Shown here: positions 1-64,000 of the stretch, one piece after another | How positions within the stretch are numbered: position 1 is the stretch's first letter | How the letters are laid out: each line of letters begins with the position of its first letter | From: Candidatus Melainabacteria bacterium | Lineage (GTDB): Bacteria > Cyanobacteriota > Vampirovibrionia > 2-02-FULL-35-15 | Reading direction: 5' to 3' | Length of the DNA stretch: 64,000 nucleotides | NCBI GenBank assembly: GCA_016201905.1 | Contig: JACQBQ010000056.1 | Span: forward strand, 1 to 64,000 | The notes under the pieces: model-generated | Told to the model about the DNA's origin: nothing | What the model saw: the letters and a program-made list of their open reading frames with translations, nothing else | Databases searched by the model: none | Program-made: the position numbers and the translations under genes

Positions 1-19
1 ATAAAGCTTCTATCTTGTG

Positions 20-42
20 AAAGACCCTTAAAAGGTCTTTTT
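20..42 (+). terminator. Intrinsic terminator
   Basis: A 7-bp stem (AAAGACC at 20-26, GGTCTTT at 34-40) is followed by a short T-run on the plus strand. It probably ends a plus-strand transcript that begins before the window. Confidence 0.55.
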
Positions 43-60
43 CGTTAATTAAAATCATAT

Positions 61-101
61 GCCTGTCTAGCTCACTTTCAAAGCTTTTGACAGGCTTTTT
101 T
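61..101 (+). terminator. Intrinsic terminator
   Basis: GCCTGTC (61-67) pairs with GACAGGC (89-95), directly followed by six T on the plus strand. This is a second terminator in tandem with the one at 20-42. The next gene is on the other strand, so it most likely serves a gene left of the window. Confidence 0.6.
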
Positions 102-128
102 ATTGAAAAGTGGCCTTTTGTGAATTAT

Positions 129-2015
129 TCACATCTCGTACGGATATATGTGTTTATAATCTTCTGGTTTTGCAAAAAGTTTTTTATTCTCAGTCTCTGT
201 AGGTGGCAAAGTGGCAAACTTCCCTAAAGTGTTGTTTTCTTGAGAATTAGAACCTTCTGCACTTTGCCCACAGCTTGGCAAAGTACTGGCAAAGTCTATA
301 CCCCTATTGAACCATGCAACTAAACTAATAATTTTTAATAGCTTTTCCCGTTCTCTGGTTCCACCGGAGCCTGGTACTTGCATGTGCAGTTTATTAGCAA
401 ATAGAACTAAAATATCTCTGGTTTTTATAGCTGGTAACTCGCCTATATACCTCTGCCACTTTTCACATATTAATTCTTCTTCAGTTTCTGAGATACGAAT
501 TCCCATAGCCCTTCGATCAAGCATTGCATTAACTCTTGCTATATGTTCTGGGCTATCATCAGTGTGCAGTATTAATAACCTGCTTTCATTTTCCTCATTT
601 AAGTGTTGTTGTGTAGTAGTAGTTATGTAAACAATTGGACCATAAGCCGTTCTAATTTCAGTCACAAACCTATTAGTATTTGGATCTTTAATAGTTACAG
701 CTTTACCAACCTTGGCTTCAGAAATTAACTGTCTAAAAGTCCTTTCAATCTTCTCGTACTTAGGATCGTTTGCCTTATGTGCTTCAGTTTCAATAATTAT
801 CATGTGAGGTAGATTATCCATATATTCTAAGGATTCATTTGAAAAAGTACCTATAAATAACACTTTGCCATTTGGCATTAACTTTGCAGCAGTTTCAACA
901 AGACAAGTTTTACCAGAGGAAAAGCCTCCTTTTAAAATTGAACCGGTACACTTATCTTGCTTATGTGAAGCCATACATAAGGTAAGTAAAATACTATTTC
1001 CTTCTTCATCTACCACATCTAATTTTTTTAGATCTTGCAAGAGAATAGGTAACTTATCTTTTTCTTTTTTTAGCTTTTCAAGTTCTTCTTTAACTTGCTT
1101 ATTAAAACTTTTAGTTCCTGTTAATAATTTATAAAAATCATCGAAAGAGTGTTCTTTTAGGTAATCTCTTAAGTCAACAAAGCCATCGGATAATCTAACA
1201 ATATTTGCATCACCTAGTATTTCTTTAATTGCTAAGGCTTCTTTATTACCAGCTTCATCATTGTCAAATAGAGGATAAACATCATCAAATAATCCGAAGT
1301 TTAAGGAAGGAGTATTTAGTTTATGAGTACTATTAACTCCATGCACAGAAATCACTACATAAAAATCATTCCTAAACTCATCTGTTGCAACACAATCTAA
1401 CGCCCAAAGGTTTGTAAATCCTTCAAGTAAGACTAAATTCTTTTGTTGTTTATATTCACCAAGTGCAATAAATTGAGGTTCTATTTTATCTTCACAATCA
1501 TTGTCCCATCTGTCAGATCTATCATCTAAAGGTTTTAACTTCCACCTTTTACCAATAGGAATTGCAATACAATCATTTGCTTCACAGTATTTAAGCCCAT
1601 GTTTTTGAGCAATAAATTCTGGCTTAGTAATATTTTTTTCTTCAAAATAGTTCTTTATCTTCTCATGATCAAGATTAATATCAACAAGTCTAAGTTTCTT
1701 TGCAGTCCAGTCTTTCCCCTTTCTTTCTTTAGATATGCTTATTTTTAAATTAAACTTCTGGACTATTTCTTCTATTGCTTGTTTAAATCCAACCTTATGA
1801 AACTGCTTATACCACTCAATCTTGTCTCCATGAACACCACAATTAAAGCAATTAAATATTCCATCATCTCTTATTGAACAGCTTTTATTATCAGCATTAC
1901 ACCCAGGCAAGGGGCACCAAACAGAAGTGTTTTTACCTTTAAGTTCAAAGCCAAAGCTTTGATAAAAGACAGTACTATCTAGCTTTTTAAGTATGTCATT
2001 AACAATATCTTTCAT
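129..2015 (-). CDS. CHC2 zinc-finger primase / toprim-like / ATPase protein
   Basis: A 628-residue protein, probably a primase-helicase of a mobile element. The N-terminus has a CHC2-type zinc finger (C34, C39 or C46, then C56 and C59 in FNCFNCG). A toprim-like middle follows (LVLLEG near 195, then PLFDNDEAG near 250). A P-loop (GGFSSGKT) and a hydrophobic strand ending in IIETEA give a AAA+/DnaB-like ATPase half. The start overlaps the end of the helicase gene upstream by 17 bases, so both are probably translated from one mRNA. Zinc-finger primases fused to an ATPase are typical of phages, satellites and plasmids. The fold assignment is by motif only; the exact family is not certain. Confidence 0.72.
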   Translation of the reverse strand: MKDIVNDILKKLDSTVFYQSFGFELKGKNTSVWCPLPGCNADNKSCSIRDDGIFNCFNCGVHGDKIEWYKQFHKVGFKQAIEEIVQKFNLKISISKERKGKDWTAKKLRLVDINLDHEKIKNYFEEKNITKPEFIAQKHGLKYCEANDCIAIPIGKRWKLKPLDDRSDRWDNDCEDKIEPQFIALGEYKQQKNLVLLEGFTNLWALDCVATDEFRNDFYVVISVHGVNSTHKLNTPSLNFGLFDDVYPLFDNDEAGNKEALAIKEILGDANIVRLSDGFVDLRDYLKEHSFDDFYKLLTGTKSFNKQVKEELEKLKKEKDKLPILLQDLKKLDVVDEEGNSILLTLCMASHKQDKCTGSILKGGFSSGKTCLVETAAKLMPNGKVLFIGTFSNESLEYMDNLPHMIIIETEAHKANDPKYEKIERTFRQLISEAKVGKAVTIKDPNTNRFVTEIRTAYGPIVYITTTTQQHLNEENESRLLILHTDDSPEHIARVNAMLDRRAMGIRISETEEELICEKWQRYIGELPAIKTRDILVLFANKLHMQVPGSGGTREREKLLKIISLVAWFNRGIDFASTLPSCGQSAEGSNSQENNTLGKFATLPPTETENKKLFAKPEDYKHIYPYEM

Positions 2016-3318
2016 TTTCCCTCTTCATAAAATCAATTATTTTAGGATCGACAAGTATATCTTTTGAAGTGATTTTACGTTTTAGATAGATCCCATCTAA
2101 ACTTGTACATCTACTTAGAGCTACATATGTTTGACCACAGGCAAAAGCCCCGGTACCCAAATCAATAAGTACAGAATCTAAGGTTTTTCCTTGCGACTTA
2201 TGAATCGTAATTGCCCAAGCAAGTTTTAGTGGATATTGGGTAAATGATGCTACTATCTCTGCTTTTATTGAATTAGTTTTTTCATCGAAATTGTAACGAT
2301 ACTTCTCCCATGTTTCTTTTTTTATAAGGTGGATTTCACCTTTTATATCTACTTTAACTTCGTCCCTTGTCAAAGAATGAACATGTCCTAGTGTCCCATT
2401 AACCCAGCGATTTAGATTACGATCATTTCTTACAAACATCACTTGGGCACCTTTCTTTAGCCTAAGTGATAATTCTGCAGGAAAAGATGACTGATCAAAA
2501 TCCCCATTAATATGAGCTTCATAAATAAACAGATCGCTATAAAGTTGATTCAAATGTTTTTCATTAATTTGATCAGCTATTTTATTAGTTGAAGTTAAAG
2601 TTATTACACCATTTGTTGGTACTGAAACTTTAGCCCTCTCATTTAACGAGTTGAATGTTTCTGAACTGCAACGATCTTCACGGATACAATCCAACATATG
2701 CTTAAATTGAATATCTTCTTGGCGAAAAACGGTCTTAAGTTCATACATTTCAAATGAACTGCGTTGCCATACTTTGGCATTGAGAAAATAAATTCCTCCA
2801 TACTTTCTCGTAAAATACTGAAGCAATTCTTCTTCTTTAACAACTGGGGGCAGTTGATATAAATCCCCAACCATAATTATTTGAACACCACCAAATGGAT
2901 CATTATTTGATCTCGCTTTCCTAAGGACAATGTCAATAGCATCCATTAGTTCTACTCTAACCATTGAAATCTCATCAATAATGACCATATCAATTGCCTT
3001 TAACAGTTTCTTCGTTCTTTCTCCAACATTTATATCTTCTTCAGTAATGAATTTAGGCGGCAATCGAAAAAGAGAATGTATAGTTTGCCCACCCACATTA
3101 ACAGCTGCAACACCAGTAGGTGCTACAACTACACAACGTTTCTTTGTGTTTTCTTTAATATCTTGTAATAATGTTGATTTACCAGTGCCAGCCTTACCAG
3201 TAATGAAAAGATGTTTATTAGTGCTTTCTATAATATTTTTTATATCAAGCTGTTCTTCACTCAGTTTTATTTCACCAGCTGTTTCATTTAATAAATTGCT
3301 ATAGTCTAATTTCATCAT
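1999..3318 (-). CDS. PIF1/RecD-like SF1 DNA helicase
   Basis: A 439-residue superfamily 1B helicase predicted to unwind DNA 5' to 3'. The Walker A is GKAGTGKST (about residues 41-49), Walker B is IIDEISMV, and the C-terminal helicase motif reads TIHKSQGKTLDSV followed by YVALSRC. These are the hallmarks of PIF1/RecD2 proteins. It is short and compact, with no added N- or C-terminal domains. It is the fifth gene of the minus-strand run 5086 to 129 and overlaps the primase gene. The pairing with a primase supports a replication role for an integrated element; a general repair role is the alternative. Confidence 0.82.
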   Translation of the reverse strand: MMKLDYSNLLNETAGEIKLSEEQLDIKNIIESTNKHLFITGKAGTGKSTLLQDIKENTKKRCVVVAPTGVAAVNVGGQTIHSLFRLPPKFITEEDINVGERTKKLLKAIDMVIIDEISMVRVELMDAIDIVLRKARSNNDPFGGVQIIMVGDLYQLPPVVKEEELLQYFTRKYGGIYFLNAKVWQRSSFEMYELKTVFRQEDIQFKHMLDCIREDRCSSETFNSLNERAKVSVPTNGVITLTSTNKIADQINEKHLNQLYSDLFIYEAHINGDFDQSSFPAELSLRLKKGAQVMFVRNDRNLNRWVNGTLGHVHSLTRDEVKVDIKGEIHLIKKETWEKYRYNFDEKTNSIKAEIVASFTQYPLKLAWAITIHKSQGKTLDSVLIDLGTGAFACGQTYVALSRCTSLDGIYLKRKITSKDILVDPKIIDFMKRENERYC

Positions 3319-3347
3319 TTTCTCCCTTGTTTAGTTGTTGTAATTTT

Positions 3348-3554
3348 TTATTTGTTAGCTTCTTCCCTCACAAGTAACAATTCATCTCTAACTCTTTCTT
3401 TAGTTTCCTTACGTGCGATCAACCCTGATTTAAGTGTTCGCTGAACACATAAATCTAATTCTTCATTCCATTGGTTTGCAAAATATTCAACCTGCTCCAT
3501 TAGCTTTGCTGATAACTTAATTTCATATAAATATGTTTTTTCAGAATTAACCAT
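3348..3554 (-). CDS. Small hypothetical protein of the replication module
   Basis: A 68-residue charged, helical protein with no recognised domain. It starts only 3 bases after the stop of the 57-residue gene upstream and ends 29 bases before the helicase gene, so it sits inside the same operon. A RHH-like or accessory DNA-binding role would fit the size and context but no motif proves it. Confidence 0.6.
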   Translation of the reverse strand: MVNSEKTYLYEIKLSAKLMEQVEYFANQWNEELDLCVQRTLKSGLIARKETKERVRDELLLVREEANK

Positions 3555-3557
3555 AAA

Positions 3558-3731
3558 TTATTTTTGTTCCTCTTTGATTCTTTTCTTTTTCCATTCAATT
3601 AAAAGTTCAACAAACCCTATTACATTTTCTGCGATAATCATGGCGTCCCCGATCGTAAGAGTTCTGTCTGGATAGTTAGGCTGCCAAACCTTAATAGTTT
3701 TTTCCAAATAGGATTGGGAAAAATTACCCAT
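3558..3731 (-). CDS. Very small hypothetical protein (57 aa)
   Basis: A 57-codon frame starting MGNFSQSYLEKTIKVWQPNY and ending KKKRIKEEQK. The middle reads DRTLTIGDAMIIAENVIGF. Its start overlaps the end of the upstream gene by 8 bases and its stop lies 3 bases before the next start. This tight overlap on both sides is the main reason to call it real. No family is recognised. Confidence 0.6.
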   Translation of the reverse strand: MGNFSQSYLEKTIKVWQPNYPDRTLTIGDAMIIAENVIGFVELLIEWKKKRIKEEQK

Positions 3732-3996
3732 TGCGTAATTCCTCCTTGAGTCGATTTTTCAATAGCTTAGTGTTATTTTGAATTTCTAATGCATCAACTT
3801 GAAGGTTATGGTTCCAGTATGCTTCTGTAATTTCTTGTAATTTTTCTGAATTGTCAAAAACAAATAGTAATTTATTATGTTCGTTAAAATCTTTTTCTAT
3901 TCTCTTTAAAGATATCTTTTTAGTAATTCTGGCAACAGCTAGCCCAAAGTCCGTGGTTTTAGATTCATTATTAGATTTAAAGGTTACTTTGGTCAA
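3724..3996 (-). CDS. DUF5659-like small protein
   Basis: A 90-residue protein resembling the DUF5659 family. It has an N-terminal part reading KTTDFGLAVARITKK, an acidic phrase VFDNSEKLQEITEAYWN, and a C-terminus (LQVDALEIQNNTKLLKNRL) with the usual spacing of that family. DUF5659 proteins are small, of unknown function, and are often seen in integrated elements of uncultured bacteria. It lies second in the minus-strand module, 121 bases after the 322-residue gene. Assignment is from memory of the family pattern, so moderate. Confidence 0.55.
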   Translation of the reverse strand: MTKVTFKSNNESKTTDFGLAVARITKKISLKRIEKDFNEHNKLLFVFDNSEKLQEITEAYWNHNLQVDALEIQNNTKLLKNRLKEELRNG

Positions 3997-4117
3997 TTTA
4001 ATCTACTCCTAAATATAATTTTTGGTTTATATTTAGAAGTCTAACTAAATGGAAACAGTGCTCTGTGAGTCACATGAAGTTCAAGAATTCTACAGATATA
4101 GAGCGAAATACAATGAA

Positions 4118-5086
4118 TTAGACTTTTACAATATCTTTATTTAGCCAAAACGAGGACAATTTTTTTGGATCCTTCTTAATTAGCTCATTAACAAATTGAA
4201 AAGATCTAACAAATTTTTCATTTATTCCATTAATTGCATCAGTTATAGCTTTTCTTTTCTTTATTGGATTTTTAAGTCTTTTCTCATTAACAAAATCTAT
4301 AATTTCATCTTTGTGAACTCTTGGATAATTACGATAATTGAAAATAGCTGCTGCTACATCGTATTCAATGCTATTTAATTTAAACTGACAATATTTTTCT
4401 CCGTAGTATATTCTTGCTTTCTTGTCGTTAAATCTAAGATATTTGGTTAAATAGTCATCAATAAATGAAGATAGTTGTTCTTTTGAAATATCATGTAGTT
4501 TTACAACCAAGTGATAGAGTTGACTAGAATGCCTTCTGTAGTCTGCGAGCTTTTCTTCCAACATACATTCTGCATCGGTGTAAAAGTTATCCAGATCAGT
4601 TAACCACAAAGCATAACCCGGATTTTCTTTACTTGAATTTTTAAACTCTTCGCTACTTAAATAGTTCAGCCATTCAGAAAATGCTTGTTCAGGCAAACCA
4701 GTAAAAGAATGTTTGCTTACTTTATTCCTTTTGTAATCAAGTTCAATTTCCCACTTTAAGTTCTTTTGTATAAACCAAATAAACCTATATATTTTATTGT
4801 AGACATCTATATAGTCTTTTATTTTTGTTAAAGCTCCAGCTTTAAAGGATTCTCTAGTCAGGCTATGGATGTTATCTTTTTCTTCGTCATATTTTTTATA
4901 CAGCCTCCTACCTACTTTTATACCTTTAACAGCAGATTCTTGACTTATTTGGATTAATTTTCCTTGTGGTATAAGACTATCTCTAAATTCTGAGAATCTA
5001 AGTTGAAGGACACTTTTACTAATTTTATATTTATCTGAGCATATAAGTTTTAAAAATCTTAGCTCATATTCATCAATATAATCCAT
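4118..5086 (-). CDS. Hypothetical helical protein, first gene of the replication module
   Basis: A 322-residue basic, mostly helical protein. No family is recognised. The N-terminus (YIDEYELRFLKLICSD) and the K-rich C-terminal third could suit a replication-initiator or DNA-binding role, but this is only inference from its position as the first gene upstream of a primase and a helicase. The 165-base gap upstream separates it from the secreted-protein operon on the same strand. Confidence 0.5.
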   Translation of the reverse strand: MDYIDEYELRFLKLICSDKYKISKSVLQLRFSEFRDSLIPQGKLIQISQESAVKGIKVGRRLYKKYDEEKDNIHSLTRESFKAGALTKIKDYIDVYNKIYRFIWFIQKNLKWEIELDYKRNKVSKHSFTGLPEQAFSEWLNYLSSEEFKNSSKENPGYALWLTDLDNFYTDAECMLEEKLADYRRHSSQLYHLVVKLHDISKEQLSSFIDDYLTKYLRFNDKKARIYYGEKYCQFKLNSIEYDVAAAIFNYRNYPRVHKDEIIDFVNEKRLKNPIKKRKAITDAINGINEKFVRSFQFVNELIKKDPKKLSSFWLNKDIVKV

Positions 5087-5251
5087 TTTTTCTTTCTCTT
5101 TTCATCTAATTTATGTATCATAGTAATTTTTTGCCTATTTTCAAGCTACTTAACAATGATACCAAAACAAACCTCTGCGAGAGATTGACAAGCCTTTTAT
5201 TTACTTGTTAATGCTTGAAGTGAAAAGTTTATATAAGTGGTAAAGGTGGAT

Positions 5252-5719
5252 TTAAAATCTGGGTTTGCAATGTTGTGTAGGTAGGTTTAAATTATACAAA
5301 TAAATATTTGGTGGAAGTGCTGGTGGATAAAGCCATGACGGTTGAGAGAATGGTTGATTAAATGGTTGAGAGAAAGCATAAGAGAATAGAAATGGATCAT
5401 AAATCGGAGCAATCGGATAAGAAGCAACCCCACCATAAGCTATTGGCAAATTATTAGGTAACTCGAAAGTTGCCATCAGATATTTCCCTCGTACTTTATA
5501 CCAACCGTTTGGATCTACTTTAGCAAGACCTAAATATTTCCCAGTCTTTATATCTATAAATGCTTGACCTGCCCCACCATCAGGAAGCAATGCTTTAACA
5601 ATCGTAGGCAATGGTTTTAAAGTACACTGACATTCATCTTTATTTATTTTCCAGTTGGCATTTACTGGCAATAAAGCTAATGAAAGTAAAAAGGTTAAGA
5701 ATATTAAATATAATCTCAT
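5252..5719 (-). CDS. Secreted hypothetical protein, Pro/Tyr-rich C-terminus
   Basis: A 155-residue protein with a clear signal peptide (MRLYLIFLTFLLSLALLPVNA), so exported. The mature part begins with a short Cys pair (ECQC) and ends with a low-complexity stretch rich in Pro, Phe, Gln and Tyr, including the near-repeats FSQPFNQPFSQPSW. An AGAGGA ribosome site lies 6 bases before ATG. It follows the 501-residue secreted gene by 141 bases on the same strand. Function unknown. Confidence 0.6.
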   Translation of the reverse strand: MRLYLIFLTFLLSLALLPVNANWKINKDECQCTLKPLPTIVKALLPDGGAGQAFIDIKTGKYLGLAKVDPNGWYKVRGKYLMATFELPNNLPIAYGGVASYPIAPIYDPFLFSYAFSQPFNQPFSQPSWLYPPALPPNIYLYNLNLPTQHCKPRF

Positions 5720-5860
5720 ATAATCCTCTAACTATATTATATAAATAAATTAGTCTGGTAAAAAAGATGGCTGGGGTTAAACTATTCAACCAGACTTAGT
5801 TAGACGGCTACAGGTTGGAAGATTTTTAGTTTATTAATGGGTCATTTATTAGGGGCGCTT

Positions 5861-7366
5861 TTAATGAACTATCACAGAACTAGCATTTGCAGTAGCGGAA
5901 GCTCCTGTAATAATTGAACCACCAAGCATATCTACTACAACACCGATTGAAAAAGTAGAACTTCCGGGCATTACTCCTGTCAAGGGAACAGTAATTGTAA
6001 AGCTGGATGGGAGACTATTGCCAGTGCTAATAATTCCAACTCCTTCTGACTTAGCACCAGTTATTGCAAAAGCATTGCTAACACCGCTTATAGCAGGACC
6101 TAATTTTATAACTGATGTGTCTACTGTAACTGGAACAGCAAGTCCTGTTGTACCACTTGGAACACCACTTACAGATATAACTACTTGTGAAGGACTTACG
6201 CCACTATTGTTACTAGGTGGACTACTATTTCCTGTACTGGAAGGATTTACTCCGTTATTGTTACCAGGTGGACTTCCATTTCCTGTACTAGGTTGTGAAG
6301 CAGGCGCTGTTATAGTTATATCTTTTTGGGCTGTTGCACCATTATCACAATTAGCTTTGAAAGTTAACGTTCCCAACTTTTTTAGATTCCTTGATATTGG
6401 AATAATGGCTTTAACTAGTTTACTAGTGTTGCTGGGACCTAAAAAGAAATTATTTGGTCGGGTTCTTATTCCTAGACCTGATATTCTCGGATAAAGACTA
6501 CATTTAGTTCGTGAATCAAAATTAGTGCTTGTAACTGTTAGATCTATTGCATACCGCTTAAGTCCTGCAAATGGATTTATATTATTTATCCCTGTTATTT
6601 CTATTTGCGGATTACTATTGTTTGATACAGGACTAGTGTTAACAGGAGAGTTGTTTGTTGAAGAACCACCTGATGGAGTTGAAATAGAACAATTTGGACC
6701 ACACTGATTGTTATTAGAAGAACATAGACATTCAGTTGAAGCAGATGGACAACAGCCATATAGGCAGCATGTAACTGGATTAGTGCTGTTAGGACAAATA
6801 GTGTAACCAGGATCGCATGTATATGTTATAGGTGGTAGTGGAGTTGGTGCAGGTGCTGTGCAATTGGGGAGACATTGATTGCTATTAGGACATTTACATT
6901 GTGTTGGATTTGAAGGACAACAACCTACTGTAACTGAACAACAAGAACCCTGAGTCATGTTATCGGGGCAGGATATAAAACCAGGATTGCATGTATATGT
7001 TGGAGCTGGAAGCACAAATGGTTTACAGCTGCAAGTGTCAAGGTCAAAATTCAAACCGAGAGGTGAACAGTGGCGAGACAGTGCTAATAAATCGCACTCG
7101 CATGTGGGAGTTATTGATGGAACACATACCAATGTGAAAGAACTCAAGCTTACTTCTTCACAGCAGGGCACTCCAGTGTCGCATCCTGGTACATAAGGAC
7201 TGCCATCTGACCTTGTAGGACATTTTACGTTATAGTCAAATGTTGGACAATTAATTAAGCTTCCACTACACGTAAGTTGAGAACTAACCGCAAAATTATT
7301 TGAAGTCAAAATAAAAGTAATTGACAAAAAGAGAGCTAGAATTAAGTTTTTTTTGATAGTAGGCAT
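5861..7366 (-). CDS. Secreted Cys-rich modular surface protein
   Basis: A 501-residue exported protein. After a signal peptide (about residues 1-29) come Cys-dense segments. Two of them are clear repeats: each starts TYTC(N/D)PG, has CP, CC, GCCP and C-C pairs, and ends NC. They resemble small disulfide-knot modules such as granulin-like folds, though no exact family can be named. A Ser/Pro/Asn-rich linker with a 17-residue duplication follows. The last 110 residues are a beta-rich Val/Thr/Gly domain that could be cohesin-like. The gene lies between two other secreted-protein genes; adhesion, or a structural role outside the cell, is likely. Confidence 0.62.
   Translation of the reverse strand: MPTIKKNLILALFLSITFILTSNNFAVSSQLTCSGSLINCPTFDYNVKCPTRSDGSPYVPGCDTGVPCCEEVSLSSFTLVCVPSITPTCECDLLALSRHCSPLGLNFDLDTCSCKPFVLPAPTYTCNPGFISCPDNMTQGSCCSVTVGCCPSNPTQCKCPNSNQCLPNCTAPAPTPLPPITYTCDPGYTICPNSTNPVTCCLYGCCPSASTECLCSSNNNQCGPNCSISTPSGGSSTNNSPVNTSPVSNNSNPQIEITGINNINPFAGLKRYAIDLTVTSTNFDSRTKCSLYPRISGLGIRTRPNNFFLGPSNTSKLVKAIIPISRNLKKLGTLTFKANCDNGATAQKDITITAPASQPSTGNGSPPGNNNGVNPSSTGNSSPPSNNSGVSPSQVVISVSGVPSGTTGLAVPVTVDTSVIKLGPAISGVSNAFAITGAKSEGVGIISTGNSLPSSFTITVPLTGVMPGSSTFSIGVVVDMLGGSIITGASATANASSVIVH
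6192..6293 (-). repeat. 51-bp (17-codon) tandem repeat in a linker
   Basis: Two adjacent copies offset by 51 bases (GGTGGACT at 6216 and 6267) encode the Ser/Pro/Asn-rich linker of the secreted protein. The length is a multiple of 3, so copy-number change would keep the frame. Confidence 0.7.
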
Positions 7367-7408
7367 TCTCTTGCTTGTTTCTTCAGCAAATTACTCTTGG
7401 TGTAATTT

Positions 7409-7942
7409 TTATTTTCTTGGCTTAGCAAGTACTGTTGCTGGCATATTAATTTGCTGATTTGTTTCCGGTATATAGAAACTGAGGGTACAATCGCCATTAA
7501 TTGAACAGCCAGCACCCAAGGTGGTATTACACATAAAATGAACAATTTCTTGACGACTTTGAGGTTGTACATTAAGTTTAAGACTAAGCGGAATATCAAA
7601 TGATAGTTGGTAAGCCGTTTGCGTGATTACAATGTTTTCTTTAACAGCGCTGGTAGATAATTCTTCAATTGAAGCGGCAAACTGATCTTTTCTAGGACAA
7701 CAAGGTACAAGTGCACCAGGAACACGATTAGTTACCTTCATTTTATAATCAAAAATTGCACTTCCAAGAGTACCTATTCCAGTATCCTGAACCCCTGACT
7801 GAATAACCTTGACATGATAGCTTTTAGCAAGGGTATAACCAGGACCAGCTTTAAAACCATTACAAGCTACTACTTCTGTAATAAAAGAAGTATTTGTTAA
7901 GAGAATTGCGAATACTATGAAAAGCAATTTATTTTTGTTCAT
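7409..7942 (-). CDS. Secreted hypothetical protein
   Basis: A 177-residue protein with an N-terminal signal peptide ending about VVA-CNG. The mature domain is beta-rich and holds Cys residues (VPCCPRKD, HFMCNTT, GAGCSINGDCTLSF) that could form disulfides. It is the first gene of the run 7942-5252, 42 bases before the 501-residue gene. Its promoter faces the XRE regulator gene across a 124-base gap that contains two inverted repeats, so it may be controlled by that regulator. No family recognised. Confidence 0.6.
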   Translation of the reverse strand: MNKNKLLFIVFAILLTNTSFITEVVACNGFKAGPGYTLAKSYHVKVIQSGVQDTGIGTLGSAIFDYKMKVTNRVPGALVPCCPRKDQFAASIEELSTSAVKENIVITQTAYQLSFDIPLSLKLNVQPQSRQEIVHFMCNTTLGAGCSINGDCTLSFYIPETNQQINMPATVLAKPRK

Positions 7943-7977
7943 ATATTTTTTAACCTACTATATGCATAAAAACGTTA

Positions 7978-8021
7978 TTGTAGTTCAGTATACTACAAGG
8001 CTGTTATATGACATATAACAG
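7978..8021. promoter_or_regulatory. Two inverted repeats in the divergent promoter region (putative operators)
   Basis: TTGTAGT (7978-7984) and ACTACAA (7992-7998) form a 7-bp inverted repeat with a 7-base spacer. CTGTTATATG (8001-8010) and CATATAACAG (8012-8021) form a perfect 10-bp inverted repeat around one base. They lie between the secreted-protein operon and the XRE gene. The first half-sites recur upstream of the nuclease-helicase, which makes operator function likely. Confidence 0.6.
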
Positions 8022-8066
8022 TAAAGATTTTAGCCAATTACCTTTAAATACAGAGGTGGAAAATAA

Positions 8067-8288
8067 TTGGTTAAGTGGTATAAAAGGTTAAAAAAAGCTA
8101 GGGAGGCTATGGGTCTATCATTAGAAGGTGCGGTAAAACTCTTGCACGAAGAACATAAAATAAAAATGCATAGAGTTAATTTGTATAAAGTTGAACAAGG
8201 GCAAAGCGAAATGCCAGTACATAAGTTTAGAGCTCTATGTAATATTTATTCAGTTAGTGCTGATTGGGTTTTGGATTTGAAGGAGTAA
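8067..8288 (+). CDS. XRE/Cro-family regulator (controller-like)
   Basis: A 73-residue protein made almost only of a helix-turn-helix domain of the XRE/Cro type (LKKAREAMGLSLEGAVKLL, then YKVEQGQSEMPVHKFRALCNIYSVSADWVLDL). The start is TTG: AGAGGTGG lies 8 bases upstream and the HTH needs this N-terminus. It is followed by the nuclease-helicase gene 129 bases downstream. Size and position match controller (C) proteins of restriction systems, which bind inverted repeats near their own promoter; here such repeats are present on both sides. Confidence 0.75.
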   Translation: MVKWYKRLKKAREAMGLSLEGAVKLLHEEHKIKMHRVNLYKVEQGQSEMPVHKFRALCNIYSVSADWVLDLKE

Positions 8289-8318
8289 GAAGTTACCCCA
8301 CTTGCATCCCTCTAACCA

Positions 8319-8394
8319 CGTAGTATTTAATAATCATCAAATATCCTTTTGTAGTCCCTGAAGTAAACACTACAAACAAAATGAAATTACTACG
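8319..8394. promoter_or_regulatory. Nested inverted repeats upstream of the nuclease-helicase (putative operator)
   Basis: The inner pair is TTGTAGT (8349-8355) and ACTACAA (8369-8375), the same 7-base half-sites as at 7978-7998 but 13 bases apart. An outer pair is CGTAGTA (8319-8325) and TACTACG (8388-8394). A TAAAAT -10-like box follows at 8412-8417. Shared half-sites suggest one regulator acts on both promoters. Confidence 0.55.
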
Positions 8395-8417
8395 CAAAAA
8401 TTAAAAATTGTTAAAAT

Positions 8418-11400
8418 ATGAGCATGTACCAAAGTAGTTATAAAATAACTCCTAGTCTATTTAAGAAATATTCCCCCCGATATGCTCATAATGAGATCCT
8501 ATCAAGGGCTAAGCTGTTTAACATTGTCGAACATGAAAAAATCGTTTCAATAATTGATGCAATTGTTAATGATGATCCGATTTATGATCCTCAACTTGCT
8601 GGACACTTTTATGAAATAATCCTTCTTGATGCTGTGGTAACAGACTATTTAAGCCCCAAGCATGGCTTAGAAAGTACAAATATTGCAAGAAGTCCGAATC
8701 AACCATATGTTGATTTTGTAACTTTTAAAAATAATAAGCCCAGCGTACTTTACCAAGTCAAGTGGTCTCTAAATGATGAAGATGCATTACACCTCGTCCA
8801 AGGAGCATGGGGCACACTACATTCATGTTCTCAATTCAATAATGCCAAGCCTTTTATCGTTGTTAATCACTCCGTTGGAGGAAGGTTAGTAGCTGACTTA
8901 AAGAAGTCTGTCAAAGTAGTTTTGGGTTCACAGTTATATGAATGGCTCGATAAGCGTTTTCATAGAGAAATTGTTCCAGCATTAAAAGAAGCAACAAAAG
9001 TAGCTAGCGTTGTTGTTTATCAAGGTGAGAAGAAACTCAATTTGAACCCTATTCAGAGAGAGCACCGACAAGCCACTGATAAAGCTCTTTTAAAGGGTGG
9101 TGCAGCTAGTTGGCACTTATGTCCTGCATATGGAAAAACAATCATTGGGTTAGATGTCTTACATGAAGTTTTAAAAGGTCAAAAAAAGAATGAATTAGCA
9201 GTTGTTGGCGTTCCACGCCTTTCTTTAGCTGGTCAGTGGAGGAAAAAAGCAAGAAAGTACAAAGAGTTTAATGATGTTGGAATAGAAATATTTGGAACAT
9301 ATGAACGTAAGAAAGATACACCTCTTGACAAAGAGATTGATGATTTAAAAACAGATAAAGATTCAGATGAACAATGGGACAGGCATGGAACTACTAATGT
9401 TAATGAAATACTAAACTCTCTAGCTACATTTAAAAAGAAAATAATTATTTCAACATACCAATCCTTGTCAAAACTTGTTGAAAAAAGAAACAGGAAGTAC
9501 AAAATTCGTTTTATAATTGCTGATGAAGCACATAGATCAAGCCCGGTTTTTAAACTAAAAGGTAAAAATCTTTGGTCTAATTTAAAGAAAACAGATAATA
9601 CGAAACTTATTATTGCATCAGCAACCTTGCCTCCACAATTAAGCAAACGAATTGGTGTAAAAGAACCTACTTGTAGTTTGAACCTAGACCAAGCACTTAA
9701 CGAGAGAAGATACTCTAAATATTTAACTAAAGGTAAACAAGCAAGACTATGTGGAATGTGGGGTTTACTAAGACTAGCTCACAAAAATGATGGGGATAAA
9801 GATATATATAATTTTCTGGTAAAAAGATTACCAAGATTTGTTAGAGCAAAAAACAAGTGGAAAAGAAATCATTCTGTAAAGGTTCTTATATTTTGTTTTT
9901 CAATTACTGAAGCAATTAATGTACGTAATATCTTACGTACTGGTGGAAGAAAAGAGAAAAGGACAACAAAAATAAAAAAAGATATTGCTTATGCAGTATC
10001 AAGTAGCAGAAGAACATCAGATGATGAGAATAAGTCAGCACAAAAACATCTTAGGGATTCAATAACTCTTTTTGAGAAAAGTAAAAGTTCGGTTATATTT
10101 TTAACTAATGCAGAAATTTTAACAGAAGGAATTGATTTACCTGATTGTAGTGCAGTAGCTATACTATCACGAAGATCATATGCTCCTATGACACAGATCA
10201 TGGGTCGTGCTGTGCGTTATGCTCCTGGGAAAAAATGCGGTGTAACTGCTTTCTATGGTATTTGTTCTGACAAAGCAAAAGTAGAAAAAGGGATTGAAAA
10301 ATACCGAAGTTACATGGAAGATGTTTTGGGATCATCGTTTTATTTTGACCAAGTAATTCAAGGCAAGGGAGGAGTTAGAGAGCTACCTTCAGGAAATCGA
10401 GATACAAGAACAGTTTTGGATGAAACAGGTCCCCTTCCAAAAGGGAATCCAACTGAACAAATTTCATATGTAGTTAAAAAGAGAAAGAAGGAATTTGGAA
10501 TAACTAAGAAAATAGAACCTGCCGCTATTTCTACTATTCGTAAAAAGAGAAAAATAATTGAATATATTAAAAGATATAAGCGTCCTCCTCCCGGAGGACA
10601 TGAGTTAAATAACTCCTGCAGAGACTACCGGCATGAAGACCCGGATTTCAAAAGGCAAACTGATGAGCTTTTAGAAAAATTAGGTGTGTTGTTAAAAGAT
10701 GAGGCTGCAGAACAAAAGAAGGCTGAATTACTTATCTACTTACAAAAAAAAGGGAAACCAAAACTTGATACACCAATGTACAAAGATTATATAAGGTACA
10801 GAGGAAGTGATGATGATTTCAAGATTAGATCAAATGAAATCTTAAAAAAGAGAGGCGAGTTACCTAAGTTTGAGAATAAACATGAAACAAAAATGCAATT
10901 ACTTAAGTACCTTGATGAAGAAGGAGAGAACCCACCAACAGATACACCTTTGTATAGATTTTTGGTGGCGTACCGTAAAAAAGACAAAGATATAAAAAGA
11001 GTAATAAAAGAAAAGAAAATCCTTTTCAAACGTGAAAAAGCCCAAGAGAAAGTTATTCAAGGTCTAAGTTATTTAAAAGAGACCGGTAGATTTCCTGTTA
11101 GTGATTCAGAAATAGGCAGGGCATTTTATAGGCGTATGAGTAGTGATGAAAATTTCAAGAAAAAAGCTTATGAAATTCGTAGACAACATAAAAATCCTGT
11201 CCAGTTTGAAAGGACAAAGCTAAACCAAGAAGACTTCCTTAAATTTATAAAGAAAACTGGAGAAAAACCAACAGCCAAAAATCATCCACAAGGGAAATTA
11301 TTTAATGAATATATGAGAAAATATCCTATTTTTAGAGATAAAGCTTTAAAGGCATTTGAAAGTAAAAATGTTATATTCAGAACAAAAGAAGAAAGAGTGC

Positions 11401-12068
11401 AGAAAAAACAAAATGAAATTATTGCATATAGTAGAGAATTTGGTATTTATCCGCCTCCAGGAACTACACTGGGGATTGCTTGCAGTATTTATAGGCATAG
11501 GGAAGCACTTTATCATGAGTTTAATCGGAAGCTGGATATAGAAGTTGATAAGGCAAGTAAGAGAGTTAAAAATTTATTGATTAAGTTAATGGAAAACAGT
11601 GGTACTTATATACCCCAAAAGCACAGATACTATAAATCTTATTACAATTTCATGAAGTATGACCCCTGGTTCAAGTTTACAGTGGATTTTCTATTTATAC
11701 CAATACGCATTCAAAAATTTTCAACTCTTAAAGATTTGATGGAAGCGGTTAGAGCAAAGAGGATAAATAATATCTATAATTACCGAAAAGCCTGCAAGGA
11801 GAACAAAAGGTTTCCAGTTCACCCCGAAGAAAAATATAAAGATTGGAAGGATTGGACATATTTATTTACTGGTAAAGAAAAGAAAGAAAAATATGCATCA
11901 TATAAAGAGGCTAGAATTGCAGCTAGAAAATTGAAAATTAAGGGAGGTCGAAGAGAATATCGAAAAAGGTATAAAGAAAATCCAAGATTACCATTTCATC
12001 CTAAAGAGCTTTACAAAAAAGATTGGAAGGGATGGGATGACTTTTTGGGTAAAACAAAAGTAAGATAG
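8418..12068 (+). CDS. PD-(D/E)XK nuclease - SF2 helicase - integrase-repeat fusion protein
   Basis: A 1216-residue multidomain enzyme. The N-terminal 130 residues look like a restriction-endonuclease fold (E66, D99, then Q113-V-K115 in LYQVKW). A superfamily 2 helicase core follows: P-loop CPAYGKT near 240, ISTYQSL, IADEAH at 367-372, IIASATL near 400, and a C-terminal half with TEGIDLP and QIMGRAVRYAPGK. About 400 residues of degenerate basic repeats come next. The last 105 residues hold two phage-integrase repeat units (FPVHPEEKYKDWKDW; LPFHPKELYKKDWKGWDDFLG in two parts). It fits a single-chain restriction or anti-phage protein under the XRE gene upstream. No methylase is visible. A start at 8424 is possible if TAAAAT (8412-8417) drives a leaderless mRNA. 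Confidence 0.72.
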   Translation: MSMYQSSYKITPSLFKKYSPRYAHNEILSRAKLFNIVEHEKIVSIIDAIVNDDPIYDPQLAGHFYEIILLDAVVTDYLSPKHGLESTNIARSPNQPYVDFVTFKNNKPSVLYQVKWSLNDEDALHLVQGAWGTLHSCSQFNNAKPFIVVNHSVGGRLVADLKKSVKVVLGSQLYEWLDKRFHREIVPALKEATKVASVVVYQGEKKLNLNPIQREHRQATDKALLKGGAASWHLCPAYGKTIIGLDVLHEVLKGQKKNELAVVGVPRLSLAGQWRKKARKYKEFNDVGIEIFGTYERKKDTPLDKEIDDLKTDKDSDEQWDRHGTTNVNEILNSLATFKKKIIISTYQSLSKLVEKRNRKYKIRFIIADEAHRSSPVFKLKGKNLWSNLKKTDNTKLIIASATLPPQLSKRIGVKEPTCSLNLDQALNERRYSKYLTKGKQARLCGMWGLLRLAHKNDGDKDIYNFLVKRLPRFVRAKNKWKRNHSVKVLIFCFSITEAINVRNILRTGGRKEKRTTKIKKDIAYAVSSSRRTSDDENKSAQKHLRDSITLFEKSKSSVIFLTNAEILTEGIDLPDCSAVAILSRRSYAPMTQIMGRAVRYAPGKKCGVTAFYGICSDKAKVEKGIEKYRSYMEDVLGSSFYFDQVIQGKGGVRELPSGNRDTRTVLDETGPLPKGNPTEQISYVVKKRKKEFGITKKIEPAAISTIRKKRKIIEYIKRYKRPPPGGHELNNSCRDYRHEDPDFKRQTDELLEKLGVLLKDEAAEQKKAELLIYLQKKGKPKLDTPMYKDYIRYRGSDDDFKIRSNEILKKRGELPKFENKHETKMQLLKYLDEEGENPPTDTPLYRFLVAYRKKDKDIKRVIKEKKILFKREKAQEKVIQGLSYLKETGRFPVSDSEIGRAFYRRMSSDENFKKKAYEIRRQHKNPVQFERTKLNQEDFLKFIKKTGEKPTAKNHPQGKLFNEYMRKYPIFRDKALKAFESKNVIFRTKEERVQKKQNEIIAYSREFGIYPPPGTTLGIACSIYRHREALYHEFNRKLDIEVDKASKRVKNLLIKLMENSGTYIPQKHRYYKSYYNFMKYDPWFKFTVDFLFIPIRIQKFSTLKDLMEAVRAKRINNIYNYRKACKENKRFPVHPEEKYKDWKDWTYLFTGKEKKEKYASYKEARIAARKLKIKGGRREYRKRYKENPRLPFHPKELYKKDWKGWDDFLGKTKVR

Positions 12069-12099
12069 TAAAACAAAGGATAAATGTAATATAAAAAAA

Positions 12100-12356
12100 A
12101 CACTTGGAAAGATTACACAAATTGATTTAAAAGAATGCTGGGAAGATGAAGCAAGAAATTTTAACCACGGCAAGCAGAAGAAGTAAGTCTTAATGAATTA
12201 GGCAAAGCCGTTGGTATAGAGCTTGAATGGGAGGCGATCGAGAAAAGAACTGGTGTCTTCAAAACTGATATTTTAGCTAGAGAAAGTGGTACTGATAACT
12301 ATATAGTAATTGAGAATCAACTAGAAAAAACAAATCATGATATTTGGGAAAATTAA
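12100..12356 (+). pseudogene. Frame-shifted remnant of a DUF4268-type protein
   Basis: The frame at 12100 reads LGKITQIDLKECWEDEARNF and then stops. From about 12165 the +1 frame continues LNELGKAVGIELEWEAIE and TDILARESGTDNYIVIENQ, ending at 12356. Together this matches the N-terminal nuclease-like half of DUF4268 proteins, whose usual text at the break is PWLAEEENL. There is no start codon in context and the C-terminal half is gone. It lies just after the nuclease-helicase and shows decay in this accessory region. Confidence 0.65.
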
Positions 12357-12553
12357 ATCTAAGAAATTCCTAGAGTCCTTTGGCAGATTTAAATAACTGA
12401 ATTACTAAAGATTCCTACTATATGCAAGTGAAATAATATTCATTAACCTACAAGTATTTGCAGCTATTATTACAAATATTTTGCTAAGTTTAATTGGGGG
12501 AGATTTCTGTTTACAAGTATATTTTTTTAGAATTTCGGGTATAATGGCGAACA

Positions 12554-12961
12554 ATGGATGTTCTTAAAGATAAAAAAGGGCAGCAATACTATCCAGGGGA
12601 TATTGTTGTCAAGAGAGATAAACTTGGTAAGGAAATCTGTGGAATTGTATTAGGGCCACCATCTTGGAAGTTTTCAATTAGTCAATTTACTATAAGTAAT
12701 AACCTATCTTTTTATAATGGTGCTGGAATCCTGAATTTTTCTACTGAGGAATTGGAGATTGTATATTCGCTAGGAAAAAAGCCAGGACTAAGGAAAAACA
12801 AAAACAAGCAAGATTTGCCAAAACAAAGATTCTGGAATGATTTATCAAAATGTTACCCTCAAGAATTGATCAACCAACTCTTTGAAGAAGTTGTAGATCC
12901 AGCCATCTTTGATATGAGATGGGTTGAATCAAGTAAAATTAAACAGTGTCCTAAAGTTTGA
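12554..12961 (+). CDS. Hypothetical protein
   Basis: A 135-residue protein with no recognised family. The N-terminal half has a small beta-barrel look (GQQYYPGDIVVKRDKLGKE, GIVLGP). TATAAT at 12540-12545 ends 8 bases before the ATG and no ribosome site is seen, so the mRNA may be leaderless. It stands alone between a pseudogene and two other small orphan genes. Confidence 0.5.
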   Translation: MDVLKDKKGQQYYPGDIVVKRDKLGKEICGIVLGPPSWKFSISQFTISNNLSFYNGAGILNFSTEELEIVYSLGKKPGLRKNKNKQDLPKQRFWNDLSKCYPQELINQLFEEVVDPAIFDMRWVESSKIKQCPKV

Positions 12962-13009
12962 TTTTTCCTAAAACAATTACAAGCTTTCTTTTGTTGCTAA
13001 AATCAATCT

Positions 13010-13207
13010 ATGCACATACCTTATGAACAACTTCAACAATTCAAAAACATTTACAAACAAGAGTTTGGTATTGAACTGACAGACGAAGAGGCTTATGAAA
13101 AAGAAATGAGACTAATGATGGGCATGAAAGCTATTTACAGTCCAATAATAAAAGAGAAATATACAAGACTTGAAAGAGAAGAAAAAGAGCTTGAGATTGA
13201 AAAGTAA
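13010..13207 (+). CDS. Small hypothetical protein typical of mobile elements
   Basis: A 65-residue helical protein (MHIPYEQLQQFKNIYKQEFG, then ELTDEEAYEKEMRLM). Short proteins with this N-terminal pattern, ending in a phrase like YSPIIKEKY, recur in genomes and elements of uncultured bacteria with no known role. TAAAAT at 12998-13003 lies 6 bases before ATG, again without a ribosome site. It may be a helper of the nearby element genes; function unknown. Confidence 0.55.
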   Translation: MHIPYEQLQQFKNIYKQEFGIELTDEEAYEKEMRLMMGMKAIYSPIIKEKYTRLEREEKELEIEK

Positions 13208-13237
13208 AAATTAATTTAGTATATAATAACATTTGTC

Positions 13238-13585
13238 ATGATTAAATCAGTCGAAGCAAGTACCATATTAAATATTTATAAGGATATTATTCAAGAATCT
13301 TCCTCGTATCCTGAAAACTGGGCATTTTTAGGGAATATTATAGATAAAACAGTCAAGATTATAAACAAATACTACCATCTAAATTTTTCTAATGATTTAC
13401 TGTCCATTACACAAACTAAACCAAGCAAATATATAAATTCAATTTGGATAAGCTCTGATAAATTAAAATTAGTTGGTAAAGTTTTTACAATAGAAGATCA
13501 TATTAATTGGAAACATGACCAAGAAATAATCAGTAAAACTAAACAAAGTCTTCTTAAGCTGATAGATGAAATTTTGAAAAAGTAA
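13238..13585 (+). CDS. Hypothetical protein
   Basis: A 115-residue protein without a recognised domain. TATAAT at 13222-13227 lies 10 bases before the ATG. It follows the 65-residue gene by 30 bases but seems to have its own promoter. It ends before a repeat-rich stretch (13586-13882) that carries only a degenerate minus-strand frame. Confidence 0.45.
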   Translation: MIKSVEASTILNIYKDIIQESSSYPENWAFLGNIIDKTVKIINKYYHLNFSNDLLSITQTKPSKYINSIWISSDKLKLVGKVFTIEDHINWKHDQEIISKTKQSLLKLIDEILKK

Positions 13586-13798
13586 TGCTGCTTGATATCC
13601 TCCCTTTGCTCACATAAATACCAACATAACTTACCTACACATCATCAATTTAATTTCTCCAGGGGGTGAAGGTTATATAAATCTCTTGTAACCTAAATTA
13701 AGCAGCCAGCATCCTTTTCAACCTTTCTAATTCCATGGTATTATTGCGTAGAAAAGTTCGATAATCGTCTCGTAGCTCCCAGTTATTTTTTTTAGGTT

Positions 13799-13820
13799 CT
13801 AACACAATCCACGATGTCCC
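13799..13820. repeat. Dispersed repeat R2, copy 1
   Basis: The 22-base sequence starting CTAACACAATCC and ending CGATGTCCC recurs at 15196-15217 and 17260-17281. On the minus strand it reads GTSWIVL in frame in at least two copies, so it may derive from a gene fragment. The rest of the gap 13586-13882 shows no supported gene. Confidence 0.6.
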
Positions 13821-13882
13821 CCGTTGCAAAGAAGGTTTAATTATCTCTTGACAAATTTGCAATGATATTGCAAAATATATGC

Positions 13883-15046
13883 ATGTGGATTGAAAGAAAT
13901 TACTCAAAATTGTTACGTAGAAATCTTGCTCAATTCCCTGTTATTTTACTTACAGGTGCTCGTCAAGTGGGTAAAACCTCATTATTAGAAAAAGACTTAT
14001 CGGGCTTTAATTTTTGTTCGCTTGAAGATCCTATTCTTGCCCGGGAAGCTGAAGAAGCTCCTGATGTTTTTTTTACAAAATATCGATTACCAGTCATTAT
14101 TGATGAAGTGCAATATGCCCCTAAACTTTTTAAATACATTAAACTTCTTGTAGATAAGCACAAGAAGAAAGGACAATTTGCTCTAACTGGCTCACAAAGT
14201 TTTCAATTAATGCAAAATGTATCAGAAAGTCTTGCTGGACGATGTGGGATTATAACTATGTCTGGCATAAGTGGTGTGGAAAGAAGAAACAATAATCTAC
14301 CTTTTGCAAATACTGAAATTTTATTAAGAGGTTCATATCCTGAATTAATTGCAAACAAAAGTTTCAATAAAACTGACTGGTATAGAAGCTATATTGCTTC
14401 GTACCTTGAACGGGATGTAAGAAACATTTTAAAAGTTGGAGATATAAGAGACTTTTCTACGTTTTTAACAGCTGTAGTTCTTAGATCTGGACAAATCTTA
14501 TCTTATAGTGATCTTGCAAGAGATGTAGGTATTGCAGTAAATACTGCAAAGAGCTGGCTGTCAGTACTTGAAGCATCTCAGGTTATTTATTTACTTAAAC
14601 CCTATCATAAAAATCTTGGAAAGAGACTATTTAAATCACCGAAACTCTACATACGGGATACAGGATTATTTTGTCATTTAGCAAATATACAAGACTCAAC
14701 AACATTAAATTCTTCTCCATATATTGGAGCAGTATGGGAAACATATGTCCTAAATCAGGTGATTAGTTCATATCAAGAAAATGGATTAAACACAAACGTT
14801 TGGTTTTGGCGAACACAAAGCGGACAAGAGGTTGATTTTTTAATTGACACTGGGGGAAAACTAACAGCTATTGAAGTAAAATATTCTGAAAAACCTGATA
14901 TAGAAAAAATAAAAAAGGGTTATAATTCTTTGAAACAATTCTATGGGGATAATATTGTAGAGAAGCTTATTATTGCAACAACCGGAAAAGAAAGTCACAA
15001 AGTAGGAAAAGATATTTATATTAAAAGTGGTTGGTTTTCGGAATAA
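13883..15046 (+). CDS. DUF4143-family AAA+ ATPase
   Basis: About 387 residues. The N-terminal ATPase carries Walker A GARQVGKTS and Walker B VIIDEVQYAP; a winged-helix segment follows; the C-terminal DUF4143 part has a nuclease-like sheet (EVDFLI then AIEVKYS). I start at the ATG giving MWIERNYSKLLRR, the usual start of this family; an in-frame ATG 21 bases earlier (13862) is possible. These ATPases are common and mobile, of unclear function, with toxin or defence roles proposed. It is flanked by the R1/R2 repeats and is only distantly related to the second DUF4143 gene at 15888. Confidence 0.82.
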   Translation: MWIERNYSKLLRRNLAQFPVILLTGARQVGKTSLLEKDLSGFNFCSLEDPILAREAEEAPDVFFTKYRLPVIIDEVQYAPKLFKYIKLLVDKHKKKGQFALTGSQSFQLMQNVSESLAGRCGIITMSGISGVERRNNNLPFANTEILLRGSYPELIANKSFNKTDWYRSYIASYLERDVRNILKVGDIRDFSTFLTAVVLRSGQILSYSDLARDVGIAVNTAKSWLSVLEASQVIYLLKPYHKNLGKRLFKSPKLYIRDTGLFCHLANIQDSTTLNSSPYIGAVWETYVLNQVISSYQENGLNTNVWFWRTQSGQEVDFLIDTGGKLTAIEVKYSEKPDIEKIKKGYNSLKQFYGDNIVEKLIIATTGKESHKVGKDIYIKSGWFSE

Positions 15047-15074
15047 AGTAAAAAAAATCAAGCAACAAGAGCCA

Positions 15075-15217
15075 ACTCAGGAATGTACAAATCCCCTTAT
15101 GCTTTATAATTTTAGTTCCCGCCCACTCACAAAATGGGCGAGGCTCGCTCACCCGCTCCGACTCGCGGAGCGAGGCGAGAGCAAAGCTTGAGCGGCTAAC
15201 ACAATCCACGATGTCCC
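15075..15217. repeat. Dispersed repeat block R1+R2, copy 2, with inner palindromes
   Basis: R1 (15075-15120; core CCTTATGCTTTATAATTTTA) is followed by a G+C-rich palindromic stretch (CCCGCCCACTCA, then GCTCCGACTCGCGGAGC) and by R2 (15196-15217). The same order R1-palindrome-R2 is seen at 17166-17281. The block sits right after the first DUF4143 gene. The remaining gap to 15408 holds no gene. Confidence 0.7.
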
Positions 15218-15408
15218 GTTTTTGAAAAGCAAAGCTTATAACTAGCATCTATTCAAAGAATTATGGTTCGAACCAAATTAAGGTCGTTTAATTAAAGTCA
15301 ATTTTTATAATCTTTTCGTGGGATTGGATTTGCCCAGACAAATCCTCAAATTGTGAATGTGTTTTATAATTGGGTTCTGTAACTAACAAATTATAAAAGG
15401 AGAATTAT

Positions 15409-15717
15409 ATGCGAATTAACACAATTCCACCGGTAGATAGAGTAGGACAAAAAGCATCTATGCAGTTTATTGGACTTACTGAAAGGCCAAAAATATTACT
15501 GAATCAAGATAGAGGTGATTTAACAAGACATACAGAGAGCATAATGATTGCATCTAGAGTATGGGGACAGGGATGGAAACCACTAGCAGTAATTGAAGAT
15601 TATGGAACCAATGATAGTTGGGATTTTAGTAAGTGCGATGGAGACACAGTCAGAATACTTCCTGCAATGCTTAAATCAGTTGGTTATACAGACGAAGTAA
15701 CTATTCAAAACAATTAA
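15409..15717 (+). CDS. Hypothetical protein
   Basis: A 102-residue protein with a good ribosome site (AAAGGAG, 7 bases before ATG). The middle reads ESIMIASRVWGQGWKPLAVI. No family is recognised. It is a single gene between repeat copies, in the intergenic space between the two DUF4143 genes. It could be carried by the same element; its role cannot be told. Confidence 0.5.
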   Translation: MRINTIPPVDRVGQKASMQFIGLTERPKILLNQDRGDLTRHTESIMIASRVWGQGWKPLAVIEDYGTNDSWDFSKCDGDTVRILPAMLKSVGYTDEVTIQNN

Positions 15718-15794
15718 GAAACAGTAATAAGAGAATAACTTTGGGAGATAAGGGAGTTTCACACAGCACTCTTGTTTTTAAGTAATCACGTTCA

Positions 15795-15840
15795 AATCAG
15801 GAATGTGCAAATATCCCTTATGCTCTGTAATTTTAGTTCT
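15795..15840. repeat. Dispersed repeat R1, copy 3
   Basis: A 46-base match to the R1 part of the blocks at 15075 and 17166 (TCAGGAATGTGCAAATATCC, then CTTATGCTCTGTAATTTTAG). Here R2 and the G+C-rich palindromes are absent. On the minus strand all three R1 copies can be read as a similar peptide (about TKI-EHKGYL-IP). Confidence 0.6.
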
Positions 15841-15852
15841 AAGCTTTAGTGT

Positions 15853-15879
15853 TTGATAAATTATACGCTTGTGTATAAT
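15853..15879 (+). promoter_or_regulatory. Promoter for the second DUF4143 gene
   Basis: TTGATA (15853-15858) and TATAAT (15874-15879) are 15 bases apart. The ATG at 15888 is 8 bases after the -10 box, which predicts an mRNA with almost no leader. Confidence 0.5.
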
Positions 15880-15887
15880 ATGTCTAC

Positions 15888-17156
15888 ATGGAGCTAAAGC
15901 GGTCAATTTTTAAAGAAGTAATATACGACCTTACTCGTAAAGAGATAAAAATCATTATTGGCCCAAGACAAGTAGGTAAAACAACCTTGTTAAAAGGCAT
16001 TGCAAAACACTGCAAAGAAAAAAAACTTGGATATGAATATTTTAATCTTGAAATGCCAGCTGATACCAATTTTTTTGCAAGAGACTTTCAAAATATATTA
16101 AATGACATAGCGAAAAAAAAGGAAAGGCAAATTATTTTTATAGATGAGTTTCATTACTTACCTAATGCTACAAAGTTGTTTAAGGCTATATATGATGGAT
16201 TAAAAAGGGTAAAAGTTTATGCTTCAGGCTCATCTGCAATAGAGATGCATAAACACTTAAAGGAAAGTCTTGCCGGAAGAAGAAGGTTGTACAGACTTTA
16301 TCCACTTTCTTTTTCTGAGTGGTTGCCAAGTAAATCTAAATCTATTAAATTGCCGAGCAATATACATTCTGAGATAAAAAAGCAAACTCACAATAAATTA
16401 AAAATATACCTTGAGGAATTCATTATATTTGGTGGAATGCCTGGCTTAGTCCATGAAAGAGGAATTGAGGCAAGGAGGCGACTATTGATTGATCTTGTTG
16501 CAACTTATATACAAAAAGACATAAAAGCACTTCTGCGTGAGGAAGATATACTTTCTTTCAATAGATTGCTTTCATTATTGGCTAGTCAAGAAGGAGGAAT
16601 GCTAAGTGAACTCAGTGTTTCACAAGCACTTAACTACTCCCTTAGACAAGTTAGAAAAGACATTGCAATATTAAATCAAATGTTCTTGCTTGATGTTTTA
16701 AAGCCATTTTTTACAAACCGCGGAAGAGAACTAAAGCAAACCAATAAAATATACTTTTTCGATAGTGGAGTTAGAAATGCTATTTTACATGATTTCAGAA
16801 GCTTAAAACATCGTGAAGATAAAGGAGCACTTTTAGAATCATTTGTTCTACACGAGATTCAAAAAAATCTTGAGGTATCACAAGAACTCTATTACTGGCG
16901 TACCAGAGAAAAAGAAGAAGTTGATTTGATACTTGTTCAAGATAGGATACCGTTACCAATTGAAGTTAAATCAAAATTAGTTACAGCAGATATACCTCAA
17001 GGAGTAAAACAATTTTTAGATAAATATCCTGAATCTAGCTATGCAATAGTTTTAAATGATGATCTATTTAAAGTATCTTTATATAAAAACAGAAAAATAT
17101 TTTTTATGCCACACTACTATGCTTTTCTTATACCCAAAGGGTTTAAAAACTTTTAG
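15888..17156 (+). CDS. DUF4143-family AAA+ ATPase (second type)
   Basis: A 422-residue ATPase: Walker A GPRQVGKTTLL near residue 25, Walker B IIFIDEFHYL, arginine-rich sensor segment SLAGRRRLYRLYP, and a C-terminal DUF4143 domain with EEVDLIL and PIEVKSKL as nuclease-like core. It is of the archaeal-like subtype and shares little sequence with the gene at 13883. The -10 box lies 8 bases upstream with no ribosome site. R1 lies just before the gene and R1+R2 just after it, so gene and repeats may have moved together. Confidence 0.83.
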   Translation: MELKRSIFKEVIYDLTRKEIKIIIGPRQVGKTTLLKGIAKHCKEKKLGYEYFNLEMPADTNFFARDFQNILNDIAKKKERQIIFIDEFHYLPNATKLFKAIYDGLKRVKVYASGSSAIEMHKHLKESLAGRRRLYRLYPLSFSEWLPSKSKSIKLPSNIHSEIKKQTHNKLKIYLEEFIIFGGMPGLVHERGIEARRRLLIDLVATYIQKDIKALLREEDILSFNRLLSLLASQEGGMLSELSVSQALNYSLRQVRKDIAILNQMFLLDVLKPFFTNRGRELKQTNKIYFFDSGVRNAILHDFRSLKHREDKGALLESFVLHEIQKNLEVSQELYYWRTREKEEVDLILVQDRIPLPIEVKSKLVTADIPQGVKQFLDKYPESSYAIVLNDDLFKVSLYKNRKIFFMPHYYAFLIPKGFKNF

Positions 17157-17165
17157 CACAAACCA

Positions 17166-17281
17166 ACTCAGGAATCTGCAAATACTCCTTATGCTCTCTA
17201 ATTTTAGTTCCCGCCCACTCACAAAATGAGCGAGGCTCGCTCAAGCTTTGCTTGAGCGGCTAACACAATCCACGATGTCCC
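17166..17281. repeat. Dispersed repeat block R1+R2, copy 4
   Basis: R1 (17166-17212) and R2 (17260-17281) in the same order and spacing as at 15075-15217, again starting within 20 bases of a DUF4143 stop codon. An inner palindrome is AAGCTTTGCTT. The gap 17157-17687 otherwise holds one weak frame (17310-17501) and the palindrome at 17599. Confidence 0.7.
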
Positions 17282-17309
17282 AGTTATTTATTGCTAATGA
17301 TTTGGCAAC

Positions 17310-17501
17310 ATGAAAAGAACTTACTGCTTAAACACACCACTAATATTAAACACATTAAATAAATTTGATGAAAGTATTGTAAGTGTAATTAATGAAATTA
17401 TAAGTAAGCTTGTTATGCATGTACTTTTATCAAGTTTTCCATTAAATGTTCCTAACATCTTTTCCCTCTTTTTCTGTTTTCTTTTTTGCTTCATTGCTTA
17501 A
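17310..17501 (+). CDS. Doubtful small ORF
   Basis: A 63-codon frame with a hydrophobic C-terminus (FSLFFCFLFCFIA) that could be a membrane segment. There is no ribosome site and no known relative, and the base composition is that of the flanking repeat-rich DNA. Listed only because it is the sole frame of any length in this 530-base gap. Confidence 0.15.
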   Translation: MKRTYCLNTPLILNTLNKFDESIVSVINEIISKLVMHVLLSSFPLNVPNIFSLFFCFLFCFIA

Positions 17502-17598
17502 ACTACATTCCTCAGAAAAAGATTTTTCTAACCGAAGATAAATTAAAAGATTATAAAGTTTTTGATAGAGTTTAACCCTAAATAGGGAATACATTTAT

Positions 17599-17649
17599 TT
17601 GAAGGTTAGGTTGCGCACTGAAAGCTAGGTTACGCAACCTAGCCTTCAA
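17599..17649. repeat. Palindromic repeat (long hairpin)
   Basis: TTGAAGGTTAGGTTGCG (17599-17615) and CGCAACCTAGCCTTCAA (17633-17649) form a 17-bp stem with one G-T pair. Half of it recurs at 29002-29026 between atpF and atpH, so this is a dispersed family. Confidence 0.7.
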
Positions 17650-17687
17650 GATGAGAACCAAATTTAAAAATATCTGTCATATACATC

Positions 17688-19949
17688 ATGATAATTCCAC
17701 AAATATCCTGGAAAAGAAAAATAGGTGAGCCTCTTCAATCACCTGGCGTAGTAAAAGTAATTGGATCTGAAGGAGGTTTGCCAAACTTTGATGATGGCAT
17801 TTGGCAAGGAATGCCGCTTGGTGGTTTTGGAGCAGGGACATTTTCTCAAACATACAGAGGAGATTTTTCAAGGTGGCATCTTGAAATTGGTAAGCATATT
17901 TATAAAACAATATTTCCTTGCCAGTTTGGAGTTTATGAAGACGGAAAAGCTTTTATTTTAAATGACTATAAACCAAATGACGGTTCACTTTCATCATGGA
18001 ACTTTTTAAAACAAAACGGTACTTATCATGCTTTATATCCGCGTGCATATTTTGAATATCCGGATTTAAATCTTATTCAAGAACAATTTTCTCCAATTAT
18101 TCCAAATAACTATCAAGAGACAAGTTATCCTGTAGCTATCTTTAAATGGCATATTTCAAATCCGCAAAACAAAGAAAGAAATATTTCGATTTTGTGGAGC
18201 TGGGAGAGTATCTTTGGAAGTAAAGAAAATATTTTTTATCAGGAAAATGCCTTTTGTGGTCTAGTTTTTGATAATTTATCCATCAATGAAAAAAATTATA
18301 AATGTGGACAGATGGGGATCTTTGTACAGACAGAAGATGTTGAGGTAAGTTATTTAAATGCATTTCCAGGAAGTGGCAATGGAAAAGATGTCTGGGATGA
18401 GTTTTCAAGAGATGGAACACTTACGAAAACTGGCGGCGATCCATTTCATCTTAAAGACTTAAAAGACTCTCCTGGTGCCATTTGTGCAAAAATAAAATTA
18501 AAACCATTTGAAAATAAACCGATTACTTTTGTTTTAGCATGGGATTTTCCTATTTTGGAGTCAGGATTTGGTACAAAATGGTATAAGCGCTACACAAAAT
18601 TCTTTGGGAGAGATGGAAGAAACGTTGCAAAAGTTGCACGTAAAGCGTTTAATGAACATGAACGATGGCTTAATGAAATTAAAAAATGGCAAGAAGTATT
18701 TTTAAAAAGTGAAAAACCTGACTGGTTTAAAATCCTTTTGATTAATGAACTTTATTTTTTAGCTGATGGCGGAACGATATGGACTCTTGGAAAAGTTTTA
18801 GAAGAACAGAAGCAGGCAGTAATAAAACAGGAAGAACATTTTGGCACTCTTGAGTGTTTTGATTATCCGTTTTATGAAACACTTGATGTACGTTTTTATG
18901 GCTCCTTCCCGCTTTTAAAGCTTTGGCCTGAGCTTGAAAAGGTAGTAATGAGGGATTATTTTAAAATAATAGATTTGGAAATAAAAGAGAAAATATTTTT
19001 CAATCATCCGCTTGATAAAAGTACAGCAGAAAGAAAACTTAAAGGAGCTATGCCACATGATCTTGGGGCACCTTATGAGGATCCATTTGTAATGGTGAAC
19101 TCATATAACCATGTGAATATAAACCTTTGGAAAGACTTAAACTCCAAATTTGTTCTTATGGTTTATCGTGATTTTTGTTTAACCGGAAAAGAAGACATTG
19201 GTTTTTTAAAAGATGCATGGCACCCGGTAGTAGAAGCAATTAAATATTTAAAACAATTTGACAGGGATAATGACTGCTTAATTGAAAACGATAATATTCC
19301 TGATCAGACATATGATAACTGGACTATGTATGGACCGAGCACTTACTGCAATGGACTCTGGCTTGCATCACTGAAAGCAGCTATTGAAATAGCAAAAGTA
19401 TTAAATAAAGACCATAGTCTTTTTAAAGCCTGGTTTGAGATGGGCAAGATGAATCTTGAAACTAAATTGTGGTATGGAGATTATTATTTATATGATACAA
19501 AAAACCCTCACAGAGAAAACATAATGGCAGACCAGCTTTGCGGACAGTGGTATGCGGATCTCTTAGGACTTGGCGATATATTTCAAAGAGACAGAGTAAA
19601 TAAAACCCTACAAAAGATTTTTGATTTTAATGTAAATAAAATTGGCACTGGAAATATTGGAGCAATAAATGGTATTAATCCTGATGGTACTTTGTTGCCT
19701 GAAAGTAAAATCTGGAAACTAAATACACAGTCAAATGAAATATGGTCAGGAGTAACTTTAGCTCTGGCTTCACACATGAATATTAGAGGATTAAAAAATG
19801 AAGCATTACAAACAGCGCATGGAATTTACTCTGTAGTCTATGAAAAAAAAGGCTATTGGTTTAGAACACCTGAAGCATGGGATGTAAATGGAAACTTTCG
19901 TGCGTCAATGTACCAAAGACCCGGATCAATTTGGGCATTTACGTTTTGA
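17688..19949 (+). CDS. GH116 beta-glucosidase (GBA2-like)
   Basis: A 753-residue glycoside hydrolase of family 116, related to non-lysosomal glucosylceramidase (GBA2). The N-terminal beta-sandwich opens with GMPLGGFGAGTFSQTYRGDF; the C-terminal (alpha/alpha)6 barrel holds the catalytic motifs. E389 in TLECFDYPFYETLDVRFYGS aligns with the family nucleophile. The acid/base Asp lies in PDQTYDNW (D539 or D543). No signal peptide is seen, so it is cytosolic as written. The product would be glucose or a related sugar freed from a glucosylceramide-like or glucoside substrate; the true substrate is unknown. It stands alone, behind a palindrome. Confidence 0.85.
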   Translation: MIIPQISWKRKIGEPLQSPGVVKVIGSEGGLPNFDDGIWQGMPLGGFGAGTFSQTYRGDFSRWHLEIGKHIYKTIFPCQFGVYEDGKAFILNDYKPNDGSLSSWNFLKQNGTYHALYPRAYFEYPDLNLIQEQFSPIIPNNYQETSYPVAIFKWHISNPQNKERNISILWSWESIFGSKENIFYQENAFCGLVFDNLSINEKNYKCGQMGIFVQTEDVEVSYLNAFPGSGNGKDVWDEFSRDGTLTKTGGDPFHLKDLKDSPGAICAKIKLKPFENKPITFVLAWDFPILESGFGTKWYKRYTKFFGRDGRNVAKVARKAFNEHERWLNEIKKWQEVFLKSEKPDWFKILLINELYFLADGGTIWTLGKVLEEQKQAVIKQEEHFGTLECFDYPFYETLDVRFYGSFPLLKLWPELEKVVMRDYFKIIDLEIKEKIFFNHPLDKSTAERKLKGAMPHDLGAPYEDPFVMVNSYNHVNINLWKDLNSKFVLMVYRDFCLTGKEDIGFLKDAWHPVVEAIKYLKQFDRDNDCLIENDNIPDQTYDNWTMYGPSTYCNGLWLASLKAAIEIAKVLNKDHSLFKAWFEMGKMNLETKLWYGDYYLYDTKNPHRENIMADQLCGQWYADLLGLGDIFQRDRVNKTLQKIFDFNVNKIGTGNIGAINGINPDGTLLPESKIWKLNTQSNEIWSGVTLALASHMNIRGLKNEALQTAHGIYSVVYEKKGYWFRTPEAWDVNGNFRASMYQRPGSIWAFTF

Positions 19950-19952
19950 TGT

Positions 19953-20083
19953 GTCATTGCGAACCCTGAACAATAGTGAAGGGTGAAACAATCCCGAAGG
20001 AATTCATGTATAAATCTTTGGGACTGCTTCGCTCGACTCGTCTCCGACGAGTCGGAGCGGGTTGCCTTGCTCCTTGCAATGAC
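19953..20083. repeat. REP-like palindromic repeat (GTCATTGCGA family), copy a
   Basis: It begins GTCATTGCGA and ends GCAATGAC, with an inner palindrome GACTCGTCTCCGACGAGTC. It lies between the GH116 gene and tatA. Related copies are at 24037, 45045, 52215 and 63553. Confidence 0.75.
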
Positions 20084-20107
20084 AATCCATGCTAGAATCT
20101 TACTGTT

Positions 20108-20308
20108 ATGCTTCCATTCAATCTTGGAATTCCAGAAGTAATAGTTATTTTAGGAGTAGCTTTAGTAATATTTGGCCCTAAGAAACTTCCTGAATTAGGA
20201 CGTAATTTAGGAAAAGGATTAAAAAACTTTAAAGAATCTTTGAGCTCAGCAGCTAATGAAATGAAAGCTGGCTTAAATGAAAATGACGATAACGAAAAAA
20301 TCAAATAG
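20108..20308 (+). CDS. tatA: Sec-independent translocase TatA
   Basis: A 66-residue protein with one N-terminal membrane helix (PEVIVILGVALVIFGPKKLP) and an amphipathic helix (LGRNLGKGLKNFKESL), then an acidic tail: the TatA/E layout with the FGPKKLP hinge. It forms the pore for folded proteins with a twin-Arg signal. A client is in this window: the superoxide dismutase at 62742. TatC is not present here. TAGAAT at 20093-20098 may be the -10 box, 9 bases before ATG. TatB is less likely given the short tail. Confidence 0.9.
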   Translation: MLPFNLGIPEVIVILGVALVIFGPKKLPELGRNLGKGLKNFKESLSSAANEMKAGLNENDDNEKIK

Positions 20309-20487
20309 AAACTTAAAAAATGTAAATCAGATAATTGTTGCATTTTAAGTGCTTTTAAAATTAAGTATTTAAGTTAAGTAAAGAAATATAATTTCTCATT
20401 ATGGAACAAGCAGGTTAAATATCTACTTGAGAGTAGAATATTTTAAAAGATTAATTATAAATTGTTTTTAATTGTTTTCTAATTAAC

Positions 20488-21405
20488 ATGCCGGCTATAG
20501 GAAAAATAAAAGAAGTCCCAGAACTAAGTATTTCATGGCTTAGAAGGGCAGTTTGGCCTTCTAGTGAAAAAATAAATGTGACTTATGGGCAAGTGCTTGG
20601 TGTTGGAACAGTAGCTTTAAGCTTGACGGATCTTGTAAACAATCTGATTTTTACTGAACGAAATGACTCATCATATTTTAGGAAATATATAGTACCTGGA
20701 TTGTTTGCATTTCTTGGGTTTATAGGGCTTTGTGCTTCGAAAGCCTCTACAAATTTACTTGCAGGTGAGTCTGTAAATAATACATCAAATATAAAAACTA
20801 AAGTTAATTCCCATAGCAGACAAAGGAATTCATTCATAGATATAATAAGAAGAAAACAAAATTTTGCTCATTCACCAATACCAAAATATACTGACGGAAG
20901 CTTTGATTTAATAAATGGGTATGATCCTGCCCCGGTTCATTTTGGACAATATGCGTCTTCAGAAAATGCTTATTCAGATTCACCTGATGAAGATTTAAGC
21001 CTAGCTGAAAAGCCTTATTCTGATGATACAGTCTTGCAATTTATTAGTCCTGAAGGACATGGCATTGGTAGAGCACTTCTAAAAAAGATTCAAGAGAAGG
21101 AATTACACTTAAACTTAAAAGCAAAAAATAATCCTGAGGTTACTATACTGCAGGACTTACTTACAACTGAATACCTTAAAAGAAGATCAAAAAATAGTTC
21201 TCAATCTAAAGAGCAAGGTTTGGTTTTAGAAGATAAATATCTTAATTTAAATTATTTTTGTAAAGCGCTTGGAATACCAGGAAATACTCTAAAAATTGGA
21301 AACGATACAGCCACTCGACTTATAAACCTATTTAAATTGCTTTCTAAAGATCAATACGAAAAAATGGAAGCGTTGTTTTACAAAAAATACTTTCCTATAC
21401 CATAG
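20488..21405 (+). CDS. Hypothetical membrane-anchored protein
   Basis: A 305-residue protein of unknown family. Two hydrophobic stretches lie near the N-terminus (VLGVGTVALSLTDLVNNLIF and YIVPGLFAFLGFIGLCAS), followed by a Ser/Asn-rich polar stretch and a helical C-terminus. The likely topology is two membrane passes with a cytosolic tail. Its neighbours (tatA upstream, convergent reductase downstream) do not hint at a role. Confidence 0.55.
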   Translation: MPAIGKIKEVPELSISWLRRAVWPSSEKINVTYGQVLGVGTVALSLTDLVNNLIFTERNDSSYFRKYIVPGLFAFLGFIGLCASKASTNLLAGESVNNTSNIKTKVNSHSRQRNSFIDIIRRKQNFAHSPIPKYTDGSFDLINGYDPAPVHFGQYASSENAYSDSPDEDLSLAEKPYSDDTVLQFISPEGHGIGRALLKKIQEKELHLNLKAKNNPEVTILQDLLTTEYLKRRSKNSSQSKEQGLVLEDKYLNLNYFCKALGIPGNTLKIGNDTATRLINLFKLLSKDQYEKMEALFYKKYFPIP

Positions 21406-21422
21406 CCTGCATAAGAGAAATC

Positions 21423-21510
21423 ATTTAGCACCAACGGGTTGTTTATTAGCGTCATCGTCTTTACCGACTTCGACATTTCCGGTTTTCTTTTTCTTAGGTC
21501 CAGCCCACCG
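21423..21510 (-). pseudogene. Duplicated 3' end of the ferredoxin reductase gene
   Basis: This stretch repeats the last 87 bases of the reductase gene (21635-21721) with 3 differences, two of them silent. It encodes the same lysine- and aspartate-rich tail (WAGPKKKKTGNVEV) and stop. Upstream it is joined in frame to about 45 codons unlike the reductase (ending VICVAVTEALQKR), with no good start codon. It looks like the remnant of a partial gene duplication. Confidence 0.6.
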
Positions 21511-21632
21511 TTTTTGTAACGCTTCGGTGACTGCTACGCAGATCACCTCGCTATTTTGCGATCTCACATAGCGATGTTCAGGTTTGTTGCTTATGAACAA
21601 ACCTTCACTTGTAGTAATACAAAAAAGATCTA

Positions 21633-22721
21633 CTATTTAGCGCCAACGGGTTGTTTATTAGCGTCATCGTCTTTATCGACTTCGACGTTTCCGGTTTTCT
21701 TTTTCTTAGGTCCAGCCCACCATTCTGCACCGCCTTTGCCTTTGCCGTAGATGTGTGTAGAGACTGCTCCTGCAGCGCTTGCTGCTTCACCAAACTCCAT
21801 TACTATTAAATGTCTTTTACCAATGTATTCTGTAGCATCGCCTACTGCAAAAATACCAGTCAAATTTGTTTTGCAAATATCATGTGTTTTAATTAGTCCT
21901 TTTTCATTTAGTTCTACGCCCCATTTTTTTAAAGCATCAACGGTTGGCTTAAAACCTGCACAAATGATTATGCTTTGAGCAGGAAAAGTTTTTTCTTCAT
22001 TTGTCTGATTGTTGAATATTGTTACCTTTTCAACTTTGTTTTTTCCTTCTTTGTCTTTGCCTTCAATTTTTTTTATTTCATAAGGAATAAACATATTTAT
22101 TTCTTTTGCTTCTGCCATTGCTTTGATTTGATTAACTGCTCCAATGTGAGCTTTAAACCCGTCTCTGCGATGAATTAAGGTTACACTTTTTGCTACATCT
22201 TTTAATGTGCATGTCCAATCCATTGCACTATCGCCCCCACCGACTATTAAAATGTCCTTGCCTTTATAATCTGCTATGTGTTTAACAGTGTAAGTAAGCC
22301 CTTTGCCAAGATAATCATCTTCACCAGGAATGCCAAGTTTTATTGGTGCAAAAGCACCTTTTCCAGTGGCAATGACAACAGCTTTTGTTTTATAAATTTT
22401 TCCTGATTTGCAAAAAAGACCCCAGACTCCGTCGATTTGTTTTATTTCGTCCACGCTTTGATTGAACTCTACATAAGGTTCAATTTGCATAACCTGCTCA
22501 GTAAGACTATCTGAAAGCTCTTGACCAGTACACTCTATAATTCCTGGGACATCATAGACAGGCTTTTCAGGATAAAGTGCTGCTGACTGCCCACCTAAAA
22601 AATCAAGTGCTTCTAGAATCATTGGTTTCATGCCGCCTGTTCCGCAGTAAAATGCAGTCATTAATCCAGCTGGCCCGCCACCGATTATTATTACGTCATG
22701 AATTTTTTCAGTGTTGTCCAT
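21633..22721 (-). CDS. Ferredoxin/flavodoxin-NADP+ reductase (thioredoxin-reductase-like)
   Basis: A 362-residue FAD enzyme that passes electrons between NADPH and ferredoxin or flavodoxin. FAD motif GGGPAGLMTAF (14-24), NADP motif GGGDSAMDW, and C-terminal FAD motif GIFAVGDAT are present. The redox CxxC of true thioredoxin reductases is missing, so it belongs to the YumC-like FNR group. The last 30 residues (from WAGPKKKKTG) are a charged low-complexity tail unusual for the family, and this tail is duplicated downstream. A single gene, convergent with the 305-residue gene. Confidence 0.85.
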   Translation of the reverse strand: MDNTEKIHDVIIIGGGPAGLMTAFYCGTGGMKPMILEALDFLGGQSAALYPEKPVYDVPGIIECTGQELSDSLTEQVMQIEPYVEFNQSVDEIKQIDGVWGLFCKSGKIYKTKAVVIATGKGAFAPIKLGIPGEDDYLGKGLTYTVKHIADYKGKDILIVGGGDSAMDWTCTLKDVAKSVTLIHRRDGFKAHIGAVNQIKAMAEAKEINMFIPYEIKKIEGKDKEGKNKVEKVTIFNNQTNEEKTFPAQSIIICAGFKPTVDALKKWGVELNEKGLIKTHDICKTNLTGIFAVGDATEYIGKRHLIVMEFGEAASAAGAVSTHIYGKGKGGAEWWAGPKKKKTGNVEVDKDDDANKQPVGAK

Positions 22722-22842
22722 TTTTTCTTTTTCCTATAATTGAATCATCCTTAATTATTTCAAAATGACGGGCTTTGAGACGTTTTGTTTTGTCTTTATG
22801 AAGGCATCTATTTTATACAATGAATATCTCAAAAATAAAAGA

Positions 22843-22872
22843 TGTAAGGACGCGCCATGGCGTGTCCTTACA
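22843..22872. repeat. Perfect-type palindrome (GTAAGGACRCGCC family)
   Basis: Arms TGTAAGGACGCGCCA and TGGCGTGTCCTTACA form a 30-base palindrome with one mismatch. It contains an ATG that opens a spurious extension of the next gene. Similar GTAGGG-type palindromes are frequent in cyanobacterial genomes. Confidence 0.7.
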
Positions 22873-22922
22873 GATCGTTATACAATATTGAATGCTGTCT
22901 TAGAAAAGGAGCGATAAATAAA

Positions 22923-23960
22923 ATGATCAATGTAGCAATTTTAGGTTCAGGTGGATTAGGTCAGAATATGGCCTTACTTATAGAACAAAAAAAGGATTTT
23001 AAATTGGTAGGTATATGTGATCGAAGTGGGTATTTATTTAATGAGTCTGGAATAGCAGGCATTACCATTAAACAATCAAAAACAATTGACGAAATAAAAG
23101 GTTCACACATCTCGTCTAATTCAATATTTGAAATGATTTCAAATCACAAAGAGAAAATAAATGCAATTTTCATTGCATTGCCCAACCTGCCAAATGAGTT
23201 TATTCCAAATGTTGCAAAAGAAATTATAAAAACTGGTTATAAAGGAGTAATCGTTGATGCCTTAAAAAGGACAAGAGCAGTTGAAATGGTAAAAAATCTT
23301 GATACTGATTTCAAGGCTCATAATATTCTTTATCTGACAGGTTGTGGTGCAACACCTGGTTTACTTACCACTGCAGCAGCACTTGCAGCTCAATCTTTTG
23401 TAGAGGTTTTAGATGTAACTATAACTTTTGGTGTTGGCATAAATAATTGGGAGACCTACAAAGCCACAATTCGTGAAGATATAGCTCATCTTGAAGGCTT
23501 TAATCCTGAGATTGTTGCAAAGATGACTGATAAAGAGATTGTTGAAGAATTAAACAAACGCAATGGTATTTTAGAACTTCATCACATGGAGCATGCTGAT
23601 GATATTATGCTTGAGCTTGCAGGTGTTTGCACTAGAGATAGGGTTACAACAGGTGGAATAGTGGATACCAAAAATCCCAAAAAACCAATTTCAACAAATG
23701 TAAAAGTTACAGGCAGAACTTTTGAAGGGAAAATCTCAACGCATCAGTTTGTACTTGGAGATGAAACAACCATGGCAGCAAATGTAAATGGACCTATTTT
23801 AGGTTTTATGAAAAGCGGTATGTGGTTATATAGTCTTGGTGTAAGAGGAACCTTAACTTCAGCTGAAATTATGCCGCACTTTGGAGTAGCTAAGGAAAAT
23901 TACCTGGATATACAAGGAAAACAAAGTAGGGATTTTGCATGCAAAATCCCTACTTCATAA
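22923..23960 (+). CDS. Saccharopine-dehydrogenase-like NAD(P)-binding oxidoreductase
   Basis: About 345 residues with a Rossmann N-terminus (MINVAILGSGGLGQNMALL) and a central catalytic-like stretch (LTGCGATPGLLTTAAALAAQ). It belongs to the broad saccharopine dehydrogenase-like family; the substrate is unknown. I start at the ATG preceded by AAAAGGAG; the upstream in-frame ATG lies in a palindrome. The last ten residues (about QSRDFACKIPTS) are encoded by another perfect palindrome (23924-23955), so the C-terminus has been replaced or extended by a repeat. Confidence 0.7.
   Translation: MINVAILGSGGLGQNMALLIEQKKDFKLVGICDRSGYLFNESGIAGITIKQSKTIDEIKGSHISSNSIFEMISNHKEKINAIFIALPNLPNEFIPNVAKEIIKTGYKGVIVDALKRTRAVEMVKNLDTDFKAHNILYLTGCGATPGLLTTAAALAAQSFVEVLDVTITFGVGINNWETYKATIREDIAHLEGFNPEIVAKMTDKEIVEELNKRNGILELHHMEHADDIMLELAGVCTRDRVTTGGIVDTKNPKKPISTNVKVTGRTFEGKISTHQFVLGDETTMAANVNGPILGFMKSGMWLYSLGVRGTLTSAEIMPHFGVAKENYLDIQGKQSRDFACKIPTS
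23924..23955. repeat. 32-base palindrome covering the 3' end of the oxidoreductase gene
   Basis: Arms AAGTAGGGATTTTGCA and TGCAAAATCCCTACTT are perfectly complementary. It codes for the final residues before the stop and may also act as a transcription end or mRNA-stabilising hairpin. Confidence 0.75.
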
Positions 23961-24036
23961 ATCCTGTTGGTTAATCCTTATATTATTATCCTCTCAAATT
24001 AAGTCCTGTTTTGTCAACTAAGAGATGGTTAAAAAT

Positions 24037-24123
24037 GTCATTGCGAGGAGCGTTAGCGACGAAGCAATCTCAAAAACGTTAAGAAGATTGCCACGTCGGC
24101 ACTTCGTGCCTCCTAGCAATGAC
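24037..24123. repeat. REP-like palindromic repeat, copy b
   Basis: Begins GTCATTGCGAGGAG and ends CTAGCAATGAC, with inner arms GAAGCAATCT and AGATTGCCAC. It ends 23 bases before the hisI start. Confidence 0.75.
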
Positions 24124-24146
24124 AAGATGAGGTTAAAATAAGATTA

Positions 24147-24494
24147 ATGGAAATTAAAGAAATAATAAATAAAATTGACTTCTCAAAAATAAAATGGAAA
24201 GATATTGGTTTTGTCCCAGCAGTTGTTCAGGACTATAAAGATGGTGCAATACTCATGGTGGCTTTCATGAATAAAGAATCACTTGAACTCACTTTAAAAA
24301 ACAAAGAAACATATTTTTATAGCCGCTCACGGAATGAGCTCTGGCATAAGGGTCATAAATCAGGTGAAGTACAAAAAGTAAAAGAGCTTTATTATGACTG
24401 TGATAATGACACGATTTTAGTAAAAGTAGAGCAGGTGGGTGGAGTTGCATGCCATACTGGAAAAAGAAGTTGTTTTTTCAATAAAGTGATTTAA
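24147..24494 (+). CDS. hisI: Phosphoribosyl-AMP cyclohydrolase HisI
   Basis: A 115-residue enzyme of histidine synthesis that opens the purine ring of PR-AMP. The metal-binding signature DCDNDTILVKVEQ, followed by GGVACHTGKRSCFF, is complete. No HisE pyrophosphohydrolase domain is fused, so HisE must be separate. TAAAAT at 24134-24139 lies 7 bases before ATG with no ribosome site, fitting a leaderless mRNA. It ends 3 bases before the stop of the convergent gltX. Confidence 0.95.
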   Translation: MEIKEIINKIDFSKIKWKDIGFVPAVVQDYKDGAILMVAFMNKESLELTLKNKETYFYSRSRNELWHKGHKSGEVQKVKELYYDCDNDTILVKVEQVGGVACHTGKRSCFFNKVI

Positions 24495-24497
24495 ACG

Positions 24498-25943
24498 TTA
24501 CACCAAAACCTTAAGCACTTTTTCAATCCTAGCTTTCACCTTTTCTTTTCCAAGAAGTGAGATGATTAAACCCAAGTCAGGACCTTTATTTGAACCAGAT
24601 AGTGCTACTCTGAGTGGCCAGTATAAATCCTTCCCTTTTAAGCTTAATTCTTTTCCGATATTGTCAATTGTTTTTTTACAGTCAGCTTGGTTTTGAAAGT
24701 TAATTGAATCTATAGCTTTCAAAACATTGTCAAAAATTTTCTTTGCACTTTCTGTAGATATAATCTTTTGATTTTCACCAGAACTTAAGTCAAACTTATC
24801 ATCAAAGAAAAACTTTATTAATCCTGGAATTTCATCTAACTTGTTTAGTCCAGCTTTTACTGAATCAATCATCTGTAAAACCTGCTCTTTTGGATAAAGT
24901 GACAAATTTAATTCTTTTTCAAGAAACTTCTTTGACATGTCAAACATTTCTTCAAGGCTTTTTTCTTTTATATAATGATTATTAAACCAGTTTAGTTTGG
25001 TTAGATCATAAACAGCAGAACTTTTACTTATTCTTCCAAGATCAAACTGATCTATCACCTCGTCTATTTTAAATATTTCGATTTCCGGGCGATCAGGCTT
25101 TGTCCAGCTCATATGGACCAGATAATTTGCAAGTGCTTCTGGCAGATAGCCTTCTCTTTGGTATTTGTCGATGTTTGCTATATCGCCGTGTTTTCTTTTG
25201 CTCAATTTTTCACGATCATGAGTAAAGATTAATGGTGCATGTGCAAAGGTTGGCACTTCATATCCCAGCGCCTGAAAAATTGGAATTTGCTTTGCTGTAT
25301 TATGCAGGTGATCATCACCGCGGATTACATAATTTATTTTCATATCACCATCATCAACAACAACAGCAAAATTGTATAAAGGGATTCCATCAGCACGCAT
25401 TATTACTGGATCTCCACCTAGATCATTTGTGTTTACTGAAATATGCCCCCTGATTTCATCATTCCATTTTATGTCTGTATTATCCGGCAGTTTAAATCTA
25501 ATAACTGATTTTTTTCCTTCAGCTACTAACTTTTTCTTTTGTTCTTCTGTTAAGCTTCTATGACGGTTATCATATTTTTCAGGTACTTTTGCTGCTCTTT
25601 GAATCTTTCTAAGTTCGTCCAGCTCTTCCTGCGTACAAAAGCATTGGTAAGCTTTTCCTTCATCTAAAAGTTTTTGTCCAATTTTTTTATATAAATCTAA
25701 TCTTTCGCTCTGGTAATATGGACCCTCATCAAAGTTTATTTTTAACCATTTAAAACCATCTAAAATTTCTTTTGTGTATTCGTCTTTATTTCTTTGCTGA
25801 TCAGTATCTTCAATTCTCAGTATAAATTTCCCTTTGTTTTTTTTAGCGAAAAGATAATTATAAAAAGCAGTCCTGACAGTGCCAAGGTGTAAACTACCTG
25901 TCGGGCTTGGTGCAATACGAACTCTGACTTCTTTTTGTGGCAT
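24498..25943 (-). CDS. gltX: Glutamyl-tRNA synthetase
   Basis: A 481-residue class I synthetase that charges tRNA with glutamate. The HIGH motif appears as SLHLG in PSPTGSLHLGTVRTA and the KMSKS motif as KLSKRKHG. Length and order are typical for bacterial GltX. No amidotransferase genes lie nearby, so whether it also charges tRNA-Gln cannot be judged. Convergent with hisI; the start is the first ATG after a 28-base gap to the MscS-like gene. Confidence 0.95.
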   Translation of the reverse strand: MPQKEVRVRIAPSPTGSLHLGTVRTAFYNYLFAKKNKGKFILRIEDTDQQRNKDEYTKEILDGFKWLKINFDEGPYYQSERLDLYKKIGQKLLDEGKAYQCFCTQEELDELRKIQRAAKVPEKYDNRHRSLTEEQKKKLVAEGKKSVIRFKLPDNTDIKWNDEIRGHISVNTNDLGGDPVIMRADGIPLYNFAVVVDDGDMKINYVIRGDDHLHNTAKQIPIFQALGYEVPTFAHAPLIFTHDREKLSKRKHGDIANIDKYQREGYLPEALANYLVHMSWTKPDRPEIEIFKIDEVIDQFDLGRISKSSAVYDLTKLNWFNNHYIKEKSLEEMFDMSKKFLEKELNLSLYPKEQVLQMIDSVKAGLNKLDEIPGLIKFFFDDKFDLSSGENQKIISTESAKKIFDNVLKAIDSINFQNQADCKKTIDNIGKELSLKGKDLYWPLRVALSGSNKGPDLGLIISLLGKEKVKARIEKVLKVLV

Positions 25944-25971
25944 ATGAATATTCTAACGCATTAAGTTATAT

Positions 25972-26487
25972 CTATATCTTTGGACTTAAAATTGTCACCT
26001 GATTTATCTGACTGTTTGGAATTATATGAACATTACCATTTTGATCTTTAAGCGTAGTTGTTCTTAAGTTCATCTTTTCAACAATTCCTGAATGATCACC
26101 AATTTTTACTGAATCTCCTATACCGAACTGATCTTCAAGCAAAATAAAAAATCCATTGATTACATCTTTCATAAGGTGTTGAGCACCAAGTCCAAAAGCT
26201 ACACCTAAAATACCAGCACTTGCAATAATCGGTCTTATATCAAACCCCAATTCATGCAAAATCATCATGCCAGCAATTGTGATGATAATTACTTTACTGG
26301 TTGAATGAACAATTTGTCTGAGTGTTTCAGCTCGCCTTATGTTTTTCGACTTTCTAACAAAATTGTCAGTACCAAGGTTTATTAAATGTTTTGCAAAAAA
26401 AGCTATAAAAACTATAAATAATAGCCTAAAGATGCTTGGAAAGACTAATGTAGAAAGCGTTTCAAAGAAGTTTTGAATTAGTTCCAT
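25972..26487 (-). CDS. Short MscS-family mechanosensitive channel
   Basis: About 171 residues. One or two N-terminal membrane helices are followed by the pore helix (IIASAGILGVAFGLGAQHLMKD) and the beta domain (DQFGIGDSVKIGDHSGIVEKM, then TTLKDQNGNVHIIPNSQI). The C-terminal alpha/beta cage of MscS is missing, so the protein ends right after the beta domain. I start at the ATG giving MELIQNFFETL; an ATG 30 bases earlier (26517) is possible. It lies upstream of gltX on the same strand. Confidence 0.75.
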   Translation of the reverse strand: MELIQNFFETLSTLVFPSIFRLLFIVFIAFFAKHLINLGTDNFVRKSKNIRRAETLRQIVHSTSKVIIITIAGMMILHELGFDIRPIIASAGILGVAFGLGAQHLMKDVINGFFILLEDQFGIGDSVKIGDHSGIVEKMNLRTTTLKDQNGNVHIIPNSQINQVTILSPKI

Positions 26488-26661
26488 AGGAATATTGTAA
26501 CAGACTAATTCATACAAAAACCTATATGCCTTTTGGGCTTTTCAGGTTTACTAAGAATATTCTAATAAAGGTATAATACTGTAATGATCCTGTTCTGTGT
26601 GAGTTATACTATAATCAATTAAGTTCTTTTCGGAAACATATAACTATAAGTGAGGTAAACA

Positions 26662-26904
26662 ATGAATGAAGTAGTAAAAATCGTGACAAGCTTTGGACAA
26701 TATAATGTACGCCTTAGTAAATCAACAGAAGCTGAAGAAGCTGGAAAGCTACTTATTAAACTAGAAAAAGATGAAGTTCCTATTCCTGTACAAAATGGAG
26801 TAGTTGATTTAGAACAGTTGAGGATAGCAACTGAAAAAGCAAGACAAGACTTATTGCTTTCTAATAAAATAAATTTAGAATACGCTCTTAGCTCACTTCA
26901 GTGA
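26662..26904 (+). CDS. Small hypothetical protein
   Basis: An 80-residue protein with a GAGGT ribosome site 7 bases before ATG. Beta-rich N-terminal half (VVKIVTSFGQYNVRL) and helical C-terminal half (LEQLRIATEKARQDLLLSN). No family recognised. Its last codons overlap the palindrome at 26885-26908, and the stop faces atpA. Confidence 0.6.
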   Translation: MNEVVKIVTSFGQYNVRLSKSTEAEEAGKLLIKLEKDEVPIPVQNGVVDLEQLRIATEKARQDLLLSNKINLEYALSSLQ

Positions 26905-26908
26905 GCTA
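26885..26908. terminator. Palindrome between convergent genes (likely bidirectional terminator)
   Basis: CTTAGCTCACTT and AAGTGAGCTAAG-like arms (CTTAGCTCAC / GTGAGCTAAG) form a stem in both strands at the convergence of the 80-residue gene and atpA. T-runs are weak, so it is moderately supported. Confidence 0.45.
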
Positions 26909-26912
26909 AGAT

Positions 26913-28436
26913 TTAGCTTGCAAACAAACTATCCCTAAACTTTTCAAGTGCTGCTCTTAATTCTTTCTTTTCAGTATCATCCAAAGCAGCTCCGCTATTT
27001 AATTTATCTTCAAGTTTTTTATAGCTTGCACTAAAGAATTTAAACCAATCAGTTTTAAATTTCTGGATTTCTTTTGTACTTACATTGTCAAGCACGCCTT
27101 CATTAGCTGCATATATTACTGAAACCTGCTGAGCAACTGAAAGCGGGCTGTACTGAGACTGCTTTAAAACCTCTGTTAGTTTTTGACCACGCTTTATTTG
27201 TTGCTGAGTAGCAGGGTCCAAATCTGATGCAAACTGTGCAAATGCTTCCATTTCCCTAAACTGTGCCAGGTCAAGTCTAAGCTTACCTGCCACCATTTTC
27301 ATGGCTTTTGTCTGGGCAGCACCACCGACACGACTTACTGAAATACCAGCGTTAATGGCAGGTCTTGTACCGGCATTAAACAAATCTGTTTCCAGAAATA
27401 TCTGACCATCAGTAATAGAAATAACGTTTGTAGGAATATATGCAGAAACGTCGCCGGCTTGTGTTTCGATAATAGGAAGAGCTGTCATTGAACCGCTCCC
27501 TAACTTATCGCTTAGTTTTGCTGCACGCTCAAGTAATCTGCTATGCAGATAAAAAACATCCCCAGGATAAGCTTCACGACCTGGCGGACGACGAAGAAGA
27601 AGACTCATAGCTCTGTATGCCCAGGCATGTTTTGTTAAGTCATCATAAATAATAAGAACATGTTTTCCATTTTCCATAAACTCTTCACCAATAGCTGCAC
27701 CGGCAAATGGAGCCATAAACTGCAGCGCTGGTGGATCAGTAGATGAAGCGTTTACTATAACTGTGTATTCCATTGCACCAGAGTCTTCAAGAACTTTTTT
27801 GATTTGTGCAACTGCTCCCTGTCTTTGTCCTATAGCTACATAAATGCAAATTGGACGATTTGACTGATTTTTTTGATTTATTATTGTATCGATTGCAATT
27901 GCAGTTTTACCTGTCTGCCTATCACCAATTATTAACTCTCTTTGACCACGACCAATTGGAATCATTGAATCGATTGCTGCAATTCCAGTTTGAAGTGGTT
28001 CACAAACAGATTTTCTTTTTACAATTCCTGGAGCTACTTTTTCTAGTGGTCTAAACTTATTTGATTTAATTTCACCTTTACCGTCAAGAGGCTTTCCAAT
28101 AGGACTTACAACGCGGCCAATTAAAGCGTCACCTACAGGTATAGATGTAATTCTTCCTGTGGTTTTTACCTGAGTTCCTTCCCGAACTTCTCTTGCATCA
28201 CCAAATAAAACCACACCAACGCTTTCTTCCTCAAGATTTAAGACCATACCAAGAGTTCTTTCCTTATCATCAAACTCTACAAGCTCGCTGGACATGGCTT
28301 TTTCAAGACCATGAATTCTTGCAATTCCATCGCCAATCGATATGACGGTTCCTACATTACTTACTGTAAGTTTTTCCTGATACTGATTTATTTGTTCCTT
28401 TAATATACTAACTATTTCATCTGGTTTTATTGTCAT
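26913..28436 (-). CDS. atpA: ATP synthase subunit alpha
   Basis: A 507-residue F1 alpha subunit. Walker A GDRQTGKT (171-178), the conserved run [19 protein letters not shown] and the C-terminal domain are intact. It is the last gene of the c-b'-b-delta-alpha run and begins 3 bases after atpH. The usual next gene, gamma, is missing here: the neighbour is a convergent small gene. So gamma, beta, epsilon and subunit a must lie elsewhere. Confidence 0.97.
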
Positions 28437-28439
28437 TGT

Positions 28440-28988
28440 TTAGGATTCTAACCTCCGTTTTAAATTTTCTAATTTCCCTTTTATACTTCCATCGTAAACA
28501 AGATCATTTATTTTAACTACAACACCACCAAGTAATCCGGGTTCGATCTTTGATTCTATTGTAACCTTTTCACTCTTTCCTAAGAGGTTTTCTAGTTTTT
28601 GCCTAATGGTTTCCAGAGTAACGCTGTCTAATTCACTGGCTGAAGTAACTTTAGCAATGGACATTCCTTTGTTTTTATTTACAACTTTAATCAACTGATT
28701 TTGTATTTCAGGAAGTAAATTAAATCTTTGCTTGTCAATAAGTAAGAACAAAAAGCTTAAATTGATTTGATTTATTTTTCCGTCCAGCAATTTTTTTAGC
28801 AGTTCTTTTTTCTCATCTTTTGAAATGCTGGGATTTTCAAAAATCTGTTTAGCTCCTTTGACCTGGCTTATGGACTCATTTATAGCTTTAATTTCACTTA
28901 AAAAACATTCCTGCAAACCTAAGTCACCTCCTGAAAGCTCTATTAAGGCTTGTGCATAATTTCTTGAGACTTGTTTTGATTCTTGCAT
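28440..28988 (-). CDS. atpH: ATP synthase subunit delta
   Basis: A 182-residue OSCP/delta subunit linking F1 to the peripheral stalk. N-terminal motif SRNYAQALIEL and the C-terminal strand ESKIEPGLLGGVVVKINDLV with GSIKGKLENLKRRL are the family signatures. It follows atpF after a short gap that carries a palindromic repeat and precedes atpA by 3 bases. Confidence 0.93.
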   Translation of the reverse strand: MQESKQVSRNYAQALIELSGGDLGLQECFLSEIKAINESISQVKGAKQIFENPSISKDEKKELLKKLLDGKINQINLSFLFLLIDKQRFNLLPEIQNQLIKVVNKNKGMSIAKVTSASELDSVTLETIRQKLENLLGKSEKVTIESKIEPGLLGGVVVKINDLVYDGSIKGKLENLKRRLES

Positions 28989-29001
28989 ATGTTTTTAGAG
29001 A

Positions 29002-29026
29002 CTAGGTTGTGCAACCCAGCCTTCAG
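29002..29026. repeat. Palindromic repeat within the atp operon
   Basis: CTAGGTTGTGCAACCCAG plus CCTTCAG, matching one half of the hairpin at 17599-17649. It overlaps the atpF stop codon (29023-29025) and the atpF-atpH gap. Confidence 0.6.
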
Positions 29027-29592
29027 TTTTTACTTGGTTTTTCTAGTTCAGAGAGAAACTCTGTTATCAATTTTTTTTGAACCTCCTGATTCTTTACAAT
29101 TTTTGAAAGTGCTTCCTCTGCAAGCTTTATTGCAGCAGAGCTTGCAGATTTTTTAATATCCTGAATCGCCTCTTCCTGGCTTGAGTTAATTTCTCTTTTT
29201 ACCTTAAGTCTTAGACTTTCAAGTTCTTTTTCTGTATCCTGTTCAATTTGTTTTTTTATTGTCATTCCTGTTTTTTTAGCTTCTTGTTTAATCTCTTCAA
29301 TTTCAAGAGCAACACGTTCAGTTTTTTGTTTTATGGCTTCAAGTTCTTCATTTGCTTTTATCCTGGCAGACTTTGCTTCTTCAAGTTCTTTACTGATCTG
29401 TTTTTTTCTCTGGTCCAATATCTGCGGGAAAAACTTGTTTCCTAAATAAACCATTGCAAGCGCAAGAATAAGTACATTCAAAAGATCAGATTCGACAAGG
29501 ATTTGCCATGGTCCTGCCTTGTGGTGTTCAATGCTAGCTGAATGTTGGTTGTTGTTAGTGTGAGCCGACAAGTGTTTTCTCCCCTGAGCCAA
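29023..29592 (-). CDS. atpF: ATP synthase subunit b
   Basis: A 189-residue stalk subunit: a polar His-rich N-terminus, one membrane helix (LLNVLILALAMVYLGNKFF) and a long charged coiled coil. Its start lies 38 bases inside the end of the b' gene. Having both b and b' in the order c-b'-b is typical of cyanobacteria, their relatives and alphaproteobacteria. Its last codon overlaps a palindromic repeat. Confidence 0.9.
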   Translation of the reverse strand: MAQGRKHLSAHTNNNQHSASIEHHKAGPWQILVESDLLNVLILALAMVYLGNKFFPQILDQRKKQISKELEEAKSARIKANEELEAIKQKTERVALEIEEIKQEAKKTGMTIKKQIEQDTEKELESLRLKVKREINSSQEEAIQDIKKSASSAAIKLAEEALSKIVKNQEVQKKLITEFLSELEKPSKN

Positions 29593-30004
29593 GTATTTTA
29601 CTTGTGATTAAATCTGTAAGTATTTTTATTTGACCCTCGAGCTGCTTTAATGCAGCCTTCTCTTCTTCTTTAATTTGTTTTATTGCAGCCTCTTTTTCTT
29701 TAACTAGGCTAGCTGTAAGTACTGCAACTTTTTCTTCTTTTGTTTTTTGTGCCTGGGCAATAGCTTCCTGAATGATATCGTGTGCTTCAATCCTGGCTGA
29801 TTTTATTTCACTCTTATAATTTTCAAGCAATTCGTTTGCAGCTTCTGAAAGTGATTTTGCTTTTGAAAAATCACCATCGATTGCATCTTTCCTTTTTTCA
29901 ATGATATTACCCACAGGTTTGTACAAAGTTTGGTTCAAAAGGTAAATGAATACCAAAAAACTTAGTGCAAATAATATAAGAGTAAAATTTATTTCAAGCA
30001 GCAT
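29555..30004 (-). CDS. atpG: ATP synthase subunit b'
   Basis: A 149-residue b-type stalk subunit with an N-terminal membrane helix (MLLEINFTLILFALSFLVFIY) followed by the family text LYKPVGNIIEKRKDAIDGD and a coiled coil. It lies between atpE and atpF and overlaps atpF by 38 bases. Which of the two is b and which is b' is inferred from cyanobacterial gene order. Confidence 0.85.
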   Translation of the reverse strand: MLLEINFTLILFALSFLVFIYLLNQTLYKPVGNIIEKRKDAIDGDFSKAKSLSEAANELLENYKSEIKSARIEAHDIIQEAIAQAQKTKEEKVAVLTASLVKEKEAAIKQIKEEEKAALKQLEGQIKILTDLITSKILGSGEKTLVGSH

Positions 30005-30030
30005 ACAATACTCCTTATGTTAATCAGCAA

Positions 30031-30050
30031 GGGCAATCCATGAATTGCCC
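30031..30050. repeat. Short palindrome between atpE and the b' gene
   Basis: GGGCAATCCATGAATTGCCC is a 20-base near-palindrome with a GGGCAAT/ATTGCCC stem. It may tune the ratio of subunit c to the downstream subunits by protecting or ending mRNA, as inter-cistronic hairpins do in other atp operons; this is inference. Confidence 0.5.
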
Positions 30051-30057
30051 GTAGGAC

Positions 30058-30342
30058 TTATTGTAATTGCAAGAATAAAAGAATTGCAATCAAGAAAGCA
30101 AACAAACCAAGTGCTTCAGCTAGAGCTGCAAAAATCAGTGTATTTGCAAGGAGTCTTCCTGTAGCTTCAGGCTGACGTGCCATTCCTTCTAATGATTTAC
30201 TGGCAGCTAGACCTACTCCAATAGCTGGGCCACCAACACCGGTGACTGCTAAACCAGCACCAATAGCTAGTCCCATTTTTGTTAAAGAATCCCCGTGACT
30301 ACCGACAGCTTCTGTAGCTTGAGCAATTAAAACTGGATCCAT
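30058..30342 (-). CDS. atpE: ATP synthase subunit c
   Basis: A 94-residue two-helix proteolipid with the ARQPE loop (55-59) and the ion-binding E76 in helix 2 (AALAEALGLF). The Gln and Ser/Tyr of Na+ c-rings are replaced (V43, A77-L78), so proton use is expected. An N-terminal extension of some 20 residues precedes helix 1. First gene of the run; a 158-base divergent gap separates it from sbcC. Confidence 0.95.
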   Translation of the reverse strand: MDPVLIAQATEAVGSHGDSLTKMGLAIGAGLAVTGVGGPAIGVGLAASKSLEGMARQPEATGRLLANTLIFAALAEALGLFAFLIAILLFLQLQ

Positions 30343-30500
30343 GAATTCCTCCGTATTTCCTTTATAAAATCAATTTAACCTAGAGGATTATAACATTCTA
30401 GGATTTGAGATTGAGTTTTTGTATAGTTCTATTTAAGTATCTACGGTTTATAATGCTTTACGAATAATTAAGAAAATAACTTACAGTTCAAAGTTTTATA

Positions 30501-33206
30501 ATGAGGATCGTGATATTTAAGAAACTTACTTTAAAAAATTTCATGTCTTATTCAAATGCTGAAATTGATTTTTCAGGAATTCATGTTGCATGTTTAAGTG
30601 GTGCAAATGGTGCAGGAAAATCAAGTCTGCTTGATGCAGTCACATGGGCACTATGGGAAGAAGGAAGAGCAAGAACTGATGAATTAATTAAACTAGGCAA
30701 AGATGAGATGTTCTGTGAGCTTGAGTTCTTTATAGAAGGAGAACTTTATAGGGTTTACAGATCCCGTTCTAAAGCGTTTAAAAATTCTCAGGGCAAATCA
30801 AACCTTGAGTTTCAGATTTTTAACCCTAAAGAACAAAACTGGACTTCACTTAGCATGAGCTCTGTACGCCAGACGCAGGATTTAATTATAAAAACTATAA
30901 AGATGGACTACGGTACGTTTGTAAACAGTGTTTATCTGAGGCAAGGTAAAGCAGATGAGTTTACTCTTAAAAGGCCAAATGAAAGAAAACAAATTTTAGC
31001 TGATATCCTTGGACTTGAAGTATATGACAGGCTTTGTGAATCTGCCAGAGTGAAAATCAGGGAATCAGAACAAACTTTATCACTAGAACAAAACCTTGTT
31101 TTAAACTTGGAAGAAAAGATTTTAAAGGAAGACGAACTTAAATTAAGTCTTGAAAGTGTTAATAGTGAGTTAAGTCTCCATGAAAGTGAACTAAAAAACA
31201 TTAATCAATTGCTTGAGTCTAAAGAAAAAGAGCTTAATGAAAAAAAAGAAAAAGAAAAACAAATTCAGACCTTAGAAAAGTCAAAAATTAATCAGGAATC
31301 TTTAATTAAAACATTAGAAGGGCAACTAAAAAATATTAAAGACAAAGAAGAAAAATGTAAACAGTTAATTGATACTAAACTTCAGATACAAAAAGAACAC
31401 AATGATTATTTAAAATTAAAAGAAAAGCTTGAAATTATTGAACAGGAAAAAGATCTCTACAGCGAGCTTTTGCAGGATAAGAGCATGCTTGAACAAAAGT
31501 TAAAAGATAAAATAAAACAAACTGAGCAGGAGTTGGCAGTTTATAAGTCAAAAATCACTGATAGAAGCACGCTGAGAGATAAACTCCAGAATATGTTAAA
31601 AAATGAAAGTATTTTTGAGAGCTTTTTACCACGTGCTGAAGGTGAAATAAAAACTTTTCACAATCTTCAGGAATCACTAGTGAAAATTGAAACAGAAGGG
31701 CTTGAGTTGAAACATAAAAAAGAGCTTTTACTCTCAAATCTAGAAAAACTTGGTGAACGAAAAAAAGAAATAAAAAGTAAAATCCAGACTTTAAGCTCTC
31801 ACAGTCACTCTGAGCCATGCCCACTGTGCAAAAGCCCTGTAAAAGACAGAGAAAAAGTCATTGAATCTTATAATTTAGAGATTCAAAATCTTGATAAAGA
31901 AGAACAATCCCTGACTAAAGATATTGAATTAAAAGAAAATGAGGTTAAAGAAAAGAGAAATAAGTATACTGAAACTAAACAGAAGATTGATGGTTTTGGA
32001 AAAGTAATTGCTGCATATGTACCCGAACTTTCAAAAATCAAGGCTGAAAATATTGATATTGAGACATTTGAAAAGATAGAAGGACAAAAGGCTATATCAG
32101 CTTTTAAATCCCAGCTTGAAATTGCAAAAAGCGAATTTCAAAAAACCAAATCTCAGCTTGTAGTTGTGGATAAAGAAATTTCTGGTTATGAAAATGAAGT
32201 AAATTCACTTGACAATCTTTTAGTGAGTGGAAGCCTTGTTAAAGAAATAAGCGAAAAGTTAAGCATTATCACAGGAAAACTAAATAATTTAAAATATGAT
32301 CCTAAAGCATATGGAGATTTAAAAATAAGTCTGAAAGAAAAAGAAAATATTGTGTTGATTTATAATTCACTTCTTCGGGCTGAGTCTGAAGTCCTGCTGC
32401 TTAAAGGTGAAAGCAAAGAATTAGCAGAGAAAATAAAATCCGGCTGTAGTGAGATTGAAGGACTTAAGAGCCTGATTGAGGACAGTAAAAAACAAATTGA
32501 AAATATAACTGTTTTGTTCTCTGAAGTTAGTGAACTTAAAAGTAAACAATTAGAAAAAAATCACAAGACAGATGAAATAAAAAGACAGCGAATTCTTGCT
32601 GAGCAGTCTTTGTTGGAGATAAAAAACTCAAAGCAATTAATAAAAGACAAGAAAAATAAACTCTCGGTACTTTTGAATGATAAAAAATATTTTGAAATAT
32701 TAGAAAAAGCTTTTAGTAAAAACGGTATTCAGGTGGCAGTTATTGAGACTATAGTTCCGGAAATTGAAAAAGAAGCAAATAAAATTTTAAGCAGATTGAC
32801 TGAAAACCAAATGCATGTTGCCTTAAAAACACAGAGAGAAAAGAAAAGCACAACTGGTCTTGTTGAAACATTGGATGTAGTTATTGCTGACAATATGGGC
32901 ACAAGAAACTATGAGCTTTATAGCGGCGGCGAAGCATTTAAAATAGATTTCTCCCTGAGACTTGCACTCTCTAGACTTCTAGCTAACAGAGCATGTGCAA
33001 AGTTACAGACTTTAATTATAGATGAAGGTTTTGGCTCGCAGGATTCAAGCGGTAGAGAAAGGCTTGTTGAAGTAATAAAATCCATTCAAAATGAGTTTGA
33101 ATTAATTTTAGTCGTTACTCACATTGATGAATTGAAAGAATCTTTCCCTGTGCAGATTCAAGTTACTAAGAATGAAGAGGGCTCAAGAGTTAAGTTAGTA
33201 GCTTAG
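30501..33206 (+). CDS. sbcC: SbcC/Rad50-like SMC-type ATPase
   Basis: A 901-residue DNA-repair ATPase. Walker A GANGAGKSSLLDA near residue 35, long coiled coils, a zinc hook CPLC (C440, C443), then signature and Walker B (LYSGGEAFKIDFSLRLALS, LIIDEGFGSQD). It would work with an Mre11/SbcD nuclease to process DNA ends and hairpins. No sbcD is next to it. Palindrome-rich DNA like that in this window is the class of structure such complexes cut. Start ATG overlaps a TATAAT-like text, so leaderless or nearly so. Confidence 0.88.
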   Translation: MRIVIFKKLTLKNFMSYSNAEIDFSGIHVACLSGANGAGKSSLLDAVTWALWEEGRARTDELIKLGKDEMFCELEFFIEGELYRVYRSRSKAFKNSQGKSNLEFQIFNPKEQNWTSLSMSSVRQTQDLIIKTIKMDYGTFVNSVYLRQGKADEFTLKRPNERKQILADILGLEVYDRLCESARVKIRESEQTLSLEQNLVLNLEEKILKEDELKLSLESVNSELSLHESELKNINQLLESKEKELNEKKEKEKQIQTLEKSKINQESLIKTLEGQLKNIKDKEEKCKQLIDTKLQIQKEHNDYLKLKEKLEIIEQEKDLYSELLQDKSMLEQKLKDKIKQTEQELAVYKSKITDRSTLRDKLQNMLKNESIFESFLPRAEGEIKTFHNLQESLVKIETEGLELKHKKELLLSNLEKLGERKKEIKSKIQTLSSHSHSEPCPLCKSPVKDREKVIESYNLEIQNLDKEEQSLTKDIELKENEVKEKRNKYTETKQKIDGFGKVIAAYVPELSKIKAENIDIETFEKIEGQKAISAFKSQLEIAKSEFQKTKSQLVVVDKEISGYENEVNSLDNLLVSGSLVKEISEKLSIITGKLNNLKYDPKAYGDLKISLKEKENIVLIYNSLLRAESEVLLLKGESKELAEKIKSGCSEIEGLKSLIEDSKKQIENITVLFSEVSELKSKQLEKNHKTDEIKRQRILAEQSLLEIKNSKQLIKDKKNKLSVLLNDKKYFEILEKAFSKNGIQVAVIETIVPEIEKEANKILSRLTENQMHVALKTQREKKSTTGLVETLDVVIADNMGTRNYELYSGGEAFKIDFSLRLALSRLLANRACAKLQTLIIDEGFGSQDSSGRERLVEVIKSIQNEFELILVVTHIDELKESFPVQIQVTKNEEGSRVKLVA

Positions 33207-33350
33207 ATTTTCACCTGTTTTGCCTCTATTATCTGCTCTGTTTAGCTAAACTTTAAAGAATTTACAAAGGTATGACTAAAAAATGTCTTATTTGTCTATA
33301 ATTCCTAATAAGAGATTCAAAGATGAGCCTCCTTACAACAAAACCATATT

Positions 33351-35573
33351 GTGAAAGCCTTGGAAGAAACTTCTGAAACAAATTTAATAAACCAATTTTT
33401 AGATAAATTTTCTAAGCTAGACAGGCCTGATGCTGATCTTAAGCTAGTAAAAAAAGCGCTTGATTTTGCCTGTAAACTTCACGGCGGGCAAAAAAGAGTC
33501 AGTAATGAGCCATATATTATTCATCCTTTATCTGTGTCAGGGATTTTAATTGACTTAAATTGTGACACTGAAACAATTTGTGCTGGCCTTTTACATGACA
33601 CACTGGAAGATACAGATATTGATGTTTTGAGTCTTGAAAAAGAATTTGGACCACAGATAAGTCAGCTTGTTGAAGGTGTTACAAAACTTGGAAAGCTTAG
33701 TTTTATTTCTACGCAGGAACACCAGGCTGAAAACTTTCGAAAGATGCTCGTTGCAATTGCAATTGATTTAAGAGTTGTTTTAGTAAAACTAGCTGACAGA
33801 CTTCACAATATGAGGACTTTGAATCACTTAACGGTTGATAAACAAAAAAGAATTGCACAGGAAACCCTGGATATATTTGCACCACTTGCAAACAGATTTG
33901 GTTTAAATAAAGCAAAAAATGAACTTGAAGATTTGTCATTCTTTTATCTTGAACCTGACAAGCATAAAGAAGTTGAAAGACTTGTAATGGGTGACAGAGA
34001 ATATAGTGAGAGGAAGATAAAAGAAATCATCGGAAAGATAGAGACTGAGTTAAAAAAGTCAGTGATTAAAGCAGAAATTTATGGGCGACCAAAGCATCTT
34101 TATAGTATCTATAGAAAGATGCAAAGGCAAGGTACAAAAGAACTTTATGATTTGCTTGGCATAAGGATAATCGTAGAAAGAGAAAGACAGTGTTATGAGG
34201 TCATGGGAATAATTCATGATTTATTCAGACCAATACCGGGAAAGTTTAAAGACTATATTGCAATTCCAAAACCAAATATGTATCAGTCTTTGCATACTGC
34301 TGTAGTGGGACCTCATGGGAGACCTGTAGAGATCCAAATTCGTACCAATGAAATGCATCAGATTGCAGAGTACGGTATTGCTGCACACTGGAAATATAAA
34401 GAATCAGGCAAATCTACAAAAGCAGATGATATGTACGATGAAAAACTTGCATGGATTAGACAACTCATTGAGTGGCAAAGTGATCTCAAAGATCCTGAAG
34501 AATATGTCGATGCTGTTAAGTTGGATTTTTTATCTGATGAAGTTTTTATATTAACTCCAAAGGGTGAGGTTATTGATCTACCAAGAAATTCAACACCGAT
34601 AGATTTTGCATATAGGATTCATACGGATATAGGAAATAGATGTACCGGTGCAAAAGTTAATGGCAGAATTGTGCCGCTTGGTACCACGTTAAAAAATGGT
34701 GACATAGTTGAAATCATTACCGGTAAAAATGCTCATCCAAGTCTGGACTGGATAAACTATGTAGTCACCAGCTCCACAAAAAACAAAATCAGACAGTGGT
34801 TTAAGAAACAACATCATGATGTTCATCTTGAACAAGGTAAAAAGCTTCTTGACAATGCATTTGGCGAGGATAAAGTAGATGAAATTCTATCTTCGGATAA
34901 GTTTCTTGAAGCAGTTAGAAAACTTAACAGGGCTACAAAAGAAGATCTTTTAGCATCGCTTGGTTGTGGGGATGTAACGATTGCTCAGTTGCGTGGCAAG
35001 CTAAAAGACTTTTTACCAAAAGAAGAAGAAAAAGAAATACAGCATGTAACAATAAGTTCTGAGGGTGAAGTTGCAGCTTTAGATGGAATGATGCATCATT
35101 TGGCTAAGTGTTGTTCGCCTTTGCCTGGTGAAAAAATAGTGGGTGTGGTTTCAAAAGGCAAAGGAATTACAGTGCACAGATTTGATTGCCAGAACTTAGA
35201 TACTGTAGAAAAAGACAGAGTCATATCAATTCACTGGCAGGGAAATAAAAGCAAATCATATACTGCTGCAATAGAAGTTGAATGCATTGATCGTGTTGGT
35301 ATTTCAAGGGATATTTTAAATAAAATTGCAGATGAAAAAATCAATGTTAGGGATTTACGCGTTGTAGCCAGAACTACAAATGATACTGCTGTTATAAAAA
35401 TAGTTGTTGATGTGGTCGATCTTTATGACCTTAGAAAAATAATGTCAAGTATAAGCAGAGTAGGTGATGTCCTCAATGTTTTTAGATCTGGCGAATATAA
35501 ACGCACTACACTCTTTAGAAAAAAGCTAAATGGAAAAGAAAAAAGTACAAAATCAAAGAAAATTGAGGAGTGA
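33351..35573 (+). CDS. Bifunctional (p)ppGpp synthetase/hydrolase (Rel/SpoT)
   Basis: A 740-residue RSH enzyme of the stringent response. The HD hydrolase domain keeps H58 and H82-D83 (LLHDTLEDTD); the synthetase domain has YDLLGIRIIVE and the acidic EIQIRTNEMH motif; TGS (DEVFILTPKGEVIDLP) and ACT (VECIDRVGISRDIL) domains follow. Both active sites look intact, so it probably makes and breaks ppGpp. Start is GTG at 33351; no clear ribosome site. Confidence 0.93.
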   Translation: MKALEETSETNLINQFLDKFSKLDRPDADLKLVKKALDFACKLHGGQKRVSNEPYIIHPLSVSGILIDLNCDTETICAGLLHDTLEDTDIDVLSLEKEFGPQISQLVEGVTKLGKLSFISTQEHQAENFRKMLVAIAIDLRVVLVKLADRLHNMRTLNHLTVDKQKRIAQETLDIFAPLANRFGLNKAKNELEDLSFFYLEPDKHKEVERLVMGDREYSERKIKEIIGKIETELKKSVIKAEIYGRPKHLYSIYRKMQRQGTKELYDLLGIRIIVERERQCYEVMGIIHDLFRPIPGKFKDYIAIPKPNMYQSLHTAVVGPHGRPVEIQIRTNEMHQIAEYGIAAHWKYKESGKSTKADDMYDEKLAWIRQLIEWQSDLKDPEEYVDAVKLDFLSDEVFILTPKGEVIDLPRNSTPIDFAYRIHTDIGNRCTGAKVNGRIVPLGTTLKNGDIVEIITGKNAHPSLDWINYVVTSSTKNKIRQWFKKQHHDVHLEQGKKLLDNAFGEDKVDEILSSDKFLEAVRKLNRATKEDLLASLGCGDVTIAQLRGKLKDFLPKEEEKEIQHVTISSEGEVAALDGMMHHLAKCCSPLPGEKIVGVVSKGKGITVHRFDCQNLDTVEKDRVISIHWQGNKSKSYTAAIEVECIDRVGISRDILNKIADEKINVRDLRVVARTTNDTAVIKIVVDVVDLYDLRKIMSSISRVGDVLNVFRSGEYKRTTLFRKKLNGKEKSTKSKKIEE

Positions 35574-35600
35574 TTAGAAAATAACACTTATTCCTCTTTT

Positions 35601-35969
35601 TTATTGTTGTATTTGAGGCACATATTTTGTAAGTATTAAACTGCCAGGGCATTCTGTTAGGGATACTTTATACTGCTTTGAATCCTCTGGGCATATATTT
35701 GCCTCAACGTAATTACAGCTGTAAAAAACCTGATCATTTATTTCATTGCCCTTCTTGCAGCAGCATGAACTAAACGCTGCTCTTGGCCTTCCATTATCAG
35801 CTATGTCATGATAACCACCAGAAGTCTGTGCATAAGAAGGTAAGCACCAATTAAAAACAAGCATTAGCCCTAACAGCATGGTATAAATCAATGGCCAAAT
35901 AGCTTTACTTTTATGTTTTTTTATTCTTTTATTTGTTCTCACAATAAAATCCTCAAACCTACTATCCAT
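35601..35969 (-). CDS. Small membrane-anchored or secreted Cys-rich protein
   Basis: A 122-residue protein: a basic N-terminus, one hydrophobic helix (AIWPLIYTMLLGLMLVFNWC) ending with PSYAQ, which may be cut by signal peptidase. The exported part has CCCKK and three more Cys. The pattern CCC-K-K then spaced Cys is shared with the next gene (36149), suggesting a family of two. Function unknown. Confidence 0.55.
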   Translation of the reverse strand: MDSRFEDFIVRTNKRIKKHKSKAIWPLIYTMLLGLMLVFNWCLPSYAQTSGGYHDIADNGRPRAAFSSCCCKKGNEINDQVFYSCNYVEANICPEDSKQYKVSLTECPGSLILTKYVPQIQQ

Positions 35970-36148
35970 GAGCCTTATTAAGGGTTATACCCATTCTTCT
36001 TTAAGAGTTAAATAAGCCATTAGTTCTATTTTATATTAGGCAAACATATTCTATAAAAGTGTTCTAACTAAACTTATTTTGTTTAGAAACTTCTTGTAAT
36101 GTTTAAATTATTTTATTAGTTTTGAAAGAATAAAAAAAAGCGACTGCT

Positions 36149-36451
36149 TTATGGTTGATTGTTACTAACTATAATATAACTTGGACAAATAGAGTTGTTG
36201 TTTTTATTTTTTAATCCTCCTAATTTTGAGAGATTATATTTAGCGCATTCACCTTTTGTTTTTATAGAGCAATATTGTTTATTATAAATATCTGGTTTTT
36301 TATCACAACAGCAATCCTTGGTTAGATCATCAAATATAGTGATTGTTGGTGCATCTTGAGGTGTTGGTGTAGCTTGTTGTGCGGATACACTACTTATACT
36401 ATAAATTAATGCACAGGCCAAAAAAGCCACAGCTATTGATTTTTTTAACAT
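36149..36451 (-). CDS. Small secreted Cys-rich protein
   Basis: A 100-residue protein with a standard signal peptide (MLKKSIAVAFLACALIYSIS, cut near VSA-QQA). The mature part contains CCCDKK, then YCSIKTKGEC and a late Cys. It resembles the neighbouring 122-residue protein in the CCC motif and spacing. Disulfide-linked envelope role is likely; no family known. Confidence 0.55.
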   Translation of the reverse strand: MLKKSIAVAFLACALIYSISSVSAQQATPTPQDAPTITIFDDLTKDCCCDKKPDIYNKQYCSIKTKGECAKYNLSKLGGLKNKNNNSICPSYIIVSNNQP

Positions 36452-36576
36452 TAGTTTTTCCTTTATTATAGTTAGCCCTAGATACCTTTTATATTCCCAT
36501 AAGTCCCTTATCTAGACTTAAATATTATACCCTCTAATTTAGGGTTAACCCTAAAAATAGTTCATTTGACCTATGG

Positions 36577-37179
36577 TTACAAAGACCCTAACATTAAAAG
36601 AAATTTATTTAATGGTAATCCAACCACGTTGAAATAGTCTCCATATATACATTTCACAAACTTCTTTCCAATCCCCTGTATAGCATATGCACCTGCTTTG
36701 TCTATTGGTTCTTTTGTTTTTATATAGTTTATAGCATTCTGTCTTGAGATTTTTTTCATTTTTACTTTAGTCATCTCATAGTCAACATACACTTTTTTCT
36801 TTTTTAGATCTATAAGTGCAATCCCAGTAAAAACCTCATGTTGTTTATCGCTTAAAAATAAAATTTTATTTAATGCATCTTTTTTATTTTTTGGTTTACC
36901 AATCAGTTTATTTTTGCAGACAACAATAGTGTCAAAACCAACGATAATTTCATTTCTTTGTAAGTGCTTCCCATGGCAAGCACTTACAGCTTTTGCAAGA
37001 CTTAGGATTTTTACTAATTCAGCTGGATTGCTTTTTTTAAGTTTTTTTATTAGCGAATCTTCATTCACTTTACTTTTAACTGCTTTAAATTTTAATCCGA
37101 TTAGCTTCAATAGCTTTTTTCTTCTTGGAGAAGCAGATGCTAAGACAATTTCTCTTCTTTTGTTATTTGTATTAGCCAT
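36577..37179 (-). CDS. maf: Maf-like nucleotide pyrophosphatase
   Basis: A 200-residue Maf/HAM1-like protein that hydrolyses non-canonical or modified dNTPs. The N-terminal signature IVLASASPRRKKLLKLIG and the catalytic GFDTIVV and GKPKNKKDAL segments are present, as is the C-terminal KAGAYAIQGIG. It is a single gene with a start 18 bases from a divergent region. Confidence 0.9.
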   Translation of the reverse strand: MANTNNKRREIVLASASPRRKKLLKLIGLKFKAVKSKVNEDSLIKKLKKSNPAELVKILSLAKAVSACHGKHLQRNEIIVGFDTIVVCKNKLIGKPKNKKDALNKILFLSDKQHEVFTGIALIDLKKKKVYVDYEMTKVKMKKISRQNAINYIKTKEPIDKAGAYAIQGIGKKFVKCIYGDYFNVVGLPLNKFLLMLGSL

Positions 37180-37302
37180 AAATAATTACCAGCAGTAAGG
37201 ACAGGACTACTTGCTTTCGCTGTGATAACATGTTAAACGAAATCATTTAAATAAACTACAGAAGGTTTAATTTTTAGTCTAATTCTATGGAGGATAAAAC
37301 AA

Positions 37303-38436
37303 ATGAATACAAGTTATAAGCAATTCTTATTTCTTCAAAGCATAAAGTTGGTAATTGTTTTTTCATTGATAGTAATTTTTCTGGGTAGTGCTCTATCAAT
37401 AAATGCAGCTTCTGAAGAAAAACAACTGATAGCACCAGTCAAACAAGCCATTGATCAAAGCAAAGATACAACTCCAAAAGAGACAAATAGTAATGTTGTG
37501 ATTAATAAACCTCAGCAAAAAGAACAAGAAGAGCCTGAAGGCAAAATTAAATGGACAGAATCTTTAAGATTTAAAGATTTTTATATGCTGCCGCTTACTC
37601 TTGAATCATTGGAAAGGACTAAGGCTTACAAAAACCATCTTGAGAAAGAATATGCAGAGCATCCAGATGGTTTTAGCACAGCTGTTGAATATGGATTGGT
37701 TTTGATAGATCTTGGAGAACTGGATAAAGCTCAAGCAGTGTGGGAACGAGCCTCAAAAGATTTTTTTAATAATCCAGGTCCAAAAGTTTTTAAAGCATGG
37801 GTGGATGCAAGTAAAGGAAACTATAGTCAGGCCAGAGATCCATGGATGCAGCTTGCCAGAGAAAAACTTTCTCTCTGGGAAAGTGGTCAGGGATCCGGTA
37901 TGTGGATGCCATATCATGTATATTCTGTTCTTGGTTTGTACCTTATAAAAAATTATTTACCTCAGTCAGACAAAGAAGAAGCTGAAGGTGTTGTTAATCA
38001 GATTGCTGTGCACTTTCCTGTAAGACCAGAATTTGCTTCTATTCTGGTTACTAATGATTTACAGTCTGGCAGGTTAAAATCTGCAACTAAGAAACTTGAA
38101 GCTGCTTTAAACAAAAATCCAAATGAACCTGTTCTCTTAACTTTAAAAGGTATAACAGAGCTTCTAAATGGAAACAATAAAGAGGCATTAGATCTATTTG
38201 ATGCGTCCAATAAAATATTTTCTGGTTCTCCGACAAATCATCTTATGAGAGCAAGAGCCTTATATGCTATGCACAGGAAGAAAGAATCAAATGCTTTGGT
38301 TGAAGAGCTGATTAAACTTGACCCGACCTGTAATATCTCTTCTGAGAATAAAGACAAATTCCTTGCTGCTCAAAGCTATATGACTACATTTGACAATAAA
38401 AAAAATGGCGGCTTTCTAAAGAAATTTAAAAACTAA
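37303..38436 (+). CDS. Exported TPR protein
   Basis: A 377-residue protein with a signal peptide (hydrophobic VIFSLIVIFLGSALSINA-like stretch, about 15-38) and TPR-type helical repeats in the C-terminal half (NEPVLLTLKGITELLNGNNKEALDLF, read in two parts). A TGGAGG ribosome site is 10 bases before ATG. Its TPR segment with TNHLMRARALYAMHRKKES is closely similar to the one in the downstream FecR-TPR-barrel protein (TNHLMKARTLFVLHKQKEA), so the two share ancestry and perhaps a complex. Confidence 0.65.
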   Translation: MNTSYKQFLFLQSIKLVIVFSLIVIFLGSALSINAASEEKQLIAPVKQAIDQSKDTTPKETNSNVVINKPQQKEQEEPEGKIKWTESLRFKDFYMLPLTLESLERTKAYKNHLEKEYAEHPDGFSTAVEYGLVLIDLGELDKAQAVWERASKDFFNNPGPKVFKAWVDASKGNYSQARDPWMQLAREKLSLWESGQGSGMWMPYHVYSVLGLYLIKNYLPQSDKEEAEGVVNQIAVHFPVRPEFASILVTNDLQSGRLKSATKKLEAALNKNPNEPVLLTLKGITELLNGNNKEALDLFDASNKIFSGSPTNHLMRARALYAMHRKKESNALVEELIKLDPTCNISSENKDKFLAAQSYMTTFDNKKNGGFLKKFKN

Positions 38437-38471
38437 AAGAAAACTAACTCGAGAATAAAAAAGAAAGCAGG

Positions 38472-38495
38472 TTCAGGATTGTTCCTGAATTTATT
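38472..38495 (+). terminator. Intrinsic terminator
   Basis: TTCAGGA (38472-38478) pairs with TCCTGAA (38483-38489), followed by TTTATT. It comes 36 bases after the TPR gene stop. Confidence 0.45.
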
Positions 38496-38638
38496 CATTG
38501 ATAAGTTTTTATTACAAATAAATAGACCAGGATATCTAGCCCTAATTTGCTTGGATAAAACAATTTGTGTAAATTTATAGAAAAGTATGTGTGATAACAT
38601 ATCTGTATTCGTCTACTTTTTAGTGCCTTTTACATTTT

Positions 38639-41600
38639 ATGAAAATCACTAAGTATCTTTTTATATTTTTAACTGCTGTATTTTTTATAAACTATGCTTC
38701 TCCTTTGCAAGCAGCCAGTATAGAAAAACCAGCAGGAAGAATTGTAAGTTTGTCTGGATCTGTTACGGTTAAAAAAGGTACTACAGCAAGCAGTGCAAGA
38801 CCTTTTCAGAACCTGGATGCAGGTGATGTTGTAATCACAGGACCAAATTCACGAGTTGCGATTTTATTGCGTGATGAAAGTCTGATTAAACTAAATTCAA
38901 ATTCTCAGATAACTATTAACAATGTTTTATCTGCCGTAAAACCTGTTTCAACTGGTGCTGACGATAAGACACAAATAAGGCATGACACCGGTGAAATGTG
39001 GATTAGAACAAAAAACAGGCCTGGAAAGTTAGAAATAGATACAAAGTCAGGCTCTGCAGCTATCCGTGGAACAGAATTTAATATTTATGCAGATGAAAAT
39101 AAAACTCTACTAACACTTGTAGATGGAGTCGCTGAACTTTCAAATTCTTTAGGCTCAGTTACAGTTAGTAAAAATGAACAAGGTGAAGCAACACCTAACT
39201 CTGCACCAGTAAAGAGAACACTTACTATAGAGGAAACCGATAATGCAGTTCAATGGATATTTTACTTTCCTAAAAACTTAAATCTTAAACAGGATATCCT
39301 TGACACTACTTTGGATGTGCTTACAAAAAATTATCAAGAAAAACCAAATGAGTCAGAGCCCAAAACATTTCTTGGAATAAAAAAACTAATTAGCGGTAAA
39401 TATGAAGAAGCTCTTAAACTTTTTGATGAAGCAAATAGTGTAAACCCTGCTTCAGCAACAAATCACCTCATGAAAGCTAGAACTTTGTTTGTTTTACACA
39501 AGCAAAAAGAAGCACTAAAAGAAATTGATGAAGCAATTAAACTTGAACCCAGCTGGTATTTGCCAAAAGCAGAAAAAAGTAAATTTCTAATAGCTCAGGG
39601 AGATTTAATACCAGGAGAAAAAGAAGCTAAAGAAGCAATAAAGCTTGACTCAAATTCTCCTGAGTCCTGGATAAGTCTTGGTGAAACACAGTATGCATTT
39701 GGAAAAGTAAAAGCCAGTAAAGAAAGTTTTGATAAAGCCATTAATATAGATTCAAATTTTGCTGAAGCACACATTGGTAAAGGCAGAGCATTAATCAGCC
39801 AGTTTCATAATAATGAAGCAATTGATGAGTTCTTAAGTGCAGTTCTTTTAGAACCTGGGCTAGCAAGAGCACATCTTTATCTGGGGCAGGCTTATTACCA
39901 AAACAGGGAAACAGAAAAAGCAATTAATGAAATAAAAGAAGCAATGCGGATAGATCCAAAAGATCCTCTGGTACTAAACAGCCTTTCTATTATTTATGAT
40001 GTGGCTCACCAATACGGAAAAGCCCTTGAACTTGATGAAAAGACGATTGAGATTACACCGAACTTACTTGAATCTGGCGCAAGACAGAGCAGAAATCTTT
40101 CAGTTGCAAGTGGAAACCTTGGTATTGAGCCTCTTAGATTTGGATTAACTGACTGGGCATTTTTTCAGGCTAATAAAGCCCTCCGTGAAAATCCTATAGA
40201 TGGTGCCAGCCATTTCACACTTGGTACTATTTATAGCAGCAATAAAGTCCAGCCTGTCATTCCAAAAGGCGAAGGAGCTGGTGCTAGTCAGGCACAGCTC
40301 AGTACAGGTCAGGTAAGAGGTTTACGTGGGACTAATTTAACAGGTATAAATGCCAGGACTTCTACAAATGAATATGATCTTGGTTTAAACTTTGCATCTG
40401 ATTCTGAAAGAACAATAGGTAAATTACTTGCACCCAGTATTATTGGCTCTCCGAATGGAAGGTATAGATTTTTTAGAGCACCAGAACTTTATGTAACTAC
40501 TGACGGATTGTTTGGTCAGCAACAAATCTCTGTTTTAAATGAAGGTTCAATTATGGCCAATGGTTACCTGGGTACACCATGGAATCTTTATTTAAACACT
40601 GAGTTTATGGGCGGTTTGGTCAGAGATGTTCTTGGTGACTTAACAGGTAAAGGAAACAGATCGTTTTTTAAAAGTGACTTTGCTTTTAGTCCACTAAAAA
40701 CTCTTGATGTAATTGGTTCTTATACAAGAGCTGATGTAAACATGAGAGTGTTTGACAAAAAATTTCCAGCTGGCAGATCACTATTTACCCCCGACCTAAA
40801 TGATTTTGATGTAGCTTTAAACTGGCATCCAAATACTCACAATGTAATTTTAAACAGGTTTTTTAGCGAAATCAGCTCTACCAGATTAGACTCCAGCACT
40901 CCTGAGCTTGGCAAATCAATGATATTTGCTGGTATATTCCCGAGAAATTATGGATATCAAATTCGTCACCTTTCAAATTTCAAAAAACAAAGATTTACCT
41001 GGGGTAGTGAATGGATTAGATCAGTAAATCCTGCTCAGGTCAGCACTAACTTTTTTAGCACAGGAATTATTCCACCAGTTCAGACAATTGGTTACTTAAA
41101 AGAAAGATCTCACTATGACATTCTTACTGCATATACTCAGGACTTATTTAGGGTAAACCCAAGAACCGATTTAGTTCTTGGATTCAGATATGATCAAATT
41201 TTTCAAAGAACAAACGATAATACCTTCACTCAAACATTGACTGATAGTATGAGTTCAGTTCTTCTTGATTTCGATAAAAGGAACCATGACAGAGTTTCAT
41301 TTAGTCCTCAGGTAGGAGTAGCTTATAATCTTGGCACAAATACTGTTCTTAGGCTTGGTTCACAACACAAAGCTTTTTACAATACTTTTTTACCAGAGCT
41401 TGCACCACAGGATGTTGCTGGTCTGCCATTTGGTGATCAAGGCGAGTTCTTTACAAGAGGTACTGAAGGCTGGGAGCATGCAGCAAGTCTGGAACATAGA
41501 ATGCCTCAGATAGTGTCCTGGCTTGAATCATTTGTAAAGTTCAAACCATTTTACAGAAGAATGCTTGTAAGGAATTTTGATAGCTTGGCAAGTTATCAGG

Positions 41601-42091
41601 TGCAAAGAGTTAGAGCCCCGGGATTTGAAGTTAGCTATAACCAGTTAATGTTTAAACAAGTTGGATTTTTTGCAAGTTATGTTTACCAGCACATCAGAGA
41701 CAGGACTCCATATAAAATATTTGATGACTTAACCAGTACATTAGCCATAGTAAATGGGAAAATCCCAACACTTCAAGTACCAAACAGAATGCGATTTGGC
41801 TGGACATGGCATAGCCCGTCAGGTTTTAGCTTAAATTACATAAACACATACATAGGACCAAAATTTGGAACTATAGGAGAAAAGGATAAGATAAGAGGAT
41901 ATTTGCTTGGAGATTTAAATCTTTCCTATGAATCTCCAAGAACAAAAAGTTATTTAGTAACATTTGGTGTAAACAATCTTTATGGGGCAGCATTTAGGCA
42001 ATCCATTCATCAAAGAGATCCAGGTATAACTTTCTATGGTAATTTTGAACTCCGCGGGGTTTTACCGTTTAGTGGATACTTCTGGAAATAA
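38639..42091 (+). CDS. FecR - TPR - outer-membrane beta-barrel fusion protein
   Basis: An 1150-residue exported protein. Signal peptide at 1-26; FecR-like domain at about 30-170 (GRIVSLSGSVTVKKG, SGSAAIRGTEFNIYADE); TPR array at about 240-490 (EAHIGKGRALISQF, ARAHLYLGQAYYQNRETEKA); then about 600 residues of alternating strands ending in FSGYFWK, like the barrel of TonB-dependent receptors (LVLGFRYDQIF, RLGSQHKAFYNTF, FEVSYNQLMFKQVGFFASYV). No TonB plug domain is evident. FecR domains often gate or assemble envelope parts; TPRs bind proteins. A role in export or uptake of a polymer is plausible. TPR paralog upstream supports a joint system. Confidence 0.68.
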   Translation: MKITKYLFIFLTAVFFINYASPLQAASIEKPAGRIVSLSGSVTVKKGTTASSARPFQNLDAGDVVITGPNSRVAILLRDESLIKLNSNSQITINNVLSAVKPVSTGADDKTQIRHDTGEMWIRTKNRPGKLEIDTKSGSAAIRGTEFNIYADENKTLLTLVDGVAELSNSLGSVTVSKNEQGEATPNSAPVKRTLTIEETDNAVQWIFYFPKNLNLKQDILDTTLDVLTKNYQEKPNESEPKTFLGIKKLISGKYEEALKLFDEANSVNPASATNHLMKARTLFVLHKQKEALKEIDEAIKLEPSWYLPKAEKSKFLIAQGDLIPGEKEAKEAIKLDSNSPESWISLGETQYAFGKVKASKESFDKAINIDSNFAEAHIGKGRALISQFHNNEAIDEFLSAVLLEPGLARAHLYLGQAYYQNRETEKAINEIKEAMRIDPKDPLVLNSLSIIYDVAHQYGKALELDEKTIEITPNLLESGARQSRNLSVASGNLGIEPLRFGLTDWAFFQANKALRENPIDGASHFTLGTIYSSNKVQPVIPKGEGAGASQAQLSTGQVRGLRGTNLTGINARTSTNEYDLGLNFASDSERTIGKLLAPSIIGSPNGRYRFFRAPELYVTTDGLFGQQQISVLNEGSIMANGYLGTPWNLYLNTEFMGGLVRDVLGDLTGKGNRSFFKSDFAFSPLKTLDVIGSYTRADVNMRVFDKKFPAGRSLFTPDLNDFDVALNWHPNTHNVILNRFFSEISSTRLDSSTPELGKSMIFAGIFPRNYGYQIRHLSNFKKQRFTWGSEWIRSVNPAQVSTNFFSTGIIPPVQTIGYLKERSHYDILTAYTQDLFRVNPRTDLVLGFRYDQIFQRTNDNTFTQTLTDSMSSVLLDFDKRNHDRVSFSPQVGVAYNLGTNTVLRLGSQHKAFYNTFLPELAPQDVAGLPFGDQGEFFTRGTEGWEHAASLEHRMPQIVSWLESFVKFKPFYRRMLVRNFDSLASYQVQRVRAPGFEVSYNQLMFKQVGFFASYVYQHIRDRTPYKIFDDLTSTLAIVNGKIPTLQVPNRMRFGWTWHSPSGFSLNYINTYIGPKFGTIGEKDKIRGYLLGDLNLSYESPRTKSYLVTFGVNNLYGAAFRQSIHQRDPGITFYGNFELRGVLPFSGYFWK

Positions 42092-42094
42092 TTT

Positions 42095-43108
42095 TTATCT
42101 AGAGTGGATAATCTTTTTAGGTTTTATTGTGTTTAATATAGCAGTTAAAATACTTCCTACATTTTCTTTTGCCATTATGCCTTCATAGCTCAATGTGACT
42201 CTATGTCTCAATACGTCAAAAATTAATTTTTCAATGTCTTCCATTTTTATATAATCTCTTCCGTTTATTAGTGCAAGTGCTTTTCCTGCCTGAGTAAGAT
42301 TTAGTGATGCCCTGGGACTTGCACCAAAACTTATAAACTGTGAAACATTTTCTAGTTTATAATCCATTGGTGTTCTTGTAGCTGAAATTAAATCAGCGAT
42401 GAAATTTACAATGCTTGGATCTACATAAACCTTCTCTACTAGTCTTTGAAATTCTAAAAGCTCAGATTTTGTAATTATTTTTTTTATTTTAGGTAATTCT
42501 TCAGTACAGAATCTAGTTATGATTGCAATTTCTTCTTTTGCACTTGGGTATGAAATTATAAGCTTAAACATAAATCTATCTATTTGAGCTTCTGGAAGCT
42601 GGTAAGTCCCTTCGGCCTCAATAGGGTTTTGTGTAGCTAAAACAATAAATGGTTCTTCGATTTTATGAGATTTTTTTGCAATGGTTATCTGCTTTTCCTG
42701 CATGGCCTCAAGAAGCGCACTTTGAACTTTACTTGGGGCACGGTTTATCTCATCAGCTAAAATAAGATTTGCAAAAACTGGTCCAAGAATTGTTTCAAAA
42801 TCATTTGTTTTTTGATTATAAATTTGTGTTCCGATTAAATCAGATGGTAGAAGATCCGGTGTAAATTGAACTCTCTGAAAATGCAAGTCAAGTACATCTG
42901 CAAAAGTCTTTAAGATAAGTGTCTTAGCTAAACCTGGCGGCCCTTCTAAAAGAATATGTCCACCGGCTAAAAGTCCAACCAGAACTCTCTCTAAAATATA
43001 GTCCTGACCTACGATAATTTTTTTTACTTCGTATAGTGCAGATTCAATTTTTTTAGCTGCTTCTTTGTATTCTGGTTTTATATCAGACATGACATAGATA
43101 TTATACAA
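42095..43108 (-). CDS. MoxR-family AAA+ ATPase
   Basis: A 337-residue chaperone-like ATPase. Walker A GPPGLAKT, Walker B LADEINRAPSK and the family phrase ATQNPIEAEGTYQLPEAQIDRFMF are all present. MoxR proteins mature or insert metal cofactors in partner proteins, which usually include DUF58 and VWA-domain genes; none is next to it here. Possible alternative start at MSDIKPEYKEAAKK, 6 residues in. Followed by the 234-residue gene in the opposite transcription order. Confidence 0.88.
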   Translation of the reverse strand: MYNIYVMSDIKPEYKEAAKKIESALYEVKKIIVGQDYILERVLVGLLAGGHILLEGPPGLAKTLILKTFADVLDLHFQRVQFTPDLLPSDLIGTQIYNQKTNDFETILGPVFANLILADEINRAPSKVQSALLEAMQEKQITIAKKSHKIEEPFIVLATQNPIEAEGTYQLPEAQIDRFMFKLIISYPSAKEEIAIITRFCTEELPKIKKIITKSELLEFQRLVEKVYVDPSIVNFIADLISATRTPMDYKLENVSQFISFGASPRASLNLTQAGKALALINGRDYIKMEDIEKLIFDVLRHRVTLSYEGIMAKENVGSILTAILNTIKPKKIIHSR

Positions 43109-43115
43109 AAGTTGC

Positions 43116-43820
43116 TTATGCTGCCTTGTTCTTTTTTGTAATGATTGGGTCTTCTTGTACTTTGTTTCTTTGTACTAATGACCAGCTTCTATTGCTGGCT
43201 ATTCTTTCTAAGACTATACTTTCAGCTATATAAAATTCACCGTCATATAACCTAAATGTACCTCGCTTACTTCCATCAAATGTGTTTATGTATTCACCTT
43301 GCCCATTGGAATCTGTAATTTTATTAGTGTCAGCGTGTTTTGTTAGAGGTTCAGAATTGAAAGGCAATATATCAGGATGATAGCTAGTTTCAAAACTGTC
43401 AGGTATTCCTAATTCATTTTTACAAACCTGTTCTATTGGATCAAGTGATTCAGATTGAATTACATCTGGAATTAAATCATCTGATTTCTTCTCATATGGT
43501 TCAAAAGAGTGTAGAGCAATCAATGCTCCCTCAAATCTATAATAAACTTCGTTTAGTGGATTATTACTTTTATGAAAATTGCCATCATTAGAATAATATC
43601 CATAGCTCCAGCCTTTATAAGTCAATTTAACCCCATCCCCACAAACAAAGCTAGTATCTGCGCTATTAACGGTATTTGGATACCTTGGAAGATCCTCTGT
43701 ATCTTTACCGGTAAAATAAATTTTGTCTCCAATTTTATAAACCGTAGGCAGTTGGTTTCCTATCAGTGTTGGAAGATATAGTTTTATTGCTCCACTTATA
43801 GCTCGAAAGTTAATTCCCAT
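43116..43820 (-). CDS. Hypothetical protein
   Basis: A 234-residue protein with no recognised family. Beta-rich with Tyr/Gly text (LTYKGWSYGYYSNDGNFHKS, then KRGTFRLYDGEFYIAESIVL). No signal peptide is clear. It lies 7 bases upstream of the moxR-like start on the same strand, so the two are probably co-transcribed, but no partner function is known. Confidence 0.5.
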   Translation of the reverse strand: MGINFRAISGAIKLYLPTLIGNQLPTVYKIGDKIYFTGKDTEDLPRYPNTVNSADTSFVCGDGVKLTYKGWSYGYYSNDGNFHKSNNPLNEVYYRFEGALIALHSFEPYEKKSDDLIPDVIQSESLDPIEQVCKNELGIPDSFETSYHPDILPFNSEPLTKHADTNKITDSNGQGEYINTFDGSKRGTFRLYDGEFYIAESIVLERIASNRSWSLVQRNKVQEDPIITKKNKAA

Positions 43821-43925
43821 AACAATTTGAATCTAGCAGATAAAAATTAAAACTTTTCCTTTTTCTTAGAATTTCTTTAGATTTGGGAGATTAAATTTGT
43901 TTAATATAATACCAAAAGCATAATC

Positions 43926-45005
43926 TTAAGGAAAAAACCCCTTCTTTTTCCCTTGCTGGACCTCAGCTAACTTTTCAAATATTTTTCTTTCTTCAGCAGA
44001 AAGTTTGGTTGGAGTTTCAACTGTAATCTCTACAAGCTCATCACCACGTCTTGCTGGATTATTTAGTTTTGGTACACCCAGACCTGGCATTCTAAGTACT
44101 GTTCCTGTCTGGACGCCAGCAGGAATGGATAAGCTTTTTTCACCGTCTGTTGTTGGGACTTTTATATGTCCGCCAAGAGCTGCCTGAGCAAATGAAATCT
44201 TGTGTTCAATAATAATATCCATTCCATCTCTTTTAAATACTTCATGCTCTTTTACGTTTATGATGACATAGAGATCTCCTGGTGGTCCGCCTTTTCTTCC
44301 TGCATCTCCCTTTCCACCCCAGCGAAGCCTTGCACCATCGTCTACACCGCATGGAATCTTAACATCAATTGTCTTTTTAATTCTTTTTTGTCCTTTGCCG
44401 TTACATTCTGAACAAGCCTGCTCAACAATTTTTCCACTTCCATTGCAGCTTGGGCATGTACCGATTTGTGTAACCTGACCAAAAAATGATTCTGAAACCA
44501 TCCTTACTTCACCTAGACCATTGCAGCTTCTACAGTCTTTTAATTTTGATCCTGGTTTTGCTCCTGTCCCTTTACAGATAGCACACTCTTCAAGTGGCTG
44601 TGTGACAGCTTGTTTTGTACAGCCATTTATGGCCTCAAGAAATTCTATTACAAGTTCATATCTTATATCTGTACCACGTTCAGGACCAGTAGTTGTTCGA
44701 TGGGCTCTTGTTTGCCCAAAAAACTGTGAAAAAATATCACTTAAATCCCCAAATCCAAAATCAAACTCAGTGCCACCAGCGCCACGAAAGCCGTTCATGC
44801 CATACTGATCGTATATAGTTCTTTTTTGTGGATCGCTCAGAATCTCATATGCTTGATTTACTCCTTTAAAAGTTTCTTCATTGCCTGTTTCTTTATTGTC
44901 AGGATGATATTGCCTTGCCTTCTGCCTGAATGCTTTTTTAATCTCGTCGTCTGTAGCATCACGACTTACACCCAATATTTCATATAAATCTTTTGCTTGT
45001 GCCAT
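43926..45005 (-). CDS. dnaJ: Chaperone DnaJ
   Basis: A 359-residue type I J-protein that stimulates DnaK. J domain with HPDN, Gly/Phe region ([15 protein letters not shown]), four zinc-finger repeats ([32 protein letters not shown]) and a C-terminal substrate domain. No dnaK or grpE is adjacent, so heat-shock regulation as an operon is not seen here. A REP-like repeat lies just upstream (45045-45138). Confidence 0.95.
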
Positions 45006-45044
45006 GGTTTTTATTATACCGGAGGAATAGATCTAAAGTAATAC

Positions 45045-45138
45045 GTCATTGCGAGGAAGTACAAAGTACTGACGAAGCAATCTCACTGGCTTTTTCACGA
45101 TTTTGAGATTGCCACGTCGCTTCGCTCCTCGCAATGAC
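45045..45138. repeat. REP-like palindromic repeat, copy c
   Basis: Begins GTCATTGCGAGGAA and ends CTCGCAATGAC with inner arms GAAGCAATCT / AGATTGCCAC. It fills the gap between dnaJ and the end of pyrF. Confidence 0.8.
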
Positions 45139-45140
45139 AT

Positions 45141-45893
45141 TTAACATTTGTCTTTTAATGCAGATTCAATTTCATCCAACACTTTTTCTGTAGCTTCTGC
45201 TGGATCTCTTGCTCCTGTAACTGGTCTTCCAATTACAATGTGGGTTGCTCCATTATTAATAGCATCTTTTGGTGTAGCAATTCTTTCTTGGTCATTACTT
45301 TCTGCCCACAGAGGTCTTACTCCAGGTGTGACAATTAAAAAGTTTTTATTATTCTTGCTCAGCTCACGAATTATTTTTGCTTCATTTGGAGAGCAAATGA
45401 TACCATCTAAGTTTATTTGCAGGGCAAACTGTGCAAGATGTAAAACATATTCATCAATCTGAGCTTTTACTTTTAAATCGTTTTGTAAAACGTCATTTGT
45501 AATGCTTGTTAAAACTGTAACTCCAAGTAACTTAGGTGTCTGTAAATCATTTTCATTTGCAGTTTGAATTAATGAGTTTTTTGCAGCCTCTAACATTTTT
45601 TTTCCACCGGACATATAAACATTTAACATATCCACTCTATGTTTTACCATGTTTGAAACAGCTTTGCTGACAGTGTTTGGAATATCTAAAAACTTCCCAT
45701 CAAAAAAAACTTTATTTCCATGCTCTTTGATTCTTTCAATTATTTTTGGTCCAAGGCCTGTAAAAAGTTCTAGTCCTACCTTAAAATACCCAACTTTACT
45801 AGAAAGTTTTTCTATTAGCTTTAGAGCTTCATCTTCCCTTGAAGTATCTAATGCAATTATTAAATGTTCTTTTGCATTTGTTTTAATTGTCAT
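45141..45893 (-). CDS. pyrF: Orotidine 5'-phosphate decarboxylase
   Basis: About 250 residues. Decarboxylates OMP to UMP in pyrimidine synthesis. The catalytic D-x-K-x-x-D is DGKFLD, and the phosphate loop VTPGVRP and the C-terminal IVIGRPVTGARDP are present. I start at the ATG giving MTIKTNAKEHLIIALD; an ATG 21 bases earlier lies inside the two-hairpin element that forms the upstream region (45894-45985). This element is also upstream of murA and rpmH, which may mean shared control. Confidence 0.92.
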   Translation of the reverse strand: MTIKTNAKEHLIIALDTSREDEALKLIEKLSSKVGYFKVGLELFTGLGPKIIERIKEHGNKVFFDGKFLDIPNTVSKAVSNMVKHRVDMLNVYMSGGKKMLEAAKNSLIQTANENDLQTPKLLGVTVLTSITNDVLQNDLKVKAQIDEYVLHLAQFALQINLDGIICSPNEAKIIRELSKNNKNFLIVTPGVRPLWAESNDQERIATPKDAINNGATHIVIGRPVTGARDPAEATEKVLDEIESALKDKC

Positions 45894-45985
45894 TTGTTTT
45901 ACCGGAAAAATCACGGCTCAAACATGATTTTTCCTTTTCCTCCACGGCACTCAGGATATTGCTTCTCGCAACATCCTTCGCTTAT
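45894..45985 (-). promoter_or_regulatory. Two-hairpin element upstream of pyrF
   Basis: Read on the minus strand: ATAAGCGAAG, stem GGATGTTGC/GCAATATCC, linker CTGAGTGCCGTGGAGGAAAAG, stem GAAAAATCA/TGATTTTTC, then CGGTAAAACAA and the pyrF ATG. The same order is seen at 50450-50533 and 56499-56591. Either a regulatory leader or a mobile repeat that settled next to start codons. Confidence 0.65.
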
Positions 45986-46018
45986 TGACTTATATCTTTG
46001 TATAGTTAAGCTTATCAT

Positions 46019-47365
46019 CTACTTTCCTGCCACTGTTAAACTTTCTATTAGAAATCCTGGGAATAGCTCTGCTCCACCAACCCATTCCCTGTCACTTGAT
46101 ATTTCCTGAATGTTCTTTAAAACTTCAAATATATTTCCTGCAATCATACAATTTTTAATTCTACCCTGGATGTTCCCATCCTTTACCTTAAACCCTAAGT
46201 CAATGCCTACGTTAAACTCTCCAGCTAGGGTGTTTGATTGACCAGCACCTAATACCTGGTCAATAATTATCCCATCTTTTATATTTTTAATAATATCCTT
46301 TGAATCTGTTTTTCCACCTTCTATTAAAACAGAGGTCAGCTCGGGTGTGGGACTTGTACTTAAAGATGCCTTAAATCCGTTTCCTGTAGAAGTCAAGGTT
46401 ACGTAATCTTGCTTTTGTGATCTAAGTTTACTGCCTGATGACAAATCAAAATAAAAAGAGTTTATTACGCCATTTTTTATTAAAGTTTTTCTTTGAGTTT
46501 TTATTCCCTCATCATCAAAATCCGCCTTTTGTACTCCAATACCTGGATCTTCTATAAACGTGAGCTTTTTGTCAAAGAGTTCTTTATTTAGTTTACCTAC
46601 TAAGGGAGAAATGCCCTGTTGGATTACTTTGCCGTTAAATATGACAGCCAGAATATATCCAAAAATACTTGCTGTTGCATCAGGTGTAAAAAAGACCTGG
46701 TATTTGTTCGTTTCCAAAGAAATATTTTCTTTGGAGAAGTTTAATTTTTCAAATATTTTTTTGCTTATTTCTTTTTCATCTGGAAAATCTTCTAAACTAC
46801 TTTTACCTTTGTAAATCCCTAAAAAATCTTCTCCCCTCACCAGATGTGCATACAAACTACTTGAATAAACAGATTTCTCTCTCTTACCAGTGACACCATT
46901 TGAATTTAAATAAATAGTTTCACCATATCCAAGATTAAATCCTCCACTTATAAGCAAATCTTTATGAAACGTTTTTAGTTGTTCAATTACAGCAGTTCCT
47001 CTTTCCACAAGGTTTTCAAGAGGCAGTTCTGGATTTGTGAGTTTTTGGTTTTGAGTTCTAAGATTTTCTTTTGAAAGCTCAAATGTAGCAATTGGTCCAA
47101 ACTCACTTGCTTCAACTGCTGTAGTTACAACTTTTTCAAGAGCTTCAGGATCTGTTGTACTTGAAGTTCCTATTTTTTTATTTTTAATTAGCCTGATTGA
47201 AATACCTGTACTTTGATTGCTTTCAAGGGTTTTAAGTTTGTTATTTTCAAAATTTATTGGGTTTTCTGTCCACGAAGACTGAATTATCTCAGCTTCAGAT
47301 GCACCATTGTTTTTTGCTAGCTTTAATATTTTTTCAAGTTTTGAGTGTTTTAGTTCTGTTTGCAT
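46019..47365 (-). CDS. PmbA/TldD-family metalloprotease component
   Basis: A 448-residue TldD/PmbA (TldE) family protein. The C-terminal region with SGSKLRSQKQDYVTLTSTGN and the glycine-rich VLGAGQSNTLAGEFNVGIDLG is typical. The TldD zinc motif HExxxH is not seen, so it is the PmbA/TldE-like, non-catalytic partner. It would need a TldD partner, not present in this window. Pairs of this type degrade or mature small modified peptides and antitoxins. Confidence 0.85.
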   Translation of the reverse strand: MQTELKHSKLEKILKLAKNNGASEAEIIQSSWTENPINFENNKLKTLESNQSTGISIRLIKNKKIGTSSTTDPEALEKVVTTAVEASEFGPIATFELSKENLRTQNQKLTNPELPLENLVERGTAVIEQLKTFHKDLLISGGFNLGYGETIYLNSNGVTGKREKSVYSSSLYAHLVRGEDFLGIYKGKSSLEDFPDEKEISKKIFEKLNFSKENISLETNKYQVFFTPDATASIFGYILAVIFNGKVIQQGISPLVGKLNKELFDKKLTFIEDPGIGVQKADFDDEGIKTQRKTLIKNGVINSFYFDLSSGSKLRSQKQDYVTLTSTGNGFKASLSTSPTPELTSVLIEGGKTDSKDIIKNIKDGIIIDQVLGAGQSNTLAGEFNVGIDLGFKVKDGNIQGRIKNCMIAGNIFEVLKNIQEISSDREWVGGAELFPGFLIESLTVAGK

Positions 47366-47489
47366 TTAACATTTTTATCTTTTCTTTATAATTCAGATTA
47401 AATTTTTCTAATAATTTATTTTTTACCATGTTTGTTTGTTATTATCAAATTGTACTTTAAGTAGAACAATATTTTATAGAGGGTAAAGC

Positions 47490-48002
47490 ATGCAAATACA
47501 AGTACAGGGAATATTAGAAAAAACAACTGTATTTGTTAATGCTGTACATAAACCTGTATTAGAAGCAAGAGAGGCAAAAAAAGGGAATACCTCTACATTT
47601 AATAATTTTTCATTTGCAATGGCTCATACTGCTATAGAAGATCATAATGAGCTTGATTTACTAACACAAAGACAAGTTGCAAATCATGCTAACTCAGTGT
47701 TTGCTGCTCATAGTAATTTAGCTAAAAGCATTACACCATTTTTAACTTTTCCGGCACGTGATCTAAGACAAATTCTAACTGCTGTAAAAAATAACTCAGA
47801 AATATTTAATGATCTTCCACCTGATGTTGCAGGTGGATTTGCAGATATACTTGAACTGTTTTCCACCAGTGTTTCTAACAGTATCTTAGGCAATATAAAA
47901 CCGCAAGAAGTACAACAATTCCAGGCACTTAATCAGTTACGAAGTGAATTTGCTCTTTCATCAGTGGCTAGCTTTTTTAGAGATTTGGCTTCTAAAAAAT
48001 AA
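47490..48002 (+). CDS. Hypothetical protein
   Basis: A 170-residue helical protein without recognised family. N-terminal beta phrase MQIQVQGILEKTTVFV, later QILTAVKNNSEIFNDLPPDV. GAGGG lies 9 bases before ATG. Neither signal peptide nor membrane helix is seen. It is convergent with the PAP2 gene. Confidence 0.5.
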   Translation: MQIQVQGILEKTTVFVNAVHKPVLEAREAKKGNTSTFNNFSFAMAHTAIEDHNELDLLTQRQVANHANSVFAAHSNLAKSITPFLTFPARDLRQILTAVKNNSEIFNDLPPDVAGGFADILELFSTSVSNSILGNIKPQEVQQFQALNQLRSEFALSSVASFFRDLASKK

Positions 48003-48020
48003 ATTTAAACTCAACTATTT

Positions 48021-48680
48021 TTAAACCAGCCCTATAAAAAAATAAAACCAGATTGAAATATTTAAACAAAAAATCCCCATGGCAATACCACCGCAGACAT
48101 CAGTAAAATAATGATGGTTTAAGTATATTCGTGAAACTACTATAATGGATGACATGAATAATGCTATTAAATACCATGGTAAAAAAGGTATAAGCCCCTG
48201 TAAAAGCACAGCACTAAAAAAGTAAATTGGTATACTTGCCATAATATGACCACTTGGAAAGCAGTAGCTAAGCCTTCTTCTAATACCAGGATCCATATGT
48301 TCTGGCCTTGTCCTTTTATAAACAAGTTTTAGCAGCCTATTGAAACCCCATGAAAAAATTAATACAAACAAAATAGCTATAACCAGTGAAAATTTGTGTT
48401 TTACAAGGAAAAAAATAATGGAAAGTATAATTGAAAATAAAATATGAAATATTGCATTTCCAAAAATTGAAAAATCTTCAGCATGAGTTTTAATAAAACT
48501 TTCTTCTGTACTGGATGCCCACTGGGAAACTGATTTGTCAAGAGACTGCCAGAAAGGTTTTTTATAGTTAAAAGCTAAAATTATAAATAATACAATTGAT
48601 GCTAAGAAAGTTATTTGATCTGTTGCTAATCTTGCGACAAAATGGTTTAGTGATGAGATTGGATGGAGTAAAAAATACAT
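48021..48680 (-). CDS. PAP2-superfamily membrane phosphatase
   Basis: About 219 residues with several membrane helices. The acid-phosphatase signature appears as KRTRPEHMDPGIRRRLSYCF, then PSGHIMAS, then SRIYLNHHYFTDVCGG: the three PAP2 motifs, with catalytic His residues. It may act on undecaprenyl pyrophosphate or phosphatidate. I start at the ATG giving MYFLLHPISSLNHF; a GTG at 48722 that overlaps ubiD is an alternative. It follows ubiD on the same strand. Confidence 0.82.
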   Translation of the reverse strand: MYFLLHPISSLNHFVARLATDQITFLASIVLFIILAFNYKKPFWQSLDKSVSQWASSTEESFIKTHAEDFSIFGNAIFHILFSIILSIIFFLVKHKFSLVIAILFVLIFSWGFNRLLKLVYKRTRPEHMDPGIRRRLSYCFPSGHIMASIPIYFFSAVLLQGLIPFLPWYLIALFMSSIIVVSRIYLNHHYFTDVCGGIAMGIFCLNISIWFYFFIGLV

Positions 48681-48700
48681 AATATAAAATATATTATGGC

Positions 48701-50314
48701 TTACAATCCATACTCTTTCCACCTGTTTGTTACTAAGCCTTTTGTTGCTTCATCCATGACCATTTCACTGGGCCACTCTCGTATATATCCTTCTGATTTC
48801 CATTTACGTGTAGCATCCAGTCCCATTTTTCCGGATATAGCCATAGTGCTTGCAGCATGATCAAGAATATCTGTAGGACCTTCAGTAAAAACAGAATCTC
48901 TTTTTGGATCTGTGTTTGAGAAAACATGAAATGCTAAATTAGATAGGTTATGAATATCTATGTCATCATCTACCACGATGACATACTTGGTGAACATCAT
49001 TTGCCCCATACCCCATATTGCATTTATAACTTTTTTCCCGTGAGCAGGATATTTTTTCTTTATGCTTATAATGGCACAGTTATGAAAAACTCCTTCAAGA
49101 GGTAGATTTAAATCTACAACTTCTGGTAAAAAGACTCTAATTAATGGCAAAAATATTTGTTCTGTAGCTTTGCCCATATAACAATCTTCCATTGGTGGCT
49201 TACCTACAATGATGGTTGTATAAATGGGATCTTTTTTATGTGTCATTGCTGTAATGTGAAACTCTGGAAACATTCCTGCTAAACTATAAAAACCCGTATG
49301 ATCTCCAAATGGCCCTTCTGTCGTAAGCTCGTTTAAATCTACATAACCTTCTAAAACAATTTCACTTGTTGCTGGAACTTCAAGATCTACAGTTTTGCAC
49401 TTTACAAGCTCAACAGGTGAACCCCTTAAAAATCCTGCAAAAAGGAACTCATCTACTCCTGGTGGAAGTGGTGCCGATGCTGAATACATAACAGCCGGAT
49501 CGCAGCCTATAGCTACAGCTACTTCCATTTTCCTTTTACCGGAAAAATCTTGTTCAAGGCGAGATTTTTCTTTATCTTTTGCTTGTCTTTCTTTTAATAA
49601 AACAGATGACTTAGCATTGGTAAGATCACCATTTGCTTCTATTTCTAGTCCTAACTTATCTGTTTTTTGACCTCTTACTTCTACTCCTTCTTCCCCGGCT
49701 GCTTTCTCAAGATAATTCTGTGCTCCATCGTGGTGCTTATGCCAGTGCATACAGGTAGTAGTATTATTAATTTTTTGAAGGCGATACATTCCAACATTTC
49801 TAGTACCGGTTTTTGGATCTTTTGTAACTACTACTGTCATTGTTATAAATGGGGCAGCATCACCAGGCCATGCAGTAATGATTGGCAGCTTATCCAGCAT
49901 TGGTTCCTCTTGATTGGTTATCACTACTTCCTGGCAGGGTGCACTGCTGACAATTTTTGGAGGAAATGAAGCAGCTTCAGCTAGCTTTGGAAGCATGCTT
50001 AGTTTTCCAAGGAGGTCATCAGGTATTTTTTTATCTAGGAACTTTTCAATCCTTTCAGCAATCTCTTTAAATGAATTGACACCCAAGGCAAGATTCATTC
50101 TTTTATAAGAACCTAGGGTATTAATTAAAAGTGGAATCTGATACCCCGAAACGTTTTCAAAAAGTAAGGCTTTATTTTTTTCAGTGGCACCCTTTGAGAG
50201 GCGATTAGTTATTTCAGAAATTTCAAGGTAAGGGCTAACTGGACAAATTATACGGACAAGCTCTCCAAGCTCCTCGAGTTTTTTTAAAAATGTTCTTAAA
50301 TCTCTGTATGCCAT
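48701..50314 (-). CDS. ubiD: UbiD-family (prenylated-FMN) decarboxylase with repeat-coded insertion
   Basis: About 537 residues. UbiD enzymes decarboxylate aromatic acids with prenylated FMN; here perhaps for quinone synthesis. Recognised text: MHWHKHHDGAQNYLE, VAVAIGCDPAVMYSA and GPFGDHTGFYS with the catalytic E-x-x-x-R-E region further on. I start at MAYRDLRTFLKKLEELGEL; a longer frame upstream has no UbiD similarity and runs into the murA leader. Between HWHKHHDG and VAVAIGCDP there is an insertion of about 55 residues; part of it (EKSRLEQDFSGKRKME) is coded by a hairpin repeat at 49541-49570. A partner ubiX is not seen. Confidence 0.85.
   Translation of the reverse strand: MAYRDLRTFLKKLEELGELVRIICPVSPYLEISEITNRLSKGATEKNKALLFENVSGYQIPLLINTLGSYKRMNLALGVNSFKEIAERIEKFLDKKIPDDLLGKLSMLPKLAEAASFPPKIVSSAPCQEVVITNQEEPMLDKLPIITAWPGDAAPFITMTVVVTKDPKTGTRNVGMYRLQKINNTTTCMHWHKHHDGAQNYLEKAAGEEGVEVRGQKTDKLGLEIEANGDLTNAKSSVLLKERQAKDKEKSRLEQDFSGKRKMEVAVAIGCDPAVMYSASAPLPPGVDEFLFAGFLRGSPVELVKCKTVDLEVPATSEIVLEGYVDLNELTTEGPFGDHTGFYSLAGMFPEFHITAMTHKKDPIYTTIIVGKPPMEDCYMGKATEQIFLPLIRVFLPEVVDLNLPLEGVFHNCAIISIKKKYPAHGKKVINAIWGMGQMMFTKYVIVVDDDIDIHNLSNLAFHVFSNTDPKRDSVFTEGPTDILDHAASTMAISGKMGLDATRKWKSEGYIREWPSEMVMDEATKGLVTNRWKEYGL
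49541..49570 (-). repeat. Hairpin 2 of the two-hairpin element inside ubiD
   Basis: On the minus strand GAAAAATCT and AGATTTTTC form a 9-bp stem, followed by CCGGTAAAAGG and ATG. It matches 45903-45932 and 56550-56580. It is translated as part of UbiD, in frame. Confidence 0.7.
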
Positions 50315-50449
50315 TATATTTGCCTTTACGAAACTATTATAAAATGTGGGTATAAAGAATCTACACATAGGTGATACAATGCCATCTGTATCTTGAGCAA
50401 GGAATGACATAGAAAGACAGATCATAAAGAAAGGCAGTAGATTAGGAAT

Positions 50450-50533
50450 ATAAGCGAAGAATATTGCGATAAGCAACATTCTGAGCACCGAAAGAAAGAG
50501 AAAAAATCTAAACCTAGATTTTTTCAAATAAAA
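50450..50533 (+). promoter_or_regulatory. Two-hairpin element upstream of murA
   Basis: ATAAGCGAAG, then stem GAATATTGC/GCAACATTC (one A-C mismatch), linker CTGAGCACCGAAAG, stem GAAAAAATCTA/TAGATTTTTTC, and ATG 11 bases on. Compared with the pyrF and rpmH copies, stem bases change in pairs (GG..CC to GA..TC; TTC..GAA to TTGC..GCAA). Confidence 0.62.
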
Positions 50534-51871
50534 ATGGAAGAAAAATTAGTCATAACTGGTGGAAAAAAATTGTCTGGCGAACTAATCGTTGCTGGCGCAA
50601 AAAATGCAGTTTTAAAACAAATGGCAGCAGCACTGTTATATGCTGGTCCAGTTTGTATACATAATGTTCCTAATTTGGCTGATGTTTACAGCATGCTTGA
50701 GGTTTTAGAATTTTTAGGTGCAAGAGTAAAGTTTAAAGATAGCACTTTGGAAATTGATAGCTCGGATATCTCTGGCTCATTTGCACCACAAGAGCTTGTA
50801 AATAGATTGCGGGCTTCATTTAATGTACTGGGTCCATTGGTTGGTAGATTTAGAGAAGCAAAAATTGCTATGCCGGGCGGTTGCCAAATTGGTGCGCGCA
50901 GGCTTGATCTTCATGAAAAAGGTTTAAAAGCTTTAGGTGCAGATGTAAAACTTGATCAAGGATATATGATTGCACATGCACCGAAATTAAAAGGTACAAG
51001 AATTTATCTTGATTTACCAAGTAATGGTGCTACAGAAAATATAATGCTTGCAAGTATTTTGGCTGAAGGTGAGACAGTAATTGAAAATGCAGCATGTGAT
51101 CCTGAAATTGTTGACCTTGCAAACTTTTTAATTTCAATGGGTGCAAGAATTCAAGGTGCCGGCACACATCAGATTGTCATAAATGGCATTAAACAACAAG
51201 ATTTACATTCTACAGAATACACCGCAATAAGTGACAGGCTAGAAGCATGTACTTATCTTATTGCCGCAGTTTCAACCCATGGAGAAATAATTTTAAGAAA
51301 TATTGAAGCTGAACACATGCAAGCCACTCTCAGCAAACTTCAAGAAGCCGGTGTTATTATTCAATTTCCTGATTCTAGAACTTTATATGGCAAGGCAGGT
51401 ATAAAAAAACTAAATGCAGTAAGTATAAATACTGGCTGGTATCCAGGCTTTCCTACTGATATGCAGGCAATGATTACTGTGCCATTGTCTATTGCAAATG
51501 GTACAAGCACAATTAAAGAGACTATTTACGAAGATAGGTTTGCCCATGTAAATGAATTGGTCAGAATGGGTGCAGATATTAAAGTAAATAACCACGTTGC
51601 TGTTATAAATGGTGTTGAAAAATTAAGCGGTACGAAAATCATTGCGCCGGATATAAGGGGTGGGGCTGGCCTGGTTATAGCAGGGCTCATAGCTGGTGGT
51701 AAGACAGAAATAACAGGACTTACGCACATAGATCGTGGCTATGAAGCCATGGATCAAAAACTGCGTTTACTTGGAGCAAGTATAATTCGCACAAAGAACA
51801 TTTCTGGTGAATCTTCAAATGAAGAAAATATAAAAGAAGAACAAAAATTACAAAACCAGAAAATCAAGTAG
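50534..51871 (+). CDS. murA: UDP-N-acetylglucosamine 1-carboxyvinyltransferase
   Basis: A 445-residue MurA, first committed step of peptidoglycan synthesis. K23-N24 in GAKNAVLK and the catalytic C117 in MPGGCQIGARRLD (the fosfomycin target) are present. The C-terminal 25 residues are a polar tail beyond the usual end. The start lies 11 bases after a hairpin of the two-hairpin element and no ribosome site other than AT-rich DNA is seen. It is followed by the DUF167 gene 9 bases on. Confidence 0.95.
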   Translation: MEEKLVITGGKKLSGELIVAGAKNAVLKQMAAALLYAGPVCIHNVPNLADVYSMLEVLEFLGARVKFKDSTLEIDSSDISGSFAPQELVNRLRASFNVLGPLVGRFREAKIAMPGGCQIGARRLDLHEKGLKALGADVKLDQGYMIAHAPKLKGTRIYLDLPSNGATENIMLASILAEGETVIENAACDPEIVDLANFLISMGARIQGAGTHQIVINGIKQQDLHSTEYTAISDRLEACTYLIAAVSTHGEIILRNIEAEHMQATLSKLQEAGVIIQFPDSRTLYGKAGIKKLNAVSINTGWYPGFPTDMQAMITVPLSIANGTSTIKETIYEDRFAHVNELVRMGADIKVNNHVAVINGVEKLSGTKIIAPDIRGGAGLVIAGLIAGGKTEITGLTHIDRGYEAMDQKLRLLGASIIRTKNISGESSNEENIKEEQKLQNQKIK

Positions 51872-51880
51872 AGATTTACC

Positions 51881-52186
51881 ATGGTAAGCCTCTGGTTTCA
51901 AGAAAAAAATAATACATTTATTTTAAATATTTATGTAATTCCGCGATCTTCTAAGTCTGAAATAGTTGGCATTTATAATGACTCTTTAAAAATTAAATTA
52001 AAAGCACCACCGGTTGACAATGCTGCAAATGAAGAACTTATTAAATTTTTATCTGAGAAATTGAAAATTCCAAAGTCAAAGATTGAGATTGTTAAGGGAC
52101 ATGGGCAGAAGAGAAAGGTTGTTTCTGTGGATGGATGTAACATTGAAAGCAAAGATATTTTGCAGATTGTCGAAAAAAGAATCTAA
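51881..52186 (+). CDS. DUF167/YggU-family protein
   Basis: A 101-residue protein of the YggU/DUF167 family: VIPRSSKSEIVGIYNDSLKIKLKAPPVDNAANEEL (read in parts) with LKIKLKAPPVDNAANEEL as signature, then IVKGHGQKRKVVSV. Function unknown. It follows murA by 9 bases and is likely co-transcribed. Confidence 0.85.
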   Translation: MVSLWFQEKNNTFILNIYVIPRSSKSEIVGIYNDSLKIKLKAPPVDNAANEELIKFLSEKLKIPKSKIEIVKGHGQKRKVVSVDGCNIESKDILQIVEKRI

Positions 52187-52214
52187 GAGAGTGTCTTAAT
52201 ATTTTTGAGTAACT

Positions 52215-52305
52215 GTCATTGTGAGGAGTCCGCCTAGGCGAGCGTGGCAATCTTCTAACGTTTTTGAGATTGCTTCGTCGGCTCTTCGAGCCTTCTCGCA
52301 ATGAC
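52215..52305. repeat. REP-like palindromic repeat, copy d
   Basis: Begins GTCATTGTGAGGAG and ends CTCGCAATGAC with inner arms. Its last bases include an ATG in frame with the patatin-like gene. Confidence 0.75.
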
Positions 52306-52312
52306 GTCAAAG

Positions 52313-53179
52313 ATGATCTACAATATTCCCATGCAAACATTTAATCTTGTTTTATCAGGTGGTGGGGTAAGGTCATATGCCCATCTTGGTGTTTATAAAT
52401 ACTGTTTTGAAAGCGGGATTATATTTAATGAAATAACAGCTGTATCAGGCGGCTCTTTAATTGCACCTTTTATTTGTCTTAGAAAAGATCCAAATGAAGT
52501 AATTAAATTTTTTAAAAGAGCAAAAATACATAGGATGTTATTTCCAGCTTGGTTTGTACCTGATAAATTTGAGTTTTTCTTTATTCAGCCAGATACATTG
52601 AAGCTTGGTCAGTGGATTGAAAAACAATTTACTGAAAGTGAACTTAATGAGATTCAATCATCCAGCAAACTACACATAATGGCTTGTAAAAATCCGGTCT
52701 GTGGTACAAAAGCAATGTACACTGATATGTTACAGATCACTGATTTAAAAGGTGCTATTGCTTCATCTTCTGCAATAAGCGGTGTATTTAAAGAACACAG
52801 AGTTGGGAATTGCACATATATTGATGGCGGGCATTGGGATAACTGTCCAACGTTTTTTGATTTTAAGAAAAACTTCTTGCCACTTATAGTTGTAAATCTA
52901 GGTTATGTTGGATTAAAAGAAAAAGAAGGCGGCAGAATATCAAAAATAATTCGTGGTTTTGAAATATCTTCATTTGCTAGGGTACAAGAAGATATTGAAA
53001 GATGGGATTTTGAAAAAAGTTGTAAGAAGCGAGGTGAATTATTTGTAGTGAATCCTCCTGTATGGAATATAAGCTCACTTGATTTTAATTTGAAGAGTTT
53101 TCAAATTAATGAACTTATTGAAGCTGGTTATAAGGCTGCAAAGATGTCATTGTTACAGAAAGAACTCTTAAACGTATAG
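52313..53179 (+). CDS. Patatin-like phospholipase
   Basis: About 288 residues with the patatin fold: oxyanion motif LSGGGVRSYAHLGVYK, the nucleophile Ser in AVSGGSLIAPF (first Gly of GxSxG is Ala), and the Asp of the dyad in YIDGGHWDN. It would hydrolyse lipid acyl esters. Start is uncertain: ATG at 52313 (MIYNIPMQTF) or 52331 (MQTFNLVLSGGG); the ATG at 52301 is in a repeat. No signal peptide. Confidence 0.83.
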   Translation: MIYNIPMQTFNLVLSGGGVRSYAHLGVYKYCFESGIIFNEITAVSGGSLIAPFICLRKDPNEVIKFFKRAKIHRMLFPAWFVPDKFEFFFIQPDTLKLGQWIEKQFTESELNEIQSSSKLHIMACKNPVCGTKAMYTDMLQITDLKGAIASSSAISGVFKEHRVGNCTYIDGGHWDNCPTFFDFKKNFLPLIVVNLGYVGLKEKEGGRISKIIRGFEISSFARVQEDIERWDFEKSCKKRGELFVVNPPVWNISSLDFNLKSFQINELIEAGYKAAKMSLLQKELLNV

Positions 53180-53201
53180 TATGAAATCTTTACTTTTTTA
53201 A

Positions 53202-54701
53202 CTAATCCAAGTTTACAAAAACGCTTTTCACTTGTGTATAAAGCTCCAGTGCATGCATTCCACCTTCGCGTCCAAAGCCGCTTTGTTTGTAACCACCAAA
53301 CGGAGTGCATGGATCAAAGACGTTGTAACAATTAACCCAGACCGTACCGGCTTTCAGTGCTCTTGCAACAGAATGGGCTTTTTTGAGATTGTTTGTCCAA
53401 ACCCCGGCTGCAAGTCCGTAAGTAGTTTCATTCCCCTGGAATACAGCATCATTTAGATCTTTAAATGGAATTGCACTTACAACAGGTCCAAAAATTTCTT
53501 CCTGTGCAATTTTCATTTTATTGTTTACATCAGCAAAAACAGTTGGCTGAACAAAGTATCCTTTGGACAGTTCACCATCTTTTGCTCTGTCTCCGCCACA
53601 GACTGCTTTAGCACCTTCTTTTTTACCGGTGTCTAGATAACCTGTTACCCGCTTCATTTGATCTTCACTTACAAGAGGACCCATTTGTGTTTCTTCACTA
53701 AGTCCTGGTCCAAGCTTTATCTTTTTTACTTTATCTGAAAGTTTGCTGACAAAGTCTTCATACATAGACTTTTCTACAAAAAGCCTTGTACCTGCACAAC
53801 AGACCTGTCCTTGATTAAAGAACACGCTTCCAATGCAGCCTTTTAAAGCACCTTCCATATCACCATCTGTAAAAACAATGTTTGGTGATTTGCCGCCAAG
53901 CTCAAGGGAAACTCTCTTTAAATTTCCTGCTGAAGCCTGAATGATTTTTCTACCTGTAATGTATTCTCCTGTAAATGCAACCTTATCTACATCCATGTGG
54001 TTTGACAGTGCTGCACCTGCAGTCTCACCAAATCCAGGACAAATATTTACAACACCTTTTGGAAAGCCGGCTTCCATGATTAACTCACCAAGCCTTAGTG
54101 CTGTAAGTGGTGTTTGTTCTGCTGGTTTTAAAACGACGCAGTTTCCGCAGGCAATTGCTGCTGCAATTTTCCATGCTGCCATAAGCAGTGGGAAATTCCA
54201 CGGAATAATCTGACCAACAACACCAACTGGTTCACGCAAAGTGTAGGTAAGAAAATTTCCGCATGAAACAGGAAGTGTTTCACCGTGAATTTTTGTAGCC
54301 CATCCTGCATAGTACCTGAAATGTTCTACTGTAGCAGGTACATCTACTGCTCTTGATTCTCTAATTGGTTTGCCATTGTCCAGTGTTTCAAGCTGAGCAA
54401 ATTCTTCTGCATTTTTTTCAATGAGGTCAGCTACCTTTAATAAAAGCTGTTGTCTTTGATATGGTGTAACTTTTTTCCATGGTCCTTCAAAAGCTGCCCT
54501 TGCTGCTTTAACTGCAAGTTCAATATCTTCTTTATCTGCTTCACAGACTTTTACTATTACTTCGCCTGTTGCAGGGTTTATCGTTTCAAACGTTTTTCCT
54601 GATTTAGCAGCTACAAACTCACCATTGATGAGCATCTTTTTTGGTGCAGTGCTTAAAAACTTAACTACTTGTGGGTGTAACTCCATTTGTTTTGTTGCCA
54701 T
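53202..54701 (-). CDS. NAD(P)-dependent aldehyde dehydrogenase
   Basis: A 499-residue ALDH of the ALDH1/2/betaine-aldehyde type. Catalytic C301 in FFNQGQVCCAGTRLF, general base E267 in SLELGGKSPNIVF, and PWNFPLLMAAWKIA cofactor region are all intact. Oxidises an aldehyde to the acid; the substrate cannot be told from sequence. Convergent with the patatin-like gene; its upstream gap (54702-54905) holds a small GCCCG/CGGGC hairpin and no gene. Confidence 0.93.
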   Translation of the reverse strand: MATKQMELHPQVVKFLSTAPKKMLINGEFVAAKSGKTFETINPATGEVIVKVCEADKEDIELAVKAARAAFEGPWKKVTPYQRQQLLLKVADLIEKNAEEFAQLETLDNGKPIRESRAVDVPATVEHFRYYAGWATKIHGETLPVSCGNFLTYTLREPVGVVGQIIPWNFPLLMAAWKIAAAIACGNCVVLKPAEQTPLTALRLGELIMEAGFPKGVVNICPGFGETAGAALSNHMDVDKVAFTGEYITGRKIIQASAGNLKRVSLELGGKSPNIVFTDGDMEGALKGCIGSVFFNQGQVCCAGTRLFVEKSMYEDFVSKLSDKVKKIKLGPGLSEETQMGPLVSEDQMKRVTGYLDTGKKEGAKAVCGGDRAKDGELSKGYFVQPTVFADVNNKMKIAQEEIFGPVVSAIPFKDLNDAVFQGNETTYGLAAGVWTNNLKKAHSVARALKAGTVWVNCYNVFDPCTPFGGYKQSGFGREGGMHALELYTQVKSVFVNLD

Positions 54702-54905
54702 GGCCTTTCTCCTTTTGTTTATAATGTCTCAGACAAGCCCGCCTAGTCGGGCAAGCTGAAACTTCTATTGATTAGTCTCTTTGTGAATTCACAAATGATT
54801 GTTTCATGTAGTATAAATTATAGTCTTTAATACCTGTAATTCTTATTTAAGAGTAAATATTTCTTACATTGGTTAATAAACTAGGTGATAAGGAAAAGAA
54901 ATAGC

Positions 54906-56288
54906 TTAGCTCGATTTTCTTCTCTCAAGCAATCCTCTGAGTGAATTAACCTGTTCTGATAATATGGAATCCTTTGCCAGTTTTTTCTTTATTTGCTGAT
55001 AAGCATAAATAGCTGAGCTATGTGTTCTATTGGAAAGCAGTTCCCCTATTCTTGGAAAACTAAACTTAAAGTAGTCATGAAGTATATAAATAGCAACATG
55101 TCTTGGCAATGTTAAGTCAGACGATCTTTTTGGGCTGATTAGATCTTCATAGGTGGTGTTATAAAAAGAAGCCACAGTTTTAAGAATACTGTCAGGTGAA
55201 GGTTTTACACTACTGGAGCTGTTGGTAGAAGATAAAACTTTTTGAACGTTTTTTAAATTTAATTCTTCCTGTGTAAATGAAAGATATGCATGAACCCTTT
55301 TTAAAGCTCCTTCAAGTTCTCTTATATTGTTTGAAAAAACAGCTGCAATATATTCAGCAACATCTATCTGTAAGTCAATGTTTAATTTGGCAGCTTTAAG
55401 AAGTAAAATTGCAATTCTGGTTTCTAGATCAGGGAATTGAATATCAGCTATTAAACCACCTTCAAATCTGTTTTTAAGTCTGTCAGTTATAGATGATAAT
55501 GAACTTGGGGGTCTATCAGCAGTAAGAATAATTTGTTTTCCATTCTCACGCAGTGTGTTAAATGTATGAAAGAATTCTTCCTGTGTAGCTTCTTTGCCTG
55601 CAAGAAACTGAACATCGTCTATCATCAGCAGATCTACTTGCCTATATTTTTCTCTAAACTTATTCATGCTGTCTGTTCTTATCGAGTGAATGAGCTCATT
55701 TGTAAAAGATTCTGAACTTAAGTATTTTATTTGAGATTTATTTTGACTTTGAGTATAGTTTGCAATTGCATGTACAAGGTGGGTTTTACCTAAGCCAACT
55801 CCTCCATAAATGAAAAGAGGATTATATAATTCAGCATGTGCTTCAGCTACTGCAAGTGCAGCTGCATGACAAAACTGATTGCTTGTCCCGACTACAAAAC
55901 TTTCAAATGTATATGAAGGATTTAAGTTGCTTTTAAATTTGAAAGTATGATCAAAAATGCCTTCATTTTTATTTTCTTGCTTTTCTGATTCTTTCAAGTT
56001 TGCAATAGAGGGTATAAATTCATTTAAACTTAAATCTCCCTTTACAACTATTTCCAATAGAATTTTCCTTTTAATAGTTTTTTCAATACAGGCAGCAATC
56101 TTGTCAAAGTAGTATTGTTTTAGAAAATTTTTATTAAACTCATTTTTAACAGCTATAATTGCTCTATCATTTATAAGTTCTATTAATTTTGAGGGCTTTA
56201 TCCATGTCTGAAAACTTGGGCCTTTCATTTCTCGTGACAAATGGCCTTGAACGTCACTCCAGATTTTCTCTAATTCGTAATTCATCAT
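54906..56288 (-). CDS. dnaA: Chromosomal replication initiator DnaA
   Basis: A 460-residue DnaA. Domain I at 1-85, a linker, AAA+ domain III with Walker A GGVGLGKT (162-169) and LMIDDVQFL, and the domain IV DNA-binding signature (RHVAIYILHDYFKFSFPRIG, then NRTHSSAIYA). It binds oriC to start replication. It is divergent from rpmH, the classic arrangement next to many bacterial origins. No clear cluster of TTATNCACA boxes is seen in the gap to rpmH. Confidence 0.97.
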   Translation of the reverse strand: MMNYELEKIWSDVQGHLSREMKGPSFQTWIKPSKLIELINDRAIIAVKNEFNKNFLKQYYFDKIAACIEKTIKRKILLEIVVKGDLSLNEFIPSIANLKESEKQENKNEGIFDHTFKFKSNLNPSYTFESFVVGTSNQFCHAAALAVAEAHAELYNPLFIYGGVGLGKTHLVHAIANYTQSQNKSQIKYLSSESFTNELIHSIRTDSMNKFREKYRQVDLLMIDDVQFLAGKEATQEEFFHTFNTLRENGKQIILTADRPPSSLSSITDRLKNRFEGGLIADIQFPDLETRIAILLLKAAKLNIDLQIDVAEYIAAVFSNNIRELEGALKRVHAYLSFTQEELNLKNVQKVLSSTNSSSSVKPSPDSILKTVASFYNTTYEDLISPKRSSDLTLPRHVAIYILHDYFKFSFPRIGELLSNRTHSSAIYAYQQIKKKLAKDSILSEQVNSLRGLLERRKSS

Positions 56289-56498
56289 TATTTAATTCGA
56301 TAGTCTGTTTTTTAAAGTAATTAAAAACAAATTTTTTAAAGTGGACTAAGAGCTTAACACAGCATGAATTAATAATTGACTGTTTATAATTGATAATTAG
56401 TTAAGGTAAATTTTTAGATTTTGATTAAAAAGATATATTCTGTAAAACAGAAAACAATCAAATACTTTATGTTATAAATAATTAGGTATGGAAAAAAT
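56289..56498. other. AT-rich dnaA-rpmH intergenic region (possible origin neighbourhood)
   Basis: About 210 bases, very AT-rich, between divergent dnaA and rpmH. Such gaps often contain oriC, with unwinding elements and DnaA boxes. AT-rich stretches are present, but I find no match to TTATCCACA or close variants, so origin function is a guess from gene order only. Confidence 0.3.
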
Positions 56499-56591
56499 AT
56501 AAGCGAAGGATATTCTGAGGAAGAATATCCTGAGCGCCGGGAAGGAAAAGGAAAAATCTTGTTCAAAGCGAGATTTTTCTGGTGAAATATA
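56499..56591 (+). promoter_or_regulatory. Two-hairpin element upstream of rpmH
   Basis: ATAAGCGAAG, stem GGATATTC/GAATATCC, linker CTGAGCGCCGGGAAGGAAAAG, stem GAAAAATCT/AGATTTTTC (56550-56580), then TGGTGAAATATA and the rpmH ATG. Stems differ from the pyrF and murA copies by paired changes. TATAAT overlaps the start codon. Confidence 0.65.
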
Positions 56592-56729
56592 ATGAAACGT
56601 ACACTGGGTGGTTCAAAAAGAAAAAAAATTAAAACAAGTGGTTTTAGAGCAAGGCTAAAAACTAAATCTGGCAGGAATGTCCTGAAAAGAAGAAGACTTA
56701 AAGGAAGAAAAAAGCTGGCATTTAGCTAG
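56592..56729 (+). CDS. rpmH: Ribosomal protein L34
   Basis: A 45-residue basic protein starting [20 protein letters not shown] and ending GRKKLAFS, with the conserved [20 protein letters not shown] pattern. A large-subunit ribosomal protein. It heads rpmH-rnpA-yidD-yidC, the standard order near dnaA. The gene is short and easily missed. Confidence 0.95.
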
Positions 56730-56743
56730 TTAATAAACATTTC

Positions 56744-57136
56744 ATGTTGGCAAAGCCTGAAAGATTAAAAGAAAAATACCTTTTTAATATTGCATTTAAG
56801 AAAAGACAAAAAGTAAGCTCGGACCTATTGAGTCTTTATTATTTATTTAAAAGAAAGGATATTAACAAATTAAATAAGTCTTCTGTTTTAAGTAAAGCTG
56901 CCTTTATAGTTGGCTTGAGGATAGATAAAAGAGCTAGTAGAAGAAACTTGATAAAAAGGAGAATGAGGTCAGCTTATAGACTAATTCGCAAAAAGTATTT
57001 TAGTGAAAATAGTAAAAATGACCTACAAGCTTTAATTTGGATTGCAAATCCTAATATAAAAAATGCTACATTTGAGCAGATTAAATCTTCAATGGAGAGA
57101 CTTTTAAACAAACTAGAAAAATCAGGGAATAAGTAA
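56744..57136 (+). CDS. rnpA: Ribonuclease P protein component
   Basis: A 130-residue protein cofactor of RNase P, which removes 5' leaders of tRNA precursors. The RNR motif is RASRRNLIKRRMRSAYR. It follows rpmH by 14 bases and its stop overlaps the yidD start by one base. The RNA component is not in this window. Confidence 0.92.
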   Translation: MLAKPERLKEKYLFNIAFKKRQKVSSDLLSLYYLFKRKDINKLNKSSVLSKAAFIVGLRIDKRASRRNLIKRRMRSAYRLIRKKYFSENSKNDLQALIWIANPNIKNATFEQIKSSMERLLNKLEKSGNK

Positions 57137-57408
57137 TGGCTAAGCAACTATTTACAAATTTTTATCTTACATTTTGTTTTGTACTCTCATTTTTGGTTAA
57201 GCTTTGGCAAAAAACAAGATTATTCAGATCTTTTTTTATTTATTCTCAATGCAGATTTTATCCAAGTTGCTCTGATTATTTTTTAGAATCATTAAAAAGA
57301 TTTGGCCTGCTTTCAACACTGGTCCTTTTTTTAAAAAGAATAATTCGGTGCAACCCACTTTGCGCAGGCGGTATTGATGAAGTGCCAATATCTATAAGGG
57401 AGTATTAA
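57136..57408 (+). CDS. yidD: Membrane protein insertion factor YidD
   Basis: A 90-residue protein with the YidD signature (YSQCRFYPSCSDYFLESLKRFG, in parts; C at QCRFYPSCS, and RCNPLCAGGIDEVP). A longer hydrophobic N-terminus than usual (TFCFVLSFLVKLWQ) may anchor it. It helps YidC insert proteins. One-base overlap with rnpA; 7 bases before yidC. Confidence 0.92.
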   Translation: MAKQLFTNFYLTFCFVLSFLVKLWQKTRLFRSFFIYSQCRFYPSCSDYFLESLKRFGLLSTLVLFLKRIIRCNPLCAGGIDEVPISIREY

Positions 57409-57415
57409 AAATACT

Positions 57416-58525
57416 ATGGACTTTAGTTTAATTACATATCATTTTATTTTGCCTATGCTTGAGTTTTTTAAAAACCACTTAGGTAGTTATGGATGGGCAA
57501 TCATTGTTGTGACAATACTTGTAAAAGTAATTCTTTTCCCGCTTACAAAACATCAAACTGAATCAATGCAAAAAATGCAGGCACTCCAGCCCAAAATTAA
57601 AATTCTTCAAGAGAGATTTAACCAACAAAAAGAAAGACATAAAGATAAACCAGCAAAATTAAAAGAAGCCCAGGAAAGTTTTCAAAAAGATATGATGGAG
57701 TTTTATCAAACAAATAAAGTTAATCCTCTTGGTGGTTGTTTTCCTATGCTCTTTCAGTTGCCGATTTTAATAGCTTTATTTTGGGCATTTAATGGTTCTC
57801 CTTTTAAACCTGTTGCTGTGACTGTACCAATTGAAATTTTAAATCAAAATGAAACCTTAAAAGAGCAAGTCAAAGGTTCTTCTACACCTACGATTTACGT
57901 TGGTAAAAATGGTGAAAAGGGTAGACTGGTTTTAAACCCTGGCAGTATAAAAATCCCAGCTATTAAGGAAATCACATATAAAATTGTCAAGTTGGAAGGA
58001 AATATAAATGGAATTACAAATAACGCACAGTGGGAATTAACTGACAGGGCTTACTATACGCCAGCATATACACCAAAAGCTTTGGATGCATATGCTGATC
58101 TTTCTATAAATCCAGACAACAGTGTTACAGTAAAAACAAAAAAACCAGGCCATGTTTATTTGAATGCAATTTTGCCGGGTACTTCAGCAAAAGACAATTT
58201 TTTATTTATTAGCGGACTTGGTAAAACAGGCAGTGTGGATCCAGCTACGCATAAATTGAACTGGGATGTAATTATTCTAGTTCTTCTTTTTACGTTTACC
58301 ATTTGGCTTTCAGGAAAAGTTACCACTGGATTTTCTCCACCATCCAGTGATCCAAAACAAGCTGAAATGCAAAAAACTATGCAAAGAATGATGCCTCCCA
58401 TGGTTGGTGTGATGACTTTACTTTTTCCTGTGCCTAGCGGTGTTCTTTTATATTTTGTTGTAAGTGGTTTATTTCAGGCATTGCAGACATGGATGATAAT
58501 GCGCAAACCCATTGTTAATTCTTAG
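57416..58525 (+). CDS. yidC: Membrane protein insertase YidC
   Basis: A 369-residue Oxa1/Alb3/YidC insertase. The first helix and signature are GWAIIVVTILVKVILFPLT and the helical hairpin follows (MQALQPKIKILQERFNQQ); NPLGGCFPMLFQLPILIALF marks the second membrane block. A loop of about 130 residues (about 130-275) precedes the last helices, as in cyanobacterial YidC, rather than the N-terminal domain of proteobacterial YidC. The C-terminus (PVPSGVLLYFVVSGLFQALQ) is typical. Confidence 0.93.
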   Translation: MDFSLITYHFILPMLEFFKNHLGSYGWAIIVVTILVKVILFPLTKHQTESMQKMQALQPKIKILQERFNQQKERHKDKPAKLKEAQESFQKDMMEFYQTNKVNPLGGCFPMLFQLPILIALFWAFNGSPFKPVAVTVPIEILNQNETLKEQVKGSSTPTIYVGKNGEKGRLVLNPGSIKIPAIKEITYKIVKLEGNINGITNNAQWELTDRAYYTPAYTPKALDAYADLSINPDNSVTVKTKKPGHVYLNAILPGTSAKDNFLFISGLGKTGSVDPATHKLNWDVIILVLLFTFTIWLSGKVTTGFSPPSSDPKQAEMQKTMQRMMPPMVGVMTLLFPVPSGVLLYFVVSGLFQALQTWMIMRKPIVNS

Positions 58526-58926
58526 TTTTTCTTTCCAAGTTCCTGCCCATAGCTGAACTCAACTGAGTTTCCGTCAGGATCAAGGATTTCACAAATGTAG
58601 CCAACAACAGAATCAAAATAAACCGGACCGTAATTTAATAAACCTTCTTCTCTTGCAACCATTGCAATTTGATCCACTTCTTCTCTGGATTCTAAAGAGA
58701 AACCAAGGTGACTTAGTGGTTTTGCAATTGATTGTATAGGCTTTTTTTCACTTTCAAGTGCAACAATTACAAAATTTAAATCAGCACCAAGCCAGATAAC
58801 TCTATAACCAGTTTTTGGATCTACTCTTCTTTGGAGAACTTTTAAACCACAGTATTTAATGTAAAAATCTGCAGTACTGTCCACATTTGAAACTAGAAGT
58901 GCTATGTGCGTTAGTTCGGATTTCAT
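58522..58926 (-). CDS. Glyoxalase/VOC-family protein
   Basis: About 134 residues with the VOC fold: THIALLVSNVDSTADFYIKYCGLKV, LSHLGFSLESREEVDQIA and the C-terminal EILDPDGNSVEFSYG, with metal ligands H at THIAL, H at LSHLG and E at VEFSYG. Glyoxalase I-like or another VOC enzyme; the substrate is unknown. I start at MKSELTHIALLV; a longer frame to 59022 overlaps the pilin-like gene. It ends 4 bases inside the yidC stop. Confidence 0.8.
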   Translation of the reverse strand: MKSELTHIALLVSNVDSTADFYIKYCGLKVLQRRVDPKTGYRVIWLGADLNFVIVALESEKKPIQSIAKPLSHLGFSLESREEVDQIAMVAREEGLLNYGPVYFDSVVGYICEILDPDGNSVEFSYGQELGKKN

Positions 58927-59001
58927 ATGAAATAGAATAACATGAGAAAATAAAAGATCTGTTTCTTGCTTCCAGGCATCTTCTCTGTTATTATCAAATT
59001 T

Positions 59002-59442
59002 ATGCGAAATGAATCTGGGCAATCTCTGATTGAACTTATGGTAAGCATAGTAATTATTACTACAGCTTTGTCAGGTATTATTGCTATCTTTCCTTACATA
59101 ATTCAAAAAAATGTCAGGATTCAAATGCAAAACCAAGAAATCAATATTGCTCAAAATGAATTAGAAGAGTTGAGAGCACATCGCTACTTTTCTCCTGAGC
59201 TTGATGCACTTGGCGGGGTAAATGGAATGGTAAGCATTAAAGCAGTGAATAATTTTTTGGTAAGAGTTACTGTTAAATATATAGATCCAAAAACAGGGGT
59301 TTCCCCTGAAACGTATCCTACTGAGATATCTCAGGATACAGGGTTGAAAGAAGTAACTGTAAGTGTTAAAAGAAAAGATAACGTTGGTTTTCAAACAAAT
59401 TTAGTTACTTACTTTTCTAAAGCAAGGCCTGGCAGAGGTTAA
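59002..59442 (+). CDS. Type IV pilin-like (prepilin) protein
   Basis: About 146 residues with a class III signal: MRNESG, cleavage predicted after Gly, then QSLIELMVSIVIITTALSG, with Glu at position 5 of the mature helix. The first mature residue is Gln rather than Phe or Met. The rest is a small beta domain (VRVTVKYIDPKTGVSP). A minor pseudopilin of a type II secretion or type IV pilus system is likely. No pilus genes are nearby. Confidence 0.75.
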   Translation: MRNESGQSLIELMVSIVIITTALSGIIAIFPYIIQKNVRIQMQNQEINIAQNELEELRAHRYFSPELDALGGVNGMVSIKAVNNFLVRVTVKYIDPKTGVSPETYPTEISQDTGLKEVTVSVKRKDNVGFQTNLVTYFSKARPGRG

Positions 59443-59543
59443 GTTTTGGTAAGAATTGGTTTTGGCTTTCTGTGAAATCCTTAATGTAAAGGACTAACCT
59501 TCAATTATTAAAATAAATTTTTCTTAAGTAGGTTAAATAGATC

Positions 59544-59572
59544 TTGAATTTTTCTGGTAATGTGGGTATCCT
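59544..59572 (+). promoter_or_regulatory. Sigma70-type promoter of structured RNA 1
   Basis: TTGAAT (59544-59549), a 17-base spacer and TATCCT (59567-59572). Transcription would start near 59580, just before the conserved GGTTAGCACC of the RNA. Confidence 0.6.
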
Positions 59573-59579
59573 ATCAATT

Positions 59580-59808
59580 AGCTGAACGGTTAGCACCTAC
59601 AAAGTGGGCAACATAAATAAAGATTGACCCAAAGGAGAGCGGAAAAATTAACCGCAAGGTTCAACCAACCGTCAGTAGTGAAAGTAATAGGTCGAGTCCC
59701 TGGAGAAGAGAGCTAAAGAGCTTTGCATTCAAGGGGAGTCAAATGAAAAAGTAATATAACAAGGAACTAACCCCCTGTACTAGAGCTCGTACAGGGGGTT
59801 TTGTTTTT
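59580..59808 (+). ncRNA. Structured RNA 1 of a tandem pair
   Basis: A structured RNA of about 225 bases. P1: ACGGTT (59586-59591) with AACCGT (59667-59672). P2: GGGCAA (59606-59611) with TTGACCC (59624-59630). P3: GCGG (59639-59642) with CCGC (59652-59655). A further stem UCCC/GGGA lies near 59697-59738. It ends with a strong terminator (ACCCCCTGTAC/GTACAGGGGG, 59770-59798, then TTTTGTTTTT). Compared with RNA 2, P3 changes from GCGG/CCGC to ACGG/CCGT and P1 changes too, so pairing is conserved. It is either a stand-alone RNA or a riboswitch in front of the gene at 59885. No known family was recognised. Confidence 0.68.
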
Positions 59809-59854
59809 AGTACAAATAGCAAGACTTAATCTTTTTTTAATTAATATGAGGTAA

Positions 59855-59878
59855 CTTTCCACGCTAGGGGTAGGAAAG
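59855..59878 (+). promoter_or_regulatory. Hairpin covering the ribosome site of the 109-residue gene
   Basis: CTTTCC (59855-59860) pairs with GGAAAG (59873-59878), which is the ribosome site 6 bases before the ATG at 59885. Two more A-T pairs extend the stem past a bulged G. Closure would block translation. Confidence 0.45.
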
Positions 59879-59884
59879 GTTGCA

Positions 59885-60214
59885 ATGTCAACCGAACCTA
59901 TTAATTTTGGTAATTCTAATAATAATTTTTCTTCTGAGACTCAAGGAGCTAAAAGTTCTTCCGGCCTATCTTCCGATCGTACGCTTGAGTTACTTATAGA
60001 AAAACAAAAAGAATTAACTGACCAACTGACACGACTGCAAAGTCAACATGGTGTAATAAGAGTTCTAGATAAAACACAATCAGATAATAATTTAAATAAT
60101 AATGAATCTCCTGCTGTTCAGTTTACAAAATTAAAACTTGAAGCTGTTACTTCATTAATGAACAAAATACGAAACAAAAACGACCAGGATGAATCTTCAG
60201 CTAGAATTCCCTAG
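59885..60214 (+). CDS. Hypothetical protein downstream of structured RNA 1
   Basis: A 109-residue Ser/Asn-rich protein with a central coiled coil (TLELLIEKQKELTDQLTRLQ) and a second helix near the C-terminus (FTKLKLEAVTSLMNKIRNK). No family recognised. The RNA terminator is 77 bases upstream and the ribosome site is in a hairpin. Its position after one RNA copy mirrors the 234-residue gene after the other copy. Confidence 0.6.
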   Translation: MSTEPINFGNSNNNFSSETQGAKSSSGLSSDRTLELLIEKQKELTDQLTRLQSQHGVIRVLDKTQSDNNLNNNESPAVQFTKLKLEAVTSLMNKIRNKNDQDESSARIP

Positions 60215-60314
60215 GTCGCTGCTACAATTTTTTGTAAGAATGATTTTACTTTATCAAGTTTTGATTTTTAAATTATTTAACTATCTTTTAATTTTCATAT
60301 GGCATACTAAAAAC

Positions 60315-60508
60315 ATGCATGGTTAGCACCTAAAAAGTGGGCAACAAGTTGACCCAAAAGGAACGGACAATTTAACCGTAAGGACTAGCTAGCCGGCATA
60401 TTTTAAGGTCACAAGTAAAGGTCGAAATCTTTTTAATTAAAAGAGAAAGTAAACTTATTAAGGAAATAACTACCCTGTACTAGAGCTCGTGCAGGGTTTT
60501 TGTTTTTA
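60315..60508 (+). ncRNA. Structured RNA 2 of a tandem pair
   Basis: A shorter relative of RNA 1. P1: GGTTAG (60321-60326) with CTAGCC (60389-60394). P2: GGGCAAC (60339-60345) with GTTGACCC (60348-60355). P3: ACGG (60363-60366) with CCGT (60376-60379). A stem TCTTTT/AAAAGA lies at 60428-60443. The terminator is CCCTGTAC/GTGCAGGG (60473-60496) plus TTTTTGTTTTT. The unpaired texts GCACCTA, AAAGTGGGC and AGGTCGA are shared with RNA 1. Promoter not clear; CATACT at 60303-60308 may be the -10 box. Confidence 0.65.
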
Positions 60509-60611
60509 GGGGTAATAATAAAAGTAGTAGAAAAATATTAGTATTTTAACCTTGACTTAACTACTATCTGGTTAACTGCACGCAAAAGTAATAAATAAGG
60601 AGAGATTAGTT

Positions 60612-61316
60612 ATGTTTATATTAGATTTATCTTCTATGAATAATACAAGAGCAACAAGTATGGCTGCAAGTGTCTCAACTGATACTAGCATTGCACAGCC
60701 AGCAGAAGACGGTGGAGTTGATAGGACTAATCTAGGAAATCTTCAGGGCGAACTTGAATCTACAGAGTCAGAAATAGAACAAACGGAACAAGAACAACAA
60801 GTAGCTCAAATGAGGCAACAACCTACATCGTCTAATACGGATGGTACAAATCAAACTTCAGGACAAAATGAAAGTCTTGCAATTCAGTCTCGATTAAGTT
60901 CTCTTCAAAATAGAGCTGCTGATCTTAGAGAACAAATTGAAGCAGAACAAAATCGTCTTGCACAACAGCAAGCAGAAAATACAAGATCAAGAGCAGAAGA
61001 AAGAGCTAGACTTGCTAGGGAAACTGCTGCTAGAGATGCTGCTAGAAGACAAGCTCAAGCTATAGAAACCGCACAAACTCAACCTCACACTACTGATAAC
61101 GAGGCTGAAGCTGCAAGAAATGCAGCATTACTTGCTCAGCAAAACATGGCAATACAAACCGCAAGAGCTACTCAAGATCAACCGACGGATCAAAGTACTG
61201 CACCAGGAAATGGAAATGCTGTTACAAATCCTCAGCAAGATCAAGTTGTTTCTACACAGGAACAAGATGCTGCTACTGCTAGAAGAATGAATAGTGGTGA
61301 TACTACTAACACCTAA
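60612..61316 (+). CDS. Gln/Ala/Glu-rich coiled-coil protein downstream of structured RNA 2
   Basis: A 234-residue low-complexity protein. The middle is a predicted long coiled coil (LQNRAADLREQIEAEQNRLA, then RAEERARLARETAARDAAR); the flanks are rich in Thr, Gln, Asn and Ser. AAGGAG lies 10 bases before ATG. No signal peptide and no family. It overlaps the purD stop by 4 bases at its 3' end. A structural or RNA-regulated stress role is possible but unproved. Confidence 0.62.
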   Translation: MFILDLSSMNNTRATSMAASVSTDTSIAQPAEDGGVDRTNLGNLQGELESTESEIEQTEQEQQVAQMRQQPTSSNTDGTNQTSGQNESLAIQSRLSSLQNRAADLREQIEAEQNRLAQQQAENTRSRAEERARLARETAARDAARRQAQAIETAQTQPHTTDNEAEAARNAALLAQQNMAIQTARATQDQPTDQSTAPGNGNAVTNPQQDQVVSTQEQDAATARRMNSGDTTNT

Positions 61317-62638
61317 ACCATTCCTTTGTCACCAATGTCTTTTCTATAATATTTTCCTTCAAAATCAATTCTTTCGCATAATTTATATGCTAATACCTGA
61401 GCATCTAAAAGACTATCTGCAAGTGCTGTTACACCCAGCACTCTTCCACCATTTGAAACCAATTTATCATCTGTATCACGAGCAGTACCAGCGTGGAAAA
61501 TAATTCCTTTGGCGCGTAAAATAGCTTCCAGTGTCTGGGGATTTTTCCCGCTTACTACTTCCACTGGTTCATTTAGTCTTGAAAATTCAATCGGTATTCC
61601 TTTTTGATATTTCTGTGGGTAGCCACCTGAAGCAATTACAACACAAAGAGCAGCTCCACCTAATCTGTGTAAGCCTTCTTTATATTTTCCAAGATCACCT
61701 TCAGTAACTGCCCAGCATATTTCAAATAGATCTTCATCTAAAAGTGGCAAAGCAACCTGAGCTTCAGGATCTCCAAGCCTGCTATTAAACTCAATAACTT
61801 TTGGTTCTCCTTTTTCAGTCAGCATGAGTCCGCAGTAAAGTATGCCCTGATAAGGGTAACCTTCTTTTATCATTCCATTTAATGTAGGCATGATAATTTC
61901 TTCTTTTATTTTTCCAAGCATTTCTGGTGTTACAAAAGGAACAGGTGCATAAGCTCCCATGCCACCTGTATTTGGACCTAGGTCCCCATCATATAATCTT
62001 TTATAATCCTGTGCTGGTACCAGAGTAACTGCTTCTTTTCCATCACAAATTGCAAAGACTGAAACTTCCTGTCCTTTCATAAACTCTTCTATGACTACAA
62101 CTTTTCCTGCCTCTCCAAATTTTCCATCAAAACAATCATGAATTGCGATTTTTGCTTCTTCAAATGACTTTGCAATTGTTACACCCTTTCCAAGAGCAAG
62201 CCCATCTGCTTTTATAACTATTGGAGGTTCTTGTGATTTTGCATATGCAAGTGCAAAATCCCTTTGCTCAAAACAAGCATATGGAGCAGTTGGAATATTG
62301 TGCCTTAGCATAAACTCTTTAGCAAAATATTTGGACCACTCTAACTTTGCTGCATTTTGTGTTGGTCCAAATATTCTAAGTCCCTTTTTTTTAAAAAGAT
62401 CTACAATTCCTAATGACAATGATTCATCCATTCCAACAATTGTCAGATCAATCTTTTGAGCAATTGCAAGTTCAGCTAATCTTTCAATATCTGTAGGCTT
62501 AATTGGTACGCATGTAGCAATCTCTGCAATTCCTGCATTTCCTGGTGCACAAAATATATGCGTTACATGTGAGCTTTGATGCAATTTCCAACAAATTGCA
62601 TGTTCTCTTCCACCACCACCTACTACTAAAACGTTCAT
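61313..62638 (-). CDS. purD: Phosphoribosylamine-glycine ligase
   Basis: About 441 residues. Joins glycine to phosphoribosylamine in purine synthesis. ATP-grasp fold with MNVLVVGGGGREHAICWKL at the start, VIKADGLALGKGV and GVLYCGLML-like (GILYCGLMLTEKGEPKVIEF) and NSRLGDPE. I start at MNVLVVGGGG; the frame continues upstream with no homology. TATAAT (62651-62646 on the minus strand) lies 7 bases before this ATG, again a leaderless pattern. Confidence 0.95.
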   Translation of the reverse strand: MNVLVVGGGGREHAICWKLHQSSHVTHIFCAPGNAGIAEIATCVPIKPTDIERLAELAIAQKIDLTIVGMDESLSLGIVDLFKKKGLRIFGPTQNAAKLEWSKYFAKEFMLRHNIPTAPYACFEQRDFALAYAKSQEPPIVIKADGLALGKGVTIAKSFEEAKIAIHDCFDGKFGEAGKVVVIEEFMKGQEVSVFAICDGKEAVTLVPAQDYKRLYDGDLGPNTGGMGAYAPVPFVTPEMLGKIKEEIIMPTLNGMIKEGYPYQGILYCGLMLTEKGEPKVIEFNSRLGDPEAQVALPLLDEDLFEICWAVTEGDLGKYKEGLHRLGGAALCVVIASGGYPQKYQKGIPIEFSRLNEPVEVVSGKNPQTLEAILRAKGIIFHAGTARDTDDKLVSNGGRVLGVTALADSLLDAQVLAYKLCERIDFEGKYYRKDIGDKGMV

Positions 62639-62741
62639 AATTAGAATTATACGTTGTTTCTTTCCTTCTTTCTTCATGAATAAAGTGTATTGATTTTATT
62701 TCCAGCATATAATATTTGTAGTAATAAAAGGAGTTAAACCC

Positions 62742-63512
62742 ATGAATGATAGAAATCTTCAAGAAGAAAAATCATCTAAGAATGTAGATCGTAGAGATTT
62801 TTTAAAGTTAGGTTTGTTAACGACAGCAGCAGCTTTAAGTGCTAAGCCTTCACAAGCTACCCCACTAACAGGTAAAACAGAAGTAAAACCACCTCTTCAA
62901 AAATACATTGCAAAACAATATGACAAGCTTTTAGGTGGTGCATTAAATGGAATAAGTGATAATCAATTAAAAGCTCATTTTGCACTGTATGAAGGATACA
63001 TAACGAAAATCAATGAGCTTGAATCAAGGATTAAAAGCTTTGACACTAATAATCCAGACACTATTAACTATCGCGGCTGGCATTTGGAACAGACAAGTAT
63101 GTTAAACGGTGCTGTTTTGCACGAGCTTTATTTTGGAAACCTTGGAACTGCTGAAAAAGAACCAGGTGGTGCTTTAAAGAAAATGATTGATCGAGATTTT
63201 GGAAGTGTTCAAAATTTTATTGGTCATTTGAAAACAGTTGGTAAGATAGCTCATGGCTGGTCGCTTGCAGCATTAAACTTTAGAACAGGGAAAATAAATG
63301 TTTACGGGCTTGAAAGGCATAACTTAAACGTCCCGACCATGGTTTATCCAATTTTAGTTCTAGATGTATATGAGCATGCATATATGATTGATTATAGTAC
63401 TGACAGAAAGAAGTACCTTGATGCTTTTGTTATGAATCTGAATTGGAAACCAGTACAGGAAAGACTGGAAATGGCATTATCAATTCCTTTCGGTGAAGCA
63501 GTTACTGTTTAA
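62742..63512 (+). CDS. Tat-exported Fe/Mn superoxide dismutase
   Basis: A 256-residue protein. The N-terminus has a twin-Arg signal (VDRRDFLKLGLLTTAAALSA, R17-R18), so it is exported folded through Tat. The mature domain is an Fe/Mn SOD with all four metal ligands: H79, H127 (LHELYFGNL), D208 and H212 (LDVYEHAYMIDY), spaced as in known enzymes. It detoxifies superoxide outside the cytoplasm. AAAGGAG lies 8 bases before ATG. A metallophosphoesterase follows 12 bases on. Confidence 0.9.
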   Translation: MNDRNLQEEKSSKNVDRRDFLKLGLLTTAAALSAKPSQATPLTGKTEVKPPLQKYIAKQYDKLLGGALNGISDNQLKAHFALYEGYITKINELESRIKSFDTNNPDTINYRGWHLEQTSMLNGAVLHELYFGNLGTAEKEPGGALKKMIDRDFGSVQNFIGHLKTVGKIAHGWSLAALNFRTGKINVYGLERHNLNVPTMVYPILVLDVYEHAYMIDYSTDRKKYLDAFVMNLNWKPVQERLEMALSIPFGEAVTV

Positions 63513-63524
63513 AAAGGAAACAAG

Positions 63525-64000
63525 GTGACAAAAAAATTAAATATTAATTCGCGTCATTGCGAGAAGGTCGAAGACCGACGAAGCAATCTCAAAAACGTGA
63601 ACAAGTTAGAAAGATTGCTGTGGATTTATGTTCTTGCAATAACGCTCAGCGTTTTTGGTTTTTTATCCAGCTTTTTTGTAACTATAAAAGCAAATGAACC
63701 AAAACCACTTTTGCATTTTGTTCAAATCTCTGATACTCACTTACAGCATTCATATGCTAAAGATGCTGAAAGACTTCTAGGTAGCTCTGAAAAACTTCTT
63801 ACTGATGCTGTAGCTGAGATTAATGAGATAAAAGACCTGGATTTTGTTTTGTCGACAGGTGATCAAGTAGATGTACCAGAAGAAAAACTCGTAGACAAAT
63901 ATATTGAAATTACAATGTCTTTAAAATACCCTTTCTATATTTTACTTGGCAATCATGATGTCAGTGTAAATGGAGGCTTAGGTAAAAAAGGCTTCATTAA
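63525..64000 (+). CDS. Metallophosphoesterase, cut by the window end
   Basis: The N-terminal 158 residues of a calcineurin-like phosphoesterase. Membrane or signal helix (LLWIYVLAITLSVFGFLSSF) and metal-binding motifs ISDTHL, STGDQVD and LLGNHD are present. The frame is open from a GTG at 63525 with AAGGAA upstream. Residues 11-40 or so are coded by a REP-like repeat (63553-63643); a second GTG at 63597 lies inside the repeat. Exported and possibly co-transcribed with the SOD. Confidence 0.75.
   Translation, partial: MTKKLNINSRHCEKVEDRRSNLKNVNKLERLLWIYVLAITLSVFGFLSSFFVTIKANEPKPLLHFVQISDTHLQHSYAKDAERLLGSSEKLLTDAVAEINEIKDLDFVLSTGDQVDVPEEKLVDKYIEITMSLKYPFYILLGNHDVSVNGGLGKKGFI
63553..63643. repeat. 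REP-like palindromic repeat, copy e (degenerate, translated)
   Basis: Begins GTCATTGCGAGAAGG with GAAGCAATCTC and ends near CTTGCAATAAC. In frame with the phosphoesterase it encodes text such as SRHCEKVEDRRSNLKN. Confidence 0.65.

Follow-up and report, generated by a model that had tools for sequence, protein, structure and literature searches.

Restriction-type motors must spare the DNA of their own cell somehow. The locus described here raises the question of what function is served by a rare protein in which a probable domain for DNA cleavage, a DNA motor and nine short repeats that probably bind DNA are joined in a single chain. The locus lies in a window of 64,000 nucleotides, the whole stretch of DNA that was analysed, and its features are collected in Table 1. 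The single 1216-residue chain proposed in a sequence-only reading of this DNA was confirmed as one uninterrupted ORF. That reading had begun the feature at position 7942, where in fact a gene running divergently on the minus strand (7409-7942) has its start codon; the feature proper consists of a small HTH gene followed by the large ORF.

Table 1. Features of the locus, with positions in the window and residues of the large ORF
Feature	Positions	Strand	Remarks
Operator-like dyad TTGTAGT-N7-ACTACAA	7978-7998		5' of the HTH gene
21-bp palindrome CTGTTATATGACATATAACAG	8001-8021		Adjoins the first dyad; 10-bp arms, 1-nt spacer
HTH_31/XRE-type regulator, 73 aa, C-protein size	8067-8288	+	TTG start, SD GAGGTGG
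Second dyad TTGTAGT-N13-ACTACAA	8349-8375		Between the HTH gene and the large ORF
Large ORF, 1216 aa	8418-12068	+	ATG start, intact, single frame
N-terminal domain, residues 1-210, probable PD-(D/E)XK nuclease	8418-9047	+	Motif E66, D99, Q113-x-K115
SF2 motor, residues ~211-661	9048-10400	+	ResIII, DEAD and Helicase_C matches plus motifs
Seven basic repeats, ~57 aa each, residues 705-1096	10530-11705	+	Remotely HA-like
Two INT_rpt units, residues 1100-1146 and 1156-1211	11706-12065	+	INT_rpt profile

The assignment of the central part of the protein to the SF2 DEAH helicases was upheld by a Pfam scan, which returned matches to ResIII (2.6e-11), DEAD (5.6e-11) and Helicase_C (2.4e-5). The motor motifs are intact, with GKT at residues 239-241, DEAH at 369-372, SAT at 401-403, NAEILTEGID at 564-573 and QIMGRAVR at 593-600. 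The motor was also detected by a profile made from Type ISP-like heads with the protein left out (86.8 bits, residues 204-378 and 482-632); the N-terminus of the large ORF was not found with this profile. When the large ORF was searched as a single sequence, the only PDB matches were RadD (E 0.002) and a Type I R subunit (E 0.018). These matches would suit a RadD- or XPB-like helicase of DNA repair or recombination that carries DNA-binding repeats, and in which the N-terminal domain would be structural or a repair nuclease.

The case for a nuclease at the N-terminus is carried by a motif. No match to the domain was found among Pfam, NCBIfam and PADLOC models, or by profile-profile comparison with the Mrr domains of the relatives described below (hhalign probability 0.3%), a result that would also be in keeping with a repair helicase. 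However, the domain contains the arrangement D99-x13-Q113-x-K115, in which the spacing between D and Q is the modal one in Mrr-type relatives. D99 and Q113 do not vary in a 61-row alignment, and K115 is nearly as constant. When the domain was shuffled 20,000 times, the strict pattern arose in 4 cases, a frequency that applies to a pattern picked after inspection of the sequence. No relatives of the domain were found among the other 385 sampled genomes of the phylum. The PD-(D/E)XK-like nuclease proposed earlier is thus backed by the motif and by no family model; an Mrr-like or PD-(D/E)XK nuclease is likely from the residue pattern, and we infer nuclease activity on this basis.

C-terminal of the motor, only repeats were recognised, and neither a coupler nor a target-recognition domain (TRD) was found in the large ORF. 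The long run of basic repeats noticed by eye resolves into seven mutually coherent units, for which no match was obtained among Pfam families. Each scores 64-77 bits against their own profile; given that this profile was built from the same repeats, such scores demonstrate coherence only, and independent support comes from pairwise scores between segments. The basic repeats can be aligned in register with a profile of the HA repeats in the arrays of relatives (hhalign probability 43%, score 20.0), as compared with at most 13.7 for 100 column-shuffled profiles and 9.4 for a reversed one. The two phage-integrase repeat units were likewise recovered, as two stretches matching INT_rpt (PF14882; 1.5e-7; 32 bits versus a curated cut-off of 26.5; best stretch, 37 bits). 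With a broader INT_rpt profile, the first unit scored 13.2 bits and the second 38.3 bits. No mutual match was observed between the INT_rpt and HA profiles. The tail is strongly basic, with a pI of 9.8-10.2, which makes it reasonable to expect that it binds DNA. Of the chain as it had been proposed, the motor, the basic repeats and the two INT_rpt units are all present, and the candidate nuclease is represented by its motif.

The XRE/Cro-type gene of C-protein size that had been placed ahead of the large ORF is an HTH_31 gene, and candidate dyads precede both it and the nuclease-motor gene, as expected for a controller next door. The pattern TTGTAGT-N5..15-ACTACAA occurs twice in the window and in none of 100 shuffles, and the dyad is present at three places in the 2.28-Mb genome, the third being inside a long ORF. 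The proposal of a dedicated regulator is strengthened because the same dyad half-site stands before both genes and otherwise occurs once in the genome, within a coding region. This distribution supports a putative operator shared by the HTH gene and the large ORF. Elsewhere in the window, the half-sites of only one other dyad are reused within 500 bp, and these are AT-rich. With up to three mismatches allowed, the 21-bp palindrome has no second copy in the genome. The dyads at 7978-8021 may instead belong to the divergent gene at 7409-7942, or be shared with it. No conserved HTH gene was observed upstream of the relatives.

Single-sequence searches of plasmids, phages, viral contigs and GTDB contigs revealed no close relatives. 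Distant relatives were found via whole genomes and then by alignment-based scans, those from GTDB being among the matches listed, beyond which closer ones may exist. Among them are proteins with an Mrr nuclease, an SF2 motor and arrays of INT_rpt or HA repeats and with no methylase motif, which (among the matches listed) occur in Cyanobacteria-like, proteobacterial, Bacteroidota and Verrucomicrobia genomes and on viral contigs. One head is found in three main layouts, in which it is accompanied by a methylase motif (Type ISP-like), INT_rpt arrays or HA arrays. The NPPY motif is absent from the repeat-armed relatives, and Mrr_cat_2 was detected in all three that were scanned (L017, L018 and L008). 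Across their first ~620 residues, the tested relatives are classed by PADLOC as partial restriction enzymes, and a profile of all heads, in which the window protein is included as a row, matches LlaBIII (1.6e-226) and LlaGI (2.1e-178). In a tree of the heads, the rows with INT_rpt arrays cluster as a single group, and three changes are required to account for those with HA arrays. The head of the window protein could not be placed in this tree, its branch being extremely long (6.7-10 substitutions per site), so that support for kinship extends no further than the SF2 motor.

The domain order had been thought new. It is not: an order of nuclease, motor and repeat array with no methylase recurs in many phyla, so that a similar layout, if not the same mix, is present in other bacteria. 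What is unusual at the large ORF is the mixed tail of seven remotely HA-like and two INT_rpt repeats, which was not seen among the relatives examined, together with the diverged head and the apparent operators. No account of the repeat-armed group was found in the literature on INT_rpt, PF03457 and HA-type nucleases, a survey that mostly covered sources other than subscription journals. Two individual proteins were also noted. At L007:5326-9489, eight N-terminal INT_rpt units are followed by a helicase-like part and a methyltransferase-like end (by eye), so that the repeats are on the opposite side of the motor. At L008:4082-8107 (minus strand), eleven near-identical HA repeats are present, the differences between which cluster around an LGxWVxxxR helix.

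Most of the surrounding genes that have Pfam matches serve metabolism or housekeeping or encode AAA ATPases, and no known defence gene was found among the neighbouring window genes with such matches. Immediately downstream, positions 12069-12360 hold a fragment with a frameshift (LGKITQIDLKECWEDEARNF / LNELGKAVGIELEWEAIEKRTGVFKTDILARESGTDNYIVIENQLEKTNHD); by eye it is similar to a DUF4268-type nuclease, and it has no Pfam match. Two AAA_14/DUF4143 ATPase genes are located close together at 13862-15046 and 15888-17156. Near the contig end, a DnaG-type zinc-finger primase-like gene overlaps a PIF1-type helicase gene (129-3318, minus strand); this pair is possibly the remnant of a replicating element.

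The large ORF was absent from all 10 same-family genomes searched and from the other 49 relatives searched; it is thus an accessory gene, and it is rare in the phylum. One member of this phylum has a gene order like that of Prochlorococcus, and the genome probably belongs to the Vampirovibrionia, the cyanobacterial kin that lack photosynthesis. Such a distribution is unlike that of a housekeeping gene, and, together with the gene's own regulator and putative operators and the presence of Mrr_cat_2 in relatives of the same layout, it makes the repair helicase introduced above unlikely. A somewhat smaller likelihood is given to a protein of mobile-element maintenance or transfer, working for an integrative element and not for its host cell. 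In line with this idea, the INT_rpt tail has matches in the VPA1269 family, in proteins carried by Pseudomonas plasmids, some INT_rpt-armed relatives are on IMG/VR contigs, and the Pfam family met most often among the neighbour genes of the relatives is phage integrase, yet at only 3 of 130. However, the plasmid match is limited to the INT_rpt part, no integrase or relaxase was found among the tested window genes, and the window contains no tRNA. PADLOC families are also present among the neighbours of the relatives, an observation confined to these neighbourhoods.

With regard to a methylase, none was detected in the large ORF by the Pfam scan, and its translation contains no NPPY or NPPF motif. 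The earlier statement that no methylase is present holds for the large ORF and its tested neighbours. Elsewhere in the genome, outside the window, N6/N4 methylase-like matches were found in two stretches (G000:C17:35537-36859), one of them with two in-frame stops, so that the locus is probably decayed, and a marginal N6_Mtase match was found on contig C12. That the protein is a restriction subunit served by such a methylase is the least probable of the explanations, given that these matches sit on other contigs, one of them interrupted, and that the chains of the repeat-armed relatives are without the methylase motif.

The reading preferred here, to which we assign a probability of about one-half, is an autoregulated, accessory, methylase-free DNA-translocating nuclease that seems to derive from restriction enzymes and is likely directed against phages or mobile elements. 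In this scheme, the HA-like basic repeats and INT_rpt units would tether the enzyme to double-stranded DNA, and the SF2 motor, powered by ATP hydrolysis, would pump DNA. Cleavage by the N-terminal Mrr-like domain would occur upon collision or stalling of the motor. The mode of action would thus be that of the restriction half in Type ISP enzymes, whose collision mechanism has been described (PMC7049714), with the repeat array replacing the methylase/TRD half and taking over loading. The HTH protein would bind the dyads at its own gene and at the nuclease gene and so keep the nuclease low or time its expression. Self-DNA would be spared by the controlled dose, by the array's choice of sites, or by both.

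An extension of this reading, in which tandem HA/INT_rpt units with variable residues act as a modular site reader, such that the array itself encodes specificity for foreign DNA and self-DNA is without sites, is distinctly doubtful. It draws on variability in the arrays of relatives, where the most variable repeat positions have a pN/pS of ~0.75-1.3 as compared with 0.2-0.5 elsewhere; given that these columns were chosen for their variability, the contrast is only a lead. Two INT_rpt arrays also share more of their variable positions than chance would give, an overlap that could be due to surface exposure. Nuclease-motors of this ISP-like kind, in which repeats replace the methylase and TRD, would be natural candidates for methylation-independent choice of targets. 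The present locus adds a candidate dedicated regulator and nearly genome-unique putative operators, by which control of dose becomes testable.

Among known systems, PbeA of phosphorothioate-based defence gives a weak match in the helicase region (2.4e-7), with its best stretch confined to residues 238-315. Restriction C proteins with their C-boxes are similar in arrangement only, with a small upstream HTH protein and dyads before its own gene and the nuclease; unlike them, the window locus has no methylase to coordinate, and binding to the dyads is putative. The Type ISP enzymes LlaBIII (4xqk) and LlaGI (5ffj) share with the large ORF the single chain, the N-terminal position of the nuclease and the SF2 motif set, and they are matched strongly by the heads of its relatives. 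By contrast, the large ORF has a repeat tail instead of coupler, methylase and TRD, and its head is too diverged to place. Its single chain does contain an SF2 helicase-like ATPase, but the methylase with its NPPY-type motif and the coupler with TRD are absent; given that two defining features (methylase and TRD) are lacking, the large ORF is not a member of Type ISP. The INT_rpt-armed nuclease-motors (such as L017, L018, L037 and L082) have the same succession of nuclease position, SF2 motor and C-terminal INT_rpt, with no methylase motif. They differ in carrying 2-12 INT_rpt units, with HA-like repeats not detected, and in the Mrr_cat_2 domain of L017 and L018, whereas the large ORF has seven HA-like and two INT_rpt units and a candidate nuclease that matches no family model. 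Finally, in the HA-repeat-armed nuclease-motors (such as L008, L040 and L064), the nuclease position and SF2 motor are likewise followed by repeats of ~55-60 aa; these are clear HA repeats, whereas the large ORF combines a remote HA match with INT_rpt units.

Follow-up and report, generated by a model that had tools for sequence, protein, structure and literature searches.

Bacterial structured RNAs that are transcribed on their own, RNAs that dimerize through their loops and tandem RNA switches are the closest described counterparts of the RNA pair analyzed here. 6S RNA (RF00013) is a free-standing structured bacterial RNA of ~200 nt for which Hfq is not needed; our RNAs are like it in these respects and in an action that is probably protein-mediated, but they form a three-way junction with invariant P2 and P3 hairpins, and 6S RNA folds as a long rod interrupted by a central bubble. 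The protein-titrating RNAs of the CsrB/RsmY type are similar in being free-standing and structured, in ending in their own terminator and in occurring as copies within one genome, yet their array of conserved GGA loops has no equivalent here: the GGAG in the P2–P3 junction is lost from the first RNA in four of the relatives (G001, G005, G007 and G010). Kissing-loop dimerizing RNAs are of the HIV-1 DIS type, to which our RNAs may correspond in their self-complementary six-base hairpin loop, a property that survives the letter change of one variant (GAGCTC to GAATTC), although the loop here belongs to an intrinsic terminator and dimerization is a possibility suggested by sequence. Tandem riboswitches or attenuators, exemplified by the tandem NAD+-I domains (PMC10702441), resemble the locus in having related aptamer-like folds in tandem and terminators upstream of genes. 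The locus differs from them in that each copy has its own terminator, gene-free instances exist and no antiterminator was found for most copies.

The window, a 64-kb stretch of DNA (64 000 nt), comes from the Candidatus Melainabacteria, a family with several members from groundwater. Two related structured RNAs, RNA a and RNA b, lie in it between a gene for a pilin-like protein with an N-methyl motif (58966–59442) on one side and the convergent purD gene (61313–62677) on the other. The features of the locus are as follows.

59544–59572, + strand: promoter of RNA a, with TTGAAT at 59544–59549, a 17-nt spacer and TATCCT at 59567–59572
~59579–59807, + strand: RNA a (copy 1), a predicted transcript of ~229 nt with a predicted 5′ end and conserved promoter, fold and terminator; present in 11 of 11 family genomes
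59581–59676, + strand: P1 of RNA a, arms ~59581–59598 and ~59658–59676, enclosing P2 and P3; arm-swap test
59605–59631, + strand: P2 of RNA a, UGGG-CAA / UUG-A-CCCA with a bulged A; pair counts
59639–59655, + strand: P3 of RNA a, GCGG-AAAAAUUAA-CCGC, arms 59639–59642 and 59652–59655; pair counts
59689–59695, + strand: AGGUCGA block of RNA a, 3′ of P1, where the variable hairpin P4 begins
59769–59807, + strand: intrinsic terminator of RNA a, loop UAGAGCUC at 59781–59788, 12 pairs and a U tract
59885–60214, + strand: gene for a 109-aa low-complexity protein after RNA a, a neighbor that the RNA does not require
60276–60308, + strand: putative promoter of RNA b, the direct repeat TTAAC-N6-TTAAT followed by ATATGGCATACT
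~60314–60507, + strand: RNA b (copy 2), a predicted transcript of ~194 nt, 5′ end likewise predicted, with the architecture of RNA a and a score of 64.1 bits with R1, our 53-position covariance model of P2 and P3
60338–60379, + strand: P2 and P3 of RNA b, P2 at 60338–60344/60349–60356, P3 as ACGG (60363–60366) and CCGU (60376–60379)
60472–60507, + strand: intrinsic terminator of RNA b, loop UAGAGCUC at 60481–60488
60612–61316, + strand: gene for a 234-aa low-complexity protein after RNA b, a neighbor

Both RNAs have the same layout, in which P1 encloses P2 and P3 and is followed by a variable hairpin and the terminator, and their mean column identity is 78%. The initial annotation had described two related structured RNAs in tandem, and this description holds: the shared blocks are present, both copies fold better than dinucleotide shuffles (z of −4.1 for RNA a and −2.8 for RNA b, terminators included) and the architecture recurs in homologues. 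All the blocks it listed, namely GGTTAGCACCTA, AAAGTGGGC, P2, P3, AGGTCGA and the terminator loop TAGAGCTC, occur in both copies, but GGTTAGCACCTA is a P1 sequence common to the two window copies that is not conserved across the family. The distances it gave from terminator to the following ATG, 77 bases for RNA a and 104 bases for RNA b, were reproduced. With the terminator excluded, the advantage of the RNA body over shuffled sequences is modest (mean z −2.1). In alignment-free single-sequence folds the layout recurs in most homologues; the minimum-energy fold of RNA a of G002 keeps P2 and P3 and loses P1, and P3 is lost or altered in the RNA b copies of G001, G002 and G004. The AGGUCGA block is found in most homologues, being absent from RNA a of G004 and altered in RNA b of G007.

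Our comparison set consisted of 11 genomes of the family, mostly metagenome-assembled. DNA search and the R1 model together located RNA a in 11 of 11, always between the pilin-like gene and purD, with a mean column identity of 78% in the RNA core among homologues. RNA b is present in five genomes (the window's own, G000, plus G001, G002, G004 and G007), and we read it as a diverged tandem duplicate of the universal RNA a. G002 was absent from the R1 model and its RNA a scores only 26 bits, the level of false matches; it was accepted as a homologue because its neighbors and terminator loop are the same as elsewhere in the family. No other credible match was obtained with R1 in 382 genomes of the class and 292 of the phylum. 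Weak matches (22–27 bits) in genomes of another family (f5) were rejected, those listed reading as coding-type sequence without the partner features, and matches in unrelated organisms from a pattern scan of genome contigs were taken as chance (best R1 score 27 bits). The initial annotation had proposed a covariance-model search and named a strong Rfam hit or homologues with non-covarying stems as grounds for refutation; copies were located in 11 family genomes, native P1 arms pair better than permuted ones, and neither of those outcomes was found. It had also recognized no known RNA family, which agrees with the Rfam 15 scan of the whole 64-kb window (0 matches at gathering score). Permissive Rfam scans of the two copies and ten homologous loci gave scattered sub-threshold matches, none recurring between homologues, and literature searches retrieved no description of the RNA family.

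Since P1 cannot be reliably aligned by sequence, its pairing was assessed with an alignment-free arm-swap test, in which each 5′ arm is paired with every 3′ arm, in place of a full-length covariance model. Native arm pairs gave a summed duplex energy of −200.2 kcal/mol against a permuted mean of −139.4 (sd 10.5), with 0 of 20 000 permutations as good (z ~−5.8), a result that is conservative with respect to kinship because swaps between close relatives also pair well. The sequence of P1 differs between genera, and comparison of the arms indicates that this closing stem co-evolves. For P2 and P3, pair counts show 97.7% of cells paired versus 19–47% in slid versions: P2 has 96.4% of cells paired with one CG to UA double change, and P3 is 100% paired in 12 sequences, with GC replaced on both sides by AU in copy 2. 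As most of these pairs are invariant, the evidence for the two hairpins is conservation more than covariation. The compensatory change in P3 (GCGG/CCGC versus ACGG/CCGT) lies where it had been annotated, and compensatory changes extend to the homologues. Two-sided changes had been claimed for P1 and P4 as well. P1 co-evolves, as described above; in P4, the hairpins that follow AGGTCGA are unlike in both sequence and length in the two copies, which makes them poor evidence of two-sided covariation. The terminator arms co-vary as in any terminator (arm-swap 0 of 20 000), and a candidate pseudoknot between the P1–P2 junction and AGGUCGA gained no clear support (permutation 2856 of 20 000).

RNA a has a promoter whose exact 17-nt spacing is kept in 10 of the 11 family genomes. 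The −35 element is TTGAAT in eight genomes and TTGAAA or TTGATT in the others, while the −10 element is TATNCT or TAATCT. The window's version, previously called a good promoter, matches the consensus at only 8 of 12 positions and was hence missed by a consensus scan, but its arrangement is conserved. Unlike this promoter, the signal upstream of RNA b and the small genes is a direct repeat, TTAAY-N6-TTAAY. Three of its five matches in the window (59826–59841, 60277–60292 and 60546–60561) each closely precede a small gene or RNA b, and equivalents occur at corresponding places in the relatives, some with one mismatch. The promoter arrangement of RNA b also precedes this RNA in G001 and G007, and the composite pattern has a single match in the whole own genome. 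We take the 11-base period of the repeats to resemble sites of OmpR/PhoB-type regulators; a reading as Pho boxes was discarded, as no such repeat is located upstream of the two PstS-like genes. The position of the direct repeats before RNA b and the small genes suggests that RNA b would be switched on by a regulator, with RNA a being constitutive.

Own promoter (RNA a), terminator, P1 and the nearly invariant P2/P3 junction core stay together, and at a single chromosomal location, in all family genomes. An own conserved promoter and terminator and a conserved structure with covariation are the marks of an independent structured small RNA, and expression is predicted from these sequence features. 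We propose, with a probability of roughly 0.7, that the locus encodes a lineage-specific family of independently transcribed, Hfq-independent, trans-acting structured small RNAs made up of a universal RNA a and a tandem, diverging RNA b. Each would be released as an RNA of ~190–230 nt and would act in trans without Hfq. P1 may serve as a structural clamp, and the invariant P2/P3 core as the functional surface that a protein or some other partner contacts, with a logic like that of 6S or CsrB-type RNAs. Hfq (PF17209) is absent in 13 genomes including the window's own, with control genomes positive, which makes a classical Hfq-dependent antisense mechanism unlikely.

The best surviving alternative is a cis-acting leader (riboswitch or attenuator), in which the P2/P3 junction would bind a ligand, decide whether the terminator forms and so control the downstream gene, the tandem copies serving two genes. 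Its anatomy is suggestive, a compact junction with a terminator and a same-strand downstream gene, and the order a–gene–b–gene is found in G000, G001, G002 and G004. A riboswitch or attenuator would have such a gene in every instance, but in G010 RNA a is followed only by the convergent purD, and in G007 RNA a is directly followed by RNA b with no gene between. Conversely, the second gene occurs in G005 and G006 where RNA b is missing. The distance from terminator to gene start is about 200 bases or longer in G003 and G008. Promoter-like direct repeats also intervene between terminator and gene. An antiterminator was sought as complementarity of the body to the terminator, which does not rise above that of shuffled sequences in 14 of 16 RNAs, the exceptions being RNA a of G003 (3 of 200) and of G004 (18 of 200). 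We thus consider cis control improbable. The suggestion carried by the title of the initial annotation, that each RNA belongs to the low-complexity gene after it, finds no support in these relatives; with the RNA persisting where the gene is missing and the gene where RNA b is missing, the pairing is a local arrangement rather than a function. The small proteins are hydrophilic and of low complexity, number 0–2 copies after the RNAs per genome and evolve very fast, few pairs being detectable by BLASTP. The 109-aa protein has no Pfam, PHROGs or NCBIfam match, and the 234-aa protein, with weak SMC coiled-coil matches only, was assigned to no family. Because these proteins mostly diverge beyond BLASTP detection while the RNA core keeps a mean identity of 78%, we regard the RNA as what is conserved at the locus, with the small genes as its neighbors.

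A divergent form of a known housekeeping RNA (6S, SRP RNA or tmRNA) is very unlikely. Universal conservation at a single locus and a size near 200 nt would fit one, and a search for 6S in the own genome gave no match, but its SRP RNA (RF00169) and tmRNA (RF00023) sit elsewhere (contigs C5 and C30), the 6S-like matches of G001, G007, G008 and G009 (43–46 bits) occupy other loci, and the three-way junction, which has no Rfam match, is not a 6S rod. Separately from the present RNAs, the 6S-like RNAs in Melainabacteria (loci L089–L093) score 43–46 bits, just below the Rfam cut-off of 46.4, and probably represent genuine 6S RNAs that the gathering threshold excludes.

An equally slim chance attaches to the RNAs being part of a mobile or selfish repeat, each copy of which would contain a hairpin RNA together with a small gene: the RNA–gene unit is duplicated in tandem and the small genes evolve fast, but the own genome holds just two copies, both at one syntenic site, all relatives have the RNA at that site and a search of viral contigs for the RNA gave no match. 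A type III toxin–antitoxin-like RNA, or an immunity RNA, that acts together with the small proteins can be dismissed almost entirely, as beyond the RNA–terminator–small gene order the proteins have no recognizable toxin family, the RNA is not made of short tandem repeats and it is kept where the gene is missing.

Within the proposed small RNA family, the terminator loop may have a role of its own. The copies in the window share TAGAGCTC in the terminator loop, as initially annotated, and six self-complementary bases, GAGCTC, occur in 14 of the 16 copies. In RNA a of G009 the loop is GAATTC, two changes that keep self-complementarity, while RNA b of G002 keeps a GCGC core only. This self-complementarity suggests loop–loop dimerization, so that two RNAs (a–a or a–b) might kiss; the pattern fits, on thin evidence, the one clean double change (GAATTC) being the main support. 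In RNA a of G009, the new loop has a further match in CGAATTC, which lies at the base of P4 of this same RNA, so that an intramolecular alternative exists. A fuller version, in which the intrinsic terminator doubles as a dimerization element and a regulator sets the amount of RNA b, which would tune constitutive RNA a through kissing homo- and heterodimers, is speculative and on balance doubtful. TAGAGCTC was also considered as a general terminator loop of the own genome and rejected: among the 30 of 47 sites read, it is part of a terminator in the two RNAs and nowhere else. As a side observation, TAGAGCTCTTTCGAAACTCAGTTAAATAATTCATAGTTGTAAACT is found repeatedly near contig ends of this genome (L103, L105, L116 and L121), where a repeated or mobile element probably terminates in it.

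These results describe a structured RNA family without an Rfam entry, universal within a deep, uncultivated branch that neighbors the Cyanobacteria. Being universal there and better conserved than the adjacent proteins, the RNA is probably important in this lineage. The conserved self-complementary loop leads to a prediction of RNA dimerization and, with it, of a terminator role that may reach beyond ending transcription. Comparison of relatives can reveal a free-standing RNA where one genome by itself would suggest a tandem riboswitch.
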